Shown here piece by piece: positions 1-53,233 of a stretch of 53,233 nucleotides of DNA. The position numbers and the translations under genes were made by a program. Under the pieces are notes generated by a model. The model saw nothing but the letters and a program-made list of their open reading frames with translations, did not search any database and had not been told where the DNA came from. The stretch comes from Acidobacteriota bacterium (GTDB taxonomy: Bacteria > Acidobacteriota > Vicinamibacteria > Vicinamibacterales > Fen-181): the NCBI GenBank assembly GCA_017883185.1, contig JADGOB010000011.1, positions 1-53,233 on the forward strand, in the 5' to 3' direction. Position 1 is the first letter of the stretch; every line of letters begins with the position of its first letter.

Positions 1-333
1 CTCGTCGAACGGCGTGGCCTTCACCAGCCGGCCCAGCGCATTCAATACCTGCCGGCGCGCCTGCAGGTTGCGACGGCGCGTGTCCTGGAGCGCCTTCAGC
101 CGAGGGAGGAATCGAGGAAACTGCGCATCACTGAGCTTCAGTGTATCCTGTGCCTGGAGCAGGACGTAGGAATCGAACCACCGCTCGAGCTCGAGGGGAG
201 TCACCACGGGCGCGTTGCCGGCGGCACCACGGCCACCCTGTCGCCCCCGGTCCTGGCCTGCCTCCAGATGAGCGGCGGCGAGAAGCCCCACAACGAGGGC
301 ACACGGCAGCACGAACGATCTCGTGAGTTTCAT
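1..333 (-). CDS. Exported protein, truncated by the window edge
   Basis: The frame begins at ATG 333 and runs off the left edge, so the C-terminus is missing (111 codons seen). A GAGG ribosome site lies 6 bases upstream and overlaps the stop of the anti-sigma gene. The N-terminus is a clear signal peptide (MKLTRS, then a hydrophobic stretch to about residue 24), followed by a Gly/Arg-rich linker and a helical, charged segment (LERWFDSYVLLQAQDTLKLS and onward). This resembles the small periplasmic Spy/CpxP-like helical proteins often encoded after ECF sigma/anti-sigma pairs, but the similarity is only in style and length. It probably belongs to the same operon as the two genes upstream. Function unknown. 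Confidence 0.75.
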   Translation of the reverse strand, partial: MKLTRSFVLPCALVVGLLAAAHLEAGQDRGRQGGRGAAGNAPVVTPLELERWFDSYVLLQAQDTLKLSDAQFPRFLPRLKALQDTRRRNLQARRQVLNALGRLVKATPFDE

Positions 334-341
334 CTTTCGCC

Positions 342-920
342 TCAACTCCCTGAGGTCTCCTGCCGAAGCTCCGCGCTGAGCAACCGCGCGAGTTCCACCC
401 GTTCCTGTTCATTCAGCTGCCACACGGCGCTCTCCGCCCCGACCGTTCCCGACTTCCCGAGGCTGTCACTGAGCGTCTCGAGGTCGAACTCCCCCGCCAG
501 GTGCGACAACACGTTCCACTGCTCATCATCTTCCAACACGGGGAGGGCCTGCGCGCTGTTGTCGATGACCACGGCATTGGCGGCCTGACGCACCTCGCGA
601 ACGGCGGACCCCCGGTCAACGAGCACCGTCATCACCAGTGCCACGACACCCAGCGTCAACGGCCCCATCACGCGCCAGCCAACCCACGAGCCCCTCGAAG
701 GTTCGGGGGCCGCCGCGAGGCTCTCGGCCACGCGGGCCGAGAAGTGCTCCCAGAACAGCGGCGATGGCTCGGGCACATCGGCAAGCCGCGACTCCGCAAG
801 CGTCTCCCGCGCCGACGCGACCTCGGCACGGCAGCGCGCGCAATCGGCCAGGTGCGGATGCCGCGGTTCGTCAGCCGCTTCAATCAGGGCGAGGCGCTCG
901 TCCACTGACAGGTGCGTCAT
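342..920 (-). CDS. Membrane-anchored anti-sigma factor (192 aa)
   Basis: The start ATG at 920 overlaps the stop of the sigma factor gene (ATGA), which fixes the start and shows translational coupling. The N-terminal half holds a short zinc-finger-like element (HPHLADCARCRAE, about residues 21-33, a H-x5-C-x2-C pattern) typical of anti-sigma domains. One transmembrane helix follows (about residues 88-107, VMGPLTLGVVALVMTVLV). The rest is a periplasmic, acidic tail. The expected role is to hold the neighbouring ECF sigma factor at the membrane until an envelope signal is received. The signal is not evident from the sequence. Confidence 0.8.
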   Translation of the reverse strand: MTHLSVDERLALIEAADEPRHPHLADCARCRAEVASARETLAESRLADVPEPSPLFWEHFSARVAESLAAAPEPSRGSWVGWRVMGPLTLGVVALVMTVLVDRGSAVREVRQAANAVVIDNSAQALPVLEDDEQWNVLSHLAGEFDLETLSDSLGKSGTVGAESAVWQLNEQERVELARLLSAELRQETSGS

Positions 921-1567
921 ACCGATTCGTCCTGCAACAAACGTCTGAGATTGTTCAGCGCGTGAAAGAAATTGGCCTTCACGGCTCCGACCGAGCTGCC
1001 CAGCAGACGCGCGATCTCCTGGTGCGGCAGGTCCTGGTACGCGCGCAGGATCAACGTCGTGCGCTGCTTGTTCGGCAGCCGCGCGATGGCGGCCCGCACG
1101 CGCCCGGCGCGTTCCTCCCGCATCAACTCGCTCATCGCATCGGGCTCGCGCGCCGGCAACGCGTGCCGCTCGTCGATCGGTTCGGTCCGCGGTGTCCGGC
1201 TGCTCACCTTGTTGAGGCACAGGTTCGTCGCGATGCGGTAGAGCCAGGTGCCAATCGAGGCATCGCCCTTGAACTTCGCCAATGCCCGGTAGGCCCGCAG
1301 GAACACCTCCTGCGCCAGATCCGTCGCGTCCTCGTGGTTCCCGACGAACCGGTAGCAGAGCTGGTACACCGTCCGACGATGTCGAACGACGATCACGTCG
1401 AACGCCTCCCGCTGGCCCGACACGCAGGCGGCGACCAGCGCGCGCTCGTCGAGAGCCTCGAGTTCCGCCGGTGAGAATGCGGACACGGCCACGGTGTCGT
1501 GTTGCGCCACGCTGATCGTTACCTCAGGCCACTTGCCGCCGACGCAGGTTGAGCCCGCTCCATCCAT
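917..1567 (-). CDS. ECF-type RNA polymerase sigma factor (216 aa)
   Basis: Region 2 is clear (YRFVGNHEDATDLAQEVFLR, then GTWLYRIATNLCLN), as is region 4 (LPNKQRTTLILRAYQDLPHQEIARLL and the recognition helix SSVGAVKANFFHALNNLR). ATG 1567 was chosen because GAGGG lies 8 bases upstream. Longer in-frame extensions to 1777 would run through the lexA promoter region. The gene heads a three-gene operon with the anti-sigma factor and an exported protein, and diverges from lexA. Region 1.1 and region 3 are absent, as expected for group 4 sigma factors. The target promoters cannot be told from the sequence. Confidence 0.88.
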   Translation of the reverse strand: MDGAGSTCVGGKWPEVTISVAQHDTVAVSAFSPAELEALDERALVAACVSGQREAFDVIVVRHRRTVYQLCYRFVGNHEDATDLAQEVFLRAYRALAKFKGDASIGTWLYRIATNLCLNKVSSRTPRTEPIDERHALPAREPDAMSELMREERAGRVRAAIARLPNKQRTTLILRAYQDLPHQEIARLLGSSVGAVKANFFHALNNLRRLLQDESV

Positions 1568-1686
1568 TGGTGACGCCCTCGAGCGCGTTCGACGGGCCGG
1601 CCCACGGCCGGCTTTCAATCTATTAGACCTGCGCGAGCGCACAAGGTTAACTGTCGCAGCGCGCCGAGTGCAAACCAGCCGGGCTC

Positions 1687-1715
1687 TTGACTTTCGCCTT
1701 TCCTTTGCATACAGT
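1687..1715 (+). promoter_or_regulatory. Predicted lexA promoter
   Basis: TTGACT at 1687-1692 and TACAGT at 1710-1715 are separated by exactly 17 bases. This is the best housekeeping-type promoter in the divergent region. Transcription would begin near 1722, leaving a leader of about 68 bases before the lexA GTG. Confidence 0.7.
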
Positions 1716-1738
1716 CTCTCCCGTGGGTTCGGCGGTCC

Positions 1739-1750
1739 ACACAACAGTGT
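1739..1750. promoter_or_regulatory. Candidate operator near lexA transcription start
   Basis: A small inverted repeat, ACAC-AACA-GTGT, lies about 17-28 bases downstream of the predicted lexA transcription start. This is a position where a repressor could act. LexA in many lineages autoregulates, but its box differs between phyla and this one is not a known consensus, so the assignment is a guess. Confidence 0.25.
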
Positions 1751-1789
1751 TCGCCCGGCTGGCCCGGCCCTATCCACGAGGAGGAACGC

Positions 1790-2395
1790 GTGCTGCCTTT
1801 AACGAAGCGCCAACGCGAGATTCTCGACTACCTGAATGAGTTCATCCAGCAGCACGGGTACGCCCCGAGCCTGGAGGAAGTGGGCCGCCGATTCGGCCTC
1901 TCGTCGCTCGCGACCGTACACAAGCACCTGACGAACCTCCAGGAGAAGGGCTTCATCAAGCGCGCCTGGAACCGCAGCCGCTCCGTCGAGCTCGTCCAGA
2001 CCCGTCCGGGCGGCCGCGCGGTCGAACTGCCGTTGCTCGGCTTTGTCGCCGCCGGCGCGCCGATCGAGGCGATTGCAACCTCCGAGTCGATCACCGTCCC
2101 CGAAGACCTGATCGGCAAGCGCGACACCTACGTGCTGCGCGTGCGCGGCGAGTCGATGATCGACGAGCAGATTCGCGATGGCGACTTTGTGATCGTCGAG
2201 GACCGGAAAACCGCCGAGAACGGCGAGATGGTGATCGCCCTGCTCGGGAACACCGACGTCACGCTCAAAAAGTTCTACCGCGAGAACGGCCACGTCCGCC
2301 TGCAGCCGGCAAACCCCGCCATGCAGCCGATGATCATCCCGGCGGACCAGGTCCAGGTCCAGGGCGTCGTCGTGGGAGTCATGAGGAAGTACTAG
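1790..2395 (+). CDS. lexA: LexA repressor (SOS response, S24 self-cleaving)
   Basis: The protein has 201 residues, the normal LexA length. The N-terminal winged helix (about 1-65, TKRQREILDYL and SLATVHKHLTNLQEKGFIKR) is followed by the autocleavage site Ala-Gly (FVAAGAP, about residues 88-89). The catalytic Ser is in GESMID (about 122) and the Lys in VTLKKF (about 160). The GTG start is fixed by a strong GAGGAGG site just upstream. It represses DNA-damage genes and is inactivated by RecA-stimulated self-cleavage. It has its own promoter and is divergent from the ECF sigma operon. Confidence 0.97.
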   Translation: MLPLTKRQREILDYLNEFIQQHGYAPSLEEVGRRFGLSSLATVHKHLTNLQEKGFIKRAWNRSRSVELVQTRPGGRAVELPLLGFVAAGAPIEAIATSESITVPEDLIGKRDTYVLRVRGESMIDEQIRDGDFVIVEDRKTAENGEMVIALLGNTDVTLKKFYRENGHVRLQPANPAMQPMIIPADQVQVQGVVVGVMRKY

Positions 2396-2436
2396 CAGGA
2401 GTCTGGAGTCAGGCGCAGGGAGCCGGGAGGGCGTGC

Positions 2437-2442
2437 TATTGT
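2437..2442 (+). promoter_or_regulatory. Extended -10 element of the DUF3467 gene
   Basis: TGC-TATTGT is an extended -10 whose hexamer ends 8 bases before the ATG at 2451. Transcription would then begin at or within a few bases of the start codon, so the mRNA may be leaderless. No clear -35 element was seen. Confidence 0.4.
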
Positions 2443-2450
2443 GGTACGCC

Positions 2451-2765
2451 ATGGCTGACTCGAAGCAGATCAACTTCACCATTGTCCCGGCTGATCCGCA
2501 CGATCATCTCCGCACGTACGCGAATTTCTGCGCGATCGCCCACACCCCCTTCGACATCACGCTGACGTTCTGCGAGGTGTTGCCGCTGACCGAGAAGGAC
2601 CTCCACGAGGCCGAAGCGGACCACGTCGTCCGCGCCCCGGTCCGCGCCAACATCGTCCTGCCGCTGCCGATGGTGCCGAACCTGATCGCCGCGCTGCAGG
2701 AGCACTTGCGGGTATTCGCTGATCAGGCGCCGCCTGAGAGCTGGGGGAAGGGCCCCGTCCACTGA
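2451..2765 (+). CDS. DUF3467 family protein (104 aa)
   Basis: A small cytoplasmic protein with no signal peptide or membrane segment. The pattern INFTIVPADPHDHLRTYANF, then FDITLTFCEVLP, and a C-terminal RANIVLPLPMVPNLIAALQEHL matches the DUF3467 family as I know it. The family function is unknown. ATG 2451 was chosen over an in-frame GTG at 2433, because the GTG lies upstream of the predicted transcription start and the family begins near this ATG. nth follows after 13 bases and is probably co-transcribed. Confidence 0.8.
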   Translation: MADSKQINFTIVPADPHDHLRTYANFCAIAHTPFDITLTFCEVLPLTEKDLHEAEADHVVRAPVRANIVLPLPMVPNLIAALQEHLRVFADQAPPESWGKGPVH

Positions 2766-2778
2766 AGCGGAAGGATCA

Positions 2779-3492
2779 ATGAAAACCGCGACCGAGGCAC
2801 GGGTCATCTTTCGGAAGCTCGCAGCGCAGCATCCGAATGCCAACACGGAACTGCACTACTCGAACGCGTTCGAGTTGCTTGTCGCCACCATTCTCTCGGC
2901 GCAGACGACGGACGTGGGTGTGAACGAGGCGACCCCCGCGCTCTTCGCCCGCTACCCGGACGCGGTGGCGCTGGCCGCGGCCGACCCGCCTGAACTCGAA
3001 CGCCTGGTCCAGAAAACGGGCTTTTTCCGACAGAAAACACGCGCGCTGATTGGGATGGCCCAGGGCCTCGTGTCGTGCCACGGCGGGCAGGTCCCGGCCG
3101 CGATGAACGACCTGATCGAACTGCCCGGCGTCGGCCGGAAGACGGCCAACGTCGTCCTCGGCCACGCGCTCGGCGTCCCCGGGCTGCCGGTCGATCGCCA
3201 CGTGCTCCGGGTCACGAACCGGATCGGCCTCGCGCAGTCCGAGGATCCCGAGGTCGTCGAACAGCAACTCGGCGGCATCCTGCCGGCACACAAGTGGACG
3301 GTCGCCTCCGACACCTTCATCCTGCACGGCCGCCGCGTGTGCAAGCCCAAGCCGATGTGTGACCGCTGCGCGGTACGCGACGAGTGCGACGACCATCGGC
3401 GCGGCGCGGGCCTCCACCACCCTGCAGCCCCTGCCCGGCCCCGGGCAACAACGCGCCGCAGCGCCACGCAACCGCGCTCATCGAAGACATGA
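2779..3492 (+). CDS. nth: Endonuclease III, DNA glycosylase/AP lyase
   Basis: Base-excision repair enzyme that removes oxidised pyrimidines. It shows the helix-hairpin-helix ELPGVGRKTANVVLG with the catalytic Lys at about residue 121, and VDRHVLRV with the catalytic Asp at about 139. The C-terminal Cys cluster for a [4Fe-4S] centre is at residues 188, 194, 197 and 203. Its first gap has five residues (C-KPKPM-C) rather than the six usual in the E. coli type. A basic, Pro/Arg-rich tail of about 28 residues follows the cluster and looks unconserved. A GGAAGG ribosome site precedes the ATG. The stop overlaps the next start (ATGA). Confidence 0.95.
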   Translation: MKTATEARVIFRKLAAQHPNANTELHYSNAFELLVATILSAQTTDVGVNEATPALFARYPDAVALAAADPPELERLVQKTGFFRQKTRALIGMAQGLVSCHGGQVPAAMNDLIELPGVGRKTANVVLGHALGVPGLPVDRHVLRVTNRIGLAQSEDPEVVEQQLGGILPAHKWTVASDTFILHGRRVCKPKPMCDRCAVRDECDDHRRGAGLHHPAAPARPRATTRRSATQPRSSKT

Positions 3493-3968
3493 CCCCGGCA
3501 AGGTTCCGCCAGCTCGTGTCCGAGGCGCTCGATACGATTCCCATTCGGTTCCGCCAGCAGTTGCAGAACATCGCCATCGTCGTGGAGGACGAGCCGGCGC
3601 CTGCGCTCCTCGCCGAGATGGAAATCGAGCCGCCGGACACCCTGTTCGGCCTCTACCAGGGCACGCCTCTCACCGAGCGACGATGGGACCATGGCAACGT
3701 GCTGCCCGATCGCATCACGATTTACCAGGGACCGATCGAGGATGTGTCCGAGTCGGAAGATGATGTCGTCACCGAGGTCGGCGAAACGCTCATCCACGAG
3801 GTGGGGCATTTCTTCGGCCTGAGCGAAGAGGAGATCGAGGAGATCGAGGACCGCTACTGGCACCGCCGGAACAGGCGCCCTGGCCTCGCAGATTCTGAAA
3901 CGGGGTCGAACCCATTTTCAGTGTCTGCCACCGATCGGGAGGACGAGGACGACGAGGACGACCAATGA
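3489..3968 (+). CDS. Zincin-like metallopeptidase family protein (DUF1025 type, 159 aa)
   Basis: Starts by ATGA overlap with nth and ends by ATGA overlap with rsmA. It contains HEVGHFFGLSEEEIEEIE, the HExxH zinc-binding signature of the small 'metallopeptidase family' (PF06262) proteins, with the usual IxIYQGPI segment upstream. The family is widespread but no substrate is known. The C-terminus is unusual: after about residue 130 the frame runs through a palindromic DNA repeat (3888-3925) and ends in a very acidic tail (EDEDDEDDQ). The conserved core is complete, so the protein should still fold. Confidence 0.85.
   Translation: MTPARFRQLVSEALDTIPIRFRQQLQNIAIVVEDEPAPALLAEMEIEPPDTLFGLYQGTPLTERRWDHGNVLPDRITIYQGPIEDVSESEDDVVTEVGETLIHEVGHFFGLSEEEIEEIEDRYWHRRNRRPGLADSETGSNPFSVSATDREDEDDEDDQ
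3888..3925. repeat. Palindromic repeat within a coding region
   Basis: An imperfect inverted repeat with arms GCAGA-n2-CTGAAA and its complement, and a GGGGTCGAACCC centre. This resembles the GGGTC/GACCC-centred palindromes scattered in acidobacterial and other GC-rich genomes. Here it sits in frame in the 3' part of the metallopeptidase gene. Confidence 0.65.
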
Positions 3969-4777
3969 CAGCCCGGAAACGGTTCGGACAGCATTTCCTG
4001 GAACCGGCGTGGGTCGAGCGCGTGGTGGAGGCCATCCGGCCGTCGGCGGAGGACACGTTCCTCGAGATCGGGCCCGGGTGGGGTGCCCTCACGCTGGCGC
4101 TGGCCCCCCGGGTGCGGCAGGTCGTGGCGGTTGAGATCGACCGCGACCTGGCACCGGCCCTGGCCAAGCGGGTTCCCGCCAATGTGCGGGTCGTCGAAGC
4201 CGACTTCCTTCGTGCCGATGTCGCCGCCCTTCTGGGGACCAGCGTGCCGACGCGTGTGGCCGGGAATCTGCCCTACAACATCTCGACGCCCATCCTGTTC
4301 CGTGTACTCTCGCTCGCGGAGGATGGCCGGCGCATCACTGACGCGACGGTCATGCTGCAGCGGGAAGTGGCCGAGCGGCTGGCAGCTCGTCCGGGGTCGA
4401 AGGACTGGGGAGTCCTGTCGGCCTGCCAGCAACTGCGCGCCAGGGTCCAGCCGCTCCTCGCGCTTCCTCCGGGCGCCTTCCGACCGGCGCCCAGGATCCA
4501 CTCCGCCGTCGTGCGCGTCACCTACCACCCGCCGGAACCTGGCGTTCGGGACCTCGCGGTCTTTGACGGCCTGGTCCGCACCATCTTCATGCAACGGCGG
4601 AAGATGCTGTCGAATGCGCTGGCGCCATTTGCGAGCCCGCGGGGGGTCGACGCCGCCGCGGCGCTCGAGGCCTCCGGCCTCGACGGCCGCCGCCGCCCGG
4701 AGACGCTGGATGTGGCGGAACTGGCCCGGCTGGCGGACGTTTTCGCGTCAGCCACGATTTCTTTTCCTGGACGTTGA
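3965..4777 (+). CDS. rsmA: 16S rRNA dimethyladenosine transferase
   Basis: KsgA/RsmA dimethylates two adjacent adenines near the 3' end of 16S rRNA. Visible motifs are RKRFGQHFL at the N-terminus, the SAM-binding LEIGPGWGALT (about residues 37-47), VEIDRDL, and NLPYNIS (about 101-107), the catalytic loop of the family. The C-terminal helical domain (MQRRKMLSNAL) is present. Length 270 aa is usual. The start overlaps the preceding stop by ATGA, which leaves little doubt about it. Confidence 0.96.
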   Translation: MTARKRFGQHFLEPAWVERVVEAIRPSAEDTFLEIGPGWGALTLALAPRVRQVVAVEIDRDLAPALAKRVPANVRVVEADFLRADVAALLGTSVPTRVAGNLPYNISTPILFRVLSLAEDGRRITDATVMLQREVAERLAARPGSKDWGVLSACQQLRARVQPLLALPPGAFRPAPRIHSAVVRVTYHPPEPGVRDLAVFDGLVRTIFMQRRKMLSNALAPFASPRGVDAAAALEASGLDGRRRPETLDVAELARLADVFASATISFPGR

Positions 4778-4813
4778 AGATGTCATCCGCAAGGGACCAA
4801 CTTCCACCTGTGC

Positions 4814-4819
4814 TATAAT
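4814..4819 (+). promoter_or_regulatory. Extended -10 promoter for the rnj transcript
   Basis: TGC-TATAAT is a perfect extended -10. No good -35 is seen 17 bases upstream, which extended -10 promoters tolerate. Transcription would start near 4826, about 187 bases before the rnj ATG. Confidence 0.6.
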
Positions 4820-4825
4820 TTGACC

Positions 4826-5012
4826 AGTTTTCCCGTCTTCCGAGACCTACCCAGCGGTCCCGGACGCGAGGCACGATCGGCGCCAGCCGGCGGCCCCGTT
4901 ACGCGAGCGTCGACTGCCCCTGTGAGGGGCGTAGCGTCTCGGACGCGGTTTGTCTGGACGCAACACCACAAGCTGGGTTCACACGAACCAACCGGCCTCC
5001 GGATTGGCACCT
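4826..5012 (+). promoter_or_regulatory. Long 5' leader of rnj
   Basis: About 187 bases between the predicted transcription start and the ATG at 5013. It contains several GC-rich complementary segments and no convincing short ORF. An in-frame TTG at 4950 would add 21 residues unlike the family N-terminus. Leaders of RNase genes can be sites of autoregulation, but no known motif was recognised. Confidence 0.4.
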
Positions 5013-6707
5013 ATGACGTTCGCAGGGCCAGGTGACAACCGCACGCCCGCGCTCGAGATCGTGCCGCTTGGCGGGCTCGGCGAATTCGGCATGAACATGA
5101 TGGCGGTGTCCTGGGGCGACACCCTCGTCCTGATCGATGCCGGCGTGATGTTCCCGGAGCCCGAACTCCTGGGCGTGGATCTGGTGATCCCGGATCTCAC
5201 GTACCTCGAGCAACGCCCGGTCAAGGCGGCGGCGCTCGTGCTGACGCACGGGCACGAGGATCACATCGGCGGCGTCGCGCACGTGCTCCGGTTCGTCGAT
5301 GGCCCGATCTACGGGACCCCGCTGACGCTGGCGCTGGTCAAGTCGAAGCTCGAACGTCACGGGATCGATGCGGGCTCCCGGCTGGTCCCGGTCAGGCCGC
5401 GAAGCCACGTGACGGTGGGTGACCTGTCAATCGAGTTTCTCCGCGTCACCCACAGTATCCCTGACGCGATCGCGTTGGCGATCCGGTCCCCGGTGGGTAC
5501 GATCATCCACACCGGGGACTTCAAGATCGACCAGACGCCGCTCGACGGCGAGCACTTCGATTTCCACCGCTTCGCCGAACTGGGCGCGCAGGGCGTGCTG
5601 GCGTTGCTGGCCGACAGCACGAACATCGAGCGGCCCGGCTTCAGCGGCTCGGAGTTCGATGTTATCGATGCGTTCGAAGAACTGTTCGCGAGCACGCGCG
5701 GGAAGCTCGTGGTCACCTCGTTCGCCAGCAGCATCTACCGGATGCAGATCCTGGTGAACCTGGCGCAGGAATTTGGTCGAAAGCTGGCGTTCGTCGGCCG
5801 CGGCATGATCGATCACGCGCAAGTGGCGCAGCAACTGGGTCACCTGCAGATTCCTCCCGGCCTGCTCATCCGGGAATCGGATGTTCGCGCCTACCCGGCC
5901 AGGCAGGTGCTGTGCCTGACGACGGGAAGCCAGGGCGAGCCGATGGCGGCGCTGCCGAGGATTGCGGTGGCCACTCACCGTCACGTCAGCGTCGAGCCCG
6001 GCGACCGCGTCGTGTTCTCCGCCCGCGCCATCCCGGGCAACGAAAAGGCGATCGACCGCGTCGTAAATCACCTGGCGCGGCGCGGCGCGGATGTCGTGAC
6101 CGCCGCGACCAAGCACGTGCACGTCTCAGGCCACGGCAGCGAGGAAGAGCTGAAGCTGATGTTGTCGCTGGTGCGGCCGCGCTACGTCGTGCCAATCCAC
6201 GGCGAGTTCCGGCAGCGTTCGCGTTATTCCCGCCTGGCCGAGCGGCTCTCCACCGGGGCGCCCACGCCACTGACCGTCCTGATGGCGGAGAACGGCGACG
6301 TGCTGCGGTTCGACGGGACCTCGGGAGCGATATCAGGGCGGGTGCCCACGGGACGCGTGCTGATCGACGGCCCGGGGACCGGCGAGGTGGCCGACGAAGT
6401 GCTGCGGGACCGCCGGCACCTGGCCGAGGACGGGTTGATCGTGCCAGTGCTGGTGATCAACAAGCAGACGGGCGGCATCGAAGGGGTCCCCGACATCATC
6501 ACGCGGGGCCTTGTCCTCGAACCGAACGCGGAGGACCTGCTCCGCGAAGCGGGCCGCATCATCCTGGAGGTTCTTGGCGAGACCAGCGCCGAGGAACGGA
6601 CCGACAGCGGGCTGGTCAAAGAGAAGATTCGGGTGGAGTTGCGCCGCTTCTTCAGGAAACGCGCTGGACGGCGGCCGCTGGTGCTGCCGGTGATCATGGA
6701 GATCTAG
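5013..6707 (+). CDS. rnj: Ribonuclease J (metallo-beta-lactamase/beta-CASP)
   Basis: A 564-residue RNase J with endo- and 5'-3' exonuclease activity, central to mRNA decay and rRNA maturation where RNase E is lacking. It begins with IVPLGGLGEFGMN, has the zinc-binding THGHEDHIGG (about residues 75-84), and DSTNIERPG and TTGSQGEPMAAL in the beta-CASP part. It also has HVSGHGSEEEL and VVPIHGEFRQ. The C-terminal domain ends in VELRRFFRKRAGRRPLVLP, normal for the family. ATG 5013 fits the usual N-terminus. ftsK starts 3 bases after the stop. Confidence 0.93.
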   Translation: MTFAGPGDNRTPALEIVPLGGLGEFGMNMMAVSWGDTLVLIDAGVMFPEPELLGVDLVIPDLTYLEQRPVKAAALVLTHGHEDHIGGVAHVLRFVDGPIYGTPLTLALVKSKLERHGIDAGSRLVPVRPRSHVTVGDLSIEFLRVTHSIPDAIALAIRSPVGTIIHTGDFKIDQTPLDGEHFDFHRFAELGAQGVLALLADSTNIERPGFSGSEFDVIDAFEELFASTRGKLVVTSFASSIYRMQILVNLAQEFGRKLAFVGRGMIDHAQVAQQLGHLQIPPGLLIRESDVRAYPARQVLCLTTGSQGEPMAALPRIAVATHRHVSVEPGDRVVFSARAIPGNEKAIDRVVNHLARRGADVVTAATKHVHVSGHGSEEELKLMLSLVRPRYVVPIHGEFRQRSRYSRLAERLSTGAPTPLTVLMAENGDVLRFDGTSGAISGRVPTGRVLIDGPGTGEVADEVLRDRRHLAEDGLIVPVLVINKQTGGIEGVPDIITRGLVLEPNAEDLLREAGRIILEVLGETSAEERTDSGLVKEKIRVELRRFFRKRAGRRPLVLPVIMEI

Positions 6708-6710
6708 ACC

Positions 6711-9044
6711 TTGGCTGCTGGTCCGACCCTTTCCCGCCGCGTGAGCGAGTTCCTGGGCGTGGTGCTCTTCGCCCTCGCCTTGATCTGGCTGATCGCGCTC
6801 GTCACCCACGAACCGTCCGACCCGACGTGGTTCTTCAACGCCGGGGGCGCAGGCGCGCCCGCGAATTTCATCGGCCGGGTGGGCGCGTTCCTCGCCGAGT
6901 TGTCATTCCAGCTGTGCGGCTACGCGGCCTTCCTGGTGCCGGTGGTCCTGGGCATCGCGGGCTGGAGCCTGTTCTGGTGCCGCGCGACCGACGCCGTCTA
7001 CACGAAGATCGTGGGCGCCACGCTGCTGTTCGGCTGTCTCAGCGCGCTCCTGACGCTCGCCCTCGGCAGCGTGAGCTTCGCGAACGGCGCGGGCGGCTGG
7101 CTGGGCGTCTTCCTCTCCGGTCGGCTGGCGGCCTACTTCAACCGGGCCGGTTCGATCATCGTCATCCTGACGCTGTTGCTCCTGTCGCTGATCCTGGCCA
7201 CGCAGTTCTCGTTCGGCCGGCTCTTCTCGTCGATCGTGGAGAGCGTAGCCGGCGGCTGGAACGAGATGACCGGGCGGTTCAAGGAACGGCGCGAAGCGCG
7301 CCGCCGCGAGAAGCAGAAGCAGGCGATCGTTGAGAAGCACACGGCGCGAAACCCGGAGGAGGTCAAGGCCGCCCAGGCCAGGGCCGCGGTGCCGGAACGG
7401 CCCGCGGCAACGCCCAAAGCGGCGGCGACGGAAAAGAGCCGGCCGGCCCCGGCCGATCCCGCGCCGGCTGACCGCCCGCGGGTGACGCCGGCGATCGCCC
7501 GCCCGGCGGACATCGCCAAGCACACCGGCAAGGCCGTCCCCGCGGCTGTCGGGCCGGACTTCGAATCGCGGACGCCGATCGAGAAGAAGCGGGACGGCTT
7601 CATGCTCCCGCCCCTCGCGCTGCTCGACGCGCCGAAGAGCGAGCACAAGATCGACGAGCGCGAACTGATGGACTCGGCCCGCCTGCTCGAGGAAAAGTGC
7701 CACGAGTTCTCCGTCGCCGGCAGCGTCGTGCAGATCCACCCCGGGCCGGTGGTCACCACGTTCGAGTTCAAGCCGGATGCGGGCGTGAAGTACGCGAAGG
7801 TGACAGGACTGGCCGAAGACCTGTCGCTCGCGCTGAAGGCCGAGTCGGTACTGATCGAACGGATCCCGGGCAAGTCCACGGTGGGCATCCAGATCCCGAA
7901 CACGAATCGCGAGCAGATCTCGCTGCGCGACATCCTCGAGTCGGACGTCTTCCGGCGCTCGGGATCGAAGCTGACCATCGCCATGGGAAAGACGATCCAC
8001 GGCGAGCCCTACGTGGCGGACCTCGCCACGATGCCGCACCTGCTCGTGGCCGGCTCTACCGGTACCGGCAAGTCGGTGGCCATCAACAGCATGCTCACGA
8101 GCATCCTCTACCGGGCGACGCCCGAAGAGGTGCGCCTGATCCTGATCGACCCCAAGCGCCTGGAACTGGGGATGTACGAGCAGATCCCGCACCTCCTCAC
8201 GCCGGTGGTCGTTGACCCCAAGCAGGCGGCGAACGCGCTCGCCTGGGCGGTCCGCGAGATGGAAGAGCGCTACAAGACGCTTGCGGCGGAAGGCGTTCGG
8301 AACATCGAGCAGTACAACCGCAACATCCGGCAGGCGCTCGAGCAGAAGCGGGAACCCGAGGAGGGCGAAGAATTCCGAACCCTGCCCTACATCGTCGTGG
8401 TCATCGACGAACTCGCCGACCTCATGATGGTGGCGAGCAGCGACGTGGAGGAATCAATCGCGCGGCTGGCGCAAATGGCCCGCGCGGTCGGCATCCACCT
8501 GATCCTGGCGACGCAGAGGCCGTCGGTGGACGTCGTCACCGGGCTGATCAAGGCGAACCTGCCGGCGCGCGTCTCGTTCCGCCTGATGTCGAAGGTGGAC
8601 TCGCGAACGATCCTGGATGGCAACGGCGCGGAGCAGTTGCTGGGCCGCGGCGACATGCTGTTCCTGCCGCCCGCGTCGTCGCGCCTCATCCGCCTGCACG
8701 GGCCGTATATCTCCGAACAGGAGAGCGCCCGGCTGGCGGCGTTCCTCCGCAAGCAGGCCAAGCCGGTCTACAACGAGTTGATTACGGAAGAGGCGAAGGT
8801 GGCCGACGCCGTGGCGTTCGAGAAGGACGACCTCTACGACGAGGCGGCGCGCATCGTGGTCGGCTCCGGACAGGCATCGATCTCCTACCTGCAGCGGCGC
8901 CTCCGAATCGGGTTCAGCCGCGCGGCGAGGCTCGTGGACATGATGGAAGCCGAAGGGCTGGTCTCCCCCGCCGACGGCAGTAAGGCGCGCGAAGTGCTGG
9001 TAGACAAGGGCTACTTCGACGAAGTGGACGCACAAATCAGGTGA
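6711..9044 (+). CDS. ftsK: DNA translocase FtsK/SpoIIIE
   Basis: A 777-residue DNA pump that clears chromosome ends from the division septum. About four transmembrane helices lie in residues 15-185, then an Ala/Pro/Lys-rich linker (about 190-290). The motor has Walker A AGSTGTGKSVAIN (about 445) and Walker B VVIDELADLMM (about 562). The C-terminal winged-helix gamma domain (ISYLQRRLRIGFSRAARLVD) would read KOPS-type sites. The start is TTG at 6711, supported by GGAG about 10 bases upstream and by the first membrane helix following directly. The stop overlaps the amidase start (GTGA). Confidence 0.95.
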   Translation: MAAGPTLSRRVSEFLGVVLFALALIWLIALVTHEPSDPTWFFNAGGAGAPANFIGRVGAFLAELSFQLCGYAAFLVPVVLGIAGWSLFWCRATDAVYTKIVGATLLFGCLSALLTLALGSVSFANGAGGWLGVFLSGRLAAYFNRAGSIIVILTLLLLSLILATQFSFGRLFSSIVESVAGGWNEMTGRFKERREARRREKQKQAIVEKHTARNPEEVKAAQARAAVPERPAATPKAAATEKSRPAPADPAPADRPRVTPAIARPADIAKHTGKAVPAAVGPDFESRTPIEKKRDGFMLPPLALLDAPKSEHKIDERELMDSARLLEEKCHEFSVAGSVVQIHPGPVVTTFEFKPDAGVKYAKVTGLAEDLSLALKAESVLIERIPGKSTVGIQIPNTNREQISLRDILESDVFRRSGSKLTIAMGKTIHGEPYVADLATMPHLLVAGSTGTGKSVAINSMLTSILYRATPEEVRLILIDPKRLELGMYEQIPHLLTPVVVDPKQAANALAWAVREMEERYKTLAAEGVRNIEQYNRNIRQALEQKREPEEGEEFRTLPYIVVVIDELADLMMVASSDVEESIARLAQMARAVGIHLILATQRPSVDVVTGLIKANLPARVSFRLMSKVDSRTILDGNGAEQLLGRGDMLFLPPASSRLIRLHGPYISEQESARLAAFLRKQAKPVYNELITEEAKVADAVAFEKDDLYDEAARIVVGSGQASISYLQRRLRIGFSRAARLVDMMEAEGLVSPADGSKAREVLVDKGYFDEVDAQIR

Positions 9045-11056
9045 AGCACGCTTTCCGCGTCTGTGCGCTCCTGGCGATCGTGCTGGCTGACGGCGGCCGG
9101 AACGGGCAAGCTGCGCCCCAGACCGTTCGCGAACTGTACACCACCGCGGTCCTGCGGGAACAGGCGTTGCGCGCGGCCCCGGTCAAGGCACGGTCATCGG
9201 TCAAGGACTACCGCGCGACGGTGAGCGCCTACGACGCCGTCGTGCGACGGTTCCCGACGTCCGGCTACGTGGACAACGCCCTGTGGCAGGGGGCGATTGT
9301 CGCCGGTGACGCGTTCGAACGATTCGGGGACGAGCGCGATCGGTCCACGGCGCGTCGCATGCTCGAGTTGCTGGTCGATCAGTACCCATCGAGCCCGCTC
9401 GTGCGCAAGGCCCGCGACGTGCTCGAGCGGATGCACGGGCCCAAGACGGTGGCGGACGTCGAGAGGCCGGCGCCGTCCTCAACGCCCGCACCGCGGCCAG
9501 CCCGGCGGAAAGCGGTTGTGCTCCGCGAGATCCGGCGCACCTCGATGAGAGACCGGGTTCGGGTGACCATCGAACTGGACGAGCCGACGACGTATCGAAC
9601 CGAGCGCGTCGAGAACCCGCATCGCGTCAATCTTGATCTGTCAAATACCCGTCCTGGCCACCTGGTGCCCGAAGGCACCCTCTTCTACCACGACGACATC
9701 GTCCGCCGCGTGCGGGTCGGCATCCACCCCAATCAGGTGACGCGCGTCGTTGTGGATCTCGATGGCGTCGCGCGCTACACCGTCTCGACGCTCGAACGCC
9801 CGTATCGGATCGTGGTGGACTGCGAACGGACGGTGCCGGTTCCCCTACCGAAGCCCGCCAGCCCGACACCATCTCCCGCTGCCGCGCCGGCGGGTCCGCC
9901 CGTGAGGCCGCCCGCAGCGCCGCCCGCAGCAACCACGGCGCCCGAAACGGTTGACGCGCCTCCCGGAAACCCGCCGACTCTGCCGGAAGTTGCGGCGCCA
10001 TCCATGCGGCCCGGCCCAACGAGTGCGAAGAGCAGTCCGCCTGCTTCAGCGCGCGCGACTCGGGCGACTCGAGCCCCGGTCGATCCGGAGTGGCTCCCGC
10101 AACCACTCCCCTCCCACGCACTGGTTCTACCGTCTGCGCGTCTCATCGCTCCCGTCGCGGACGCTCTGCCCTCCTCGTTCTTCGCCCACGCCACCGAGCA
10201 GCCTTCGCCACCCGCATTCACGCTGCCCGCACCCACACCACCAGCGTCAACGGCGCTGGCCAGGACGGCGGCACCGAAGAAACCGGCGCCGATCTTTGCG
10301 GACCAGACAGCGCCCCCGCCCGTCGCCGAGCGAGATTCGTACTCGCTCGCACGCCAACTCGGCCTCGGAGCCTCGAAGATCGTGATCGACCCTGGGCACG
10401 GCGGACACGACCCCGGGGCGATCGGCCCGGGCATTTCCGAGGCCGAGGTGGTCCTCGACGTGGCGCTCAGGCTCGAAGCCCTCCTGCGCGACGCGGGCTT
10501 CGGCGTGGTCCTGACGCGCCGAACCGACGAGTTCATCCCTCTCGAAGAGCGGCCGGCGATTGCCACCCGCGAACAGGCGGACCTGTTCCTGTCGATCCAC
10601 GCCAACGCCAGCCGGAACCAGAACGCGCGCGGAATCGAGAGCTATTTCCTCAACTTCGCGACCGATCTCGACGCCGCGGCCGTCGCGGCCCGCGAGAACG
10701 CCGCCACCGGCCGGACGATGAACAACCTCCCCGAGATCGTCAGGGCGATCACGCTGAACAGCAAGCTCGACGAGTCGCGCAGCTTCGCGGGCCTCATCCA
10801 GCGGGCGATGGCGGCCCGGTTGAGCGGCGCGAACAAGGGGCTGCGCGATCACGGGGTCAAGCAGGCGCCGTTCGTGGTCCTGATCGGGGCGTCGATGCCA
10901 AGCGTGCTCGCGGAGATTTCATTCATTACCAACGCCCAGGAGGCCCGTCTCCTCAAGAGCGGCGCCTATCGCCAGCGCATCGCGCAGGCTCTGTTCGACG
11001 CGGTGCGCGGCTACCAGCGCTCCCTGAAGAACGCCCAGGTCGTCCTGCACCAGTAG
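9041..11056 (+). CDS. N-acetylmuramoyl-L-alanine amidase with AMIN domain
   Basis: A 671-residue exported cell-wall hydrolase that cuts the amide between MurNAc and the stem peptide. The order is: signal peptide (about 1-25, start GTG overlapping the ftsK stop), a helical TPR-like region (27-130), an AMIN domain (about 163-265), a Pro/Ala-rich linker (270-430), and an Amidase_3 domain (about 444-665). The zinc ligands are visible in VIDPGHGGHDPG, the Glu of SEAEVVL, and LSIHANAS. The catalytic Glu is in LAEISFITN near the end. AMIN domains target the enzyme to the septum, which suits coupling to ftsK. Confidence 0.93.
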   Translation: MKHAFRVCALLAIVLADGGRNGQAAPQTVRELYTTAVLREQALRAAPVKARSSVKDYRATVSAYDAVVRRFPTSGYVDNALWQGAIVAGDAFERFGDERDRSTARRMLELLVDQYPSSPLVRKARDVLERMHGPKTVADVERPAPSSTPAPRPARRKAVVLREIRRTSMRDRVRVTIELDEPTTYRTERVENPHRVNLDLSNTRPGHLVPEGTLFYHDDIVRRVRVGIHPNQVTRVVVDLDGVARYTVSTLERPYRIVVDCERTVPVPLPKPASPTPSPAAAPAGPPVRPPAAPPAATTAPETVDAPPGNPPTLPEVAAPSMRPGPTSAKSSPPASARATRATRAPVDPEWLPQPLPSHALVLPSARLIAPVADALPSSFFAHATEQPSPPAFTLPAPTPPASTALARTAAPKKPAPIFADQTAPPPVAERDSYSLARQLGLGASKIVIDPGHGGHDPGAIGPGISEAEVVLDVALRLEALLRDAGFGVVLTRRTDEFIPLEERPAIATREQADLFLSIHANASRNQNARGIESYFLNFATDLDAAAVAARENAATGRTMNNLPEIVRAITLNSKLDESRSFAGLIQRAMAARLSGANKGLRDHGVKQAPFVVLIGASMPSVLAEISFITNAQEARLLKSGAYRQRIAQALFDAVRGYQRSLKNAQVVLHQ

Positions 11057-11075
11057 CGGCACCCGGACCGCGTGG

Positions 11076-11081
11076 TACAAT
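11076..11081 (+). promoter_or_regulatory. Extended -10 element next to a GTG start
   Basis: TGG-TACAAT ends six bases before the GTG at 11088, so transcription should begin about at the start codon. This predicts a leaderless message. Confidence 0.45.
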
Positions 11082-11087
11082 CGCCTG

Positions 11088-11348
11088 GTGTTCTTCGGTC
11101 AACCCTTACCGCCATTCACTCCCTTCATCGTCAAGGTGGTCGAGCAGCCTGCGAAGGAGATCAGCGTTGCTGATGTCCTCATGGGCTCAATCGGCATCAC
11201 GGGGATCTTTCTGGTGGGCGCGGTCGTGTTCGGCTTCCTCCTCGGAGCCGCCTTCATCATGTTCCGGCGTTGGCAGGACAGCCGCGATCAGGACAGCCCG
11301 GTCGACGAGACCTTCCAACTCACTCAGCCTCCCCGGCCCCGGACCTAG
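11088..11348 (+). CDS. Small single-pass membrane protein (86 aa)
   Basis: Start GTG 11088 follows the TACAAT element directly. One strong transmembrane helix is present (about residues 31-59, SIGITGIFLVGAVVFGFLLG, ending in FRRW), with a polar C-terminus. No family recognised. The N-terminal segment (FFGQPLPPFTPFIVKVVEQPAKE) is Pro-rich and may be amphipathic. It lies between the amidase and a protease gene, so an envelope role is possible, but this is only from position. Confidence 0.6.
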   Translation: MFFGQPLPPFTPFIVKVVEQPAKEISVADVLMGSIGITGIFLVGAVVFGFLLGAAFIMFRRWQDSRDQDSPVDETFQLTQPPRPRT

Positions 11349-11389
11349 CTGACCGTGCCCTGGCCTGAGCGTATCGAACCCGAGCCGTG

Positions 11390-13168
11390 ATGTTCCAACA
11401 CGCTGCTGTTCGTGTCTTCCGTCTTGCCGCCGTGGCCGCGTGCCTCGTGCACGGCACCACCGCCATGGCCTCTCGTGGCCGCGGCGCCGGGGCGGTAGAT
11501 TCGAGCCGGGCTACGGTGTTCCTCCGGGTGATCGGCGACATCGAAGTCGTGGCGGACCGGGAGACGACGCCGATCGCCCGGACGCGGCTCCAGCGAACCA
11601 ACGTGGAGATCGCGACCGGCTCCGGTTTCCTGTTCTCCTCGATCGGCCAGATCCTCACGTGCCATCACGTCATCAGCGACGGCGAACGCACGGGACTCGT
11701 TGAGGGAAAGAAGGCAAAGGTCCTCGTGCGGGTTCGCCGCATCGAGGCGATGCTCCCGGCCACCGGCGGACCAGATGGCCTGCCGGCGTCAGGCCCATAC
11801 GAGGCGACGGTCGTCGCGTCGAACCCTGACCTCGATATCGCGGTGCTCTCGATCAGCGGCGCGAGCTTCCCCACGCTCGACCTGGGCGACTCGGACGCGC
11901 TCGAGCCCGGCGACGAGCTCGAGACGGTCGGGTATCCGTTCGGGCAGGACGTGGAGATCGGCCGGCCCATGACGGTAACGACGGCACCCGACGCCAGCGT
12001 GAGCCACGGAGACTTCTCCGCCTATCGCATCGACACCCAGGGACAGCGCCGGTTCCTCCAGACGTCCGCTGCGGTCAACCCCGGGAACAGCGGCGGCCCG
12101 GTCGTGGACCTCGACGGCTACGTCGTCGGCATCGTCAGCCGGCGCCTGGCGAGTGTCGGCAACGGTACGGGAATCGGTTTCGCGGTCCCAATCAACCTGG
12201 TCAAGGAGTTCCTCGAAACCAACGGCCTCGACGGCCAGTTGCCCGCAAGGCGTGTCGCGCTCGGACCGGTACAAGCGCCAGAATCGAAGGGACTGCGCGT
12301 TCGACTGCCGTGGGGCGTCAGCGACTCGTCGCCGCTTCGCACCCACGTGGATACCGGCAGCAGCCCGCTGGTCTCCCCGACCCTGCACGTGGACCGCCTC
12401 GTGTCTCCCTGGGACGCGATCCGCCTGGCGGACGCGCTCGTCACCGGGCAGACGCTCGAGCCGCTTGCACCTGAGGGAGCGCCATCCCAGCGTGCGCGAC
12501 CGATCGGCGGACGCCGCGGAGTGGTCGGTCGAGTGAGCGGTACCTGGCCCGACGGCACCAATGTTCGGATGGAGTACGCCGTGATCGAGCTGGGCGAGGA
12601 GAAGATCCTCGCCCGCTACGTGGGGCCGCCGAACCTGATGGCCTACAACGCGTCGGTCTTCCGCGCATCGCTGGCCTCGATCGAGGGTGAGGCGCTTCGC
12701 CGACACGCCCCCACCGTTCCGCGCCCGGCCGCGTGGGCGCCGGCCGTTGGCCTCGATCCCTCGTCGCTGCTGGCGGAGGTCAAGATCCCCGCAGGCTGGA
12801 GACAGGAACCTGACGGACCGCTCCCGTGCGAGGGACTCCCGCCGGTCTCGGACGCGGTCACGGCGTCACCACTCGCCGACTTCACGCGCAGCGTTCGCGC
12901 GGCAGTCGTGAGACAGTCAGGCCTGACGGCCGCGAGGGCGGCCACCGCCTGCGGCACGCCGCTCGACGAGGAACCGGATCGCTACCAGCGAACGATCACC
13001 TCGTTCGGCACCCGCCTGTTCGTCGAGGGAAAGTTCGTGCAGGTGGCAGGTGACGCGGTGCTGCACTACCAGGTGATCGGACCTGCCGACCAGTCCGCGG
13101 CGCTGCGGGACCTGTTCGCACTCTGGCTGTCGCGCCTCGCTGGCTCCGCTCGGATCTCGAACCGGTAG
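11390..13168 (+). CDS. Secreted trypsin-like serine protease (S1 family, 592 aa)
   Basis: Signal peptide to about residue 28 (ending TTAMA). The chymotrypsin-fold protease domain spans about 35-280, with His in LTCHHVIS, Asp in NPDLDIAVLSI, and Ser in NPGNSGGPVVD, followed by GIGFAVPINLVKEFL. This is the HtrA/DegP type of active site, but no PDZ domain is recognisable. The remaining 300 residues are unlike PDZ and contain no family I know. ATG 11390 was preferred to the GTG just before it. The likely location is the periplasm or cell surface, with a role in protein quality control or processing. Confidence 0.85.
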   Translation: MFQHAAVRVFRLAAVAACLVHGTTAMASRGRGAGAVDSSRATVFLRVIGDIEVVADRETTPIARTRLQRTNVEIATGSGFLFSSIGQILTCHHVISDGERTGLVEGKKAKVLVRVRRIEAMLPATGGPDGLPASGPYEATVVASNPDLDIAVLSISGASFPTLDLGDSDALEPGDELETVGYPFGQDVEIGRPMTVTTAPDASVSHGDFSAYRIDTQGQRRFLQTSAAVNPGNSGGPVVDLDGYVVGIVSRRLASVGNGTGIGFAVPINLVKEFLETNGLDGQLPARRVALGPVQAPESKGLRVRLPWGVSDSSPLRTHVDTGSSPLVSPTLHVDRLVSPWDAIRLADALVTGQTLEPLAPEGAPSQRARPIGGRRGVVGRVSGTWPDGTNVRMEYAVIELGEEKILARYVGPPNLMAYNASVFRASLASIEGEALRRHAPTVPRPAAWAPAVGLDPSSLLAEVKIPAGWRQEPDGPLPCEGLPPVSDAVTASPLADFTRSVRAAVVRQSGLTAARAATACGTPLDEEPDRYQRTITSFGTRLFVEGKFVQVAGDAVLHYQVIGPADQSAALRDLFALWLSRLAGSARISNR

Positions 13169-13171
13169 CCG

Positions 13172-13285
13172 CTACCCCGCCATCGAGCGAGCGAGTTCCA
13201 CGAGCGTCCTCACCCCGAATCCGGTTGGACCTTTCGCGACGTAGGGTCGCGCCTCGGTGGTCTACGCCGGCCCTGCCACATCGAG
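13172..13285 (-). pseudogene. Remnant of a leucyl aminopeptidase (pepA) 3' end
   Basis: On the minus strand this stretch reads LDVAGPA, a TAG stop, then TTEARPYVAKGPTGFGVRTL, then VELARSMAG and a TAG stop. This is the C-terminal signature of M17 leucyl aminopeptidases (LDIAGPA-W-x..RPY..KG.TG.GVRTL), with the usual Trp or other codon turned into TAG. Only about 38 codons remain, with no recognisable upstream part. It lies between the 3' ends of two convergent genes. Confidence 0.75.
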
Positions 13286-13321
13286 TCTGTCTCCCTTCAC
13301 AGACTGGCCACGGCTTCCTTC

Positions 13322-14785
13322 TTACAAGTCCCGAAAGTCTGAGTCCGGTGGGACGGGGGGGACCTCAGTGCCCAGGGGCTCCAGAGCCACAGGAGGCACC
13401 GGTGGAACCGTCACCGGCAGCGCCCCGTAGCGACCGAAACTCGTCAGGAGCGCGCCGCCGAGTCCGACGGTCCATGCGGCGTACTCGACGACGAAGCCGG
13501 AGAACACGAGCAACGTGCCCATCACCGCCAGCGGACCGCCGCCGAGGCCAACGATCCGGCCCAGCACGGTCAGGCCCCAGATCATGACCAATCCCACGAT
13601 CAGCAGCGCGAACCCGCTCGGCGCCGACGACCCAAACCGGTGCTGGGCCACACGGGCGAGCCCGCACGCGGCGCCGGTGAACCCGAGCAGCAGCGCAACG
13701 AAGAACGCGAGGACCCCGAACGGGACGAGCACCAGCAGCGGGATCCCGATGATCGAGACGGCGAGCACGACGACGGTCAACACCAGCAGCGGAACGAAGA
13801 ACAACTGCGCCAGCAGGCCGGTCAGCGCCGATTTCCACGGCTGAGTCCTGACCGCGACTTCCACCCGCTGGACCGCCCGCGGGGCGAGCAGCAGGAACAG
13901 CGTGGCCAGAAGGGTGAACAGCGCCACGCGGAGCACGCTGCCGAACAGCCTGAAGACGCGCCAGGACCCGGCGTCGAACCACGGCAACGCGTGGAAATCC
14001 CAGCCAGGCCTGATACGAATCGACGGGAACGAGAACGCCACCTCGTTCACCTTGCCGCGGACGCGTGCACCCGGGTCGCGCACGAATGTCCCGCCCACCA
14101 CCGTGATGTCGCCGCGCACATCGGCGCGAGGACCAAGCCGCACGTTGCCGCCAATCGACACCACGTCATCGCGCACGCGCCCGTTGATGGTGATCGAGCC
14201 GCCGACAGTCACCACCGCACTGTTGACCTGCTCGTCCTCGTCCACGACGATATCGCCGCCGATGCGAATGCGAGCATCTGTCTCCCGCCGGAACGTCCGA
14301 TCGGGTTCGAACGGTACGGGAGACGCGGGGACCTCGGGAGCTATAGGCGGCTCGACTGGCTCGGAGGCCGCGGACGGAGTGTCCTGCCGGCCGCCGCCTT
14401 CCCTGGGGAGCAGGATCCGCTGCTGGTCGGCCAGCTCGAGATACGACAACTCCAGCACGGCCTCCGCATCTCGGCCGAGTCGCTGGCGAACCTCTCCGCC
14501 CGTGGCGACGTGGCCGTTGATGGCAATCGTCCCTTCGCGCAGTTCGACGTTATCGACGCCCTCGATGCGCGATAGCGGCACCAGCACGATGCCGTTCTGA
14601 ACAGGCAGCACGCGGAAGCGCCCAAGGACGGCGTCGCGCACCCTGCGCTCGGCCGACGTGGTGGGACGAGCCGCCGAATTCGTCGAATCGGCGGGCTCCT
14701 GGGCAGCCGCGATCGCGGTCAACCCGAGGGTGATCGCCAGGACCGCCACGAGCTGGCGAGTGAGAGACGAAGGTGTGCGCAGCAT
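13322..14785 (-). CDS. Bactofilin-like polymer-forming exported membrane protein (487 aa)
   Basis: Start ATG 14785 overlaps the upstream stop by TGATG, with a GAGAGG site 10 bases ahead. A signal peptide (to about residue 32) is followed by a polar domain. A beta-helix-like repeat (about 165-245) has recurring short strands such as INGRVRDDVVSIGGNVRLGP and ADVRGDITVVGGTFVRDPGA. This resembles polymer-forming cytoskeletal (bactofilin) proteins. The C-terminal half has four or five transmembrane helices (about 265-450) and a Pro-rich tail. It is the last gene of a sigma/anti-sigma operon, so it may be an envelope target or partner of that system. Confidence 0.7.
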   Translation of the reverse strand: MLRTPSSLTRQLVAVLAITLGLTAIAAAQEPADSTNSAARPTTSAERRVRDAVLGRFRVLPVQNGIVLVPLSRIEGVDNVELREGTIAINGHVATGGEVRQRLGRDAEAVLELSYLELADQQRILLPREGGGRQDTPSAASEPVEPPIAPEVPASPVPFEPDRTFRRETDARIRIGGDIVVDEDEQVNSAVVTVGGSITINGRVRDDVVSIGGNVRLGPRADVRGDITVVGGTFVRDPGARVRGKVNEVAFSFPSIRIRPGWDFHALPWFDAGSWRVFRLFGSVLRVALFTLLATLFLLLAPRAVQRVEVAVRTQPWKSALTGLLAQLFFVPLLVLTVVVLAVSIIGIPLLVLVPFGVLAFFVALLLGFTGAACGLARVAQHRFGSSAPSGFALLIVGLVMIWGLTVLGRIVGLGGGPLAVMGTLLVFSGFVVEYAAWTVGLGGALLTSFGRYGALPVTVPPVPPVALEPLGTEVPPVPPDSDFRDL

Positions 14786-15303
14786 CAGTAACAATCCTCT
14801 CGGGGAGCCAGGAGACGCGTGAGTCCTACGAAGGCCGCAGACGCGACCAGCAGGTTAGCCACAATGAACATCGGGGCGGCCCCGGCGGTGGTCACGACCA
14901 CGGCGGCCCGCCCGACCGTCGTCAGCAAGGTCCACGAGACCCCCCAGACGCCGAGCGCCGCGGAGCCCGACGTCACGACCCCGTGCGTCAGCCGGGCGAG
15001 AACCGTGACGAAGTTCGAAGCGAGGTCGAACAGGAGGCCCGGCGAGACAGCCGCCGGCGCGAGACCCAGGACGAGAAGCGCCGCGGCAACCGTGAGGCGG
15101 ACCCACCAGGGCGCGGCCAGATCGGAGGCCGGACGCCTTGTCGGAACGGCCGCCATGATCCGCACCGCAAGTCCGGAAGGGGCCTCGATGGGTCGCCAGT
15201 GGCTGGAGGCCACGCGGGCGAACAGCGCGTCGGCCTGGTCACAGGCATCATCCTGCTCTGCGGCCAGCCACCTCGTCAGTTCGTCGGCGTCCCAATCGCT
15301 CAT
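14785..15303 (-). CDS. Putative anti-sigma factor, membrane protein (172 aa)
   Basis: Placed directly after an ECF sigma gene and translationally coupled to the next gene, as anti-sigma factors usually are. The N-terminal 80 residues are soluble and acidic (SDWDADELTRWLAAEQDDAC). About three hydrophobic helices follow (LTVAAALLVLGLAP and others). No zinc-binding HxxxCxxC motif is seen, so the anti-sigma call rests on position and layout. ATG 15303 was chosen because AGGA lies 8 bases upstream. An earlier in-frame GTG at 15366 has no ribosome site. Confidence 0.55.
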   Translation of the reverse strand: MSDWDADELTRWLAAEQDDACDQADALFARVASSHWRPIEAPSGLAVRIMAAVPTRRPASDLAAPWWVRLTVAAALLVLGLAPAAVSPGLLFDLASNFVTVLARLTHGVVTSGSAALGVWGVSWTLLTTVGRAAVVVTTAGAAPMFIVANLLVASAAFVGLTRLLAPREDCY

Positions 15304-15371
15304 ACCGGCCATCCTGTCCGTTCCTACGCAGGCCCCACCGCCCGGGTTGCAGCAACCTTGGTTCACGGCAA

Positions 15372-15941
15372 CTACTTGAATCCATGGCGTTTCAAAAACT
15401 CCGCCATTTCCGCCCGGGCCCGGTGAAGATTGCTCTTCACCGTTCCCAGCGGAACCCCGGTAATCTCCGCGATTTCCTCGTAACTGAGGTCCTCCTGGTA
15501 CCGGAGCACCACCGCCTGCCGGTACTCGGGCCGCAGGGGCTCCAGGGCGGCGTCGAGCACGCGCGCCAGGTCGCGCTGCTCCACCCGCTTCGAGGCATCG
15601 TCGCTGCGCGGGTCCACCAGCGCCTCGTCGATCCGTCGCTGCTCGCCCGGTTTGGGTTCGTCGATCGACGACTCCTGAGGGCCACGCCGACGTATCGTGT
15701 CGATGGCCGCGTTGTGGGCAATCCGCAGGATCCAGTTGGAGAACTTGAAACGGGGATCGAACGAACGAAGGTGCGAGAAGACCTTGAGGAACGTGTCCTG
15801 CGCCAGATCCTCCGCGAGTGCCGGATTCCGGAGCATCCGCACCAGCAGGTTGTAAACGCTGCGCTGGTGGCGCGCCACCAGGGTTTGGAAGCCGTCCTCG
15901 AACCCGGCGAGTGTCCGTTCCACCAGCTCAGCGTCAGTCAC
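15372..15941 (-). CDS. ECF-type RNA polymerase sigma factor (189 aa)
   Basis: RpoE-like. Region 2 shows LRNPALAEDLAQDTFLKVF and FSNWILRIAHNAAIDTIRRR; region 4 shows LRPEYRQAVVLRYQEDLSYE and the recognition helix GVPLGTVKSNLHRARAEMAE. The start is GTG 15941; no Shine-Dalgarno sequence is visible because a low-complexity repeat array begins directly upstream. The gene leads an operon with a putative anti-sigma protein and a bactofilin-like protein. Confidence 0.9.
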   Translation of the reverse strand: MTDAELVERTLAGFEDGFQTLVARHQRSVYNLLVRMLRNPALAEDLAQDTFLKVFSHLRSFDPRFKFSNWILRIAHNAAIDTIRRRGPQESSIDEPKPGEQRRIDEALVDPRSDDASKRVEQRDLARVLDAALEPLRPEYRQAVVLRYQEDLSYEEIAEITGVPLGTVKSNLHRARAEMAEFLKRHGFK

Positions 15942-16022
15942 AGGGAGGATTCAGGAGTCAGGAGTTAGGGATCAAGGGATCAGGGTTCAGGGAACATGGA
16001 CCAGGGACCAGGGAACATGGTG
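15942..16022. repeat. Low-complexity GGATCAGGGTTCAGG-type array
   Basis: About 80 bases of short degenerate units such as TCAGGAGT, GGGATCA, CAGGGTTCAGG and ACCAGGGA. Similar GGAGTC/GGGATCAGG arrays recur in this window near 2396-2430, 31081-31152 and 50670-50695. They lie between genes, and no gene is seen here. Confidence 0.6.
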
Positions 16023-16160
16023 CACGGATAAAGGATCGGCGTCGAGCCGGCTCATGTCAATCGGACGAGCGGGAGGGTCCGGAAGTTCCCATGCCTCCAC
16101 TGGCAGGCGAGGAGGCCGCGCGGCCCCCGCCTTCGAAGACTGGCTCAGAGAGGTGGGCGC

Positions 16161-17087
16161 CTACCTGCCGGCCCGGAAGTAGGGGGCCCCATTGCGCAGG
16201 TGCGTCCGCCACTCGTTGGCGGCGGTGAACACCCGGTCGATCGTCGGGCCGTCGTGCAGACCCTGTCGCAAGGCCTGAAGCACCGCGATCAACTCGTCGA
16301 GCGCCGAACCGATCTCGTCGGCGTTGGTGGCGCAGATGTCGCGCCAGATGTCCGCGGGGCTCGCGGCCAGGCGCGTCGTGTCCACCAACCCGCGACCAGC
16401 CAGTTCCAGCCCCCCCTCTCCCGCACCTTCTCCAACCACCGACATCAGGGCGGACGCGGTCAACTGGGGCAACTGGCTGAGGAACGCCACCAACCGGTCG
16501 TGCGCGGCGGCTGACGGCAGTGTCACCGGCTTCGCACCCAGGCCCTGCACGAAGGCAGACAGGCGGCCAACCGTCTCAACCTGCTCACCCGCTCCCGCGA
16601 TGAACAGCCAGGGACGGCCGGTGAACAGATCGCGACGTGCCGCGTCGATGCCCCCGTGCGCCGCGCCGGCTAGCGGGTGGCCGCCGATGAACGCAAGACG
16701 CGCAGGAAGCGTCCGGGCCACCTCCACGATCGCGCGCTTCGTGCTCCCCACGTCGGTAACCACAGCGTCGGCGGCGATCCGTTCGGGCATGGTCGCCAGC
16801 AGGTCGAGGATCTGGCCGACGGGTGCGGCCAGGATGACCAGGTCGGCCTCCGAGATGATCATCAGATCTTCGGACGCCACATCGATGGCGTGGCGGACCA
16901 TCGCTTTCTCGAGGACAACGTTTCGATCGACGCCGATCACGAGCGCCTGCGGCCAAGCCTCGCGGACCGCGAGCGCAATCGACCCGCCGATCAGGCCGAG
17001 GCCCACCACCGCGATTCGCTCGAAGATCGGCGCCGCGCCGGTTGCGCCCTCAGGCACCATGGGAAGCATGCGTGACGAGTCGGTCAT
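16161..17087 (-). CDS. tyrA: Prephenate dehydrogenase (tyrosine branch)
   Basis: Oxidative decarboxylation of prephenate (or arogenate) for tyrosine synthesis. The dinucleotide-binding motif VGLGLIGGSIAL (about residues 28-39) is followed by IGVDRN, where an Asp after the second strand favours NAD. VTDVGSTKRAIVEVA and FIGGHPLAGAAHGG are the family signatures, and AGRGLVDTTRLA lies in the C-terminal helical domain. No ACT domain follows (308 aa), so allosteric control must act elsewhere. It is the last gene of the aro/trp operon, 88 bases after the DAHP synthase gene. Confidence 0.93.
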   Translation of the reverse strand: MTDSSRMLPMVPEGATGAAPIFERIAVVGLGLIGGSIALAVREAWPQALVIGVDRNVVLEKAMVRHAIDVASEDLMIISEADLVILAAPVGQILDLLATMPERIAADAVVTDVGSTKRAIVEVARTLPARLAFIGGHPLAGAAHGGIDAARRDLFTGRPWLFIAGAGEQVETVGRLSAFVQGLGAKPVTLPSAAAHDRLVAFLSQLPQLTASALMSVVGEGAGEGGLELAGRGLVDTTRLAASPADIWRDICATNADEIGSALDELIAVLQALRQGLHDGPTIDRVFTAANEWRTHLRNGAPYFRAGR

Positions 17088-17097
17088 AGACGTGTCG

Positions 17098-17162
17098 CGT
17101 TCGCTGTCTGCTGTCTGCTGCCCGCTGCCTGCTGTCTGCTGCCCGCTGTTCGCGGTCCGCTG
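17098..17162. repeat. Tandem CTGCTGTCTGCTGCCCG-type repeats
   Basis: Two and a half copies of a roughly 20-base unit (TGCTGTCTGCTGCCCGCTGC) fill the gap between the DAHP synthase gene and tyrA. No gene is seen here. In RNA this could weaken read-through or have no effect. Confidence 0.6.
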
Positions 17163-17175
17163 CGGGCTCTCTGCC

Positions 17176-18225
17176 CTATCTTGCCCACCCGCGGCGAGTC
17201 ACCGGCTCCACGCAGATGCTACGGCCAATCGCTGGAGCGATGATCCGCAGTTCGGCCATCAGGCGATCGAACTGCGCAGGGAACAGCGATTGCGCGCCGT
17301 CGCTGAGCGCGTGATCCGGATCGCAGTGCACCTCGATGATGAGGCCGTCGGCGCCCGCCGCCACCGCCGCACGCGCCATCGGGGCCACCTTGTCGCGGCG
17401 CCCGGTGCCGTGGCTCGGGTCGGCAATGATCGGAAGGTGGCTCAGCTTCTTCACGACGGGAATCGCGGAGATGTCGAGCGTGTTCCTCGTGTAGTTCTCG
17501 AACGTCCGGATGCCGCGTTCGCAGAGGATCACGTCGGGGTTGCCGCCCGCCAGCACGTACTCGGCCGACAAGAGCCATTCCTCGATCGTTGCCGCGATGC
17601 CTCGCTTGAGCAGGATGGGCTTCCGCAGGTGGCCCAGTTCGCGGAGCAGCGTGAAGTTCTGCATGTTCCGGGCGCCGACCTGCATGACGTCGGAATAGCG
17701 GGCCAGCAGCTCGACCTGAGCCACATCCATCACTTCGGAAACGACCTTGAGGTTCTGCTCGTCGGCCGCCCATCGGAGCAGCCGAAGGCCCTCTTCTCCG
17801 AGCCCCTGGAAGCTGTACGGAGAGCTGCGCGGCTTGAAAGCGCCACCCCTGAGGATCTTGGCGCCCGCCCGCTTCACCGCGGCCGCCGCCGCCCGCACCT
17901 GGGCCTCGGATTCGACCGCGCAGGGGCCCGCCATCACCACGACCTCGTCGCCGCCAATCCGCACGTCGCCAATCGTGACCACGGTGCCTTCGGGCCGGAA
18001 GCTCCGGCTCGCCAGCTTGTAGGGCTCGGTAATACGGACGACCTCGCGCACGCCGTCGAGCAACTCGATGAGCGCCGGCTCTGCGCGCTCGCTGCCGCCG
18101 ACGGCGCCGAGGATGACACGCGCGGCACCGGTCGAACGGTGGACGTCGAAGCCCATCGCGACCAACTGCCCGACCACCTGTTCGACCTGGGCGTCGGTTG
18201 CGCCCTCCGCCATTACGACAACCAC
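17176..18225 (-). CDS. aroF: 3-deoxy-7-phosphoheptulonate (DAHP) synthase, type I-beta
   Basis: First committed step of the shikimate pathway: condensation of PEP and erythrose 4-phosphate. The 349-residue protein has a ferredoxin-like N-terminal regulatory domain (about 1-75, VVVVMAEGATDAQVEQVV) and a TIM-barrel. The barrel shows MAGPCAVESEAQ, KILRGGAFKPRSSPYSFQG, VMQVGARNMQNF, KPILLKRG and IADPSHGTGRRD. This is the Thermotoga-like I-beta class, whose N-terminal domain binds aromatic amino acids. GTG 18225 is fixed by AGGAGG five bases upstream. It sits between chorismate mutase and tyrA. Confidence 0.93.
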   Translation of the reverse strand: MVVVMAEGATDAQVEQVVGQLVAMGFDVHRSTGAARVILGAVGGSERAEPALIELLDGVREVVRITEPYKLASRSFRPEGTVVTIGDVRIGGDEVVVMAGPCAVESEAQVRAAAAAVKRAGAKILRGGAFKPRSSPYSFQGLGEEGLRLLRWAADEQNLKVVSEVMDVAQVELLARYSDVMQVGARNMQNFTLLRELGHLRKPILLKRGIAATIEEWLLSAEYVLAGGNPDVILCERGIRTFENYTRNTLDISAIPVVKKLSHLPIIADPSHGTGRRDKVAPMARAAVAAGADGLIIEVHCDPDHALSDGAQSLFPAQFDRLMAELRIIAPAIGRSICVEPVTRRGWAR

Positions 18226-18251
18226 GCTCCCCTCCTTCGACTGCGGCCCAC

Positions 18252-18527
18252 TTAGCGCACCGCCTTCAGTTCCAGCCCTCGAGCCTCGTCGATGATGCGC
18301 TCGAACAGCCGCGCGATCGCCTCCGGCCCGAGCGGCCCGCCGCCGGCGACAGACGCCGCCCGGACGCGGCGAAGCACCTCCGCTTCGCGCTCGGGCTGAT
18401 ACATGGGCAACTCCATGGTCTTCTTGGTCTGCCCGATCTGAAGCGCACACCTCGCCCGCTCGTTCAACAGCCGCACGATCTGCTCGTCGAGCTCATCGAT
18501 CCGCTGCCTGAGACTCTCGAGCGTCAC
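18252..18527 (-). CDS. Chorismate mutase, AroQ class (91 aa)
   Basis: Converts chorismate to prephenate. The all-helical AroQ fold is evident: LRQRIDELDEQIVRLLNERA at the start, the conserved IGQTKK, then PMYQPEREAEVLRRV, and IARLFERIIDEAR at the end, which carry the usual active-site Arg, Lys, Arg and Glu positions. The start is GTG 18527, overlapping the trpA stop as GTGA. With aroF and tyrA it forms the tyrosine-directed end of the operon. Confidence 0.9.
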   Translation of the reverse strand: MTLESLRQRIDELDEQIVRLLNERARCALQIGQTKKTMELPMYQPEREAEVLRRVRAASVAGGGPLGPEAIARLFERIIDEARGLELKAVR

Positions 18528-19342
18528 AGCTGTCCCGTTGTAGCGGTGCCGCTGCCCGCCCCTTTCAGCCATCGCACATACTGCTCAACCCGCTCCACAA
18601 GGTCCGGCGAATCCGCCGCCTCCGCGATGACACTCACCAGCGCGCTCCCGACGACGGCCGCGTCGGCCCAGGCGCCGACCTGCTGGATGTGCTCCGGTCG
18701 CGACAGGCCGAATCCGAGCGCGACGGGCAGCGTCGTGCGGACCCGAATCCGCGCGACAAGCTCCCTTGCGCCTTCCGGCAGCGTATCACGCGCACCGGTG
18801 ACGCCAAGGCGCGAGATCGCGTAGAGGAACCCCCGGCCGAGCGCCGCCGCCCGTCCAATCCGTTCATCGGTCGTCGTCGGGCTCAGCAGGAAGATCATGT
18901 CGATCGCGGCCGTTGTGAGCGTGGCCCTGAACGCGTCGGCCTCCTCGACCGGCAGGTCGAGCACCAGCACGCCGTCCACGCCGGCGGCCGCGGCGCGACG
19001 GGCAAACGCGCGCTCGCCCATCGCGACCAGCGGGTTCACGTAGGTGAACAGCACGATGGGTGCCCGGATGCCAGGACGAATCCGTTCGATCAGAACGAGC
19101 GTCGAGGTCAGCGTTCCGCCCGCGGCGCGCGCCCGCTCGGCGGCCCGTTCGATGACCGGCCCATCCGCCACCGGGTCGGAGAACGGCACGCCGACCTCGA
19201 GCACGTCCGCGCCGGCACGATCCAACGCCTGAAGCACCGAGGCGGATCGATCGAGGTCGGGATCCCCAGCCGTCACGTAGGTGATCAGTCCCGTCCGGCG
19301 GCGTGCACGCAAAGCGGCAAATGTGTCGTCAAGACGCGACAT
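18524..19342 (-). CDS. trpA: Tryptophan synthase alpha chain
   Basis: Cleaves indole-3-glycerol phosphate to indole, which is channelled to TrpB. It shows the family's YVTAGDPD (about residues 23-30) and the catalytic Glu in [17 protein letters not shown] (about 45-62), then TYVNPL and [15 protein letters not shown]. The phosphate-binding [10 protein letters not shown] and VVGSAL are near the end. ATG 19342 lies within the trpFB 3' end (14-base overlap) and suits the family N-terminus. Length 272 aa is normal. Confidence 0.96.
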
Positions 19343-21170
19343 CGCCCTCACTCTCCATCATCGTCTCCAGGTCCTTGTCGCCACGGCCGGACAGATTCAC
19401 CAGCACGACACCGCTCGGGCCCAGGTCCTGCGCCACCCGGCGGGCTGCCGCCACCGCGTGAGCCGACTCGAGCGCCGGGATGATCCCCTCGAGCCGCGCC
19501 AGGTCCCGAAACGCCGTCCGCGCATCGTCGTCACTCGCGAGGGTGTACTCCGTTCGCCCCTGGTCGCGCAGCCACGCGTGCTCGGGGCCGACGGCCGCGT
19601 AATCCATGCCGGCCGAGACCGAGTGCGTGGCCTCGATGTTGCCGTTCGCGTCCTGCAGGATGTAGGTGCGCGTGCCCTGGAGCACCCCAGCGCTGCCGCC
19701 GGCAAAACGCGCGGCGTGCCGCCCAGGGACCAGGCCTTCTCCACCCGCTTCAACGCCAACCAGCCGGACCGAGGAATCGTCCAGGAACGCGTCGAAGATG
19801 CCGATGGCGTTGCTGCCGCCGCCCACGCAGGCGACGACCGTGTCGGGCAACCGGCCTGCCTGCGCGAGGATCTGCCGCCTGGCCTCCAGACCGATGACCG
19901 ACTGGAACTCGCGAACCATCAACGGGTATGGATGCGGTCCCAACACCGAACCGAGCAGGTAGTAGGTGTCCTGGACGTTGGCCACCCAGTCGCGCATCGC
20001 CTCGTTGATCGCGTCCTTCAGCGTGCGCGATCCGCCGTCGACGCGCCGGATGCGAGCGCCCAACAACTCCATCCGCGCGACGTTCGGGGCCTGGCGGACC
20101 ATGTCCTTGGCGCCCATGTACACCTCGCACCGGAGGCCGAGCAACGCGCACGCAGTGGCCGTGGCCACGCCGTGCTGCCCTGCCCCCGTTTCGGCGATGA
20201 CCCGCGACTTCCCCATCCGCTGCGCGAGCAGGGCCTGCCCCAGCGCGTTATTGATCTTGTGCGCGCCGGTGTGCGCCAGGTCTTCGCGCTTCAGAAAGAT
20301 CCGTGCGCCACCGGAAAAGGGGGCTGCCCCCATTTTCGTCAGGCGGACGGTTTCGGTCAGCGGTGTCGGACGGCCCACGTAGTGCGCCAGCAGTTCGGCG
20401 AGCGCCACGGCAAACGCGGGGTCGGCTCTTGCCTCGAGGTAGGCCTCTTCCAGCACTTCCACGGGTGCGACGAGGGTCTCGGGCACGAACCTGCCGCCGA
20501 ACGCCCCGAAGTAGCCACGCGCGTCCGGGTCGCGGCGGCCGAACGCCGGCAGCAATCCAGCCGCAGCGCCGCGGACTGCCCCGAAGAACCTGCGCATCTT
20601 CTGATGGTCCTTGACGCCCGGGGCCGACTCCACCCCCGACGACACATCGACACCGAACGGTTGCACCGCGCGAATCGCGTGCGCGACGTTTTCTGGCGTC
20701 AAGCCGCCGGCCAGCATGAGCGGCCTTCGCGCGGCCATCCTGGCCGCCATTCCCCAATCGACGATCGAACCGGTCCCCCCGCGACGCCCCGCATCCGCAG
20801 CATCCACGAGCAGGGTCACGGTTTCCGGCCAGGCGTCAAGCGCGCCGAGGCCCTGCTGATCGGCCCGCACCGCCTTGATGACGCGGACGCCGAGACGCGA
20901 GGCGTTGGCCGGCGTCTCCGCCCCGTGCAACTGGACGGCCGACAGGCCAACCTCCTTGACGAGGCGACGCATGTGTTCGACGGTGTCGTCCACGAACACG
21001 CCGACGGCAGCGACGAACGGCGGCAGTCGCTCGACGATCCTGCGCGCGCGATCGGGTTCGATGAAGCGCGGGCTCCCCGGCCAGAAGACGAATCCGACCG
21101 CCGATGCGCCAAGCTCCACTGCGAGGCGAGCGTCCTCTTCCCGCGTGATTCCGCAAATCTTCACACACAT
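19329..21170 (-). CDS. trpFB: Fused phosphoribosylanthranilate isomerase-tryptophan synthase beta (TrpF-TrpB)
   Basis: One continuous frame of 613 codons. Residues 1-200 are TrpF: VKICGIT with the catalytic Cys, [17 protein letters not shown], and [10 protein letters not shown] with the catalytic Asp. Residues from about 215 are Trp[14 protein letters not shown], the PLP Lys in [20 protein letters not shown], and [10 protein letters not shown] for the phosphate. No stop or frameshift lies between. Fusion would give a bifunctional enzyme at the first and last steps around TrpC and TrpA. The segment just before KRED carries about 7-8 extra residues (KMGAAPFSG) encoded by a palindromic repeat. 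Start by TGATG overlap with trpC. Confidence 0.93.
20314..20337. repeat. Palindromic repeat within trpFB
   Basis: Arms GAAAA-GGGGGC and GCCCCC-ATTTTC around a single T form a near-perfect 24-base palindrome. It lies in frame within the TrpB part and encodes the extra residues KMGAAPFS. The sequence style matches the AAAATGGGG/CCCCATTTT palindromes common in such genomes. Confidence 0.6.
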
Positions 21171-21964
21171 CACAGCAATTCACCCAGGGCCTGGCCGGGA
21201 TCGGGCGACGACACCAGCCGTTCACCCACCAGGAACGCGTCGTACCCCGCGTCGCGGAGACGCCGCAGGTCGTCGCGATGGCGCAGACCGCTCTCGGCCA
21301 CCGCCACCACGTGATCGGGTATCTGCCCAATCATCTCCAGCGAGGCGGCCGGGTTGACCTCGAGCGTTCTCAGGTTCCGGTTGTTCACGCCGATCAGTCG
21401 CGGCCCCATGTCGATTGCGACCTCCAACTCATCGCGATCGTGAACTTCGACGAGCACGGCAAGACCCAGCGCGGTCGCCCGGTCGTGGAGCGCGCGAAGC
21501 ATGGCCGGCTCGAGCGCGGCCACGATCAGCAGCACCGCGTCGGCACCCGCCGCGCAAGCTTCGACCAGCTGATACTCATCGATCACAAAGTCCTTCCGCA
21601 GCAACGGCAGGCCGACGCGGGACCGCACGGACCGCAGGTCCTCCAGCGAGCCGTCGAAGAAGGTCGGCTCCGTCAGCACCGAGACCGCGGCCGCTCCGTG
21701 CGCCTCGTACCGTTCGGCAATCGCGCCCGCGTCGTAGTCGGCGCGCAGCACCCCGCGGCTCGGCGAACGCCGCTTGCACTCGGCGATCACGTTCAGCCCC
21801 GACGGACGCGAGAGCCGCTCGACGAAGCGGTCGCCTTCCGGACATCGCCTGTCGGCTGCCGCCGCCATCAGGTCCAGAGGCTCGCGCGCACGCCGGAGTT
21901 CCACCGTCCGGCGGGTCGCCGCCACGATCGCGCCGAGCAGGTCCGGGCCGACGGCTCGCGTCAT
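21170..21964 (-). CDS. trpC: Indole-3-glycerol phosphate synthase
   Basis: Ring closure step of tryptophan synthesis. The barrel signatures are [13 protein letters not shown] (about residues 59-71, catalytic Lys), [24 protein letters not shown] (catalytic Lys), LIGVNNRNL and [10 protein letters not shown]. Length 264 aa is normal for a monofunctional TrpC. Both ends overlap neighbours (ATGA with trpD, TGATG with trpFB), so translation is coupled. Confidence 0.96.
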
Positions 21965-22980
21965 GACCAGGCACCCGCGGACAATGCCACCATCTTCGCC
22001 AGCACGCCCGACGCGCGCCCGCTGTCGATGGCGTCAGCCGCCATCGCGATTCCTTCCCTCACCGTCGGCGCCGCCCCGGCCACCAGCAGCGCCGCCCCGG
22101 CGTTGAGCAACACGACGTCGCGCGGCGCGCCTGGAGTTCCGGCCAACACCGTCCGCGCGGTCTCCGCGTTGGCGGCCGCATCGCCGCCGCGAATCGACTC
22201 GGGAGCGGCCCGCGGCAGCCCGTAATCGGCCGGGTGTACATAGAACGTGTTCACCGTTTTGTGGCGGCACTCGGACACCTTCGTGTACCCCACAGTAGAG
22301 ATCTCGTCGAGGCCGTCGGCGCCATGAACGACCCACGCCCGCTCGGAACCGAGCAGCAACAGCGACCGCGCGATCAGCTCGGTCAGCTCGGGCCGCGGCA
22401 CGCCGACGAGCTGGCGCCGCGGCCGCACGGGATTGGTGAGCGGACCGAGCAGGTTGAAGGCGGTGCGGAGGCCGAGCGCGCGACGCACCGGCGCCGCGTG
22501 CCGCATCGACGGATGGAAGATCGGAGCGAACAGGAACGCCATCCCGGCCTCGTCGAGCATCCGCTCCACGCACCTGGGGGGGACAGCCGCCGGCACGCCG
22601 AGCGCCTCGAACAGGTCGGCGCTTCCACACCGACTCGACACGGATCGATTGCCGTGCTTCGCCACGCGCGCGCCGCACGCGGCGACGACGAGAGAGGCGA
22701 CCGAGGAGATGTTGAACGTGCCCGCGCGGTCGCCGCCCGTCCCGCACAAGTCCACCGCATCGTCGTATGTCTTCGACAACTGCACGGCCCTTTCGCGCAT
22801 CGTCCTCGCGAGGCCGACGATCTCAGCCGGGCGCTCGCCCTTCATCGCGAGCCCCATGAGCAGTCCGGCCATGGCCGGCTCGCTGACCGTGCCGTCCATG
22901 ATCTCGGCCATCGCGGCCGATGCCTCGTCGGCCGAGAGGTCCTCGCGTCGCGCCAGCTTCTCGAGCAGTTCGTGGAACAT
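21961..22980 (-). CDS. trpD: Anthranilate phosphoribosyltransferase
   Basis: Adds phosphoribosyl from PRPP to anthranilate. The glycine-rich PRPP site DLCGTGGDRAGTFNIS (about residues 78-93) is followed by KHGNRSVSSRCGSAD and FLFAPIFHPSMR, all family marks. FNLLGPLTNP follows. ATG 22980 gives the standard N-terminus (FHELLEKLARREDLSADEA) and 339 residues. It begins 5 bases after the trpG stop. Confidence 0.96.
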   Translation of the reverse strand: MFHELLEKLARREDLSADEASAAMAEIMDGTVSEPAMAGLLMGLAMKGERPAEIVGLARTMRERAVQLSKTYDDAVDLCGTGGDRAGTFNISSVASLVVAACGARVAKHGNRSVSSRCGSADLFEALGVPAAVPPRCVERMLDEAGMAFLFAPIFHPSMRHAAPVRRALGLRTAFNLLGPLTNPVRPRRQLVGVPRPELTELIARSLLLLGSERAWVVHGADGLDEISTVGYTKVSECRHKTVNTFYVHPADYGLPRAAPESIRGGDAAANAETARTVLAGTPGAPRDVVLLNAGAALLVAGAAPTVREGIAMAADAIDSGRASGVLAKMVALSAGAWS

Positions 22981-22985
22981 GCGCG

Positions 22986-23555
22986 TCAGCCCTGCAGGAA
23001 GTTCCGGAGGATCTGGTGGCCCGGGCCGGTCAGGATCGACTCGGGATGAAACTGGACGCCGAAAACCGGCCATTCCCGGTGCCGCAGCCCCATCACGATC
23101 GCATCGTCCCGCGTCCTGGCCGTCACGACGAGTTCGGACGGCCAGGCCTCCTCAGACACCACCAGCGAGTGATACCGGGCCGCCTCGAATGGCGACGCGA
23201 CGCCGGCGAAGATGCCGCGGGCGTCGTGCTCAACCAGCGAGGTCTTGCCGTGCACCGGCTTCGGCGCGCGGACGATGGCGCCGCCGAAGGCCAGGCCAAT
23301 CGCCTGGTGCCCGAGACAGACACCCAGCACCGGCGTCGTGCGGCCAAAGCACCGGATGGCCTCGACGATGAGGCCCGCATCGGCCGGGTGCCCCGGGCCG
23401 GGAGACACCACGATGCGGTCGGGCGCCGCGTCGGCCACCCCGCCGAGCGTCACCTGGTCGTTGCGCCGCACCAGCACCTCGGCACCCAGTTCTCCAAGGT
23501 ACTGAACCAGGTTAAAGGTGAAGGAATCGTAGTTGTCGATGACGAGGACGCGCAT
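22986..23555 (-). CDS. trpG: Anthranilate synthase glutaminase subunit
   Basis: Class I glutamine amidotransferase, 189 aa, supplying ammonia to TrpE. It opens VLVIDNYDSFTFNLVQYLGE, has the nucleophile Cys in GVCLGHQAIG (about residue 79), and ends with the His-Glu pair in VQFHPESILT. The order trpE-trpG is tight (4 bases between). The same subunit could also serve para-aminobenzoate synthesis, which cannot be judged here. Confidence 0.95.
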   Translation of the reverse strand: MRVLVIDNYDSFTFNLVQYLGELGAEVLVRRNDQVTLGGVADAAPDRIVVSPGPGHPADAGLIVEAIRCFGRTTPVLGVCLGHQAIGLAFGGAIVRAPKPVHGKTSLVEHDARGIFAGVASPFEAARYHSLVVSEEAWPSELVVTARTRDDAIVMGLRHREWPVFGVQFHPESILTGPGHQILRNFLQG

Positions 23556-23559
23556 AGGC

Positions 23560-25038
23560 TCACAACCCTTCCGACGCCAGCTCGAGCGCTCGCATCAATG
23601 CCTCGGCCTTGTCGCACGTCTCGTCGAACTCGGCCGCAGGGACCGAGTCCATCACGATACCGGCGCCCGCCTGCACGCGCGCCCTCGTCCCGGTCATGAC
23701 AATCGTGCGGATGGCGATACAGAAGTCGAGGTTTCCCGCGAAGTCGAGATATCCGACCGCGCCGGCGTAGATGCCGCGGCGGTCTGGCTCGAGCTCGGCG
23801 ATGATCTCAATCGCCCGGATCTTCGGCGCGCCGGAGACGGTGCCGGCCGGGAAGCACGAGACGAGCGCGTCCAGCCGGTCGCACTCCTTCGCAAGTCTCC
23901 CCTCGACCACCGACACCAGGTGCATCACGTGCGAATACCGCTCGAGGCCCATGAACTGCGGGACGCGAACCGTGCCGTACTCGGCGACCCGTCCCACGTC
24001 GTTCCGGCCAAGATCGACGAGCATCACGTGCTCGGCCCGTTCCTTCTCGCTCGCCTTCAGTTCCTCGGCGAGCCGGACGTCCTCGGCGTCGTTGTGCCCG
24101 CGGGGCCGCGTCCCGGCGATCGGGTGCGTCTCCACGCGGTCCCCCTCGACGCGCACGAGCATCTCGGGCGACGATCCGACAATCGAGCGTTTCCCCATCC
24201 GCACGAAGAACATGTACGGCGACGGGTTGACGTGCCTCAGGGCGCGGTAGACCGTAAACGGATCCACCTCGACATCCGCCTCGAAGCGCTGTGACAGCAC
24301 CACCTGGTAGATGTCGCCCGCGGCGATGTGCTCCTGACCGATTCGTACCGCCGCTTCGAACTGCTCCCGCGTGATGTTCGACCGCACGGTCAGCGGCGCG
24401 CCCGGCCGGCTGATCGGCTGCGAGAGGCTCGCCTGCAGTTCGCGTTCGAGGAACCCGATCTTGGCGCACGCGAACTGGTACAGCGACCCGAGGTCGTCGC
24501 CCGGCTGGACGCGTGCGTTGGAGATGATCAGGATCCGGTGGCGCACATGGTCGAACGCCAGGACCGTGTCGAACATCATGAAGCCCGCGGCAGGCTCCGC
24601 CTCGTCTCCTCCTGCCGCGGCCTGGAGCGAGACCGGCTCGAACCACGCGGTGGTGTCGTACCCGAGGAAGCCGACAGCGCCGCCGGTGAACCTGGGCAGA
24701 TCGGGAACGACCGGCGACTTGAAGTCGGCCATCAGGCGACGGAGCGTCGGGATGAACGGTTCGGTGGTCTCGCTCGTCACGCCGGCGCGATCGATCGTTG
24801 TTCGACCGTCGAGATCCGCGCGCAACACGAGGAAGGGGTCTTTCCCCAGGAACGAATAGCGGCCGACGTGCTCGCCACCTTCCACGCTCTCGAGGAGGAA
24901 CGCGTAGTCCGAGTGCTCCGCGATCTTCAGGAACGCGGACACCGGAGTGAGCAAGTCGGCCATGATCTCCTTGCAGACCGGCACGAACGTGCCCTGCGTG
25001 GCCAGCGCGGAGAATTCAGCGAACGACGTGATCTTCAT
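23560..25038 (-). CDS. trpE: Anthranilate synthase component I
   Basis: Makes anthranilate from chorismate using ammonia from TrpG. The N-terminal FLLESVEGG contains the LLES motif that binds tryptophan for feedback inhibition, which argues for TrpE rather than PabB. Chorismate-binding signatures are GDIYQVVLSQRF, SPEMLVRVEGD, PIAGTRPRG, VDLGRNDVGRV, and PAGTVSGAPK. The start ATG 25038 overlaps the aroDE stop as ATGA. Length is 492 aa. Confidence 0.96.
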   Translation of the reverse strand: MKITSFAEFSALATQGTFVPVCKEIMADLLTPVSAFLKIAEHSDYAFLLESVEGGEHVGRYSFLGKDPFLVLRADLDGRTTIDRAGVTSETTEPFIPTLRRLMADFKSPVVPDLPRFTGGAVGFLGYDTTAWFEPVSLQAAAGGDEAEPAAGFMMFDTVLAFDHVRHRILIISNARVQPGDDLGSLYQFACAKIGFLERELQASLSQPISRPGAPLTVRSNITREQFEAAVRIGQEHIAAGDIYQVVLSQRFEADVEVDPFTVYRALRHVNPSPYMFFVRMGKRSIVGSSPEMLVRVEGDRVETHPIAGTRPRGHNDAEDVRLAEELKASEKERAEHVMLVDLGRNDVGRVAEYGTVRVPQFMGLERYSHVMHLVSVVEGRLAKECDRLDALVSCFPAGTVSGAPKIRAIEIIAELEPDRRGIYAGAVGYLDFAGNLDFCIAIRTIVMTGTRARVQAGAGIVMDSVPAAEFDETCDKAEALMRALELASEGL

Positions 25039-26507
25039 GCAGCACCTGTCATCTGTCTCAGGCGGTTGGCGGCGGCGGCGCGCATCCGCTCGCGCGGCGC
25101 CGACGTGGCCGTCCACCATTCGAACTGCAGCGCGGCCTGCGCCACGAGCATCTCGAGGCCGCCGACCACGCGGCAACCCGCCGCGGCCGCGTCGCGAAGC
25201 AACCTCGTCTCTACGGGGTTGTACACGAGGTCGTACACAAGGTTTCCGCCTTCGAGGGCGGCGGATCCGATCGGGCTCTCGACGGTGTTCGGCCACGTCC
25301 CGACCGGCGTGGCGTTGACCAGCAGATCCCAACTCCCCGGCTCGGGAAGACCCGCTCGAGCCTGGCTTCCGGGAATCAGCGCCGCGATGCGCCCCGCCCG
25401 ATCCCCGTTGCGCCCGTAGACGACGACATCCGCGCCCCGGGTCGACAGGGCGACGACAACGGCGCGTGCGGCACCACCTGTGCCAATGACCGCGGCGCGC
25501 GCGCCCCGCAACTCGATGCCGCGACCATCGAGCGGATGCAGGAACCCGTCAACGTCGGTGTTGCGGACCGACCAGCGGCCGGCATCGATGCGCAGCGTGT
25601 TGGCCGCGCCGCACGCGCGGGCCACGGCATCGGCGTTCTCCGAGCCGCGCAGCAGGTCCACCTTGAACGGCGCCGTGACGCTGGCACCAGCGAGATCGAC
25701 GGCCGCGGCGAACGCCCGAAAGTCGGCCGCATCCCTGGCCGCCAGCGGAACGTACACACCGTCGAAGCCTGTCTCGTCGAAGGCGGCGTTGTGAATCGCC
25801 GGCGACACCGAGTGCTCGACCGGGCGGCCGACGATGCCGAACACCCGCGTGGCCGAACCGACATCGCGGAACCGGAACTCGGACAACAGGCGCTCTGGCG
25901 GCAACTGTCCCGGGGCGACGCCGTCCCCCGCGTAAGACCAGCAGGAGCCAAACCTCGCGGCCAGGATCCGGCTCGGCAGACCGGGCATTCCCATCGCCAC
26001 GAGAGCCACGGGCGCGCGCCCGGTGGCCTCCCGGCCGAACGCCAGCAGCGGAAGATTGTCGACCAGCGCGTGCGCAGTCACCGCGATCTTCACGACCTCC
26101 GCCCCTGTGCCCCGCATCGCGCGGTAGCGCTCGGCCAGGTCCGCCGGCACGCCGCCGAAATCGTGCGAGGACAGGACTATGCCCCGGCCTGCGCGCAGCG
26201 CCAGGATTGGAGCGACCTCCGCCCCCCACTCGACGTCCACGTAGTCGGCGCCTTGTCGCGCAGCCTGCTCGAGGAAGCCCAGGCGCTCGGCCTCGGAGCC
26301 GTCGAAGGCGCCGCCTTCGCGTCGGGGCCGGCACGTCACAATCACCCTTGTCCGTCGGCCGGCCAGGGCGCCCGCGACGTCGATGTCGCGAACGCCGTCC
26401 AGGCGAAGCTCGACGACATCGGCAACCGCGGCCGCCCGGTCGCGCGCTGCCCGCAGTTCGGCCATCGTGTGCGCGGTCACAGTCACGCAGAGTCCGGTGG
26501 TGTTCAT
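25035..26507 (-). CDS. aroDE: Fused 3-dehydroquinate dehydratase-shikimate dehydrogenase (AroD-AroE)
   Basis: Residues 1-220 are a type I dehydroquinase: VELRLDGVRD, ILSSHDFGG-like SSHDFGG (catalytic His), and VVKIAVTA with the Schiff-base Lys. From about 235 it is a shikimate dehydrogenase: VFGIVGRPVEHSVSPAIHN, ASVTAPFKVDLL, NTDVDGF, and the NADP loop GTGGAARAVV, ending MLVAQAALQFEWWT. This bifunctional arrangement is known from plants and some bacteria. ATG 26507 starts directly after the U-rich end of the attenuator terminator, so its ribosome site must lie in or just before that tract. It is the first structural gene of the operon. Confidence 0.95.
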   Translation of the reverse strand: MNTTGLCVTVTAHTMAELRAARDRAAAVADVVELRLDGVRDIDVAGALAGRRTRVIVTCRPRREGGAFDGSEAERLGFLEQAARQGADYVDVEWGAEVAPILALRAGRGIVLSSHDFGGVPADLAERYRAMRGTGAEVVKIAVTAHALVDNLPLLAFGREATGRAPVALVAMGMPGLPSRILAARFGSCWSYAGDGVAPGQLPPERLLSEFRFRDVGSATRVFGIVGRPVEHSVSPAIHNAAFDETGFDGVYVPLAARDAADFRAFAAAVDLAGASVTAPFKVDLLRGSENADAVARACGAANTLRIDAGRWSVRNTDVDGFLHPLDGRGIELRGARAAVIGTGGAARAVVVALSTRGADVVVYGRNGDRAGRIAALIPGSQARAGLPEPGSWDLLVNATPVGTWPNTVESPIGSAALEGGNLVYDLVYNPVETRLLRDAAAAGCRVVGGLEMLVAQAALQFEWWTATSAPRERMRAAAANRLRQMTGAA

Positions 26508-26551
26508 AAAAAAGAAAAAAGCCTCTTCAACCGTCTGGCTGAAGAGGCTTT
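26508..26551 (-). terminator. Attenuator terminator of the aro/trp operon
   Basis: A perfect 12-bp stem (AAAGCCTCTTCA with TGAAGAGGCTTT, 26518-26551) with a 10-base loop is followed by a run of U with one C (26508-26517). It ends exactly at the aroDE start codon. This is an intrinsic terminator placed inside the leader, as in trp attenuation. Confidence 0.88.
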
Positions 26552-26597
26552 CAACAGTCACAAGCTCGGGCGGCTCAGGACACAGAAACCTCTTCAG
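26539..26597 (-). promoter_or_regulatory. Antiterminator (segments 2 and 3 of the attenuator)
   Basis: Segment 2 (26585-26597, CTGAAGAGGTTTC) is complementary to segment 3 (26539-26552, GAAAGCCTCTTCAG) over 9 pairs plus 4 with one bulged G. Segment 3 is also the 5' arm of the terminator, so the two structures exclude each other. A further GGTGTC/GACACC helix (26636-26641 with 26599-26604) encloses the Trp codons and would be segment 1. Confidence 0.8.
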
Positions 26598-26700
26598 GGG
26601 TGTCGTACCACCACCATCCACGAGACGAGACCGAAGACACCTCCACCCCGGCGCGCGGCGCGCTCTCGAATGCGCGAAGACGGGGATGGCGTTCGGTCAT
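26575..26700 (-). CDS. trpL: trp operon leader peptide with three tandem Trp codons
   Basis: A 41-codon ORF begins at ATG 26700 (another in-frame ATG is at 26703) and ends at TGA 26575-26577. Three consecutive TGG codons lie at 26608-26616, followed by Tyr (GWWWYDTPEEVS). A ribosome stalled at the Trp codons would leave segment 2 free to form the antiterminator; one that reaches the stop would cover segment 2 and let the terminator form. No strong Shine-Dalgarno sequence precedes the start. It is too short for standard gene calling. The triple Trp, the position and the hairpins together make the assignment strong. Confidence 0.85.
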   Translation of the reverse strand: MTERHPRLRAFESAPRAGVEVSSVSSRGWWWYDTPEEVSVS

Positions 26701-26735
26701 CATCGGAGGTCTGAGTTGATCGAGCCGAAGACGAC

Positions 26736-26764
26736 ACGTTACCAGAGTCGCTGCGGTGCGTCAA
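26736..26764 (-). promoter_or_regulatory. Promoter of the aro/trp operon
   Basis: TTGACG (26759-26764) and TAACGT (26736-26741) are spaced by exactly 17 bases. Transcription would start near 26729, about 27 bases before the leader-peptide ATG, giving a leader of about 220 bases ahead of aroDE. Confidence 0.7.
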
Positions 26765-26770
26765 CCGAGC

Positions 26771-26831
26771 GGCGCTCGCCGGTGTGGCGTTCACCGGTGT
26801 GGAGCGTTCGCCGGGTGGCGCTCGCCGAGCG
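26771..26831. repeat. Four 15-base tandem repeats upstream of the aro/trp promoter
   Basis: Units GGCGCTCGCCGGTGT, GGCGTTCACCGGTGT, GGAGCGTTCGCCGGGT and GGCGCTCGCCGAGCG follow head to tail just upstream of the -35 element. They may bind a regulator or may be a neutral repeat expansion. Confidence 0.55.
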
Positions 26832-26890
26832 ATGCTCGCGGCGTTCGCGCGGAGGCGCGCTCCTTGACCACTGAGCAGTTTCTACGCCTA

Positions 26891-26896
26891 TAATGG
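26891..26896 (+). promoter_or_regulatory. TATAAT -10 element of the S55-like gene
   Basis: A perfect TATAAT. The best -35-like element, TTGACC at 26864-26869, is 21 bases away, longer than ideal. Transcription would start near 26903, about 47 bases before the ATG at 26950. An in-frame ATG at 26893 lies inside the -10 and cannot be the start. Confidence 0.5.
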
Positions 26897-26949
26897 ATTT
26901 GGATCCGATCTGTATTCATTCCGAACTGCTCAGGACGTCAGTCCTCTCC

Positions 26950-28815
26950 ATGAACCCTCGGAGTCTCTGTTCGGTCGTCGTCATCGCCCTGCTGGTGGTT
27001 GCCTGGCCTGCAGCCGCACCCCGTTACATGTCCGTGGACGAGGTTCGTGCTGGCATGGTTGGGGTCGGGCGCACGGTCTTCGAAGGCGACCGGGTCGACG
27101 AGTTCAACGTTCACATCCTCGGTGTGTTGCGGAACATCAACGGCCCGCAGCGCAACATGGTCCTGGCCCGCCTCGAGGGCGGGCCGCTGGCGAACACCGG
27201 GGTGATCGCCGGGATGAGCGGCAGCCCCGTCTACGTGGACGGTCGGCTGCTCGGGGCCGTGGCCTTCTCGCTGGGCCAGTTCCCCAAGGAGCCGCTGGCC
27301 GGAATTACGCCCATCCAGGAGATGGTGGAATCGGCCGGGCCGCAGGCGCGGCGCACTCCCGTGGACAGGAAGGACCGGGTCGACCTGCCTATCACGCAGG
27401 AGAAGATGACCAAGGTCCTCCGCGAGGCGTTCGCCTGGTTCCAGCAGCCGTTTGCCGACTACCCGACCGACGTGCGCCTGCTTGGCCTCGGGCTCGTCGA
27501 AGAGCAGCGTGCGGCGCAACTCGGCGCGCTGCTGCGCCCCATCGCCACGCCGCTGGCGTTGGGCGGCTTCTCCGGCAGCGTCCGCGATTCGGTGTCCGAG
27601 GCGTTCCGCGATTCCGGCTTTGTCCCGATGCCGAGCGGTGCGCCCGGGTCGCCGGCGGCGGGAGTGCCGCCGTCATCGGCCGGCACACCCGCACTCCGAC
27701 CGGGCGACGCTGTCGGCGTCAACCTCATCACCGGCGACTTCACGATGGGCGCGACCGGCACGGTGACCGAAGTGGATGGCAACCAGGTCTACGCGTTCGG
27801 ACACCCGTTCTACAACCTGGGCACGACGCAGTTGCCGATGACCCGGGCGTACGTCCACGCCCTGCTGCCGAGCCTCCTCTCGTCGATCAAGATCGCCACG
27901 ACCGGTGAGACGATCGGCACGTTCCGGCAGGACCGCCCGACGGCGATGGCCGGCACGCTGGGGCCGGGGCCAGACATGGTGCCCGTCCGCATCTCCCTCG
28001 ACACCGAGCGGGGGCTGAAGAAGACGTTCAACTTCCAGATCGTCAACGATCAACTCTTCACGCCGCTCCTGACATACGTGTCGATCCTCAATACGCTGTC
28101 GTCGTACGAGCGCGAGTACGGCGCCGCCACGTTCACGGTGAAAGGCACGGTGAGGGTGCGCAAGCACGGCGAGGTGGCGTTCGACGATGTCTTCGGCGGC
28201 GAATCGCCGTCGGTGGGTGCGGCCGCCTACGTTGTGGCGCCACTCACGCTCCTGCTTGGCAACGACGTCGAACCGGTCGAACTTGGCGGCGTGGATCTGC
28301 AGATCACCACCAGCGAGCGGCCACGCACCGCGACGCTCGAACGCGTGTGGCTCGACGCGGTCAAGATTCGGCCCGGCACCACGGTTCCCCTGAAGCTCCT
28401 GATGCGCACCTACCGAGGCGAAGAGGTGACGCGCACGGTTCCAATCGACATCCCCGCGAACGCGACCGGGTCGCTGTCGGTCATGGTGACGGACGGCGGG
28501 CGGCTCGCGCAGTGGGAACAGCGCGACGCGCGGACGGCGCAGCCGCGCGCCCTCGAGCAGATGATCCGCCTGTTGAACAAGGCGAAGAAGAACAGCCGGC
28601 TGTACATCCGCCTCCTGAGACAGGACGCGGGAGCCGTCATCCACGGGGAGAACCTCTCGTCGCTGCCCCCTTCCGTGCTGGCGGTGATGGAGTCGGACCG
28701 CAACGGCGGCAGTTTCTCGCCGCTGCGAAACGCCATCGTTGGCGAATGGGAAGTGGTCACCGACAGCGTGGTCTCCGGCTCCCGGATCCTGACGATCACC
28801 ATCCAGGGCAACTGA
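26950..28815 (+). CDS. SpoIVB/S55 peptidase-like exported protein (621 aa)
   Basis: A signal peptide (about 1-22, ending AWPAAA) precedes a domain with VIAGMSGSPVYVDGRLLGAV (Ser about 90), which matches the catalytic Ser motif GMSGSP of SpoIVB (S55). A segment GTVTEVDGNQVYAFGHPF (His about 285) resembles the SpoIVB His motif (GALGH). In SpoIVB the His motif comes before the Ser motif; here the order is reversed. The rest (about 330-621) is beta-rich and unassigned. There is no other sporulation gene in the window. Proteolytic activity is plausible but not shown. The next gene, a secreted beta-propeller, starts 21 bases later. Confidence 0.75.
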   Translation: MNPRSLCSVVVIALLVVAWPAAAPRYMSVDEVRAGMVGVGRTVFEGDRVDEFNVHILGVLRNINGPQRNMVLARLEGGPLANTGVIAGMSGSPVYVDGRLLGAVAFSLGQFPKEPLAGITPIQEMVESAGPQARRTPVDRKDRVDLPITQEKMTKVLREAFAWFQQPFADYPTDVRLLGLGLVEEQRAAQLGALLRPIATPLALGGFSGSVRDSVSEAFRDSGFVPMPSGAPGSPAAGVPPSSAGTPALRPGDAVGVNLITGDFTMGATGTVTEVDGNQVYAFGHPFYNLGTTQLPMTRAYVHALLPSLLSSIKIATTGETIGTFRQDRPTAMAGTLGPGPDMVPVRISLDTERGLKKTFNFQIVNDQLFTPLLTYVSILNTLSSYEREYGAATFTVKGTVRVRKHGEVAFDDVFGGESPSVGAAAYVVAPLTLLLGNDVEPVELGGVDLQITTSERPRTATLERVWLDAVKIRPGTTVPLKLLMRTYRGEEVTRTVPIDIPANATGSLSVMVTDGGRLAQWEQRDARTAQPRALEQMIRLLNKAKKNSRLYIRLLRQDAGAVIHGENLSSLPPSVLAVMESDRNGGSFSPLRNAIVGEWEVVTDSVVSGSRILTITIQGN

Positions 28816-28836
28816 CCGTTACTCGACACCCATCGC

Positions 28837-31122
28837 ATGTCCCATCGAAACGCTCGACTCGTGCTCGCCGCGGTGATCGCGTCCGTCGCGGCGGCGTTGG
28901 TGTCGGCCTCAACGCCCGTCTTCTGGCAGGTCGCCACGCGAGCCGATTTGTTGAAGGGCGAGGTCGACAACCTCTCGCTCGACAACGACGGCCGGCTCTC
29001 GCTCGGCCCGCCAACCTCGCTCATCCATGATTCGTCCGCTCCGTTTCTCTGGGCCATGATCCCGGGCCCCGACGGCTCGGTTGTCGTCGGCAGCGGCAAC
29101 GAGGGCAAGGTGTTCCGGGTGGACAAGGACGGCAAGGCCGCGACGCTCTACGACGCGTCGGAGCTCGAGGTCCACGCGCTGGCCCCCGCGCCTGGCGGCG
29201 GGCTCTACGTCGCCGCTTCGCCCGACGGGCAGGTCTACCGCGTTGACGCGAAAGGCACCGCAACGCCGTTCTTCAAGCCCGAAGGCAAGTACATCTGGTC
29301 GCTCGCGGTCGACACCTCGGGCAACGTCTTTGCCGGGACGGGAGAGAAGGGCCTCATCTACAAGATCACGCCAGAGGGGAAAGGCACCGTGTTCTACAAG
29401 ACACGGTCCACCAACGTGATGGCGCTCACCTTCGACAAGGCCGGCAACCTCCTGGCCGGGACCGAATCGCCGGGCCGCGTCTTCCGCATCGACCGTGGGG
29501 GCCAGGCGTTCGTCCTGCTCGAGTCGGGATTCCGGGAGATTCACTCGCTGCGGCTCGACGACAAGGGCGTGATCTACGCGACGGCGGTCGCCGCAAAGGC
29601 CGGCAGTGACGACCGCGCGCCGGAAGCCGGGCCGTCCGAGCCCGCGCGTGCCGTCCCGGTCCCGTTGGTGACCACCGAGATCACCGGGATCTCGATCATC
29701 GACGTCGGGGTCTCCGCGACCACCGACGCGAAGGCCACACCCGCGAAGATCGGCCTGCGCGGGTCGAAGGGCGCGGTGTACCGAATCCTGCCTGACGGGC
29801 TCTGGGACACGGTCTGGGAATCATCCGACGACACGCCCTACGACGTGGCATTCGCCCCCGACGGCAGCCTGCTGATCGGCACCGGGAACAAGGGGAAGAT
29901 CTTCCGCGTGGCGGGAGACCCGCCCCAGGTCACTCTGGTCGGCCGCGCACCGGCCCAGCAGGTCACCGGGTTCCTCACGATGCCCGGGGGGGACACGCTT
30001 TTCGTCACGTCCAACCCTGGAAAAGTGTTCCGGCTGTCGCCGGGGCGCGCCGACCGCGGCACGTACGAATCTGACATTCGCGACACGCAGACGGTGTCGA
30101 GCTGGGGGGCGATCAGCTGGAAGGGGACGACCCCGCCGGGCACCCAAATCGACCTGCGGACCCGCTCCGGGAACAGCCAGACACCGGACGACACGTGGAG
30201 CCCGTGGTCCGAACCCTATCGAAACCAGGACGGACAGCAAATCCAAAGCCCGAAGGCCCGCTACCTGCAGTGGCAAGCCACGCTGACCGGCAAGGCCGCG
30301 TCGCCGGTGCTGACGTCGGTCACGGCGGCGTATCTCCAGCGCAACCTACGTCCGAGGGTCACACTCATCACGGTCTACCCTGCAGGAATCGTGTTCCAGA
30401 AGCCGTATTCGACAGGTGAAGCGGAAATTTCCGGGTTCGAGGATGGGTGGCCCGATACCCGCCCCTCCCCAACGGCGCTAGCGGCGGGCAGCCCCGGCGG
30501 CATCTCGATCGGCGCGAGCCCGATTGGTCGGCGGATTTTCCAGAAAGGCCTGCAGGCGTTCACCTGGAAGGCTGAGGACGACAACGACGACAAGCTGCTC
30601 TACGACGTGCTGTACCGCCGGGAGGCCGACACCACGTGGAAGACGCTCAAGCGCGGACTCGCAGACCAGCTCTTCGTCTGGGACACGACGTCGGTGCCGG
30701 ACGGCACCTACATCCTGCGCATCGTGGCCAGCGACAGCGCTTCGAATCCGCCCAGCTCGTCGCTGGCAGGCGAAGCTGACAGCGCCGCGTTCGACGTGGA
30801 CAACACTCCCCCCACCATTCGGGTCACCGGTATCCGCCGAGAAGGCGGCCGGACCACCGTGTCCTTCGAGGTGACCGACGATCAATCGGCCATCCAGCGC
30901 ATGGACTACTCGCTTGACGCCAACCGGTGGCGTCCCATCTACCCAAAAGACGGGATCTGCGATTCGCGCCTCGAGCAGTTCGAATTGGTGCTGGAGGGCG
31001 ACCCCGCCAGCGTCGTCCTCCGCGCGATGGATGCGATGAGCAACGTCTCCACCGCCCGCGCTGAAATGGCGGAAAAGAGAGAGGCACGAGTCGGGAGGCA
31101 GGAGGGAAAAGTCGGGAGGTAG
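28837..31122 (+). CDS. Secreted beta-propeller protein with C-terminal Ig-like region (761 aa)
   Basis: Signal peptide to about residue 25 (LVLAAVIASVAAALVSA). From about 60 to 410 there are repeated blades of the form GNVFAGTGEKGLIYKITPEG, GNLLAGTESPGRVFRID and GSLLIGTGNKGKIFRVAG, typical of NHL/YncE-like propellers. The region from about 560 to 740 looks like beta-sandwich domains (DGTYILRIVASDSASNPPSS, DNTPPTIRVTGI). The C-terminus runs into the GTCGGGAGG repeat array, which supplies the last codons and the stop. Likely a surface or periplasmic binding protein, with the preceding S55-like protein as its partner. Confidence 0.75.
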   Translation: MSHRNARLVLAAVIASVAAALVSASTPVFWQVATRADLLKGEVDNLSLDNDGRLSLGPPTSLIHDSSAPFLWAMIPGPDGSVVVGSGNEGKVFRVDKDGKAATLYDASELEVHALAPAPGGGLYVAASPDGQVYRVDAKGTATPFFKPEGKYIWSLAVDTSGNVFAGTGEKGLIYKITPEGKGTVFYKTRSTNVMALTFDKAGNLLAGTESPGRVFRIDRGGQAFVLLESGFREIHSLRLDDKGVIYATAVAAKAGSDDRAPEAGPSEPARAVPVPLVTTEITGISIIDVGVSATTDAKATPAKIGLRGSKGAVYRILPDGLWDTVWESSDDTPYDVAFAPDGSLLIGTGNKGKIFRVAGDPPQVTLVGRAPAQQVTGFLTMPGGDTLFVTSNPGKVFRLSPGRADRGTYESDIRDTQTVSSWGAISWKGTTPPGTQIDLRTRSGNSQTPDDTWSPWSEPYRNQDGQQIQSPKARYLQWQATLTGKAASPVLTSVTAAYLQRNLRPRVTLITVYPAGIVFQKPYSTGEAEISGFEDGWPDTRPSPTALAAGSPGGISIGASPIGRRIFQKGLQAFTWKAEDDNDDKLLYDVLYRREADTTWKTLKRGLADQLFVWDTTSVPDGTYILRIVASDSASNPPSSSLAGEADSAAFDVDNTPPTIRVTGIRREGGRTTVSFEVTDDQSAIQRMDYSLDANRWRPIYPKDGICDSRLEQFELVLEGDPASVVLRAMDAMSNVSTARAEMAEKREARVGRQEGKVGR

Positions 31123-31152
31123 GACTGAGGAGTCGGGAGGTAGGAGGGAGGA
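31081..31152. repeat. GAGTCGGGAGG-type low-complexity array
   Basis: Six or so degenerate units (AGTCGGGAGGCAGGAGG, AGTCGGGAGGTAGG and others). It overlaps the last 14 codons of the beta-propeller gene. The rest of the gap to 31257 contains a GGCGGAG/CTCCGCC hairpin near 31206-31233 and no gene. Confidence 0.6.
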
Positions 31153-31257
31153 GTCGTCGGGGACACCGCGGGAGGCGCCCTTATCACCCACCCGCACACG
31201 AAACAGGCGGAGAACCTGGCGGTCCTCCGCCGTCATCTGTTCCGGTCTGCCCCTCCG

Positions 31258-32070
31258 CTAGACCAGCCGCTCAACAAACGGCGCAACTCGACCGGAGATC
31301 GATGGCGTCAAAGGTGACGGGCGCGGACGGATGTGCAGCTCGGGCATCTTCGCCTTCACGGTGAGGCTCGCGTAAAGCCAGACCATGTTGACCGCCACCG
31401 GCACGGGCGACCCCGCATAACGGGCCGGCTCGAAGCGGGCCCTCGAGATGACATCCAGCAGGTCGAGCACCGCCTGGCGCTCTTCTTTCCTCGGAGGTCG
31501 GAGGGCGCCGCCCGGCGGGATGACCTCGAGCCTGGCAATTCGACCTTCGCGCGTCACCACCGCGTCGAGTGCGAGAACCAGCCCTTCTTCGTCGAGCAGC
31601 GCCGCCGTCGGGAAGGCGTCGTTCGACGAGGCACTCGGCAGGTTCATCCGGGCGTCCACGACCATCGGGTTCCTGTTCGAACCGGCCGGCGACGAGATCG
31701 CATAGTAGAAGATGGTGAAGATCAGCGCCAGACAGGCAACCGTTGCGCCCGTGGCCCCGAGCGCGGCCCAGACCAGGTGGAGATCTTCGAAGACCCGACC
31801 GGTCCAGCCGCTGATGGACTCGGCGTCTTCAGCCTTCAGCCGGCTGACGACGATCGATGGCAGCCCTTCCCACACCTCAGGTCCGACAGAAGCCGACAAC
31901 GCTCCGGCACGCAGGCAAGACCCGAGAGCGTCCATCTCCCGCGCCTCTGCTGCGCACGCCGGGCATTCCCGCAGGTGCGCCTGGACGACGATTTGATCGC
32001 CGACCGGCAGCTCGCCGTCGTGGAACGCGGACAACTGGCGCCGTATCTGCCAACAAGCTCGCGCCATCAT
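31258..32070 (-). CDS. Zinc-finger anti-sigma factor with a TonB-like C-terminal domain (270 aa)
   Basis: ATG 32070 overlaps the sigma stop (ATGA). The N-terminal ZAS domain is clear: LSAFHDGELP, then AHLRECPACAAE (H-x3-C-x2-C, about residues 32-39). A transmembrane helix lies at about 99-122 (ALGATGATVACLALIFTIFYYA). The periplasmic part holds VVTREGRIARLEVIPPGG, then VISRARFEPARYAGSPVPVAVNM. This resembles the C-terminal domain of TonB-type energy transducers (RFxPA...GxPV), an unusual addition to an anti-sigma factor. Confidence 0.75.
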   Translation of the reverse strand: MMARACWQIRRQLSAFHDGELPVGDQIVVQAHLRECPACAAEAREMDALGSCLRAGALSASVGPEVWEGLPSIVVSRLKAEDAESISGWTGRVFEDLHLVWAALGATGATVACLALIFTIFYYAISSPAGSNRNPMVVDARMNLPSASSNDAFPTAALLDEEGLVLALDAVVTREGRIARLEVIPPGGALRPPRKEERQAVLDLLDVISRARFEPARYAGSPVPVAVNMVWLYASLTVKAKMPELHIRPRPSPLTPSISGRVAPFVERLV

Positions 32071-32693
32071 CTCCTGTCCGCCTCTCTCAACTGGACTCGC
32101 AGCGCTTCTCGCGCCCGCGTCAGTCGCGACTTCACCGTACCGACAGCAACCCCCAGAGAAAACCCGATTTCGTCGTAGCTCAGACCGTCAATCTCCCGAA
32201 GAATCATCACAGTGCGCTGGTCGAACGGCAGCCGACCGAGCGCCCCCCATATGCGCGTCGCCAGTTCCTTCTGCCCGAAGACGCGATCCGGTTCGGCCAG
32301 TTCGCTGGCGGGCGGCAGGTCGCCGTTGGTCTCGAGCCGTTCATCGAGCGACACCTGCTCAGCCCGGTGGCGACGCCTCCACCACCGCTGGCGGTTATGC
32401 GCCTGGTTGATGACAATGCGATAAATCCAGGTCCGAAGGGCGGATTGGCCGCGGAAACGGCCGATCGTGCGGAAGACGTTGAGAAAGACTTCCTGGGACA
32501 GGTCTAGGGCTTCGTCGTGGTCACCCAGCAGGTGGAGACCGAGGTGAAAGACCATTCGCTGGTGCTCGGTTACCAGCTCCGTACAGGCCGCCTCATCGCC
32601 CGCCGCGCACCGGCTGATCAACGCCGCTTCGCTGTTCCCGACCTCGGACCAGCTGATGGCTGATGCTCGTTTCACCGTAAGTTCCCCGGACAC
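32067..32693 (-). CDS. ECF-type RNA polymerase sigma factor (208 aa)
   Basis: Region 2: HLLGDHDEALDLSQEVFLNV and SALRTWIYRIVINQAHNRQR. Region 4: LPFDQRTVMILREIDGLSYD and the recognition helix GVAVGTVKSRLTRAREALRV. GTG 32693 was chosen because AGGAG lies 8 bases upstream; a longer in-frame start at 32711 falls inside the promoter -10. The gene is coupled to its zinc-finger anti-sigma factor. Resembles the RpoE-like SigW/ECF group. Confidence 0.88.
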   Translation of the reverse strand: MSGELTVKRASAISWSEVGNSEAALISRCAAGDEAACTELVTEHQRMVFHLGLHLLGDHDEALDLSQEVFLNVFRTIGRFRGQSALRTWIYRIVINQAHNRQRWWRRRHRAEQVSLDERLETNGDLPPASELAEPDRVFGQKELATRIWGALGRLPFDQRTVMILREIDGLSYDEIGFSLGVAVGTVKSRLTRAREALRVQLREADRR

Positions 32694-32709
32694 CTGGGCT
32701 ACTCCTTTC

Positions 32710-32738
32710 ACTATAGCAGTTTCGACCCTGGCTGTCAG
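32710..32738 (-). promoter_or_regulatory. Promoter of the third ECF sigma gene
   Basis: CTGACA (32733-32738) and TGC-TATAGT (-10 at 32710-32715) are separated by 17 bases. This is a housekeeping-type promoter with an extended -10, giving a leader of about 10 bases. Confidence 0.6.
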
Positions 32739-32852
32739 GAAGACTAAGGCCGATCGCCCGGCACACCTGGACGACCTCGAGCTTCCACCAAATTAGACCC
32801 CGGCGTCCCCCGAAAGTTCCCTACTGGCGTCGTTTGCGGCCGAAACTACTGC

Positions 32853-32858
32853 TACCAT
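32853..32858 (+). promoter_or_regulatory. Extended -10 element of the TPR gene
   Basis: TGC-TACCAT ends 8 bases before the ATG at 32867, which predicts a leaderless message. Confidence 0.35.
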
Positions 32859-32866
32859 AGGCTCGG

Positions 32867-34264
32867 ATGAAGCGAACCGCAATCGTCGCTCTCCTCGTGT
32901 CGGCGAGTCTGCTGGCCGTCCTCGCCTGGCAGGCGGTGATGCGCCAGAGGGAATACAGCCGCCTCATCGCCGAGGGCGACCGCGCGCTGGCCCGGGACGA
33001 GACGTTTCTGGCCGTCGAAGCGTTCAGCGGCGCGATCGCTCTCCGCCGCGACTCGATGCTCGCCTACCTGAAGCGCGGCGAAACCTACCGGCGGCGGGGA
33101 GAAACCGGCCAGGCGCTGCGGGATTTGAGGAAGGCCGCGGAACTCGATCCCACCGCCACCAAGCCGCAGGAGTTGCTGGGCGACTTGAACGCGAGCCTCG
33201 AGAGGTACGCCCGCGCCGAGGAGAGCTACGAAGCCTACCTCCGGCTCGACGACCGGTCGCCGCGGGTGCTGTACAAGCTGGCGCTCGCGCGCTATCGCTT
33301 CGGTCACCCGAAGCCCGCGCTCATCCCACTCCGGCAGGCGCTCGCGATCGACGATCGGTTTGCTCCTGGCTATTACCTCCTCGGCCTGTGCCTCAAGGCT
33401 CTGGATCAGCCAGGGGAAGCGACGACCGCACTGGAGCGGGCCGTTCAGCTGGAACCGGGCCTCAGTGCCGCACGAGAAACGCTCGCAGAAACCTACGCGG
33501 CGGCGCACCGGGACAAGGAATCGATCAACCAACTGGAGGCGCTGGCGGCCCTCGAACCTGGGCGCCCAGAGCGGCAATTGAGCCTGGGCCTGGCCTACGG
33601 CCGGGCTGGCCGCGCGGACCTGGCCGTCATCACGCTGCGCAGGGTCGCCGAGGACTACCCGGAGAATCCGGAAGTCTACGTCGCGATTGGTCGCGTCTGG
33701 CTGGAGGCCGCGGAAGCGTCGCGCGACCGGGTCTCCCTGAACAAGGCGATAGAGGCACTCGGCGCGGTGGCCAGGCGGAGCAGCCCTGGCAGCGAGGCGC
33801 TGCTGCTGCTTGGGCGCGCGCAGTTGTTGGCCGGCGACATTGGAGCCGCGGAACGAACGCTGAAGCAAGCCACCGCGCAGTTCCCCATCGAACCAGCCGC
33901 CCTGCTCCAGCTCGCGACGGTGGCCGAGCGGGCCGGGCACGCCGGTACCGCCCGAGACGCGCTCATGCGCTACACCGCACTGTCCGGCGACGGCATCCCT
34001 CCGCCCGAGCGCGCGATGCACCTTGGCGACCTGTCGGTGCGCCTAAACGAGCCGGCCGCCGCCGTCGCCTGGTACACCAAGGCGGTGGAAAGCCCGTCAG
34101 CGTTGCCCTCCACGTTTGCCCGGCTGGCCGAGTCGAAGTTCCGCGTCGGCGACCAAGCCGGTGCCCTTGCGTCCGTCGAGCGCGGGTTGCAGCGGGAACC
34201 GCGCGACCCAACCCTGCTGGAACTGCAGCGGCGCCTCAAAGCCGTCGCCCAAGGTGGCCGCTAG
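32867..34264 (+). CDS. TPR-repeat protein with N-terminal membrane anchor (465 aa)
   Basis: A hydrophobic N-terminus (TAIVALLVSASLLAVLAWQAV, about 4-24) followed by a charged flank suggests a signal anchor. From about residue 35 to 455 there are about eleven tetratricopeptide repeats, for example LAYLKRGETYRRRGETGQAL, PRVLYKLALARYRFGHPKPA and YGRAGRADLAVITLRRVAED. TPR proteins act as scaffolds for protein complexes, and the partner is unknown. It stands alone, divergent from the ECF operon and convergent with the permease genes. Confidence 0.82.
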   Translation: MKRTAIVALLVSASLLAVLAWQAVMRQREYSRLIAEGDRALARDETFLAVEAFSGAIALRRDSMLAYLKRGETYRRRGETGQALRDLRKAAELDPTATKPQELLGDLNASLERYARAEESYEAYLRLDDRSPRVLYKLALARYRFGHPKPALIPLRQALAIDDRFAPGYYLLGLCLKALDQPGEATTALERAVQLEPGLSAARETLAETYAAAHRDKESINQLEALAALEPGRPERQLSLGLAYGRAGRADLAVITLRRVAEDYPENPEVYVAIGRVWLEAAEASRDRVSLNKAIEALGAVARRSSPGSEALLLLGRAQLLAGDIGAAERTLKQATAQFPIEPAALLQLATVAERAGHAGTARDALMRYTALSGDGIPPPERAMHLGDLSVRLNEPAAAVAWYTKAVESPSALPSTFARLAESKFRVGDQAGALASVERGLQREPRDPTLLELQRRLKAVAQGGR

Positions 34265-34286
34265 CATGCTGTAACAGTGGTTCGCG

Positions 34287-35093
34287 TCACGCCCGGCCGC
34301 CCATCCCTCGACGCGGGTCCACCCGGTCCCTCAGACCGTCCCCAAGGAAGTTGAACCCGAGCACCAGGAGGGCTATCGCCAGACCGGGAAACACCGTCAG
34401 ATGCGGCGCGTCCAGCAGGTGCGCCCGCCCCCCGTTCAGCATCGTCCCCCAACTCGGCGTGGGCGGCTGCACACCGAGCCCGAGGAAGCTGAGCGACGCT
34501 TCCGCGAGAATCGCACCCGCCATGCCCAGCGTGGACTGCACCATCAGCGTCGGCAGCGTGGCCGGCAGCAGGTGCGTGAGCAGGACGCGCCAGGTACCGG
34601 CGCCGAGCGCGCGGGCCGCCTGGACGAACTCGAACTCGCGGGCACGCAGCACCTGCCCACGCACGAGCCGCGCGTATCCGACCCACCCGATCGCCGAGAG
34701 CGCCAGCACCACGTTGAAAAGGCTCGGCCCGAGAACCGCGACCAGGGCAATCGCCAGCAGGATGCCGGGAAACGCCATCAGGATGTCGATGATTCGGCAG
34801 ATCAACGTGTCGAGACGCCCGCCGACATACCCCGCCGTGGCGCCAAGCAGCGAACCCGCGGTTGCAGACACCGATACGACAGCCAGCCCGACCAGCAGGG
34901 AGATCCGCGCGCCCGCCAGGATTCGCGACAGGATGTCGCGGCCAAGCTCGTCGAGGCCGAACGGGTGATCGAGCATCGGGCCGGCCAGCCGCAGCGAGAG
35001 CACTTGCGACGCCGGATCGTATGGCGCCAAGATCGGCGACAGCACAGCCATCGACACCGCCAGGGCCACGATCATCGCGCCAACGCGGGTCAT
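34287..35093 (-). CDS. ABC transporter permease, DppC type (268 aa)
   Basis: Inner-membrane permease of the peptide/nickel (DppC/OppC) family. It has FGLDELGRDILSRILAGARI at the start and the cytoplasmic ATPase-contact loop RAREFEFVQAARALGAGTWRVL (the EAA motif, about residues 150-172), with about five or six membrane helices. FLGLGVQPPTPSWGTML is typical of the family. The partner DppB-like gene lies upstream, but no ATPase or binding protein gene is near. Confidence 0.9.
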   Translation of the reverse strand: MTRVGAMIVALAVSMAVLSPILAPYDPASQVLSLRLAGPMLDHPFGLDELGRDILSRILAGARISLLVGLAVVSVSATAGSLLGATAGYVGGRLDTLICRIIDILMAFPGILLAIALVAVLGPSLFNVVLALSAIGWVGYARLVRGQVLRAREFEFVQAARALGAGTWRVLLTHLLPATLPTLMVQSTLGMAGAILAEASLSFLGLGVQPPTPSWGTMLNGGRAHLLDAPHLTVFPGLAIALLVLGFNFLGDGLRDRVDPRRGMGGRA

Positions 35094-35129
35094 CGCCCGC
35101 CTCCGACGAACTCCACCGCCGCCCTCGAA

Positions 35130-36050
35130 TCAGTCATACCGAATGCGCGGATCAAGCAGGCCGTACACCAGGTCGGTCGCCAGGTTCACGAACACGTAGG
35201 TGACAGCGATCAGCAGGATGCACCCCTGCACCGCGGGGTAGTCGCGAAAGCTGATCGACTGGATGAGCAGCCGGCCGACGCCGGGCCAGGCGAAGATCGT
35301 TTCCGTGATGATGGCGCCGGTCAGCAGGGACCCGAACTGCAGGCCGGCGATGGTGACGACGGGGATGAGGCTGTTGCGGAAGGCGTGACGAAGAACCGCA
35401 CGCCAGCGCGACGCGCCGCGCGCTCGCGCCGCAACCACGTAGAGTTCGCGGAGTTCCTCGAGCAGGCTGGCGCGGGTCATTCGGGCCAGGATTGCCGCCA
35501 GCGCAGCCCCGAGCGTCACCGCCGGCAGGACGAGATGGAGCGGGGTGCCCCGGCCCGACACCGGCAGCAAGTTCCACTCCACCGCGAAGAGAATCGCCAG
35601 GAGCGGACCCAGCCAGAAATTCGGCACCGAGATCCCGACGAGCGCCAGCGTCATGGCGCCATGGTCGATCCACGAGCCTTTCCTGACCGCCGCCACGATA
35701 CCCAACGGGATGGCCAGCCCCAGCGCCACGATCATCGCGGCCACTGCCAGCTCCGCGGTGGCCGGCATCCGCTCGGCGATCATACGCGCCACCGGCGTAT
35801 TCGTGCGGAACGAGGTGCCCAGGTCGCCGCGCGCGAGGCCGGCGACAAACGTGCCGTACTGCACGTAGAGCGGCCGGTCCAGCCCCAGCCGGGTGCGGAG
35901 GGCGGCGACGTCTGCCGGTGCCGCCCCTTCACCCAGCATCGCCTGCGCGGGGTCGCCGGGCACCAGGTGGATGAGCGAGAACACGAGCGTCGCCACCCCG
36001 ATCAGGACGGGCACGGTGAGGGCCAGGCGACGCAGGAGGTAAGCACCCAT
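35130..36050 (-). CDS. ABC transporter permease, DppB type (306 aa)
   Basis: The first 25 residues form a membrane helix (RRLALTVPVLIGVATLVFSL), followed by LVPGDPAQAMLGEGA, a hallmark of DppB. It has the EAA loop ARGASRWRAVLRHAFRNSLI (about residue 210-229) and a total of about six helices. It starts 2 bases after the stop of the giant sigma-54 regulator, so the three genes likely form one operon. Substrates are probably peptides or similar, and are not fixed by sequence. Confidence 0.9.
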   Translation of the reverse strand: MGAYLLRRLALTVPVLIGVATLVFSLIHLVPGDPAQAMLGEGAAPADVAALRTRLGLDRPLYVQYGTFVAGLARGDLGTSFRTNTPVARMIAERMPATAELAVAAMIVALGLAIPLGIVAAVRKGSWIDHGAMTLALVGISVPNFWLGPLLAILFAVEWNLLPVSGRGTPLHLVLPAVTLGAALAAILARMTRASLLEELRELYVVAARARGASRWRAVLRHAFRNSLIPVVTIAGLQFGSLLTGAIITETIFAWPGVGRLLIQSISFRDYPAVQGCILLIAVTYVFVNLATDLVYGLLDPRIRYD

Positions 36051-36052
36051 CG

Positions 36053-39000
36053 TTACTCGATGCCGAGACGCACCATCAGTTTCGCCAGCCCCTGCCGCGT
36101 GAGCCCGAGGTCGTGCGCGGCCTGCGCCCGCCGGCCGCCGGCCCTTGCGAGCGCCGCCCGCACGAACGTTGCCTCGAACACCCGCCGGGCATCGTCCAGG
36201 TTCCGCGCGCCGGCATCCGCGGCGGCCCGTTCCGCGATCAGAGTGGGCAGGCAGTCCGAACCCACGCTCCCCCGCCTACCGGCCGCCACCGCCAGAGCGG
36301 CCATGACGTTCTGCAACTCGCGCACGTTGCCTGGCCAATCATACCGCGCGAGCGCGGCGAGTGTCGCCGGCGCGAGCGTGCACCGGCTCTCGAGCCGCGC
36401 GGTGGCCGCCCGCCAGAAGTGCGCCGCCAGCAGCGGGATGTCCTCGACCCGCGACCGCAGGGGCGGCACGGCGATTCGAATCACCTCGAGGCGGTAGAGC
36501 AGGTCGCGCCGGAAGGCGCCGGCATCTGCCGCCGGCCGAAGCGGGCGATTGGTGGCCGCGATGATCCGCACGTCCACCGAGCGCGAGAAGTTCTCGCCAA
36601 TGCGCCGAACCTCACCCTCCTGGACCGCGCGCAGCAGTTTCGCCTGGGCGCGCGCCGTCAACTCGCTGACCTCGTCGAGTACGAGGATGCCGCGGTCCGC
36701 TTCCTCGAACAGCCCCTTGCGCTCGGTGACTGCGCCGGTAAACGCCCCGCGCGCGTGACCGAACAGTTCGGCTTCAATCAGGTCGTCGGTGAGCGCCGCG
36801 CAGTTGAGCGCGCACAGCGGCCGGTGCCGACGGGGGCCGAGCCGGTGAATCGCCCGGGCCACCAGTTCCTTGCCGGTGCCGCTTTCTCCTTCGATGACGA
36901 CGTTGAACGGGGCCGGCGCGGCTCGCGCGATTTCGCGTCGCAGGTTCGCCGTCGCCTCGCTGATGCCGACGATCTCGTCTTCCGCCGCCCCTGACGCGTC
37001 CTCAGGCGACGCACGCCGGTCGAGGGCGGTGCGCAGGCATGGCGCGACGGCCGCCGAGGCCGCGGCGAGAACGGACCCTGCGTGTGCCCAGTCGGGCATC
37101 ACGTCGGCCGCCCACCGGCACCCGAACGCGCCGATGATGACGCCGGCAAACCGGACGGGCACACCCGCCTCGAGGCCCGACTCGGTTGACGACGGCGAGA
37201 TCGCCAGGCCGGCGTCGATCGCACGCCGGGCGACCGCTTCCGCGAGCTGGCGGCCGCCATCGGCCGCCAGCACCATCGTCACATCGCGCTCACGTCCAAA
37301 GCAGGCCACCGACACCGCGCGCATCCGCTCGCGCAGGATCGCTGCCACTTGTCGCAGCGCCGCCGCCTCGTCGTCGAACGCCTGGCAGACACCTAGGATC
37401 TCCACCACCGCTTCGACCATCGCGGAACGCGGTTGCGACCCGGGCGCCAGCCCGGGGCCGCGCGGCGACGGCGCGCGAGTTCGCCCCTCGCCTCGGATCA
37501 GACGCTCGAGCGGGAGACCGACGACGACAGGCAGCCGGCGCGGATCCCATCGGGACAACCGCGCAACCAGCGGGCGTGCTTCCACTTCCCTGCCCGCGTT
37601 CACTAGCGCCTGGGCGAGCAGAACCCGCAGGCGGAGCGCGCGCAATGGGGCATGAGCCCGCCGCGCGGCATCCATTCCTTCTTTCGCCTGCTGCCGCAGC
37701 AGCGTGATGTCTCCGAGGGCGCCGAAGAGCGCAGCTTTCGCGCAGCACGCAGCGGCTAGCTCCGTTGGGTTCCCGGATCGCTCCGCTCGATCTCGCGCCT
37801 CGGCCGCCGCCCTGCCGGCACTCGCCAGATCGTCGGTGGCAATTGCGATACGCGCTGCCAGGCAGGCCCGTGCGACGCCCAGGTCGAGCCCGCCAATCGC
37901 CCACGCTCCAGCCCCCACCTGCTCCAGTCCACCCGTCGTTGAGGCCCCGCACAGGCGTTCCCGGGCGCACGTCGCCCTTCCGAGCCGTATCCACTCCGCC
38001 GTGTCGGTCGTGACCGGCTCAACCGCGGGCTCGTCAGGCGTATGCCCGGCAGACGGGGGCAGGTGGAGCCACTCCAGGGCCTCCGCGTGCCGATCCTGCC
38101 AGTAAAGACAGCGAGCAAGCGCCAGCCCGGCGAATGCATGCGTCGAAAGTTCCGACATCTCCTTCGCGGCGATCGCGGCCGAGCGTAGCGCAGCCTCCGC
38201 TTCGCTGAACCTCCCCGCGTCGGTCCGCCCGAGTCCCATGAAGACCGCCGCGCAAATGGCCCGCGCCGCCAGGCGCGCCTGCTCGAAGTGCTGCCGCGCC
38301 ACGTCGAACGCACGGAGCGCCGGCGTCAACTGTCCGCGAACGAGAAGCAGCCGCCCGAGTGCCAGCGCGGCTTCCCCCGCGGCCGGCTCGTCATGCCTCC
38401 GCGCGCTTCTTCCCATCGTCTCCCGCAACAGTCGCTCGGCCTGTGCGTGCCGCCCGCTCGTCGCGGCATCGAAGACCGCGAGCGTCAAGGGACTGCTGTA
38501 CAGCGCGTCGTGCGACCGTCCTGGCGTCCACGCCTGGATCGGCGGCGGGACGGTCGCGGGAACGGGCAGGAGCGAGGCGCCCGACGGCGAGCCTGTGAGA
38601 TAGCCGGCGGATTCTTCTCGCAACCGGAGCGTCCGCGACTCTCCGGCCCAGGCAGCCGGACTGCTCCTGCCGCCCGCCATCGACGGTTCCTCGATGTGCA
38701 ACAACACGTGAGGGAGGTCGCTGGAGAGCCCCAGCGAGAGGAAGAACAGCGCGGCATCCACGTCGGCGTGCGACCCTGTGCCTGGATGAACCAGCAGCAC
38801 GTGGCGGCCGACCACCGCCTCGCGCCAGCGTTCGTGCGCGATGGCGTGCAACCTGTCTCCCTGCAGCACGGCCGACGCGACAGGGATGTAGCCCTGGAGG
38901 CGCGAGGTTCGGGCGAGCATTCGCCAAAGCACCATGCGGACCGGGCCGTTTCCAATCGCAAAGCGGACCACGCGCGGACGTCCGGACACGCCGCCCTTCA

Positions 39001-39625
39001 GGACGTCTGTCAGCCGCTCGGTCAACTCCGCCGCCTGTTCCCCGAAAGCACACGCCGGGGCAGCGCCGTGCAACGGCCGCAGCGTGAGCCCTGCAGGACG
39101 TGAGTGTTCAGCAGATCCGCTGCAGTCTGCCACGAGGGACTCCAGCCGCCGCGCCTGCTGCGCGAGTCGGGCTGCCGATCGCTCCCCAGCGATGTCGCCG
39201 TCGCGGTCTTCGGACAGCGTGAGCCCGGTCTCGTCGTCAGGCATCAGCGCCAGACGGCCAGAGCGATCGATGACGCTGGCCCACTGCAGCCGGCCCGGAG
39301 CGAGCCCTCGCGACATCAGGAAGGCGGCCACCTCCGACAATGAAGCGGCCGTGTGAGGGTCCCGTGCCTTCCAGCGCGACGGTGGGTGTGGACAGACCCA
39401 CGCCTCGAAACAGCTCGCCTGCCCGGCCAGGCCGAAGTCGGCCAGCGGAACGAGGTGCGGATGCGACAGCGCCGAAAGGGCCGCGCACCTCCGCAGCCAT
39501 GCGTCCTGCGCGCGACGATTCGCCAGCGTGACGGGACGAATCCACACCGCGTCGCCGGTGGCCAGGTCGATAGCCTGCTCGGGCTGCGTGACGAAGAATC
39601 GGTCCGCGAAAAGCAGCGGTTCCAT
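36053..39625 (-). CDS. Giant sigma-54-dependent activator with kinase-like, TPR and GAF regions (1190 aa)
   Basis: The order is: a kinase-like N-terminal region (SALSHPHLVPLADFG, about residues 30-150; no catalytic HRD/DFG pair), a long helical TPR-like region (about 340-720), a GAF-like region (about 725-880), an AAA+ sigma-54 interaction domain (about 900-1130), and a Fis-type helix-turn-helix (LARAGGRRAQAAHDLGLTRQ). The AAA+ part has Walker A VIEGESGTGKELVARAI, the GAFTGAVTE loop needed for sigma-54 contact, and Walker B ILVLDEVSEL. All key residues look intact, so it should be active. ATG 39625 was chosen; a GTG start at 39724 would add a hydrophobic stretch. It starts an operon with two DppBC-like permeases. 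Confidence 0.85.
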   Translation of the reverse strand: MEPLLFADRFFVTQPEQAIDLATGDAVWIRPVTLANRRAQDAWLRRCAALSALSHPHLVPLADFGLAGQASCFEAWVCPHPPSRWKARDPHTAASLSEVAAFLMSRGLAPGRLQWASVIDRSGRLALMPDDETGLTLSEDRDGDIAGERSAARLAQQARRLESLVADCSGSAEHSRPAGLTLRPLHGAAPACAFGEQAAELTERLTDVLKGGVSGRPRVVRFAIGNGPVRMVLWRMLARTSRLQGYIPVASAVLQGDRLHAIAHERWREAVVGRHVLLVHPGTGSHADVDAALFFLSLGLSSDLPHVLLHIEEPSMAGGRSSPAAWAGESRTLRLREESAGYLTGSPSGASLLPVPATVPPPIQAWTPGRSHDALYSSPLTLAVFDAATSGRHAQAERLLRETMGRSARRHDEPAAGEAALALGRLLLVRGQLTPALRAFDVARQHFEQARLAARAICAAVFMGLGRTDAGRFSEAEAALRSAAIAAKEMSELSTHAFAGLALARCLYWQDRHAEALEWLHLPPSAGHTPDEPAVEPVTTDTAEWIRLGRATCARERLCGASTTGGLEQVGAGAWAIGGLDLGVARACLAARIAIATDDLASAGRAAAEARDRAERSGNPTELAAACCAKAALFGALGDITLLRQQAKEGMDAARRAHAPLRALRLRVLLAQALVNAGREVEARPLVARLSRWDPRRLPVVVGLPLERLIRGEGRTRAPSPRGPGLAPGSQPRSAMVEAVVEILGVCQAFDDEAAALRQVAAILRERMRAVSVACFGRERDVTMVLAADGGRQLAEAVARRAIDAGLAISPSSTESGLEAGVPVRFAGVIIGAFGCRWAADVMPDWAHAGSVLAAASAAVAPCLRTALDRRASPEDASGAAEDEIVGISEATANLRREIARAAPAPFNVVIEGESGTGKELVARAIHRLGPRRHRPLCALNCAALTDDLIEAELFGHARGAFTGAVTERKGLFEEADRGILVLDEVSELTARAQAKLLRAVQEGEVRRIGENFSRSVDVRIIAATNRPLRPAADAGAFRRDLLYRLEVIRIAVPPLRSRVEDIPLLAAHFWRAATARLESRCTLAPATLAALARYDWPGNVRELQNVMAALAVAAGRRGSVGSDCLPTLIAERAAADAGARNLDDARRVFEATFVRAALARAGGRRAQAAHDLGLTRQGLAKLMVRLGIE

Positions 39626-39749
39626 GACGGCCCCGATCAGGTGCAAGAACACAGCCGCCAGCGTGATCCCCGCGAGAATACCCGGTTTTACGAGGGCAAC
39701 CCCTCGGGGGCGCACCGCGATCACTCCGCGAGAACGCAGAAACTTCGGC

Positions 39750-39755
39750 TAGAAT
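39750..39755 (+). promoter_or_regulatory. -10 element of aroC
   Basis: TAGAAT ends 9 bases before the ATG at 39765, so the leader would be only 2-3 bases long. No -35 match was found. Confidence 0.35.
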
Positions 39756-39764
39756 GGGGCGGAG

Positions 39765-41003
39765 ATGCTGCGCTTTCTGACTGCCGGCGAATCGCACGGT
39801 GAAGCGCTCGTGGCCATCCTCGAGGGCATGCCCGCCGGTCTCCGGCTCTCGCGCAAGGCGATCGATCGCCAGTTGCGCCGACGCCAGGGCGGCTACGGCC
39901 GCGGCCGACGGATGGCGATCGAGGCCGACGGTGTGGAGATCCTCTCCGGTGTCCGGAACGGCGCGACGCTTGGCACACCGGTCGCGCTGTTGATCCGGAA
40001 CAAGGACTGGCCCAACTGGCAGTGGACGATGGCGGTTGACGAGGTACCGCCCGAGTCGGCCGGCGGTGCCCGACGGGCGCCCGTCACCAGGCCTCGTCCC
40101 GGCCACGCGGACCTTGCCGGCGCCCTCAAGTACGGGCACCAGGATCTGCGGAACGTGCTCGAACGGGCCAGCGCGCGCGAAACCGCCGCCCGCGTCGCCC
40201 TCGGTGCCTGCGCCCGCGTCTTCCTCGAGCGGTTCGATATCCAGATCGTCTCGCACGTCACCGCGATTGGCGATGTCCGCCTCAACGACTCCGCGTCGTG
40301 CGCATTCGACGCGGTGTCGACACTCGATGATGACGACCAGGTTCGATGCGTGAACGCGGCGCTGCGGGAGCGGATGGTGGCGGCGATCGACGCGGCCAGA
40401 GCCGCTGGCGACACGCTCGGCGGGACGTTCGAGGTCATCGTGCGCGGTGTACCGCCCGGGCTAGGCAGCTACGCGCAATGGGACCGGCGGCTGGACGGGC
40501 GCATCGCGCAAGCCTTCATGTCGATTCCCGCTATCAAGGCCGTCGAGATCGGCGACGGCGTGGAGGCGGCGTTCCAACCCGGTTCGCTCGTCCACGATCC
40601 GATCCTGCCGGCAGCCGATCCCCGAAGACCCGACCGGCTGACGCGACCGACGAACCACGCGGGTGGCCTTGAAGGCGGCGTGTCGAACGGCGAAGAACTC
40701 CGGATCACCGCGTACATGAAGCCGATTGCGACGCTGATGTCGCCCCTCCCGTCCGTGGATCTGGGCACCGGGCGGGAGGCGCCCGCCACGGTGGAGCGGA
40801 GCGACACCTCCGCGGTCCCCGCCGCGGCGGTCATCGGCGAGGCGGTGCTCGCGATGACGCTGGCCGATGCGTTCCTCGAGAAGTTCGGCGGCGACTCGGT
40901 ACTCGACATTGTGCGCAACTACGACAGCTGGTGCCGGGAGCTGTCGGCGCGCTTCTCCATCCCCGTTCCGACTGGATCCAGAGAGGATTCCCGGCCCCGA
41001 TGA
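39765..41003 (+). CDS. aroC: Chorismate synthase
   Basis: Makes chorismate from EPSP, using reduced FMN. Visible family motifs are FLTAGESHGEALVAILEGMPAG (start), RGYGRG-like GGYGRGRRM, then RPGHADLAGALKYGHQDLRN with ERASARETAARVA in the middle, and GGLEGGVSNGEELR. The C-terminal VLAMTLADAFLEKFGGDS is normal. It leads an operon with def, fmt and rsmB. The aromatic operon at 16161-26764 lacks this step, so aroC supplies its chorismate from a separate transcript. Confidence 0.96.
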   Translation: MLRFLTAGESHGEALVAILEGMPAGLRLSRKAIDRQLRRRQGGYGRGRRMAIEADGVEILSGVRNGATLGTPVALLIRNKDWPNWQWTMAVDEVPPESAGGARRAPVTRPRPGHADLAGALKYGHQDLRNVLERASARETAARVALGACARVFLERFDIQIVSHVTAIGDVRLNDSASCAFDAVSTLDDDDQVRCVNAALRERMVAAIDAARAAGDTLGGTFEVIVRGVPPGLGSYAQWDRRLDGRIAQAFMSIPAIKAVEIGDGVEAAFQPGSLVHDPILPAADPRRPDRLTRPTNHAGGLEGGVSNGEELRITAYMKPIATLMSPLPSVDLGTGREAPATVERSDTSAVPAAAVIGEAVLAMTLADAFLEKFGGDSVLDIVRNYDSWCRELSARFSIPVPTGSREDSRPR

Positions 41004-41509
41004 TTCGCCCCATCGTCAAGTACGGAGAGGAGACGCTACACCGGCACGCAGCGGTCGTCCTCGACATCACCGCGGACATCCATGCGCTCGCCCGTGACAT
41101 GGTGGAAACGATGTACGCCGCGCCGGGGATTGGCCTGGCCGCGCCGCAGGTAGGCGCGCCGATCCGGCTGTTCGTCATCGACCTTTCGCTCGGTCACGAT
41201 CACAGGGGGCTGATCACGCTCGTCAACCCCGAGTTCGTCGAGCGCGAGGGGATGCAGCTCGAAGAAGAGGGCTGCCTGAGCCTGCCGGGGTTCAACGCGA
41301 CGGTGGCGCGGCCCGAACGCGCGACGATCAAGGGGCTCGACCTCGAGGGCCACGAACGGTTCTATACCGGTGACGGCCTCCTGGCCCGCGCGTTCCAGCA
41401 CGAGATGGACCACCTCGACGGCCGCGTGTTCGTCGATCGGCTGCGCGGGATCAAGCGCGACCTAATCGTCCGCCGCATCAGGAAACAAATCCGGTCCGGG
41501 AAGTGGTAA
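41000..41509 (+). CDS. def: Peptide deformylase
   Basis: Removes the N-formyl group from new proteins. The three motifs are GIGLAAPQ (about residues 44-51), EEGCLSLPG (about 91-99) and HEMDHLDG (about 134-141), carrying the Cys and two His metal ligands and the catalytic Glu. It starts at an ATGA overlap with the aroC stop. Length 169 aa is normal. fmt follows at once, the usual pairing. Confidence 0.97.
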   Translation: MIRPIVKYGEETLHRHAAVVLDITADIHALARDMVETMYAAPGIGLAAPQVGAPIRLFVIDLSLGHDHRGLITLVNPEFVEREGMQLEEEGCLSLPGFNATVARPERATIKGLDLEGHERFYTGDGLLARAFQHEMDHLDGRVFVDRLRGIKRDLIVRRIRKQIRSGKW

Positions 41510-41512
41510 CGC

Positions 41513-42469
41513 ATGACGCCGCTCAGGCTGGTCTTCTTCGGCACGCCCGAGTTCGCTGTCCCCACGCTGCGCGACGTGCGGGCACATGGCCACGACGTGG
41601 CGGCGGTCGTCACGCAGCCCGATCGGCCCCGCGGCCGCGGCCAGAAGCCAAGCCCGGGCCCGGTCAAGGCCTTCGCCGAGCGCCACGGGCTGCGGGTCCT
41701 GCAGCCGGAGCGGCTGAAGGACGACGCGTTCCTGGCGGACGTCGCCTCGCTCGCTCCTGACCTTGGCATTGTCGCGGCCTACGGCAAGATCCTGCCCGCC
41801 GCGCTGATCGCGATTCCCCGGCTCGGCCTGATCAACGTGCACGCCTCGCTGCTGCCACGCTGGCGTGGCGCGTCGCCGATCCACCGGGCGGTGATGGCCG
41901 GCGATGCCGACACAGGCGTGTCGATCATGCGTGTGGTGCAGGCGCTCGACGCGGGTGGCGTGTTCGCCATCGCGTACCGGGCGATCGGCCCGGACGAGAC
42001 GAGTGAAGAGGTCGAGCACGACCTGGCAGAGAGTGGCGCCCGCCTGATCCTGCCCGTGATCGACGCGCTCGGAACCGGCGCTGCGAACGAGACACCACAG
42101 GACGACAGCCTGGTGACGTACGCGCCCCGGCTGACGCGCGAGGACGGCCTGATCTCCTGGGAGGCGCCGGCGTTCGCGATTCACAACCAGGTGCGCGGCC
42201 TGTATCCGTGGCCCCACGCGTTCACGTCGCTGGACGGCGCGCGCGTGATCGTCCTGCGCACGTCGGTTGGCTCACACGGCATCGTCCCCCCGCCGAATGC
42301 GCGATCGGGCCAGGTCGTCGCTGTCGATCGCGAGGCGATTGTCGTGGCGGCTGGCGATGGTAGGCCGCTGGCCCTGCTCCAGGTGCAGGCGGAAGGGCGC
42401 CGCGCGGTGAACGCGCGCGAGTTCGCGGCGGGCACCCGGCTCCAACCCGGCGCGCGGTTCGGCACATGA
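41513..42469 (+). CDS. fmt: Methionyl-tRNA formyltransferase
   Basis: Formylates initiator Met-tRNA. Motifs are RLVFFGTPEFAVPTL (start), VTQPDRPRGRG, and INVHASLLPRWRGASPIHRAV (about residues 105-125), which carry the catalytic Asn, His and Asp positions. The C-terminal OB-like domain (from about 205) is present. It ends with an ATGA overlap with rsmB. Confidence 0.97.
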   Translation: MTPLRLVFFGTPEFAVPTLRDVRAHGHDVAAVVTQPDRPRGRGQKPSPGPVKAFAERHGLRVLQPERLKDDAFLADVASLAPDLGIVAAYGKILPAALIAIPRLGLINVHASLLPRWRGASPIHRAVMAGDADTGVSIMRVVQALDAGGVFAIAYRAIGPDETSEEVEHDLAESGARLILPVIDALGTGAANETPQDDSLVTYAPRLTREDGLISWEAPAFAIHNQVRGLYPWPHAFTSLDGARVIVLRTSVGSHGIVPPPNARSGQVVAVDREAIVVAAGDGRPLALLQVQAEGRRAVNAREFAAGTRLQPGARFGT

Positions 42470-43830
42470 GCGCCGTCGCGCCGGCGCGACGTGCGGCCTA
42501 CACGGTGCTGCGCGCGGTGACGTCCGGCCGCAGTGATCTCCCGGATGCGCTCGCGCGTGCCCGGGAACGGCTGACGGACGAGCGCGACCAGGCACTGACG
42601 GCCGTGATCGCGGCTGGCACACTCCGATGGCAGGGGGCCCTCGACGCGGTGATCGAGGCCTTCGGCCGACGCGCCGCCTCGCGCCTCGACCCAGAAGTGC
42701 TCGACATCCTCCGCCTGAGCGCCTACCAATTGCTCCACCTCGACCGCGTCCCCGCCAGGGCTGTCGTCAACGATGCCGTCGAACTCGCGCGGGAGCAGAA
42801 GAAGAGCAGCGCCAGCACGTTCGTGAATGCCTTGCTGCGCAGGATCGATCGCGAGCGGGCGCGTCTTCCGCTGCCGCCCAGGCCCGAGCGAGGGGATCCA
42901 GGCGGCGCGCTGGAGTACTTGTCCGTCACGCTGTCGCACCCCCGATGGCTCGTAGAGCGATGGCTTCTTCGCGTCGGCTTCGAGGCGGCCGAAGGCTGGG
43001 CGCGGTTCAACAACGCGGCCGCGCCGTTGACACTGCGCGCCAACACGCTCGTGACGACCAGGGAAGCCCTCGTGGACCGGCTGGCCGCACACGGAGTGGC
43101 GGTCTCGCCGACCAGGTTTGCGCCTGCCGGCCTCCTGGTGCAGGCTGGCAACCCGCTGAAGACGCCGCTCGTGGACGAAGGCGCCTTCTTCGTGCAGGAC
43201 GAGGCCTCGCAGCTCGTCGCGATCGTCGCGCGCGCCAGGCCGGGTGAGCGCGTGCTCGACGCGTGCGCGTCGCCGGGTGGCAAGACGGTGGCGATCGCGG
43301 CCGACATGGGCAACCAGGGCGTGGTCGTGGCGGGTGATGTTCGCGGCCGGCGGGTGGAACTGCTGAAAGAGACCGTCGCGCGCAGCGGCGCCACGTCCGT
43401 GCGTGTCGCTCGCCTCGACGCTGCCGCGCTTCCCTTCGGCCCCGTCTTCGACCTCGTCCTGCTCGACGCCCCGTGCTCGGGGCTCGGCACGATACGCCGC
43501 GACCCGGAGATCCGGTGGCGTCGAACGGCGGCCGACCTGCCGTCCCTCGTCGGCGCGCAGCGCCGCATGCTCGACGGGGCCGCCGGTGTGGTCCGTCCGG
43601 GCGGACGGGTGGTCTATGCGACGTGCTCGAGCGAGCCTGAAGAGAACGAGGATCTGGTCGCGGCCTTCCTGGCGGACCACCCGGCGTTCGAGGTCGAGGC
43701 GCCGGAGTTGAGCGTGGCGCTTGGCGCCGGGGCGGCCCCGTTGATAACCGACGCCGGGTTCCTCCGCACGTGGCCGCACGCACACGGGCTCGAGGCGTTT
43801 TTTGCTGCCGTGCTCCGCCGTCGCGCCTGA
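42466..43830 (+). CDS. rsmB: 16S rRNA (cytosine-967-C5)-methyltransferase
   Basis: The N-terminal NusB-like helical domain (about 5-140, RAAYTVLRAVTSGRSDL) is followed by a SAM-dependent methyltransferase domain. The SAM site is VLDACASPGGKTVAIA (about residues 261-276). The two cysteines of the family are in LLDAPCSGLG and YATCSSEPEEN. Length 454 aa is normal. It follows fmt with coupled translation (ATGA), the widely conserved def-fmt-rsmB order. Confidence 0.95.
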   Translation: MSAVAPARRAAYTVLRAVTSGRSDLPDALARARERLTDERDQALTAVIAAGTLRWQGALDAVIEAFGRRAASRLDPEVLDILRLSAYQLLHLDRVPARAVVNDAVELAREQKKSSASTFVNALLRRIDRERARLPLPPRPERGDPGGALEYLSVTLSHPRWLVERWLLRVGFEAAEGWARFNNAAAPLTLRANTLVTTREALVDRLAAHGVAVSPTRFAPAGLLVQAGNPLKTPLVDEGAFFVQDEASQLVAIVARARPGERVLDACASPGGKTVAIAADMGNQGVVVAGDVRGRRVELLKETVARSGATSVRVARLDAAALPFGPVFDLVLLDAPCSGLGTIRRDPEIRWRRTAADLPSLVGAQRRMLDGAAGVVRPGGRVVYATCSSEPEENEDLVAAFLADHPAFEVEAPELSVALGAGAAPLITDAGFLRTWPHAHGLEAFFAAVLRRRA

Positions 43831-43880
43831 CGACGCGCGCCTCGCCGGCACCGCCCTGCGCCGGCGCGCCGGCCGCTACT

Positions 43881-43909
43881 TTGTGAATCCAAAGTACTTG
43901 TAGTACATT
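43881..43909 (+). promoter_or_regulatory. Promoter of the PASTA gene
   Basis: TTGTGA (43881-43886), a 17-base spacer and TACATT (43904-43909). The ATG lies 10 bases after the -10, so the leader would be 3-5 bases. Confidence 0.55.
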
Positions 43910-43919
43910 CGATCTTCTG

Positions 43920-44642
43920 ATGCCATTGACGACCCGCGTGTGGAGCGCGGGCAAACTCCTCTTGATCATCGGCGCGCTCCTCTCAACCTACGTCCTCTCG
44001 GCCGCGCTCGCGGCACGGGTGGCGTTGCGGGTTCGAGAGGTCAAGGTGCCCGCCCTTGTCGGGCAGCCGCTGAGCAGCGCCAGCGCCGGAGTGGCGGGCG
44101 TGGGCCTCACGCTGAAGGTGGACGAGAGTCGCCGGTCCGATCCCAGGATTGCCGCGGGACGAGTTGCGCAGCAGGATCCGCCGTCCGGGTCGATCGCGCG
44201 GAGGGGCCGGACCGTCAAGGTGTGGCTGAGTACCGGCGGCGTGGTCGCCTCGATTCCCAGGCTCGTCGGAGAGACCGAGCGCACGGCTCAACTCCGCCTG
44301 ACGCAGGACGGGCTCGGGATCTCGGCGGTGTCCGAGGTTCGCTCCAACGACTTTGCCGCCGACGTGGTCATTGCGCAGGATCCGCCCGCTGAGACGCGCG
44401 GCACCGCGGTGTCGCTGCTCGTCAACCGGAGCGATCGCGCAGTGGCGTACGTGATGCCGGACCTGATCGGCGTCAACGGCGCCCGCGCCGCGGACGTCCT
44501 GCGTTCCGGCGGATTCCGCGTGGCCGTCGTCGGCCAGAATGAGTACCCCGGGATTCCCGCGGGCGTCGTGATTCGGCAGTCGCCGCAGGCCGGTTTCCAG
44601 GTGACACCTGGAGACACCGTTTCACTCGAGGTCAGCCGGTGA
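43920..44642 (+). CDS. PASTA-domain membrane protein (240 aa)
   Basis: An N-terminal transmembrane helix (about 12-35, KLLLIIGALLSTYVLSAALA) is followed by three PASTA repeats (about 37-105, 107-172, 173-239). Each has the usual VPALVGQPLSSA, IPRLVGETERTA and MPDLIGVNGARA openings and the QDPPSGSIA / QSPQAGFQV second strand. PASTA domains bind peptidoglycan or muropeptides. No kinase or transpeptidase domain is attached, so this is a stand-alone sensor or anchor. The stop overlaps the rpe start (GTGA). Confidence 0.92.
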   Translation: MPLTTRVWSAGKLLLIIGALLSTYVLSAALAARVALRVREVKVPALVGQPLSSASAGVAGVGLTLKVDESRRSDPRIAAGRVAQQDPPSGSIARRGRTVKVWLSTGGVVASIPRLVGETERTAQLRLTQDGLGISAVSEVRSNDFAADVVIAQDPPAETRGTAVSLLVNRSDRAVAYVMPDLIGVNGARAADVLRSGGFRVAVVGQNEYPGIPAGVVIRQSPQAGFQVTPGDTVSLEVSR

Positions 44643-45325
44643 ACATCCGCCTCGCTCCCTCGATTCTCGCCGCCGATTTCGCGGCGCTCGGCGATGCGGT
44701 CGCTGCCGCCGAGCAGGGCGGCGCCGATCTCATTCACGTGGACGTGATGGACGGCCACTTCGTCCCGAACCTGACGGTCGGCCCCCTGGTGGTCCGATCG
44801 CTCAAGCGGGTCGCGCGCGTGCCGATCGATGTCCACCTGATGATCACCGACCCCGACCGCTATGCCGAGGCGTTCGCGAAGGCCGGGGCGTCGATGGTCT
44901 CGGTGCACGTGGAGGTGCTGCCCCACCTCAATCGCACGGTGGCGTTCCTCAAGGAACTCGGCGTCAAGGCTGGCGTGGCCATCAACCCGGCCACGCCCCT
45001 CGCCAGCCTGGAGGAAATCGCGCCCGATGTGGACTACGTCCTGGTGATGTCGGTCAACCCCGGGTTCGGAGGTCAGGCTTTTCTGCCGCGGACCGAGTCT
45101 AAGATACGAAGCCTGCGCGCCATGCTGGACGCCGCGGGCAATGCCGCGCCGATCGAAGTGGACGGTGGGATCGATCTCGGGACGGTCGGAAGCGTGGTCG
45201 GGGCCGGCGCAGAAATCCTCGTTGCGGGTTCGTCCATTTTCCACACCCCGGACATCGCGGCGGCGGCTCGCGCCCTGCGGTCCGCCGCGGAACGGGCGGC
45301 AACGCCAGCGGGCAGGACACGGTAG
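44639..45325 (+). CDS. rpe: Ribulose-phosphate 3-epimerase
   Basis: Interconverts ribulose 5-phosphate and xylulose 5-phosphate. Motifs are LAPSILAADFAALGD (start), HVDVMDGHFVPNLTVGP (about residues 32-48), HLMITDPDRY, VMSVNPGFGGQAF (about 138-150) and VDGGID with the second catalytic Asp. The start is GTG 44639 overlapping the PASTA stop. Length 228 aa is normal. Confidence 0.96.
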   Translation: MNIRLAPSILAADFAALGDAVAAAEQGGADLIHVDVMDGHFVPNLTVGPLVVRSLKRVARVPIDVHLMITDPDRYAEAFAKAGASMVSVHVEVLPHLNRTVAFLKELGVKAGVAINPATPLASLEEIAPDVDYVLVMSVNPGFGGQAFLPRTESKIRSLRAMLDAAGNAAPIEVDGGIDLGTVGSVVGAGAEILVAGSSIFHTPDIAAAARALRSAAERAATPAGRTR

Positions 45326-45327
45326 CG

Positions 45328-45744
45328 ATGGCGTTTCCGCAGACCAGCCAGCATCAGTCCGTCGCCCACGTGCGCGTCCGGTACGCCGAAACGGACAAGA
45401 TGGGCGTCGTGTACTACGCCAACTACCTGGTGTGGTTCGAGGTCGGCCGTTGCGAATGGCTGCGGGCCACGGGGTGTACGTACCGCCAACTCGAGGCCGA
45501 GGGAACGATCCTGCCGGTGATCGAAGCCCACTGCGAGTACCACCGTCCTCTGCGATACGACGACGAGGTGGAGATCCGGGCACGGGGTAGTCTGCTGTCT
45601 CCGGTGAGGATCAGGTTCGACTACGATGTCGTGCCAGCTGGAGCCAGCGAGCCGTCCGCCACCGGCTGGACGGAACACGCGGGCACCGATACCGAGGGCC
45701 GGCCGCGCCGCCTGCCCCCGTTCGTGAGGAGGCTGTTCGCATGA
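45328..45744 (+). CDS. YbgC/4-hydroxybenzoyl-CoA thioesterase family protein (138 aa)
   Basis: Hot-dog fold acyl-CoA thioesterase. The signature VRYAETDKMGVVYYANYLVWFE (about residues 13-33) carries the catalytic Asp, and the strand VIEAHCEYHRPLRYDDEVEI follows. It starts 2 bases after rpe and overlaps the epimerase by ATGA. The natural substrate is uncertain; YbgC-type enzymes often act near the cell envelope. Confidence 0.88.
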   Translation: MAFPQTSQHQSVAHVRVRYAETDKMGVVYYANYLVWFEVGRCEWLRATGCTYRQLEAEGTILPVIEAHCEYHRPLRYDDEVEIRARGSLLSPVRIRFDYDVVPAGASEPSATGWTEHAGTDTEGRPRRLPPFVRRLFA

Positions 45745-46688
45745 ACGCGTTGGTGACCGGCGTCGCCGGGTTCATCGGGTCCACGCTCGCCGGCCGGCTG
45801 CTCGACCAGGGAGCGCGGGTGACGGGGATCGACTGCTTCACCGATTACTATCCCCGCGCCATGAAGGAGGCGAACCTCGCCACCCTCGTGACGCACCCCT
45901 CGTTCCGGTTCCTCGAGTCCACGATCCAGGCGGCGGACCTCGGGCGCATCCTCGCCGACACCACCCACGTGTTCCACCTGGCGGCGCAGGCGGGCGTGCG
46001 GAAGAGCTGGGGGCGGGGCTTCCAGGTCTACACCGAGAACAACATCGAGGCCACGCAGGCGTTGCTCGAAGCGTGCGTGGGGACGCGGGTCGAGAAGTTC
46101 GTGTACGCGTCGAGCTCGTCAGTCTACGGCGACGACACCCCGCTGCCGATGCGGGAAACCGCGCTGCCTGCTCCGCTCTCGCCCTACGGCGTGACGAAAC
46201 TGGCGGCCGAGCACCTCTGCAACCTCTATCACGCGAATCACGGCGTGCCATGCGTGTCGCTGCGCTACTTCACGGTCTACGGGCCGCGGCAGCGTCCGGA
46301 CATGGCCTTCCATCGGTTCATGCGGGCCGCCATCACCTCACAGCCGATCACGCTCTACGGTGACGGCGAGCAGACACGGGATTTCACGTTCGTGGCCGAT
46401 GCCGCGGCCGCGACCGCGAACGCGGGGACGCGGGGCGTTCCCGGCCGCGTGTACAATATCGGGGGTGGCTCGCGCGTCTCGGTCAACCAGGTGCTCGACA
46501 TCGTGGCCCGGCTCTCCGGAAGCCGGCTCGATATCCGGCGCGAGGACAAGCAGAAGGGCGACATGCGCGACACCTACGCGGATACGACGCGCGCCCGCGC
46601 CGATATCGGGTTCGCGCCGACCGTCTCGATCGAAGAAGGCCTTGGGGCCGAATACGCCTGGCTGGCGGCGGCGCTGGACCGCGCGTGA
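45741..46688 (+). CDS. NAD-dependent sugar-nucleotide epimerase/dehydratase
   Basis: Short-chain extended family, 315 aa. The NAD loop is TGVAGFIGSTLAGRLL, and the catalytic Tyr-x3-Lys is in SPYGVTKLAAEHL (about residues 148-160) with SSSSVYGDD before it. RYFTVYGPRQRPDMAFHRF and YGDGEQTRDFTFV match UDP-glucose/UDP-glucuronate 4-epimerases. The exact substrate cannot be fixed. It probably feeds cell-surface polysaccharide. Confidence 0.88.
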   Translation: MNALVTGVAGFIGSTLAGRLLDQGARVTGIDCFTDYYPRAMKEANLATLVTHPSFRFLESTIQAADLGRILADTTHVFHLAAQAGVRKSWGRGFQVYTENNIEATQALLEACVGTRVEKFVYASSSSVYGDDTPLPMRETALPAPLSPYGVTKLAAEHLCNLYHANHGVPCVSLRYFTVYGPRQRPDMAFHRFMRAAITSQPITLYGDGEQTRDFTFVADAAAATANAGTRGVPGRVYNIGGGSRVSVNQVLDIVARLSGSRLDIRREDKQKGDMRDTYADTTRARADIGFAPTVSIEEGLGAEYAWLAAALDRA

Positions 46689-46692
46689 CGGA

Positions 46693-47550
46693 ATGAAGAT
46701 GCACTTGAACCGATCCCTGCGTGCCCGCGCCTGCGTGGGCGGACTCCTCGTCGCCCTGCTGGTGTTCTCTGCCGCCTGCGGCTCGAAAGGCGGCAAGCTG
46801 CCGGTGGCGACCGGCGCTGAGCCCGACAAGTACCTCTTCGACCAGGCCACCGCGTCGCTGAACAACCGCCGATGGCTGCGCGCGCGCGAGTACTTCCGCC
46901 AGATCGTGGACAACTACCCGCAGAGCCGTTATCGGCCAGACGCCAAGCTCGGTCTGGGCGACACCTATCTGGGCGACAACTCGATCGAGTCGCTGATCCT
47001 GGGCGCCAACGAGTTCCGGGAGTTCCTCACGTTCTATCCGACGCACGAACGGGCCGACTACGCTCACTACAAGCTGGCGATCGCCCACTACGAGCAGATG
47101 CTCGCTCCTCAGCGCGATCAGACGCAGACCAAGGAAGCGGTCAGGGAATTCGAGGCGTTCGTCGAGCGGTTTCCGGACAGCAAGTGGATCAACGAAGGAC
47201 AGAAGAAGCGGCAGGAGTGCCGCGACCGGCTGAGCGACGCAGACTACCAGGTGGGCTTCTTCTACTACCGGACCAAGTGGTACCCGGGGGCCGTCGTGCG
47301 GTTCCGGTCGGTGTTGAAGGAGAACCCAGAGTACGGGAACCGGGACGCGCTGTATTACTACCTGGCGGACACGTTCGTGAAGATCCAGGCTTCGGCCGAG
47401 GCGCTGCCCATGCTCGACAAGCTCGTGAAGGAATTCGAGAAGAGCGAGTACCTGGAGCGCGCGAAGAAGCTGATGGCGGATATTCAGAGCGGCGCGACCG
47501 CACCGAAGGCCGCGCCGAAGACCGCACCCAAAAAAGCCCCTACGTCTTGA
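46693..47550 (+). CDS. BamD/YfiO-like outer-membrane assembly lipoprotein (285 aa)
   Basis: A signal peptide with lipobox (LVFSAACGSKG, Cys about residue 26) is followed by TPR-like repeats from about 45 to 250, including FDQATASLNNRRWLRAREYF, FREFLTFYPTHERADYAHY and AVREFEAFVERFPDSKWINE. This matches the BamD family of the outer-membrane beta-barrel assembly complex. The Ala/Pro/Lys-rich tail (KAAPKTAPKK) is unconserved. ATG 46693 starts 4 bases after the epimerase stop. Its 3' end overlaps pgsA by 11 bases in the opposite direction. Confidence 0.85.
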   Translation: MKMHLNRSLRARACVGGLLVALLVFSAACGSKGGKLPVATGAEPDKYLFDQATASLNNRRWLRAREYFRQIVDNYPQSRYRPDAKLGLGDTYLGDNSIESLILGANEFREFLTFYPTHERADYAHYKLAIAHYEQMLAPQRDQTQTKEAVREFEAFVERFPDSKWINEGQKKRQECRDRLSDADYQVGFFYYRTKWYPGAVVRFRSVLKENPEYGNRDALYYYLADTFVKIQASAEALPMLDKLVKEFEKSEYLERAKKLMADIQSGATAPKAAPKTAPKKAPTS

Positions 47551-48112
47551 GGCGGACGTCGGTCCCCTGCCCACGGGCGAACTTGCGGTAGTAGTCGAAC
47601 GCCGAGACGACTGCGGTGATGACGGCCACCCACAGCGCGAGCGGTCCGATGCGGTACAGCCAACCCAAGCGGTCCTGCCCCAGGATCATCGCCAGGATCG
47701 CCACCACCTCGGCGATCATCTTCACCTTCCCCATCGGGGACGCCGGGATACTCACACCGCGCGAATAGGCGATGCTCCGCAGCACGGTGATGGCCAGCTC
47801 CCGGCCGATGATCACCGCGACCATCCACGCGGGCGCGACTTCCATCTGCACGAGCGAGATGAAGGCCGCCGAAGTCAGCAGTTTGTCGGCCAGCGGGTCC
47901 ATCATCTGGCCGAGCGGCGTGACCTGTTTCCGGCGCCGGGCCAGGTAACCGTCGAGCCAGTCCGTGATGGACGCGAGGCCGAAGATGGCTGCCGCCACCA
48001 GGTCCTTGTCCACGCCAAGGATCTGGCGCCCCTCGAACTTGGTCAGCAGGACCACGACGAGGAGCGGCACCAGGAAGATACGTGACAGCGTCAGAGTGTT
48101 CGGAAGGTTCAT
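47540..48112 (-). CDS. pgsA: CDP-diacylglycerol-glycerol-3-phosphate 3-phosphatidyltransferase
   Basis: First step of phosphatidylglycerol and cardiolipin synthesis, in the inner membrane. The CDP-alcohol phosphotransferase motif D-x2-DG-x2-AR-x8-G-x3-D-x3-D is in TDWLDGYLARRRKQVTPLGQ followed by MMDPLADKL (about residues 56-83). About five or six membrane helices are seen. ATG 48112 (MNLPNTLTLSRIFLVP) is the family start; a longer start at 48145 overlaps the promoter -10. Transcribed divergently from the nucleotidyltransferase gene. Confidence 0.92.
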   Translation of the reverse strand: MNLPNTLTLSRIFLVPLLVVVLLTKFEGRQILGVDKDLVAAAIFGLASITDWLDGYLARRRKQVTPLGQMMDPLADKLLTSAAFISLVQMEVAPAWMVAVIIGRELAITVLRSIAYSRGVSIPASPMGKVKMIAEVVAILAMILGQDRLGWLYRIGPLALWVAVITAVVSAFDYYRKFARGQGTDVRLKT

Positions 48113-48143
48113 CAGGAACACGACCGTCGCGAAGGTTGGTGCC

Positions 48144-48171
48144 ATTGTAACGCGCCACACGCCCGAGTCAA
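48144..48171 (-). promoter_or_regulatory. pgsA promoter
   Basis: TTGACT (48166-48171), a 16-base spacer, and TACAAT (48144-48149). A strong match, giving a leader of about 25 bases. Confidence 0.65.
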
Positions 48172-48201
48172 AACGGCCGAGGCGTGGGCCGGAAGTTGGG
48201 A

Positions 48202-48207
48202 TATCAT
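48202..48207 (+). promoter_or_regulatory. -10 element of the nucleotidyltransferase gene
   Basis: TATCAT lies 11 bases before the ATG at 48219, predicting a leader of about 5 bases. Confidence 0.35.
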
Positions 48208-48218
48208 TAACGGCTGTC

Positions 48219-49277
48219 ATGAAAGCCATTCTGCTTGCCGGCGGCAAGGGCTCGCGCCTGCGCCCGTTGACCATTCACACGCCGAAACCGATTGTTCCGA
48301 TCTTCGGTCGGCCATTCCTCCACTACCAGATCGACCTCGTCAAGAAGCTACCCGAGATCGACGAGGTCATCCTGAGCCTGAACTATCAGCCGAGGCGAAT
48401 CGAAGAGATCTTCGGCTACGGCGACGGCCTCGGGGTGAAGATCTCCTACGTCGTTGAACCTGCCCCGCTCGGCACCGGCGGCGCCGTCAAGTACGCCGGC
48501 GGCACGCTCGACGAGACGGTGGTCGTCTTCAACGGCGACGTGATGACGCAGGTGGATCTCGCCACCGTCCTGCGCCTGCACCGCGAGCGGAAGGCGAAGG
48601 CGACGATCGTGCTGACGCCAGTCGAGAACCCGACGGCTTACGGGCTCGTCGAGACCGACCCCGACGGCAACGTCCGCCGGTTCCTCGAGAAGCCGAAGGC
48701 CGATCAGATCACCTGCAACACGATCAACGCCGGGATCTACATCCTCGAACCGGACACGTTCGACCGGATTCCGAAGGACACGGCGTGGTCGATCGAACGC
48801 AGCTACTTCCCGTCGCTGGTGGAGCGCGGCGAGACGTTCGTTGCCTTTGTCTACCAGGGGTACTGGATCGACATCGGCACGCCCGAGAAGTACGTGCAGG
48901 TGCACCGCGACATCATGGACCACCGGTTCTCGGCGCCGCCGTTCGAGGGGTCGCCGCAGAACTTCGCGATGGTGTCGGCGGAGGCCCGGATCGAGGACGG
49001 CGCGACCGTCGAGGGACCGTGCTTCATCGACGAGGGCACCATCGTGAAGGCCGGCGCCCACATCGCGCCCTACTCGGCCCTCGGGCGCCAGTGCCACATC
49101 GAGGAAGAGGCCCGGATCGACGGGTCGATCCTGTGGGCGAACACGCGGGTCGGCCGCGACGCGCTGGTCCGGCAGTCGATCATCGGCCGGCACTGCCACA
49201 TCGGGCGTAACTCGATCCTCGACGGCGGCATCATCCTCGGCGACAAGTCGGTGGTGACCGATTACAGCAAACTGTAG
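48219..49277 (+). CDS. Sugar-phosphate nucleotidyltransferase with left-handed beta-helix
   Basis: The 352-residue protein has the nucleotidyltransferase loop LAGGKGSRLRPLT at the start, TPKPIVPIFGRPF, and VFNGDVMTQVDL (metal-binding Asp). Hexapeptide repeats (about 265-345) form a left-handed beta-helix (EGPCFIDEGTIVKAGAHI, GRDALVRQSIIGRHCHI). This layout is typical of mannose-1-phosphate guanylyltransferase-like enzymes, though glucose-1-phosphate uridylyl or thymidylyl transfer is possible. Phosphomannomutase follows 33 bases on, which supports GDP-mannose formation. Confidence 0.88.
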   Translation: MKAILLAGGKGSRLRPLTIHTPKPIVPIFGRPFLHYQIDLVKKLPEIDEVILSLNYQPRRIEEIFGYGDGLGVKISYVVEPAPLGTGGAVKYAGGTLDETVVVFNGDVMTQVDLATVLRLHRERKAKATIVLTPVENPTAYGLVETDPDGNVRRFLEKPKADQITCNTINAGIYILEPDTFDRIPKDTAWSIERSYFPSLVERGETFVAFVYQGYWIDIGTPEKYVQVHRDIMDHRFSAPPFEGSPQNFAMVSAEARIEDGATVEGPCFIDEGTIVKAGAHIAPYSALGRQCHIEEEARIDGSILWANTRVGRDALVRQSIIGRHCHIGRNSILDGGIILGDKSVVTDYSKL

Positions 49278-49310
49278 GCGCGCCCGCGGGTGACGACCCT
49301 GGAGCCCTCC

Positions 49311-50675
49311 ATGTCTCCGAAACCTGTGAACCCAGACATCTTCAAGGCGTACGACATCCGCGCCACCTACCCGGATCAGATCGACGAGGAGGTCGCGCGC
49401 GACATCGGCCGCGGCTTTGTCACCTATCTCGCCGCCAAGCGCATCGCGGTGAGCCGCGACATGCGGATCTCGTCGCCGTCGCTATCGGCCGCATTCATCG
49501 ACGGCGCGACCAGCCAGGGCGCGGATGTCGTGGACTACGGCCTCGCCGGGACGGACATGCTCTACTACGCCGTGGCGGCGGGCAGGTTCGAAGGCGGGGC
49601 GCAGATTACCGCTTCGCACAACCCGAAGCAGTACAACGGCATGAAACTCGTTCGGCAGGGCGCCTTCCCGCTGAGCGGCGATGCAGGGATCTCGGATATC
49701 CGGGAGATGGTGACCAGGGGGACGCTCCCGGCGCCGGCCGCAACGCGCGGCACGGTCACGACGGCGGAGATGCTGGGCCCGTACGTCGAACACGTGCTGA
49801 AGTTCATCGACCCGTCGGTCATCAAGCCCTTCAACGTGGTGCTCGACGCCGGCTCCGGCATTGGCGGACTGGTCGCGCCGAAGCTCTTCGACCGCCTGCC
49901 GTGCAGGACGACGAAGCTGTGCTTCACGATTGACGGCAACTTCCCCACCCACGAAGCCAACCCGCTCATCGAGGAGAACCGCCGCGACATCGTCGAAGAG
50001 GTCATCAGGCAGAAGGCCGACATCGGCATCGCGTGGGACGGCGACGCGGACCGCTGCTTCTTCATCGACGGGCAGGGCGAGTTCGTGCCGGGCGACTTCA
50101 TCACGGCGCTGCTGGCCGAGGCGTTCCTCATCAAGCACCCGGGCTCGACGGTCATCTACGACCTGCGGGCCAGCTACGCGGTGAAGGACATCGTGGCGCG
50201 CTTCGGCGGGACGGCGCTGATGAACCGCGTGGGCCACGCGTTCATCAAGCGGCGGATGCGCGAGGACAACGCGATCTTCGGCGGCGAGGTGACCGGGCAC
50301 TACTACTTCCGCGACAACTTCTACGCCGACAACGGCTTTATCCCGGCGCTGTTGATCCTCGAGTTGATGTCGCGCAAGGGACAGACGCTGGCGCAATTGC
50401 TGGCGCCGCTGCGCGAGCAGTACTTCATCTCCGGCGAGATCAACACCAAGGTCAGCAGCATGAGTGTTTGCGACGAGAAGATCGCGGGCCTGACGCAGCA
50501 GTACCACGACGCCAAGGTGTACCAGCTCGATGGCGTGTCGGTGGAGTACCCGGACTGGCACTTCAACGTGCGCCCGTCGAATACCGAGCCTCTGTTGCGC
50601 CTGAATCTCGAGGGCAAGACGCCGGAATTGATGGCGGAGAAACGCGACGAAGTGCTGGCGTACATCAGGGAATAG
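49311..50675 (+). CDS. manB: Phosphomannomutase/phosphoglucomutase
   Basis: Alpha-D-phosphohexomutase, 454 aa. The phosphoserine loop is QITASHNPKQYNGMK (about residue 100), the metal loop is GIAWDGDADRCFFID, the sugar loop is FGGEVTGHYYFRD, and the phosphate-binding C-terminus is VRPSNTEPLLRLN. ATG 49311 has GGAG eight bases upstream and was preferred to GTG 49290. It converts mannose-6-P to mannose-1-P, the substrate of the preceding gene's product if that is a guanylyltransferase. Confidence 0.93.
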   Translation: MSPKPVNPDIFKAYDIRATYPDQIDEEVARDIGRGFVTYLAAKRIAVSRDMRISSPSLSAAFIDGATSQGADVVDYGLAGTDMLYYAVAAGRFEGGAQITASHNPKQYNGMKLVRQGAFPLSGDAGISDIREMVTRGTLPAPAATRGTVTTAEMLGPYVEHVLKFIDPSVIKPFNVVLDAGSGIGGLVAPKLFDRLPCRTTKLCFTIDGNFPTHEANPLIEENRRDIVEEVIRQKADIGIAWDGDADRCFFIDGQGEFVPGDFITALLAEAFLIKHPGSTVIYDLRASYAVKDIVARFGGTALMNRVGHAFIKRRMREDNAIFGGEVTGHYYFRDNFYADNGFIPALLILELMSRKGQTLAQLLAPLREQYFISGEINTKVSSMSVCDEKIAGLTQQYHDAKVYQLDGVSVEYPDWHFNVRPSNTEPLLRLNLEGKTPELMAEKRDEVLAYIRE

Positions 50676-50707
50676 GGATCGGGGATCAGGGGCTTGAGCG
50701 GTGTGGC

Positions 50708-50725
50708 GCGGGGCTTCAGCCCCGC
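50708..50725. repeat. GC-rich hairpin GCGGGGC-TTCA-GCCCCGC
   Basis: A perfect 7-bp stem with a 4-base loop lies 33 bases after the manB stop. No U-run follows, so it is not a standard intrinsic terminator. The same sequence type is common as a dispersed repeat in GC-rich genomes. Confidence 0.5.
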
Positions 50726-50754
50726 GATCCCCGTTCCGGAATTTCCGGCGCTGT

Positions 50755-50762
50755 TATAGAAT
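50755..50762 (+). promoter_or_regulatory. -10 region of tRNA-Gly
   Basis: TATAGAAT (overlapping TATAGA and TAGAAT) lies 19 bases before the tRNA. The -35 match (TTCCGG near 50734) is poor. Confidence 0.4.
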
Positions 50763-50780
50763 AGGTGTCCGCCTTCATGA

Positions 50781-50854
50781 GCGGGGTTGGCCTATTGGTT
50801 GGGCAAGGGCTTCCCAAGCCCTCTAAACGGGTTCGATTCCCGTACCCCGCTCCA
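50781..50854 (+). tRNA. tRNA-Gly(CCC)
   Basis: All arms fold. The acceptor is GCGGGGT with ACCCCGC and discriminator U (50851), and the CCA end is encoded (50852-50854). The D arm is GCCT/GGGC; the anticodon stem AGGGC/GCCCT encloses the loop TTCCCAA with anticodon CCC at 50813-50815. The T arm is ACGGG-TTCGATT-CCCGT. Total 74 bases. It reads glycine codon GGG. Confidence 0.95.
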
Positions 50855-51241
50855 TCATCACGGCTCTCGACCCTGGGCCTGCTCTGAGCGAGCGCAGCGA
50901 GTCGAAGGGCTTTCGGCTCTCGCACAAGAGACCTCCTCTGCATCCTCTGACAAACCGGCTCTTTTGCCCCGAATCGATGGGGACAGATGGGAACAAATGG
51001 GGCCACATGCGCTCATGGCCGCATGTGTCGCCATTTGACCGCATTTGTCCCCTCGACCATCGCCACCCTCCGACCCACAATGTCCCCATCTGTCAAGGCG
51101 GCAGCCTCTGGTCCGGTCGCCACCGCACGCAGAGACGGATGTGACGAAACCCAGAGGCCGGCTCGCCAACACCAGCCCACCCCGAGGAACATCCACTTCC
51201 GCGGCCCGAACCGTGCCACACTAACCAGTGAAGGAGCATGC
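50855..51241. other. 387-base stretch without a gene, repeat-rich
   Basis: Between tRNA-Gly and the next gene. It holds a CTGAGCGAGCGCAGCGAGTC segment (50885-50904) of a kind frequently seen between genes in high-GC bacteria, then a large imperfect inverted repeat (50979-51052) and a further related unit (near 51078-51097). No credible ORF or RNA gene was seen. Confidence 0.6.
50979..51052. repeat. Large imperfect inverted repeat
   Basis: A left arm (50979-51012) starting GGGGACAGATGGGAAC and a right arm (51017-51052) ending GCATTTGTCCCC pair over about 27 of 33 positions with a loop of about 4 bases. Conserved blocks are GGGGACA, CAAATGG and CACATGCG. A related GACAGATGGGGACATTGTG unit lies on the minus strand at 51078-51097. 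This looks like a mobile palindromic element or its relic. Confidence 0.65.
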
Positions 51242-52402
51242 ATGACTCGGACGAGCGTGGCGGCGATGGTCGTCGCGGCGGTGGCGTTGGGATGGGCTCC
51301 TCGCGGAACGCCGGCGGCGCCCGATCAATCCAGCCTTGCGGGCAAATGGACGCTCAATCGGACCCTCAGCCAAATTCCCCGAGAGGTCGGATTTGGGATG
51401 GACCTGCTGTCGAACGCTGGCAGGAGCTCGGACAGTGGTGGCCGTGGAGGCGGGGGAGGCACCGGGTCGCCGGCCATGGTTTCCTTTCACGAGAGTGCAG
51501 ACGACGCAAAGAGACGAGAGCAGTTGACCGACGAGGTGACAAGCCCGTCTTCGCACCTGACGATTGCCCAGACGGAGACCGCCGTCACCATCACGGATGA
51601 GCGCGGGCGCTCGCGAACGTTTCATCCCGATGGCAAGGAAGAAGCGGCGGCGCTCGATCAGGTGCCGGTCGTGACGACGGCCCGGTGGGATGGCAGTCGC
51701 CTGGAGGTTCGGTACCAGGTGGAGCGGAACCGTGAGCTGCGCTACAGCTACGCTCGCACTCTCGATCCGCCGCAACTGACGGTGCAGGTGAGGTTCATCG
51801 AGCGCGGGGGCCACGACATCGTGACGCTCGTCTATGAGCCCACGAGGGCGAACGAGCCGGCGTTGCCGGATCGCGCCGCGCCGCCGGGTGTTCCCCAGGC
51901 AACGCCCGCCGCCCCTTCAGCCGCGACGCGCCCCTCGGACCCCGCCAAGGCGGCTGGCCCGGCGTCGCCTGCGGGTGTCCCCCGGCCCGGCGCGGAGTTC
52001 AGGGGTCTGACGACACTCGGTGTCGTAGTGGAGGATCTGAGCCCGCAGGCGGCCGCCTGCGGCCTGACCCGGGCGCCGATTGAAGCGGCCGTGTCGAAGA
52101 TCCTGTCCGACGCCGGGTTCAAGGTCGTGCGTGACTCGGACGAAGACACCTACATCTACGTCCACATCATGACGACGAACGCGTCGGCCGCGCTGTGCGT
52201 CTCCAGGTACGACACGTTCCTCTACACGCACACGACCGCCACCCTGCCGTATCAATCGACTCCCGTGCTCGTGCAGGTGTCGTTGCTGCACGAGGGCGGC
52301 ATCTCCGGCGGGGCGCCCGGCGCCCACGCGGACACCGTCGTCAGAAACGTGAAGCAGCACGTCGACACGTTCGTGGCGCGGATCCGCACCGCGAATCGGT
52401 GA
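51242..52402 (+). CDS. Exported protein of unknown function (386 aa)
   Basis: An AAGGAG site 5 bases upstream fixes ATG 51242. The signal peptide (about 1-25, MVVAAVALGWAPRGTPA) is cleavable. The first half (about 28-200) has a lipocalin-like beta pattern (SLAGKWTLNRTLSQIP, LTIAQTETAVTITDERGRSR, VVTTARWDGSRLEVRYQVER) often seen in acidobacterial secreted proteins. An Ala/Pro linker (about 205-255) leads to a C-terminal domain with LTTLGVVVEDLSPQAAACGL and two cysteines. No enzyme motif recognised. Confidence 0.78.
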   Translation: MTRTSVAAMVVAAVALGWAPRGTPAAPDQSSLAGKWTLNRTLSQIPREVGFGMDLLSNAGRSSDSGGRGGGGGTGSPAMVSFHESADDAKRREQLTDEVTSPSSHLTIAQTETAVTITDERGRSRTFHPDGKEEAAALDQVPVVTTARWDGSRLEVRYQVERNRELRYSYARTLDPPQLTVQVRFIERGGHDIVTLVYEPTRANEPALPDRAAPPGVPQATPAAPSAATRPSDPAKAAGPASPAGVPRPGAEFRGLTTLGVVVEDLSPQAAACGLTRAPIEAAVSKILSDAGFKVVRDSDEDTYIYVHIMTTNASAALCVSRYDTFLYTHTTATLPYQSTPVLVQVSLLHEGGISGGAPGAHADTVVRNVKQHVDTFVARIRTANR

Positions 52403-52420
52403 AGAGACGGCGAGGGCCGG

Positions 52421-52790
52421 CTATTGGCGAGAGGGGTCGCCCGGCGGCCTGGCGCCGGCCGGCTCGCGTTTGCGGGGATCGACCCGCTTGCTGTTCGGCT
52501 CGCCGTACGCGTCCGGACTGAGGTACGTGCCCTTCTCCGCCCCCGGTCTTCTCCTCCTCGACGGGAATGCGGTGCGCGTTGGCGTACGCGTCCTGGCCGA
52601 TGCCGGTGACCTGCCACGACACCTTCTTGTCCGGAATCCCGCCGGCGATCCTGAAGCGGTTCCCGGGAATCTCGTCCGCCACGTACAGCGGCATGAACGC
52701 GCCGATCTGGCCGGGTCGAGTGGATGGTCGATTCGGAAGCTGCCGGCTGTTTGGTCAGCGTGCCCTAGAACTCGACGGTGACGATAGGCC
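52421..52790 (-). pseudogene. Decayed 3' end of a conserved protein family
   Basis: The minus strand shows fragments in different frames: an in-frame TAG after ITVEF-like VTVEF, then TAGSFRIDHPLDPA in a second frame, then MPLYVADEIPGNRFRIAGG and VSWQVTGIGQDAYANAHRIP in a third, then GTYLSPDAYGEPNSKRVD back in the second. The last switch falls at a run of five G. These pieces belong together in the C-terminus of a family I have seen in other GC-rich bacteria. About 60 residues between DHPLDPA and IGAFMPLY are missing. It was not assigned a function. Confidence 0.65.
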
Positions 52791-52810
52791 GGATTAGCGG
52801 GGTCCGGGCG

Positions 52811-53233
52811 TGCGAGGTTCACGGAGCGGCCGTCCTCAGACACTGACCGCGCCCCCCCCGGGGCATCACGTCGCCCCGGCCACAGCACGACGCGTTCGAT
52901 CCGCCCGCCTCGGTCCTCGATCGCAGCCGCCTCGACCTGGTACATCCAGTAGAGCGACGCGTCGCGGATCAACTCGGCCGGCTTGCGCCAGCCGGCGTGG
53001 ACGGCCTGCTCGGACCGGCCCTCGTCTTCAGCGCGGCTGCGCTGCGCCTCCAGCACCTCCCGACCTCGCTGGGTCAAGGCCAGGAGGTCCAGGGTGTGCC
53101 CCTGGTCGTCGGAGGCGAAGGTGCGACGACCCAAGAACCCCTGCGTATCGCAGGGCGGCGGAGCCTGTTGGTATCGCCGCAACGCTGGACGCGGCCCACC
53201 GGATATTGGCGGATTGGCTGGACCCTGTGTTGG
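52811..53233 (-). pseudogene. Fragment resembling a relaxase/mobilisation protein C-terminus
   Basis: On the minus strand the reading frame includes HTLDLLALTQRGREVLEAQR, HAGWRKPAELIRDASLYWMY and EAAAIEDRGGRIERVVLWP. These recall the C-terminal region of conjugative relaxase-like proteins (RGRxLLExHR, then KPRELxHDAxLYRxYxxAE and RVVLDYELK). The match stops abruptly near 52813 and joins the preceding fragment. The true N-terminus is beyond the window edge. Recognition is by memory of the family pattern only. Confidence 0.45.

Follow-up and report, generated by a model that had tools for sequence, protein, structure and literature searches.

A candidate ribosome-mediated attenuator with Trp, Tyr and Phe codons upstream of the shikimate-tryptophan-tyrosine operon in Vicinamibacterales

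The window, by which we mean the whole 53,233-nt stretch of DNA analysed here, makes up a single contig in a draft genome of 4.85 Mb, most likely from an uncultured acidobacterium of the order Vicinamibacterales. Its minus strand carries a ten-gene operon, aroDE-trpEGDC(FB)A-aroQ-DAHP synthase-tyrA, whose genes are as follows.

25035-26507, minus strand: aroDE, fused 3-dehydroquinate dehydratase / shikimate dehydrogenase (TIGR01093 and TIGR00507 domains)
23560-25038, minus strand: trpE, anthranilate synthase component I (TIGR00564 above cut-off)
22986-23555, minus strand: trpG, anthranilate synthase component II (domain scan)
21961-23073, minus strand: trpD (TIGR01245)
21170-21964, minus strand: trpC (domain scan)
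19329-21173, minus strand: trpF-trpB fusion, one 614-aa ORF (TIGR00263 and PRK01222 domains)
18524-19351, minus strand: trpA (PF00290)
18252-18527, minus strand: ORF that we take to be an aroQ-type chorismate mutase (from its sequence; same place in the operons of relatives)
17176-18225, minus strand: DAHP synthase, aroF/aroG type (PF00793 and PF18152; start codon approximate)
16161-17087, minus strand: tyrA, prephenate dehydrogenase (PF02153 and PF20463)

The genes stand in this order in all 20 operons sampled, in a comparison where trpG and aroQ are missing from some rows and genome G060 has no DAHP synthase in place. The gaps at trpG arise at least partly because an overlap filter dropped this gene beside trpD, and one row (G004) has no tyrA because the contig ends before it. 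The operon content (Trp, Tyr and their shared precursors) fits the amino acids that the leader described below would read. Upstream of aroDE lie the following elements.

26736-26764, minus strand: promoter TTGACG-N17-TAACGT (TTGACG 26764-26759, TAACGT 26741-26736), recognised from the sequence
26575-26703, minus strand: leader peptide ORF, (M)MTERHPRLRAFESAPRAGVEVSSVSSRGWWWYDTPEEVSVS and a stop codon, start at 26703 or 26700; C-terminal half kept in 87 of 88 orthologous regions
26605-26616, minus strand: putative stall cluster TGG TGG TGG TAC (Trp-Trp-Trp-Tyr; TGGs 26616-26608, TAC 26607-26605)
26585-26597, minus strand: segment 2, 5' arm of the antiterminator, within the leader ORF, CTGAAGAGGTTTC (pairing and covariation with segment 3)
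26537-26552, minus strand: segment 3, 3' arm of the antiterminator and 5' arm of the terminator (pairing and covariation)
26517-26532, minus strand: segment 4, 3' arm of the terminator (3:4 helix pairing and compensatory changes)
26508-26520, minus strand: T-rich tract of the intrinsic terminator, abutting the aroDE start codon (ATG 26507)

Most of these parts had been described in an earlier note on this DNA, and they were found where the note had placed them: the promoter, the 41-codon leader ORF (ATG 26700 to TGA 26575), the three tandem TGG codons, and a T-rich tail that runs to 26508, next to the ATG of aroDE. The promoter has 8 of 12 matches, below the 9/12 threshold of our sigma-70 scan, and for this reason the scan did not list it. 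Imperfect direct repeats of 23-33 nt units (GCGTTCGCCGGGTGGCGCTCGCC type) at 26749-26863 lie directly upstream of the -35 box and overlap it; they are possibly an operator or mere GC-rich repeat DNA. The leader ORF can equally well begin at an adjoining in-frame ATG (26703), and no Shine-Dalgarno sequence is evident at its start codon. The note had missed the Tyr codon (TAC) that follows the three Trp codons. The antiterminator pairing that it proposed is present, the GAAAGCCTCTTCAG portion of segment 3 (26552-26539) being complementary to segment 2, CTGAAGAGGTTTC (26597-26585). The terminator hairpin also lies where the note had drawn a perfect 12-bp stem (26518-26551), but the stem is longer than that, with 16 pairs (26552-26537 with 26532-26517) closing on an AGAC loop. 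The terminator hairpin folds at -26.3 kcal/mol, against -11.3 ± 2.5 in shuffled sequences (z -6.0); set side by side, the 3:4 and 2:3 hairpins have about -25.7 and -24.5 kcal/mol, and the whole leader folds with z = -3.2 relative to shuffles.

The same arrangement, an aromatic-rich leader ORF followed by segments 2, 3 and 4, is present upstream of aroDE in 87 of the 88 regions read, which represent 15 families of Vicinamibacterales, aroDE itself being present in 93 of 100 relatives, most of them metagenome assemblies. We aligned 84 of these leaders; three of the 87 stayed outside the alignment (L036, L054 and L071), the last because its terminator is degenerate. Leader cores such as SYWWWY, WWYWC, WRWYW, WYWYW, WWWYYAF, YWWWFFYF and WFWFIYF illustrate the range of aromatic clusters. 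A further set, drawn separately and partially overlapping with the first, also shows the leader at those Vicinamibacterales loci where the upstream DNA is long enough. Conversely, it is absent at the aroDE homologues examined outside the class (Planctomycetes, Desulfobacterota, Chloroflexota and archaea), and the genome of the window has no second copy, its other matches having E ≥0.2 or falling on the reverse strand of the same hairpin. The sole exception among the 88 regions (L009, positions 1-430, genome G005, same family) has aroDE without any leader or terminator, so the leader can be lost; this locus may reflect a natural loss of the attenuator or a fault of metagenome assembly. Four records titled Bifidobacterium breve, Acidimicrobiia or Cyanobacteria (L149, L156, L170 and L202) bear the Vicinamibacterales operon and leader and are probably mislabelled metagenome genomes.

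Comparing related leaders for Trp codons and competing stems was the check that the earlier note had proposed. At least one TGG is found in each aligned leader, and both helices are kept with compensatory changes; a few leaders (G035, G046 and G072) have a single Trp codon in the cluster, which counts against attenuation. The antiterminator (2:3, nine pairs) is formed in 92.8% of alignment cells with compensatory change in four pairs, and the terminator (3:4, 13 pairs) in 97.4% of cells with compensatory change in eight pairs, whereas control helices slid by 1-3 columns are paired in 42-63% (antiterminator) and 36-63% (terminator) of cells. Three columns of segment 3 (147, 149 and 150) covary both with segment 2 and with segment 4, as expected for the mutually exclusive helices that the note had read from the window. 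An E. coli-type segment 1 is not conserved, the best upstream complement of segment 2 scoring 13.55 against 13.50 in shuffled sequences, and the 1:2 hairpin of E. coli thus has no counterpart here. Since no separate protector segment is conserved, it is probably the ribosome itself that masks segment 2.

The codon content of the leaders bears on which amino acids would be read. Within a 9-codon core, Trp, Tyr and Phe make up 31%, 14% and 7% of codons, compared to 0.5%, 0.9% and 4.0% elsewhere in the leader ORFs, and the enrichment of Tyr is 16-fold. This core was picked by its aromatic content, and more weight therefore falls on a window placed by Trp alone, in which we counted 73 Tyr codons against 22.7 ± 4.3 after shuffling (maximum 37 in 1000 shuffles) and, a modest enrichment, 42 Phe codons against 28 ± 4.8. 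Both synonyms are in use for Tyr (70 TAT and 41 TAC) and for Phe (41 TTT and 17 TTC), so that the amino acid is conserved and not the DNA. The prephenate dehydratase domain (PF00800) was matched in 79 of 100 genomes searched and not in the other 21, among them the genome of the window, which is estimated to be 100% complete; its presence as the cause of Phe codons in the leaders was considered, and the association is not significant (Fisher p = 0.097).

The strongest argument comes from the spacing of the cluster. Between the last aromatic codon, whether Trp, Tyr or Phe, and segment 2 there are 8, 11 or 14 nt in 71 of the 84 leaders (SD 2.7); counted from the last Trp codon, the gap is anywhere between 8 and 26 nt (SD 5.0). 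In 2000 permutations no spacing was as tight as that from the last aromatic codon, and with one leader sampled per family the median p was < 0.005; as the leaders are kin, p-values from permutation are too favourable unless one leader per family is drawn. Of the 84 last aromatic codons, 35 are Trp, 25 Phe and 24 Tyr, and the stop codon follows segment 2 mostly by 7, 10 or 13 nt. A bacterial ribosome reaches about 12 nt past the first base of the A-site codon. With this reach, a ribosome held at the last aromatic codon would just clear segment 2, and one at the stop codon would cover it. The decisive stall position is thus predicted to be the last aromatic codon and not the last Trp codon.

These data also weigh on the reading that the attenuator responds to Trp only, with the TGG codons alone mattering and the neighbouring Tyr and Phe codons incidental. 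Trp is enriched far more than any other residue of the core and no aligned leader is without it; the operon genes are mostly trp genes, and the window itself has just one Tyr codon, after its three Trp codons. We nevertheless consider a Trp-only sensor unlikely, given the abundance of Tyr in the core and a spacing to segment 2 that follows the last aromatic codon. In families f9 and f14, for example, the Trp codons are mostly 20-26 nt away from segment 2, and it is Phe or Tyr codons that stand at the stall position; the operon includes, besides the trp genes, tyrA, DAHP synthase, chorismate mutase and aroDE. From codon content and spacing, the sensor appears not to be Trp-only, its conserved stall cluster consisting of Trp and Tyr codons, joined by Phe codons in several families.

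The promoter pattern seen in the window recurs across the order: TTGAC[A/G]-17/18-TAnnnT stands upstream of the leaders, and 94% of them score higher here than 95% of shuffled regions do. The distance from the -10 hexamer to the first in-frame start codon is 7-17 nt in 57 of 81 leaders, where 29% would be expected, and is most often 9-12 nt. Transcription usually starts 5-7 nt past the -10 box. The average in Streptomyces lividans is 6.3 nt (PMC8079986). Start codons this close to the -10 box suggest that the leader mRNA is in most families probably leaderless or has a 5' untranslated part of a few bases; the window and most of its genus differ, with the ATG about 32 nt past the -10 box. The trpL of Sinorhizobium meliloti is likewise a leaderless small mRNA, and its RNA and peptide (rnTrpL and peTrpL) act in trans (PMC7298713), which raises the question of whether the terminated leader RNA or the peptide here acts mainly in trans, with attenuation secondary. 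Most leader ORFs do begin near the expected transcription start, as in Sinorhizobium, but little of the peptide's N-terminal half is conserved, in contrast to the stall cluster and to segments 2-4 with their spacing, a signature of attenuation in cis; we regard a primary role in trans as very improbable, although one in addition to attenuation could exist. Least credible of all is a reading in which the hairpin serves as an ordinary terminator, or the run of TGG codons is no more than a GGT repeat, with aroDE starting further upstream (a 528-aa ORF from GTG 26621): the aroDE frame is indeed open to 26621 in the window, but the terminator-to-aroDE distance varies from about 6 to 200 nt in relatives, so that an N-terminal extension of aroDE is not conserved and was rejected, the codons change (TGG CGG TGG TAT TGG or TGG TAT TGG TAT TGG, for instance) without loss of the Trp frame, and segment 2 covaries with segment 3, which such a terminator would not need.

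Our preferred reading, to which we assign a probability of about 0.87, is a ribosome-mediated transcription attenuator that reads charged aromatic tRNAs (Trp first, also Tyr, and Phe in some families) and controls the shikimate-Trp-Tyr operon. On this model, RNA polymerase would start about 6-8 nt past 26736 and transcribe the leader ORF, with a ribosome translating close behind. When charged tRNA-Trp (or tRNA-Tyr) is scarce, the ribosome would stall on the WWWY cluster with its front edge on the first base of segment 2, 8 nt past the last aromatic codon, or slightly short of it; segment 2 would then be available to segment 3, the terminator would be blocked and the operon transcribed. When the aromatic tRNAs are charged, the ribosome would reach the stop codon 7 nt past segment 2 and cover that segment, so that segment 3 would pair with segment 4 and transcription would end in the T tract before aroDE.

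Attenuation by a translating ribosome is textbook knowledge, with most known cases coming from Proteobacteria and Actinobacteria. In E. coli, the trpL leader has 14 codons. The leader described here resembles it (RF00513, Trp_leader) in its tandem Trp codons, predicted ribosome stall, alternative 2:3 and 3:4 helices, T tract and downstream Trp genes. Unlike trpL, it has an ORF of about 30-42 codons with segment 2 inside it, no conserved segment 1 and Tyr/Phe codons in the cluster, and it precedes an operon that opens with aroDE and has tyrA, DAHP synthase and chorismate mutase. A search of Rfam at the gathering threshold and at E up to 10 gave no attenuator, T-box or riboswitch match at the leader; the weak matches there were two plasmid antisense RNAs and a microRNA model on the terminator hairpin. 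In the sequence we found a leader ORF rich in codons for the operon's products, an intrinsic terminator before the first gene, a mutually exclusive antiterminator that uses the terminator's 5' arm, and stall and stop codons placed as in attenuators generally; we did not find an RF00513 match, a segment 1, or Trp as the sole regulatory codon. The element would accordingly act like a trp attenuator and is classed apart from Trp_leader. Of the E. coli trp logic that the earlier note had proposed, the core idea, that a ribosome controls an aromatic operon of an acidobacterium by attenuation, has strong support from conservation, covariation and geometry; the E. coli model itself carries over only in part, given the Trp and Tyr (and Phe) cluster, the predicted weight of the last aromatic codon, the lack of a conserved segment 1 and an ORF that is probably near-leaderless in most of the order.

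The enterobacterial ilvGMEDA and thr leaders sense Ile/Leu/Val or Thr/Ile, and they share with the present leader a single peptide with codons for several end products of the operon, although the amino acids differ. We know of no attenuator for Trp, Tyr and Phe together, and a search of open-licence papers found no description of acidobacterial trp attenuation or of a three-aromatic leader. The trp attenuators of Corynebacterium and Streptomyces (PMC1262725, PMC8079986) likewise combine terminator and antiterminator and have two or three UGG codons, and the trp leader peptide of S. lividans is leaderless (PMC8079986); these attenuators differ from the present one in that they read Trp only, stand before trpE, trp operons or trpS, and have other sequences in another phylum. 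The S. meliloti trpL (rnTrpL) is similar in its leaderless ORF, consecutive Trp codons and terminated leader RNA, but its peptide has 14 aa, it controls trpE(G) only, and functions in trans were shown there (PMC7298713). According to a 2010 survey, almost no predicted attenuators in Acidobacteria have an assigned function (PMC2965389). The present element, not in Rfam, is kept across an order of a dominant and mostly uncultured phylum. It would place the common shikimate genes, the Trp genes and tyrA under one sensor, apparently responsive to several aromatic amino acids. With no protector segment, its anatomy is simpler and predicts that an untranslated leader is read through, opposite to E. 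coli.

Similar leaders occur elsewhere in Acidobacteriota. A phylum-wide search with our covariance model gave many matches at E 1e-5 to 1e-2 that are merely terminator hairpins, and these were not counted as leaders. Inspection by eye revealed leaders with WWWY or WWWC in front of a TrpB2-like gene (G336, G435, G129, G225 and G116), trpE (G210) and aroDE (G138). Leaders of this kind at L128, L129, L134, L135, L136, L133 and L130, in other classes, have alternative helices whose sequences differ (CCGGAGGGC type). A broader reading is that a pan-aromatic sensor, one peptide that reads tRNA-Trp, tRNA-Tyr and tRNA-Phe charging at a single ribosome position, without a protector hairpin and mostly leaderless, was the original control of the shikimate-Trp-Tyr operon throughout the order, and that related attenuators, for Trp before trpB2 and trpE and for branched-chain amino acids before ilvE, are general in the phylum; we put the chances of this at about even.

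In family f56 of another class, ten loci (L140, L141 and L262-L269) have a Leu/Val-rich leader ORF (e.g., MTRPAILLLLVLVLVLVTQGAN and a stop codon), followed by CAGGGGGCT, AGCCCCCAG and CTGGGGGCTTTTTT, directly before ilvE, with alternative helices peculiar to these leaders. By eye, these are likely branched-chain attenuators, picked up by the model because their terminators resemble ours by chance; L271 (G113) perhaps has the same leader type before ilvE. In family f16, of the same class and another order, four loci (L142, L146, L147 and L175) carry before aroDE a leader like RRWRPIFHRYHRT with its stop codon, containing Trp, Phe, Tyr and His codons. The complement of segment 3 (e.g., GGTTTCCTGGAGAG) lies about 36 nt past the leader stop codon in these loci, so the ribosome geometry must differ there.
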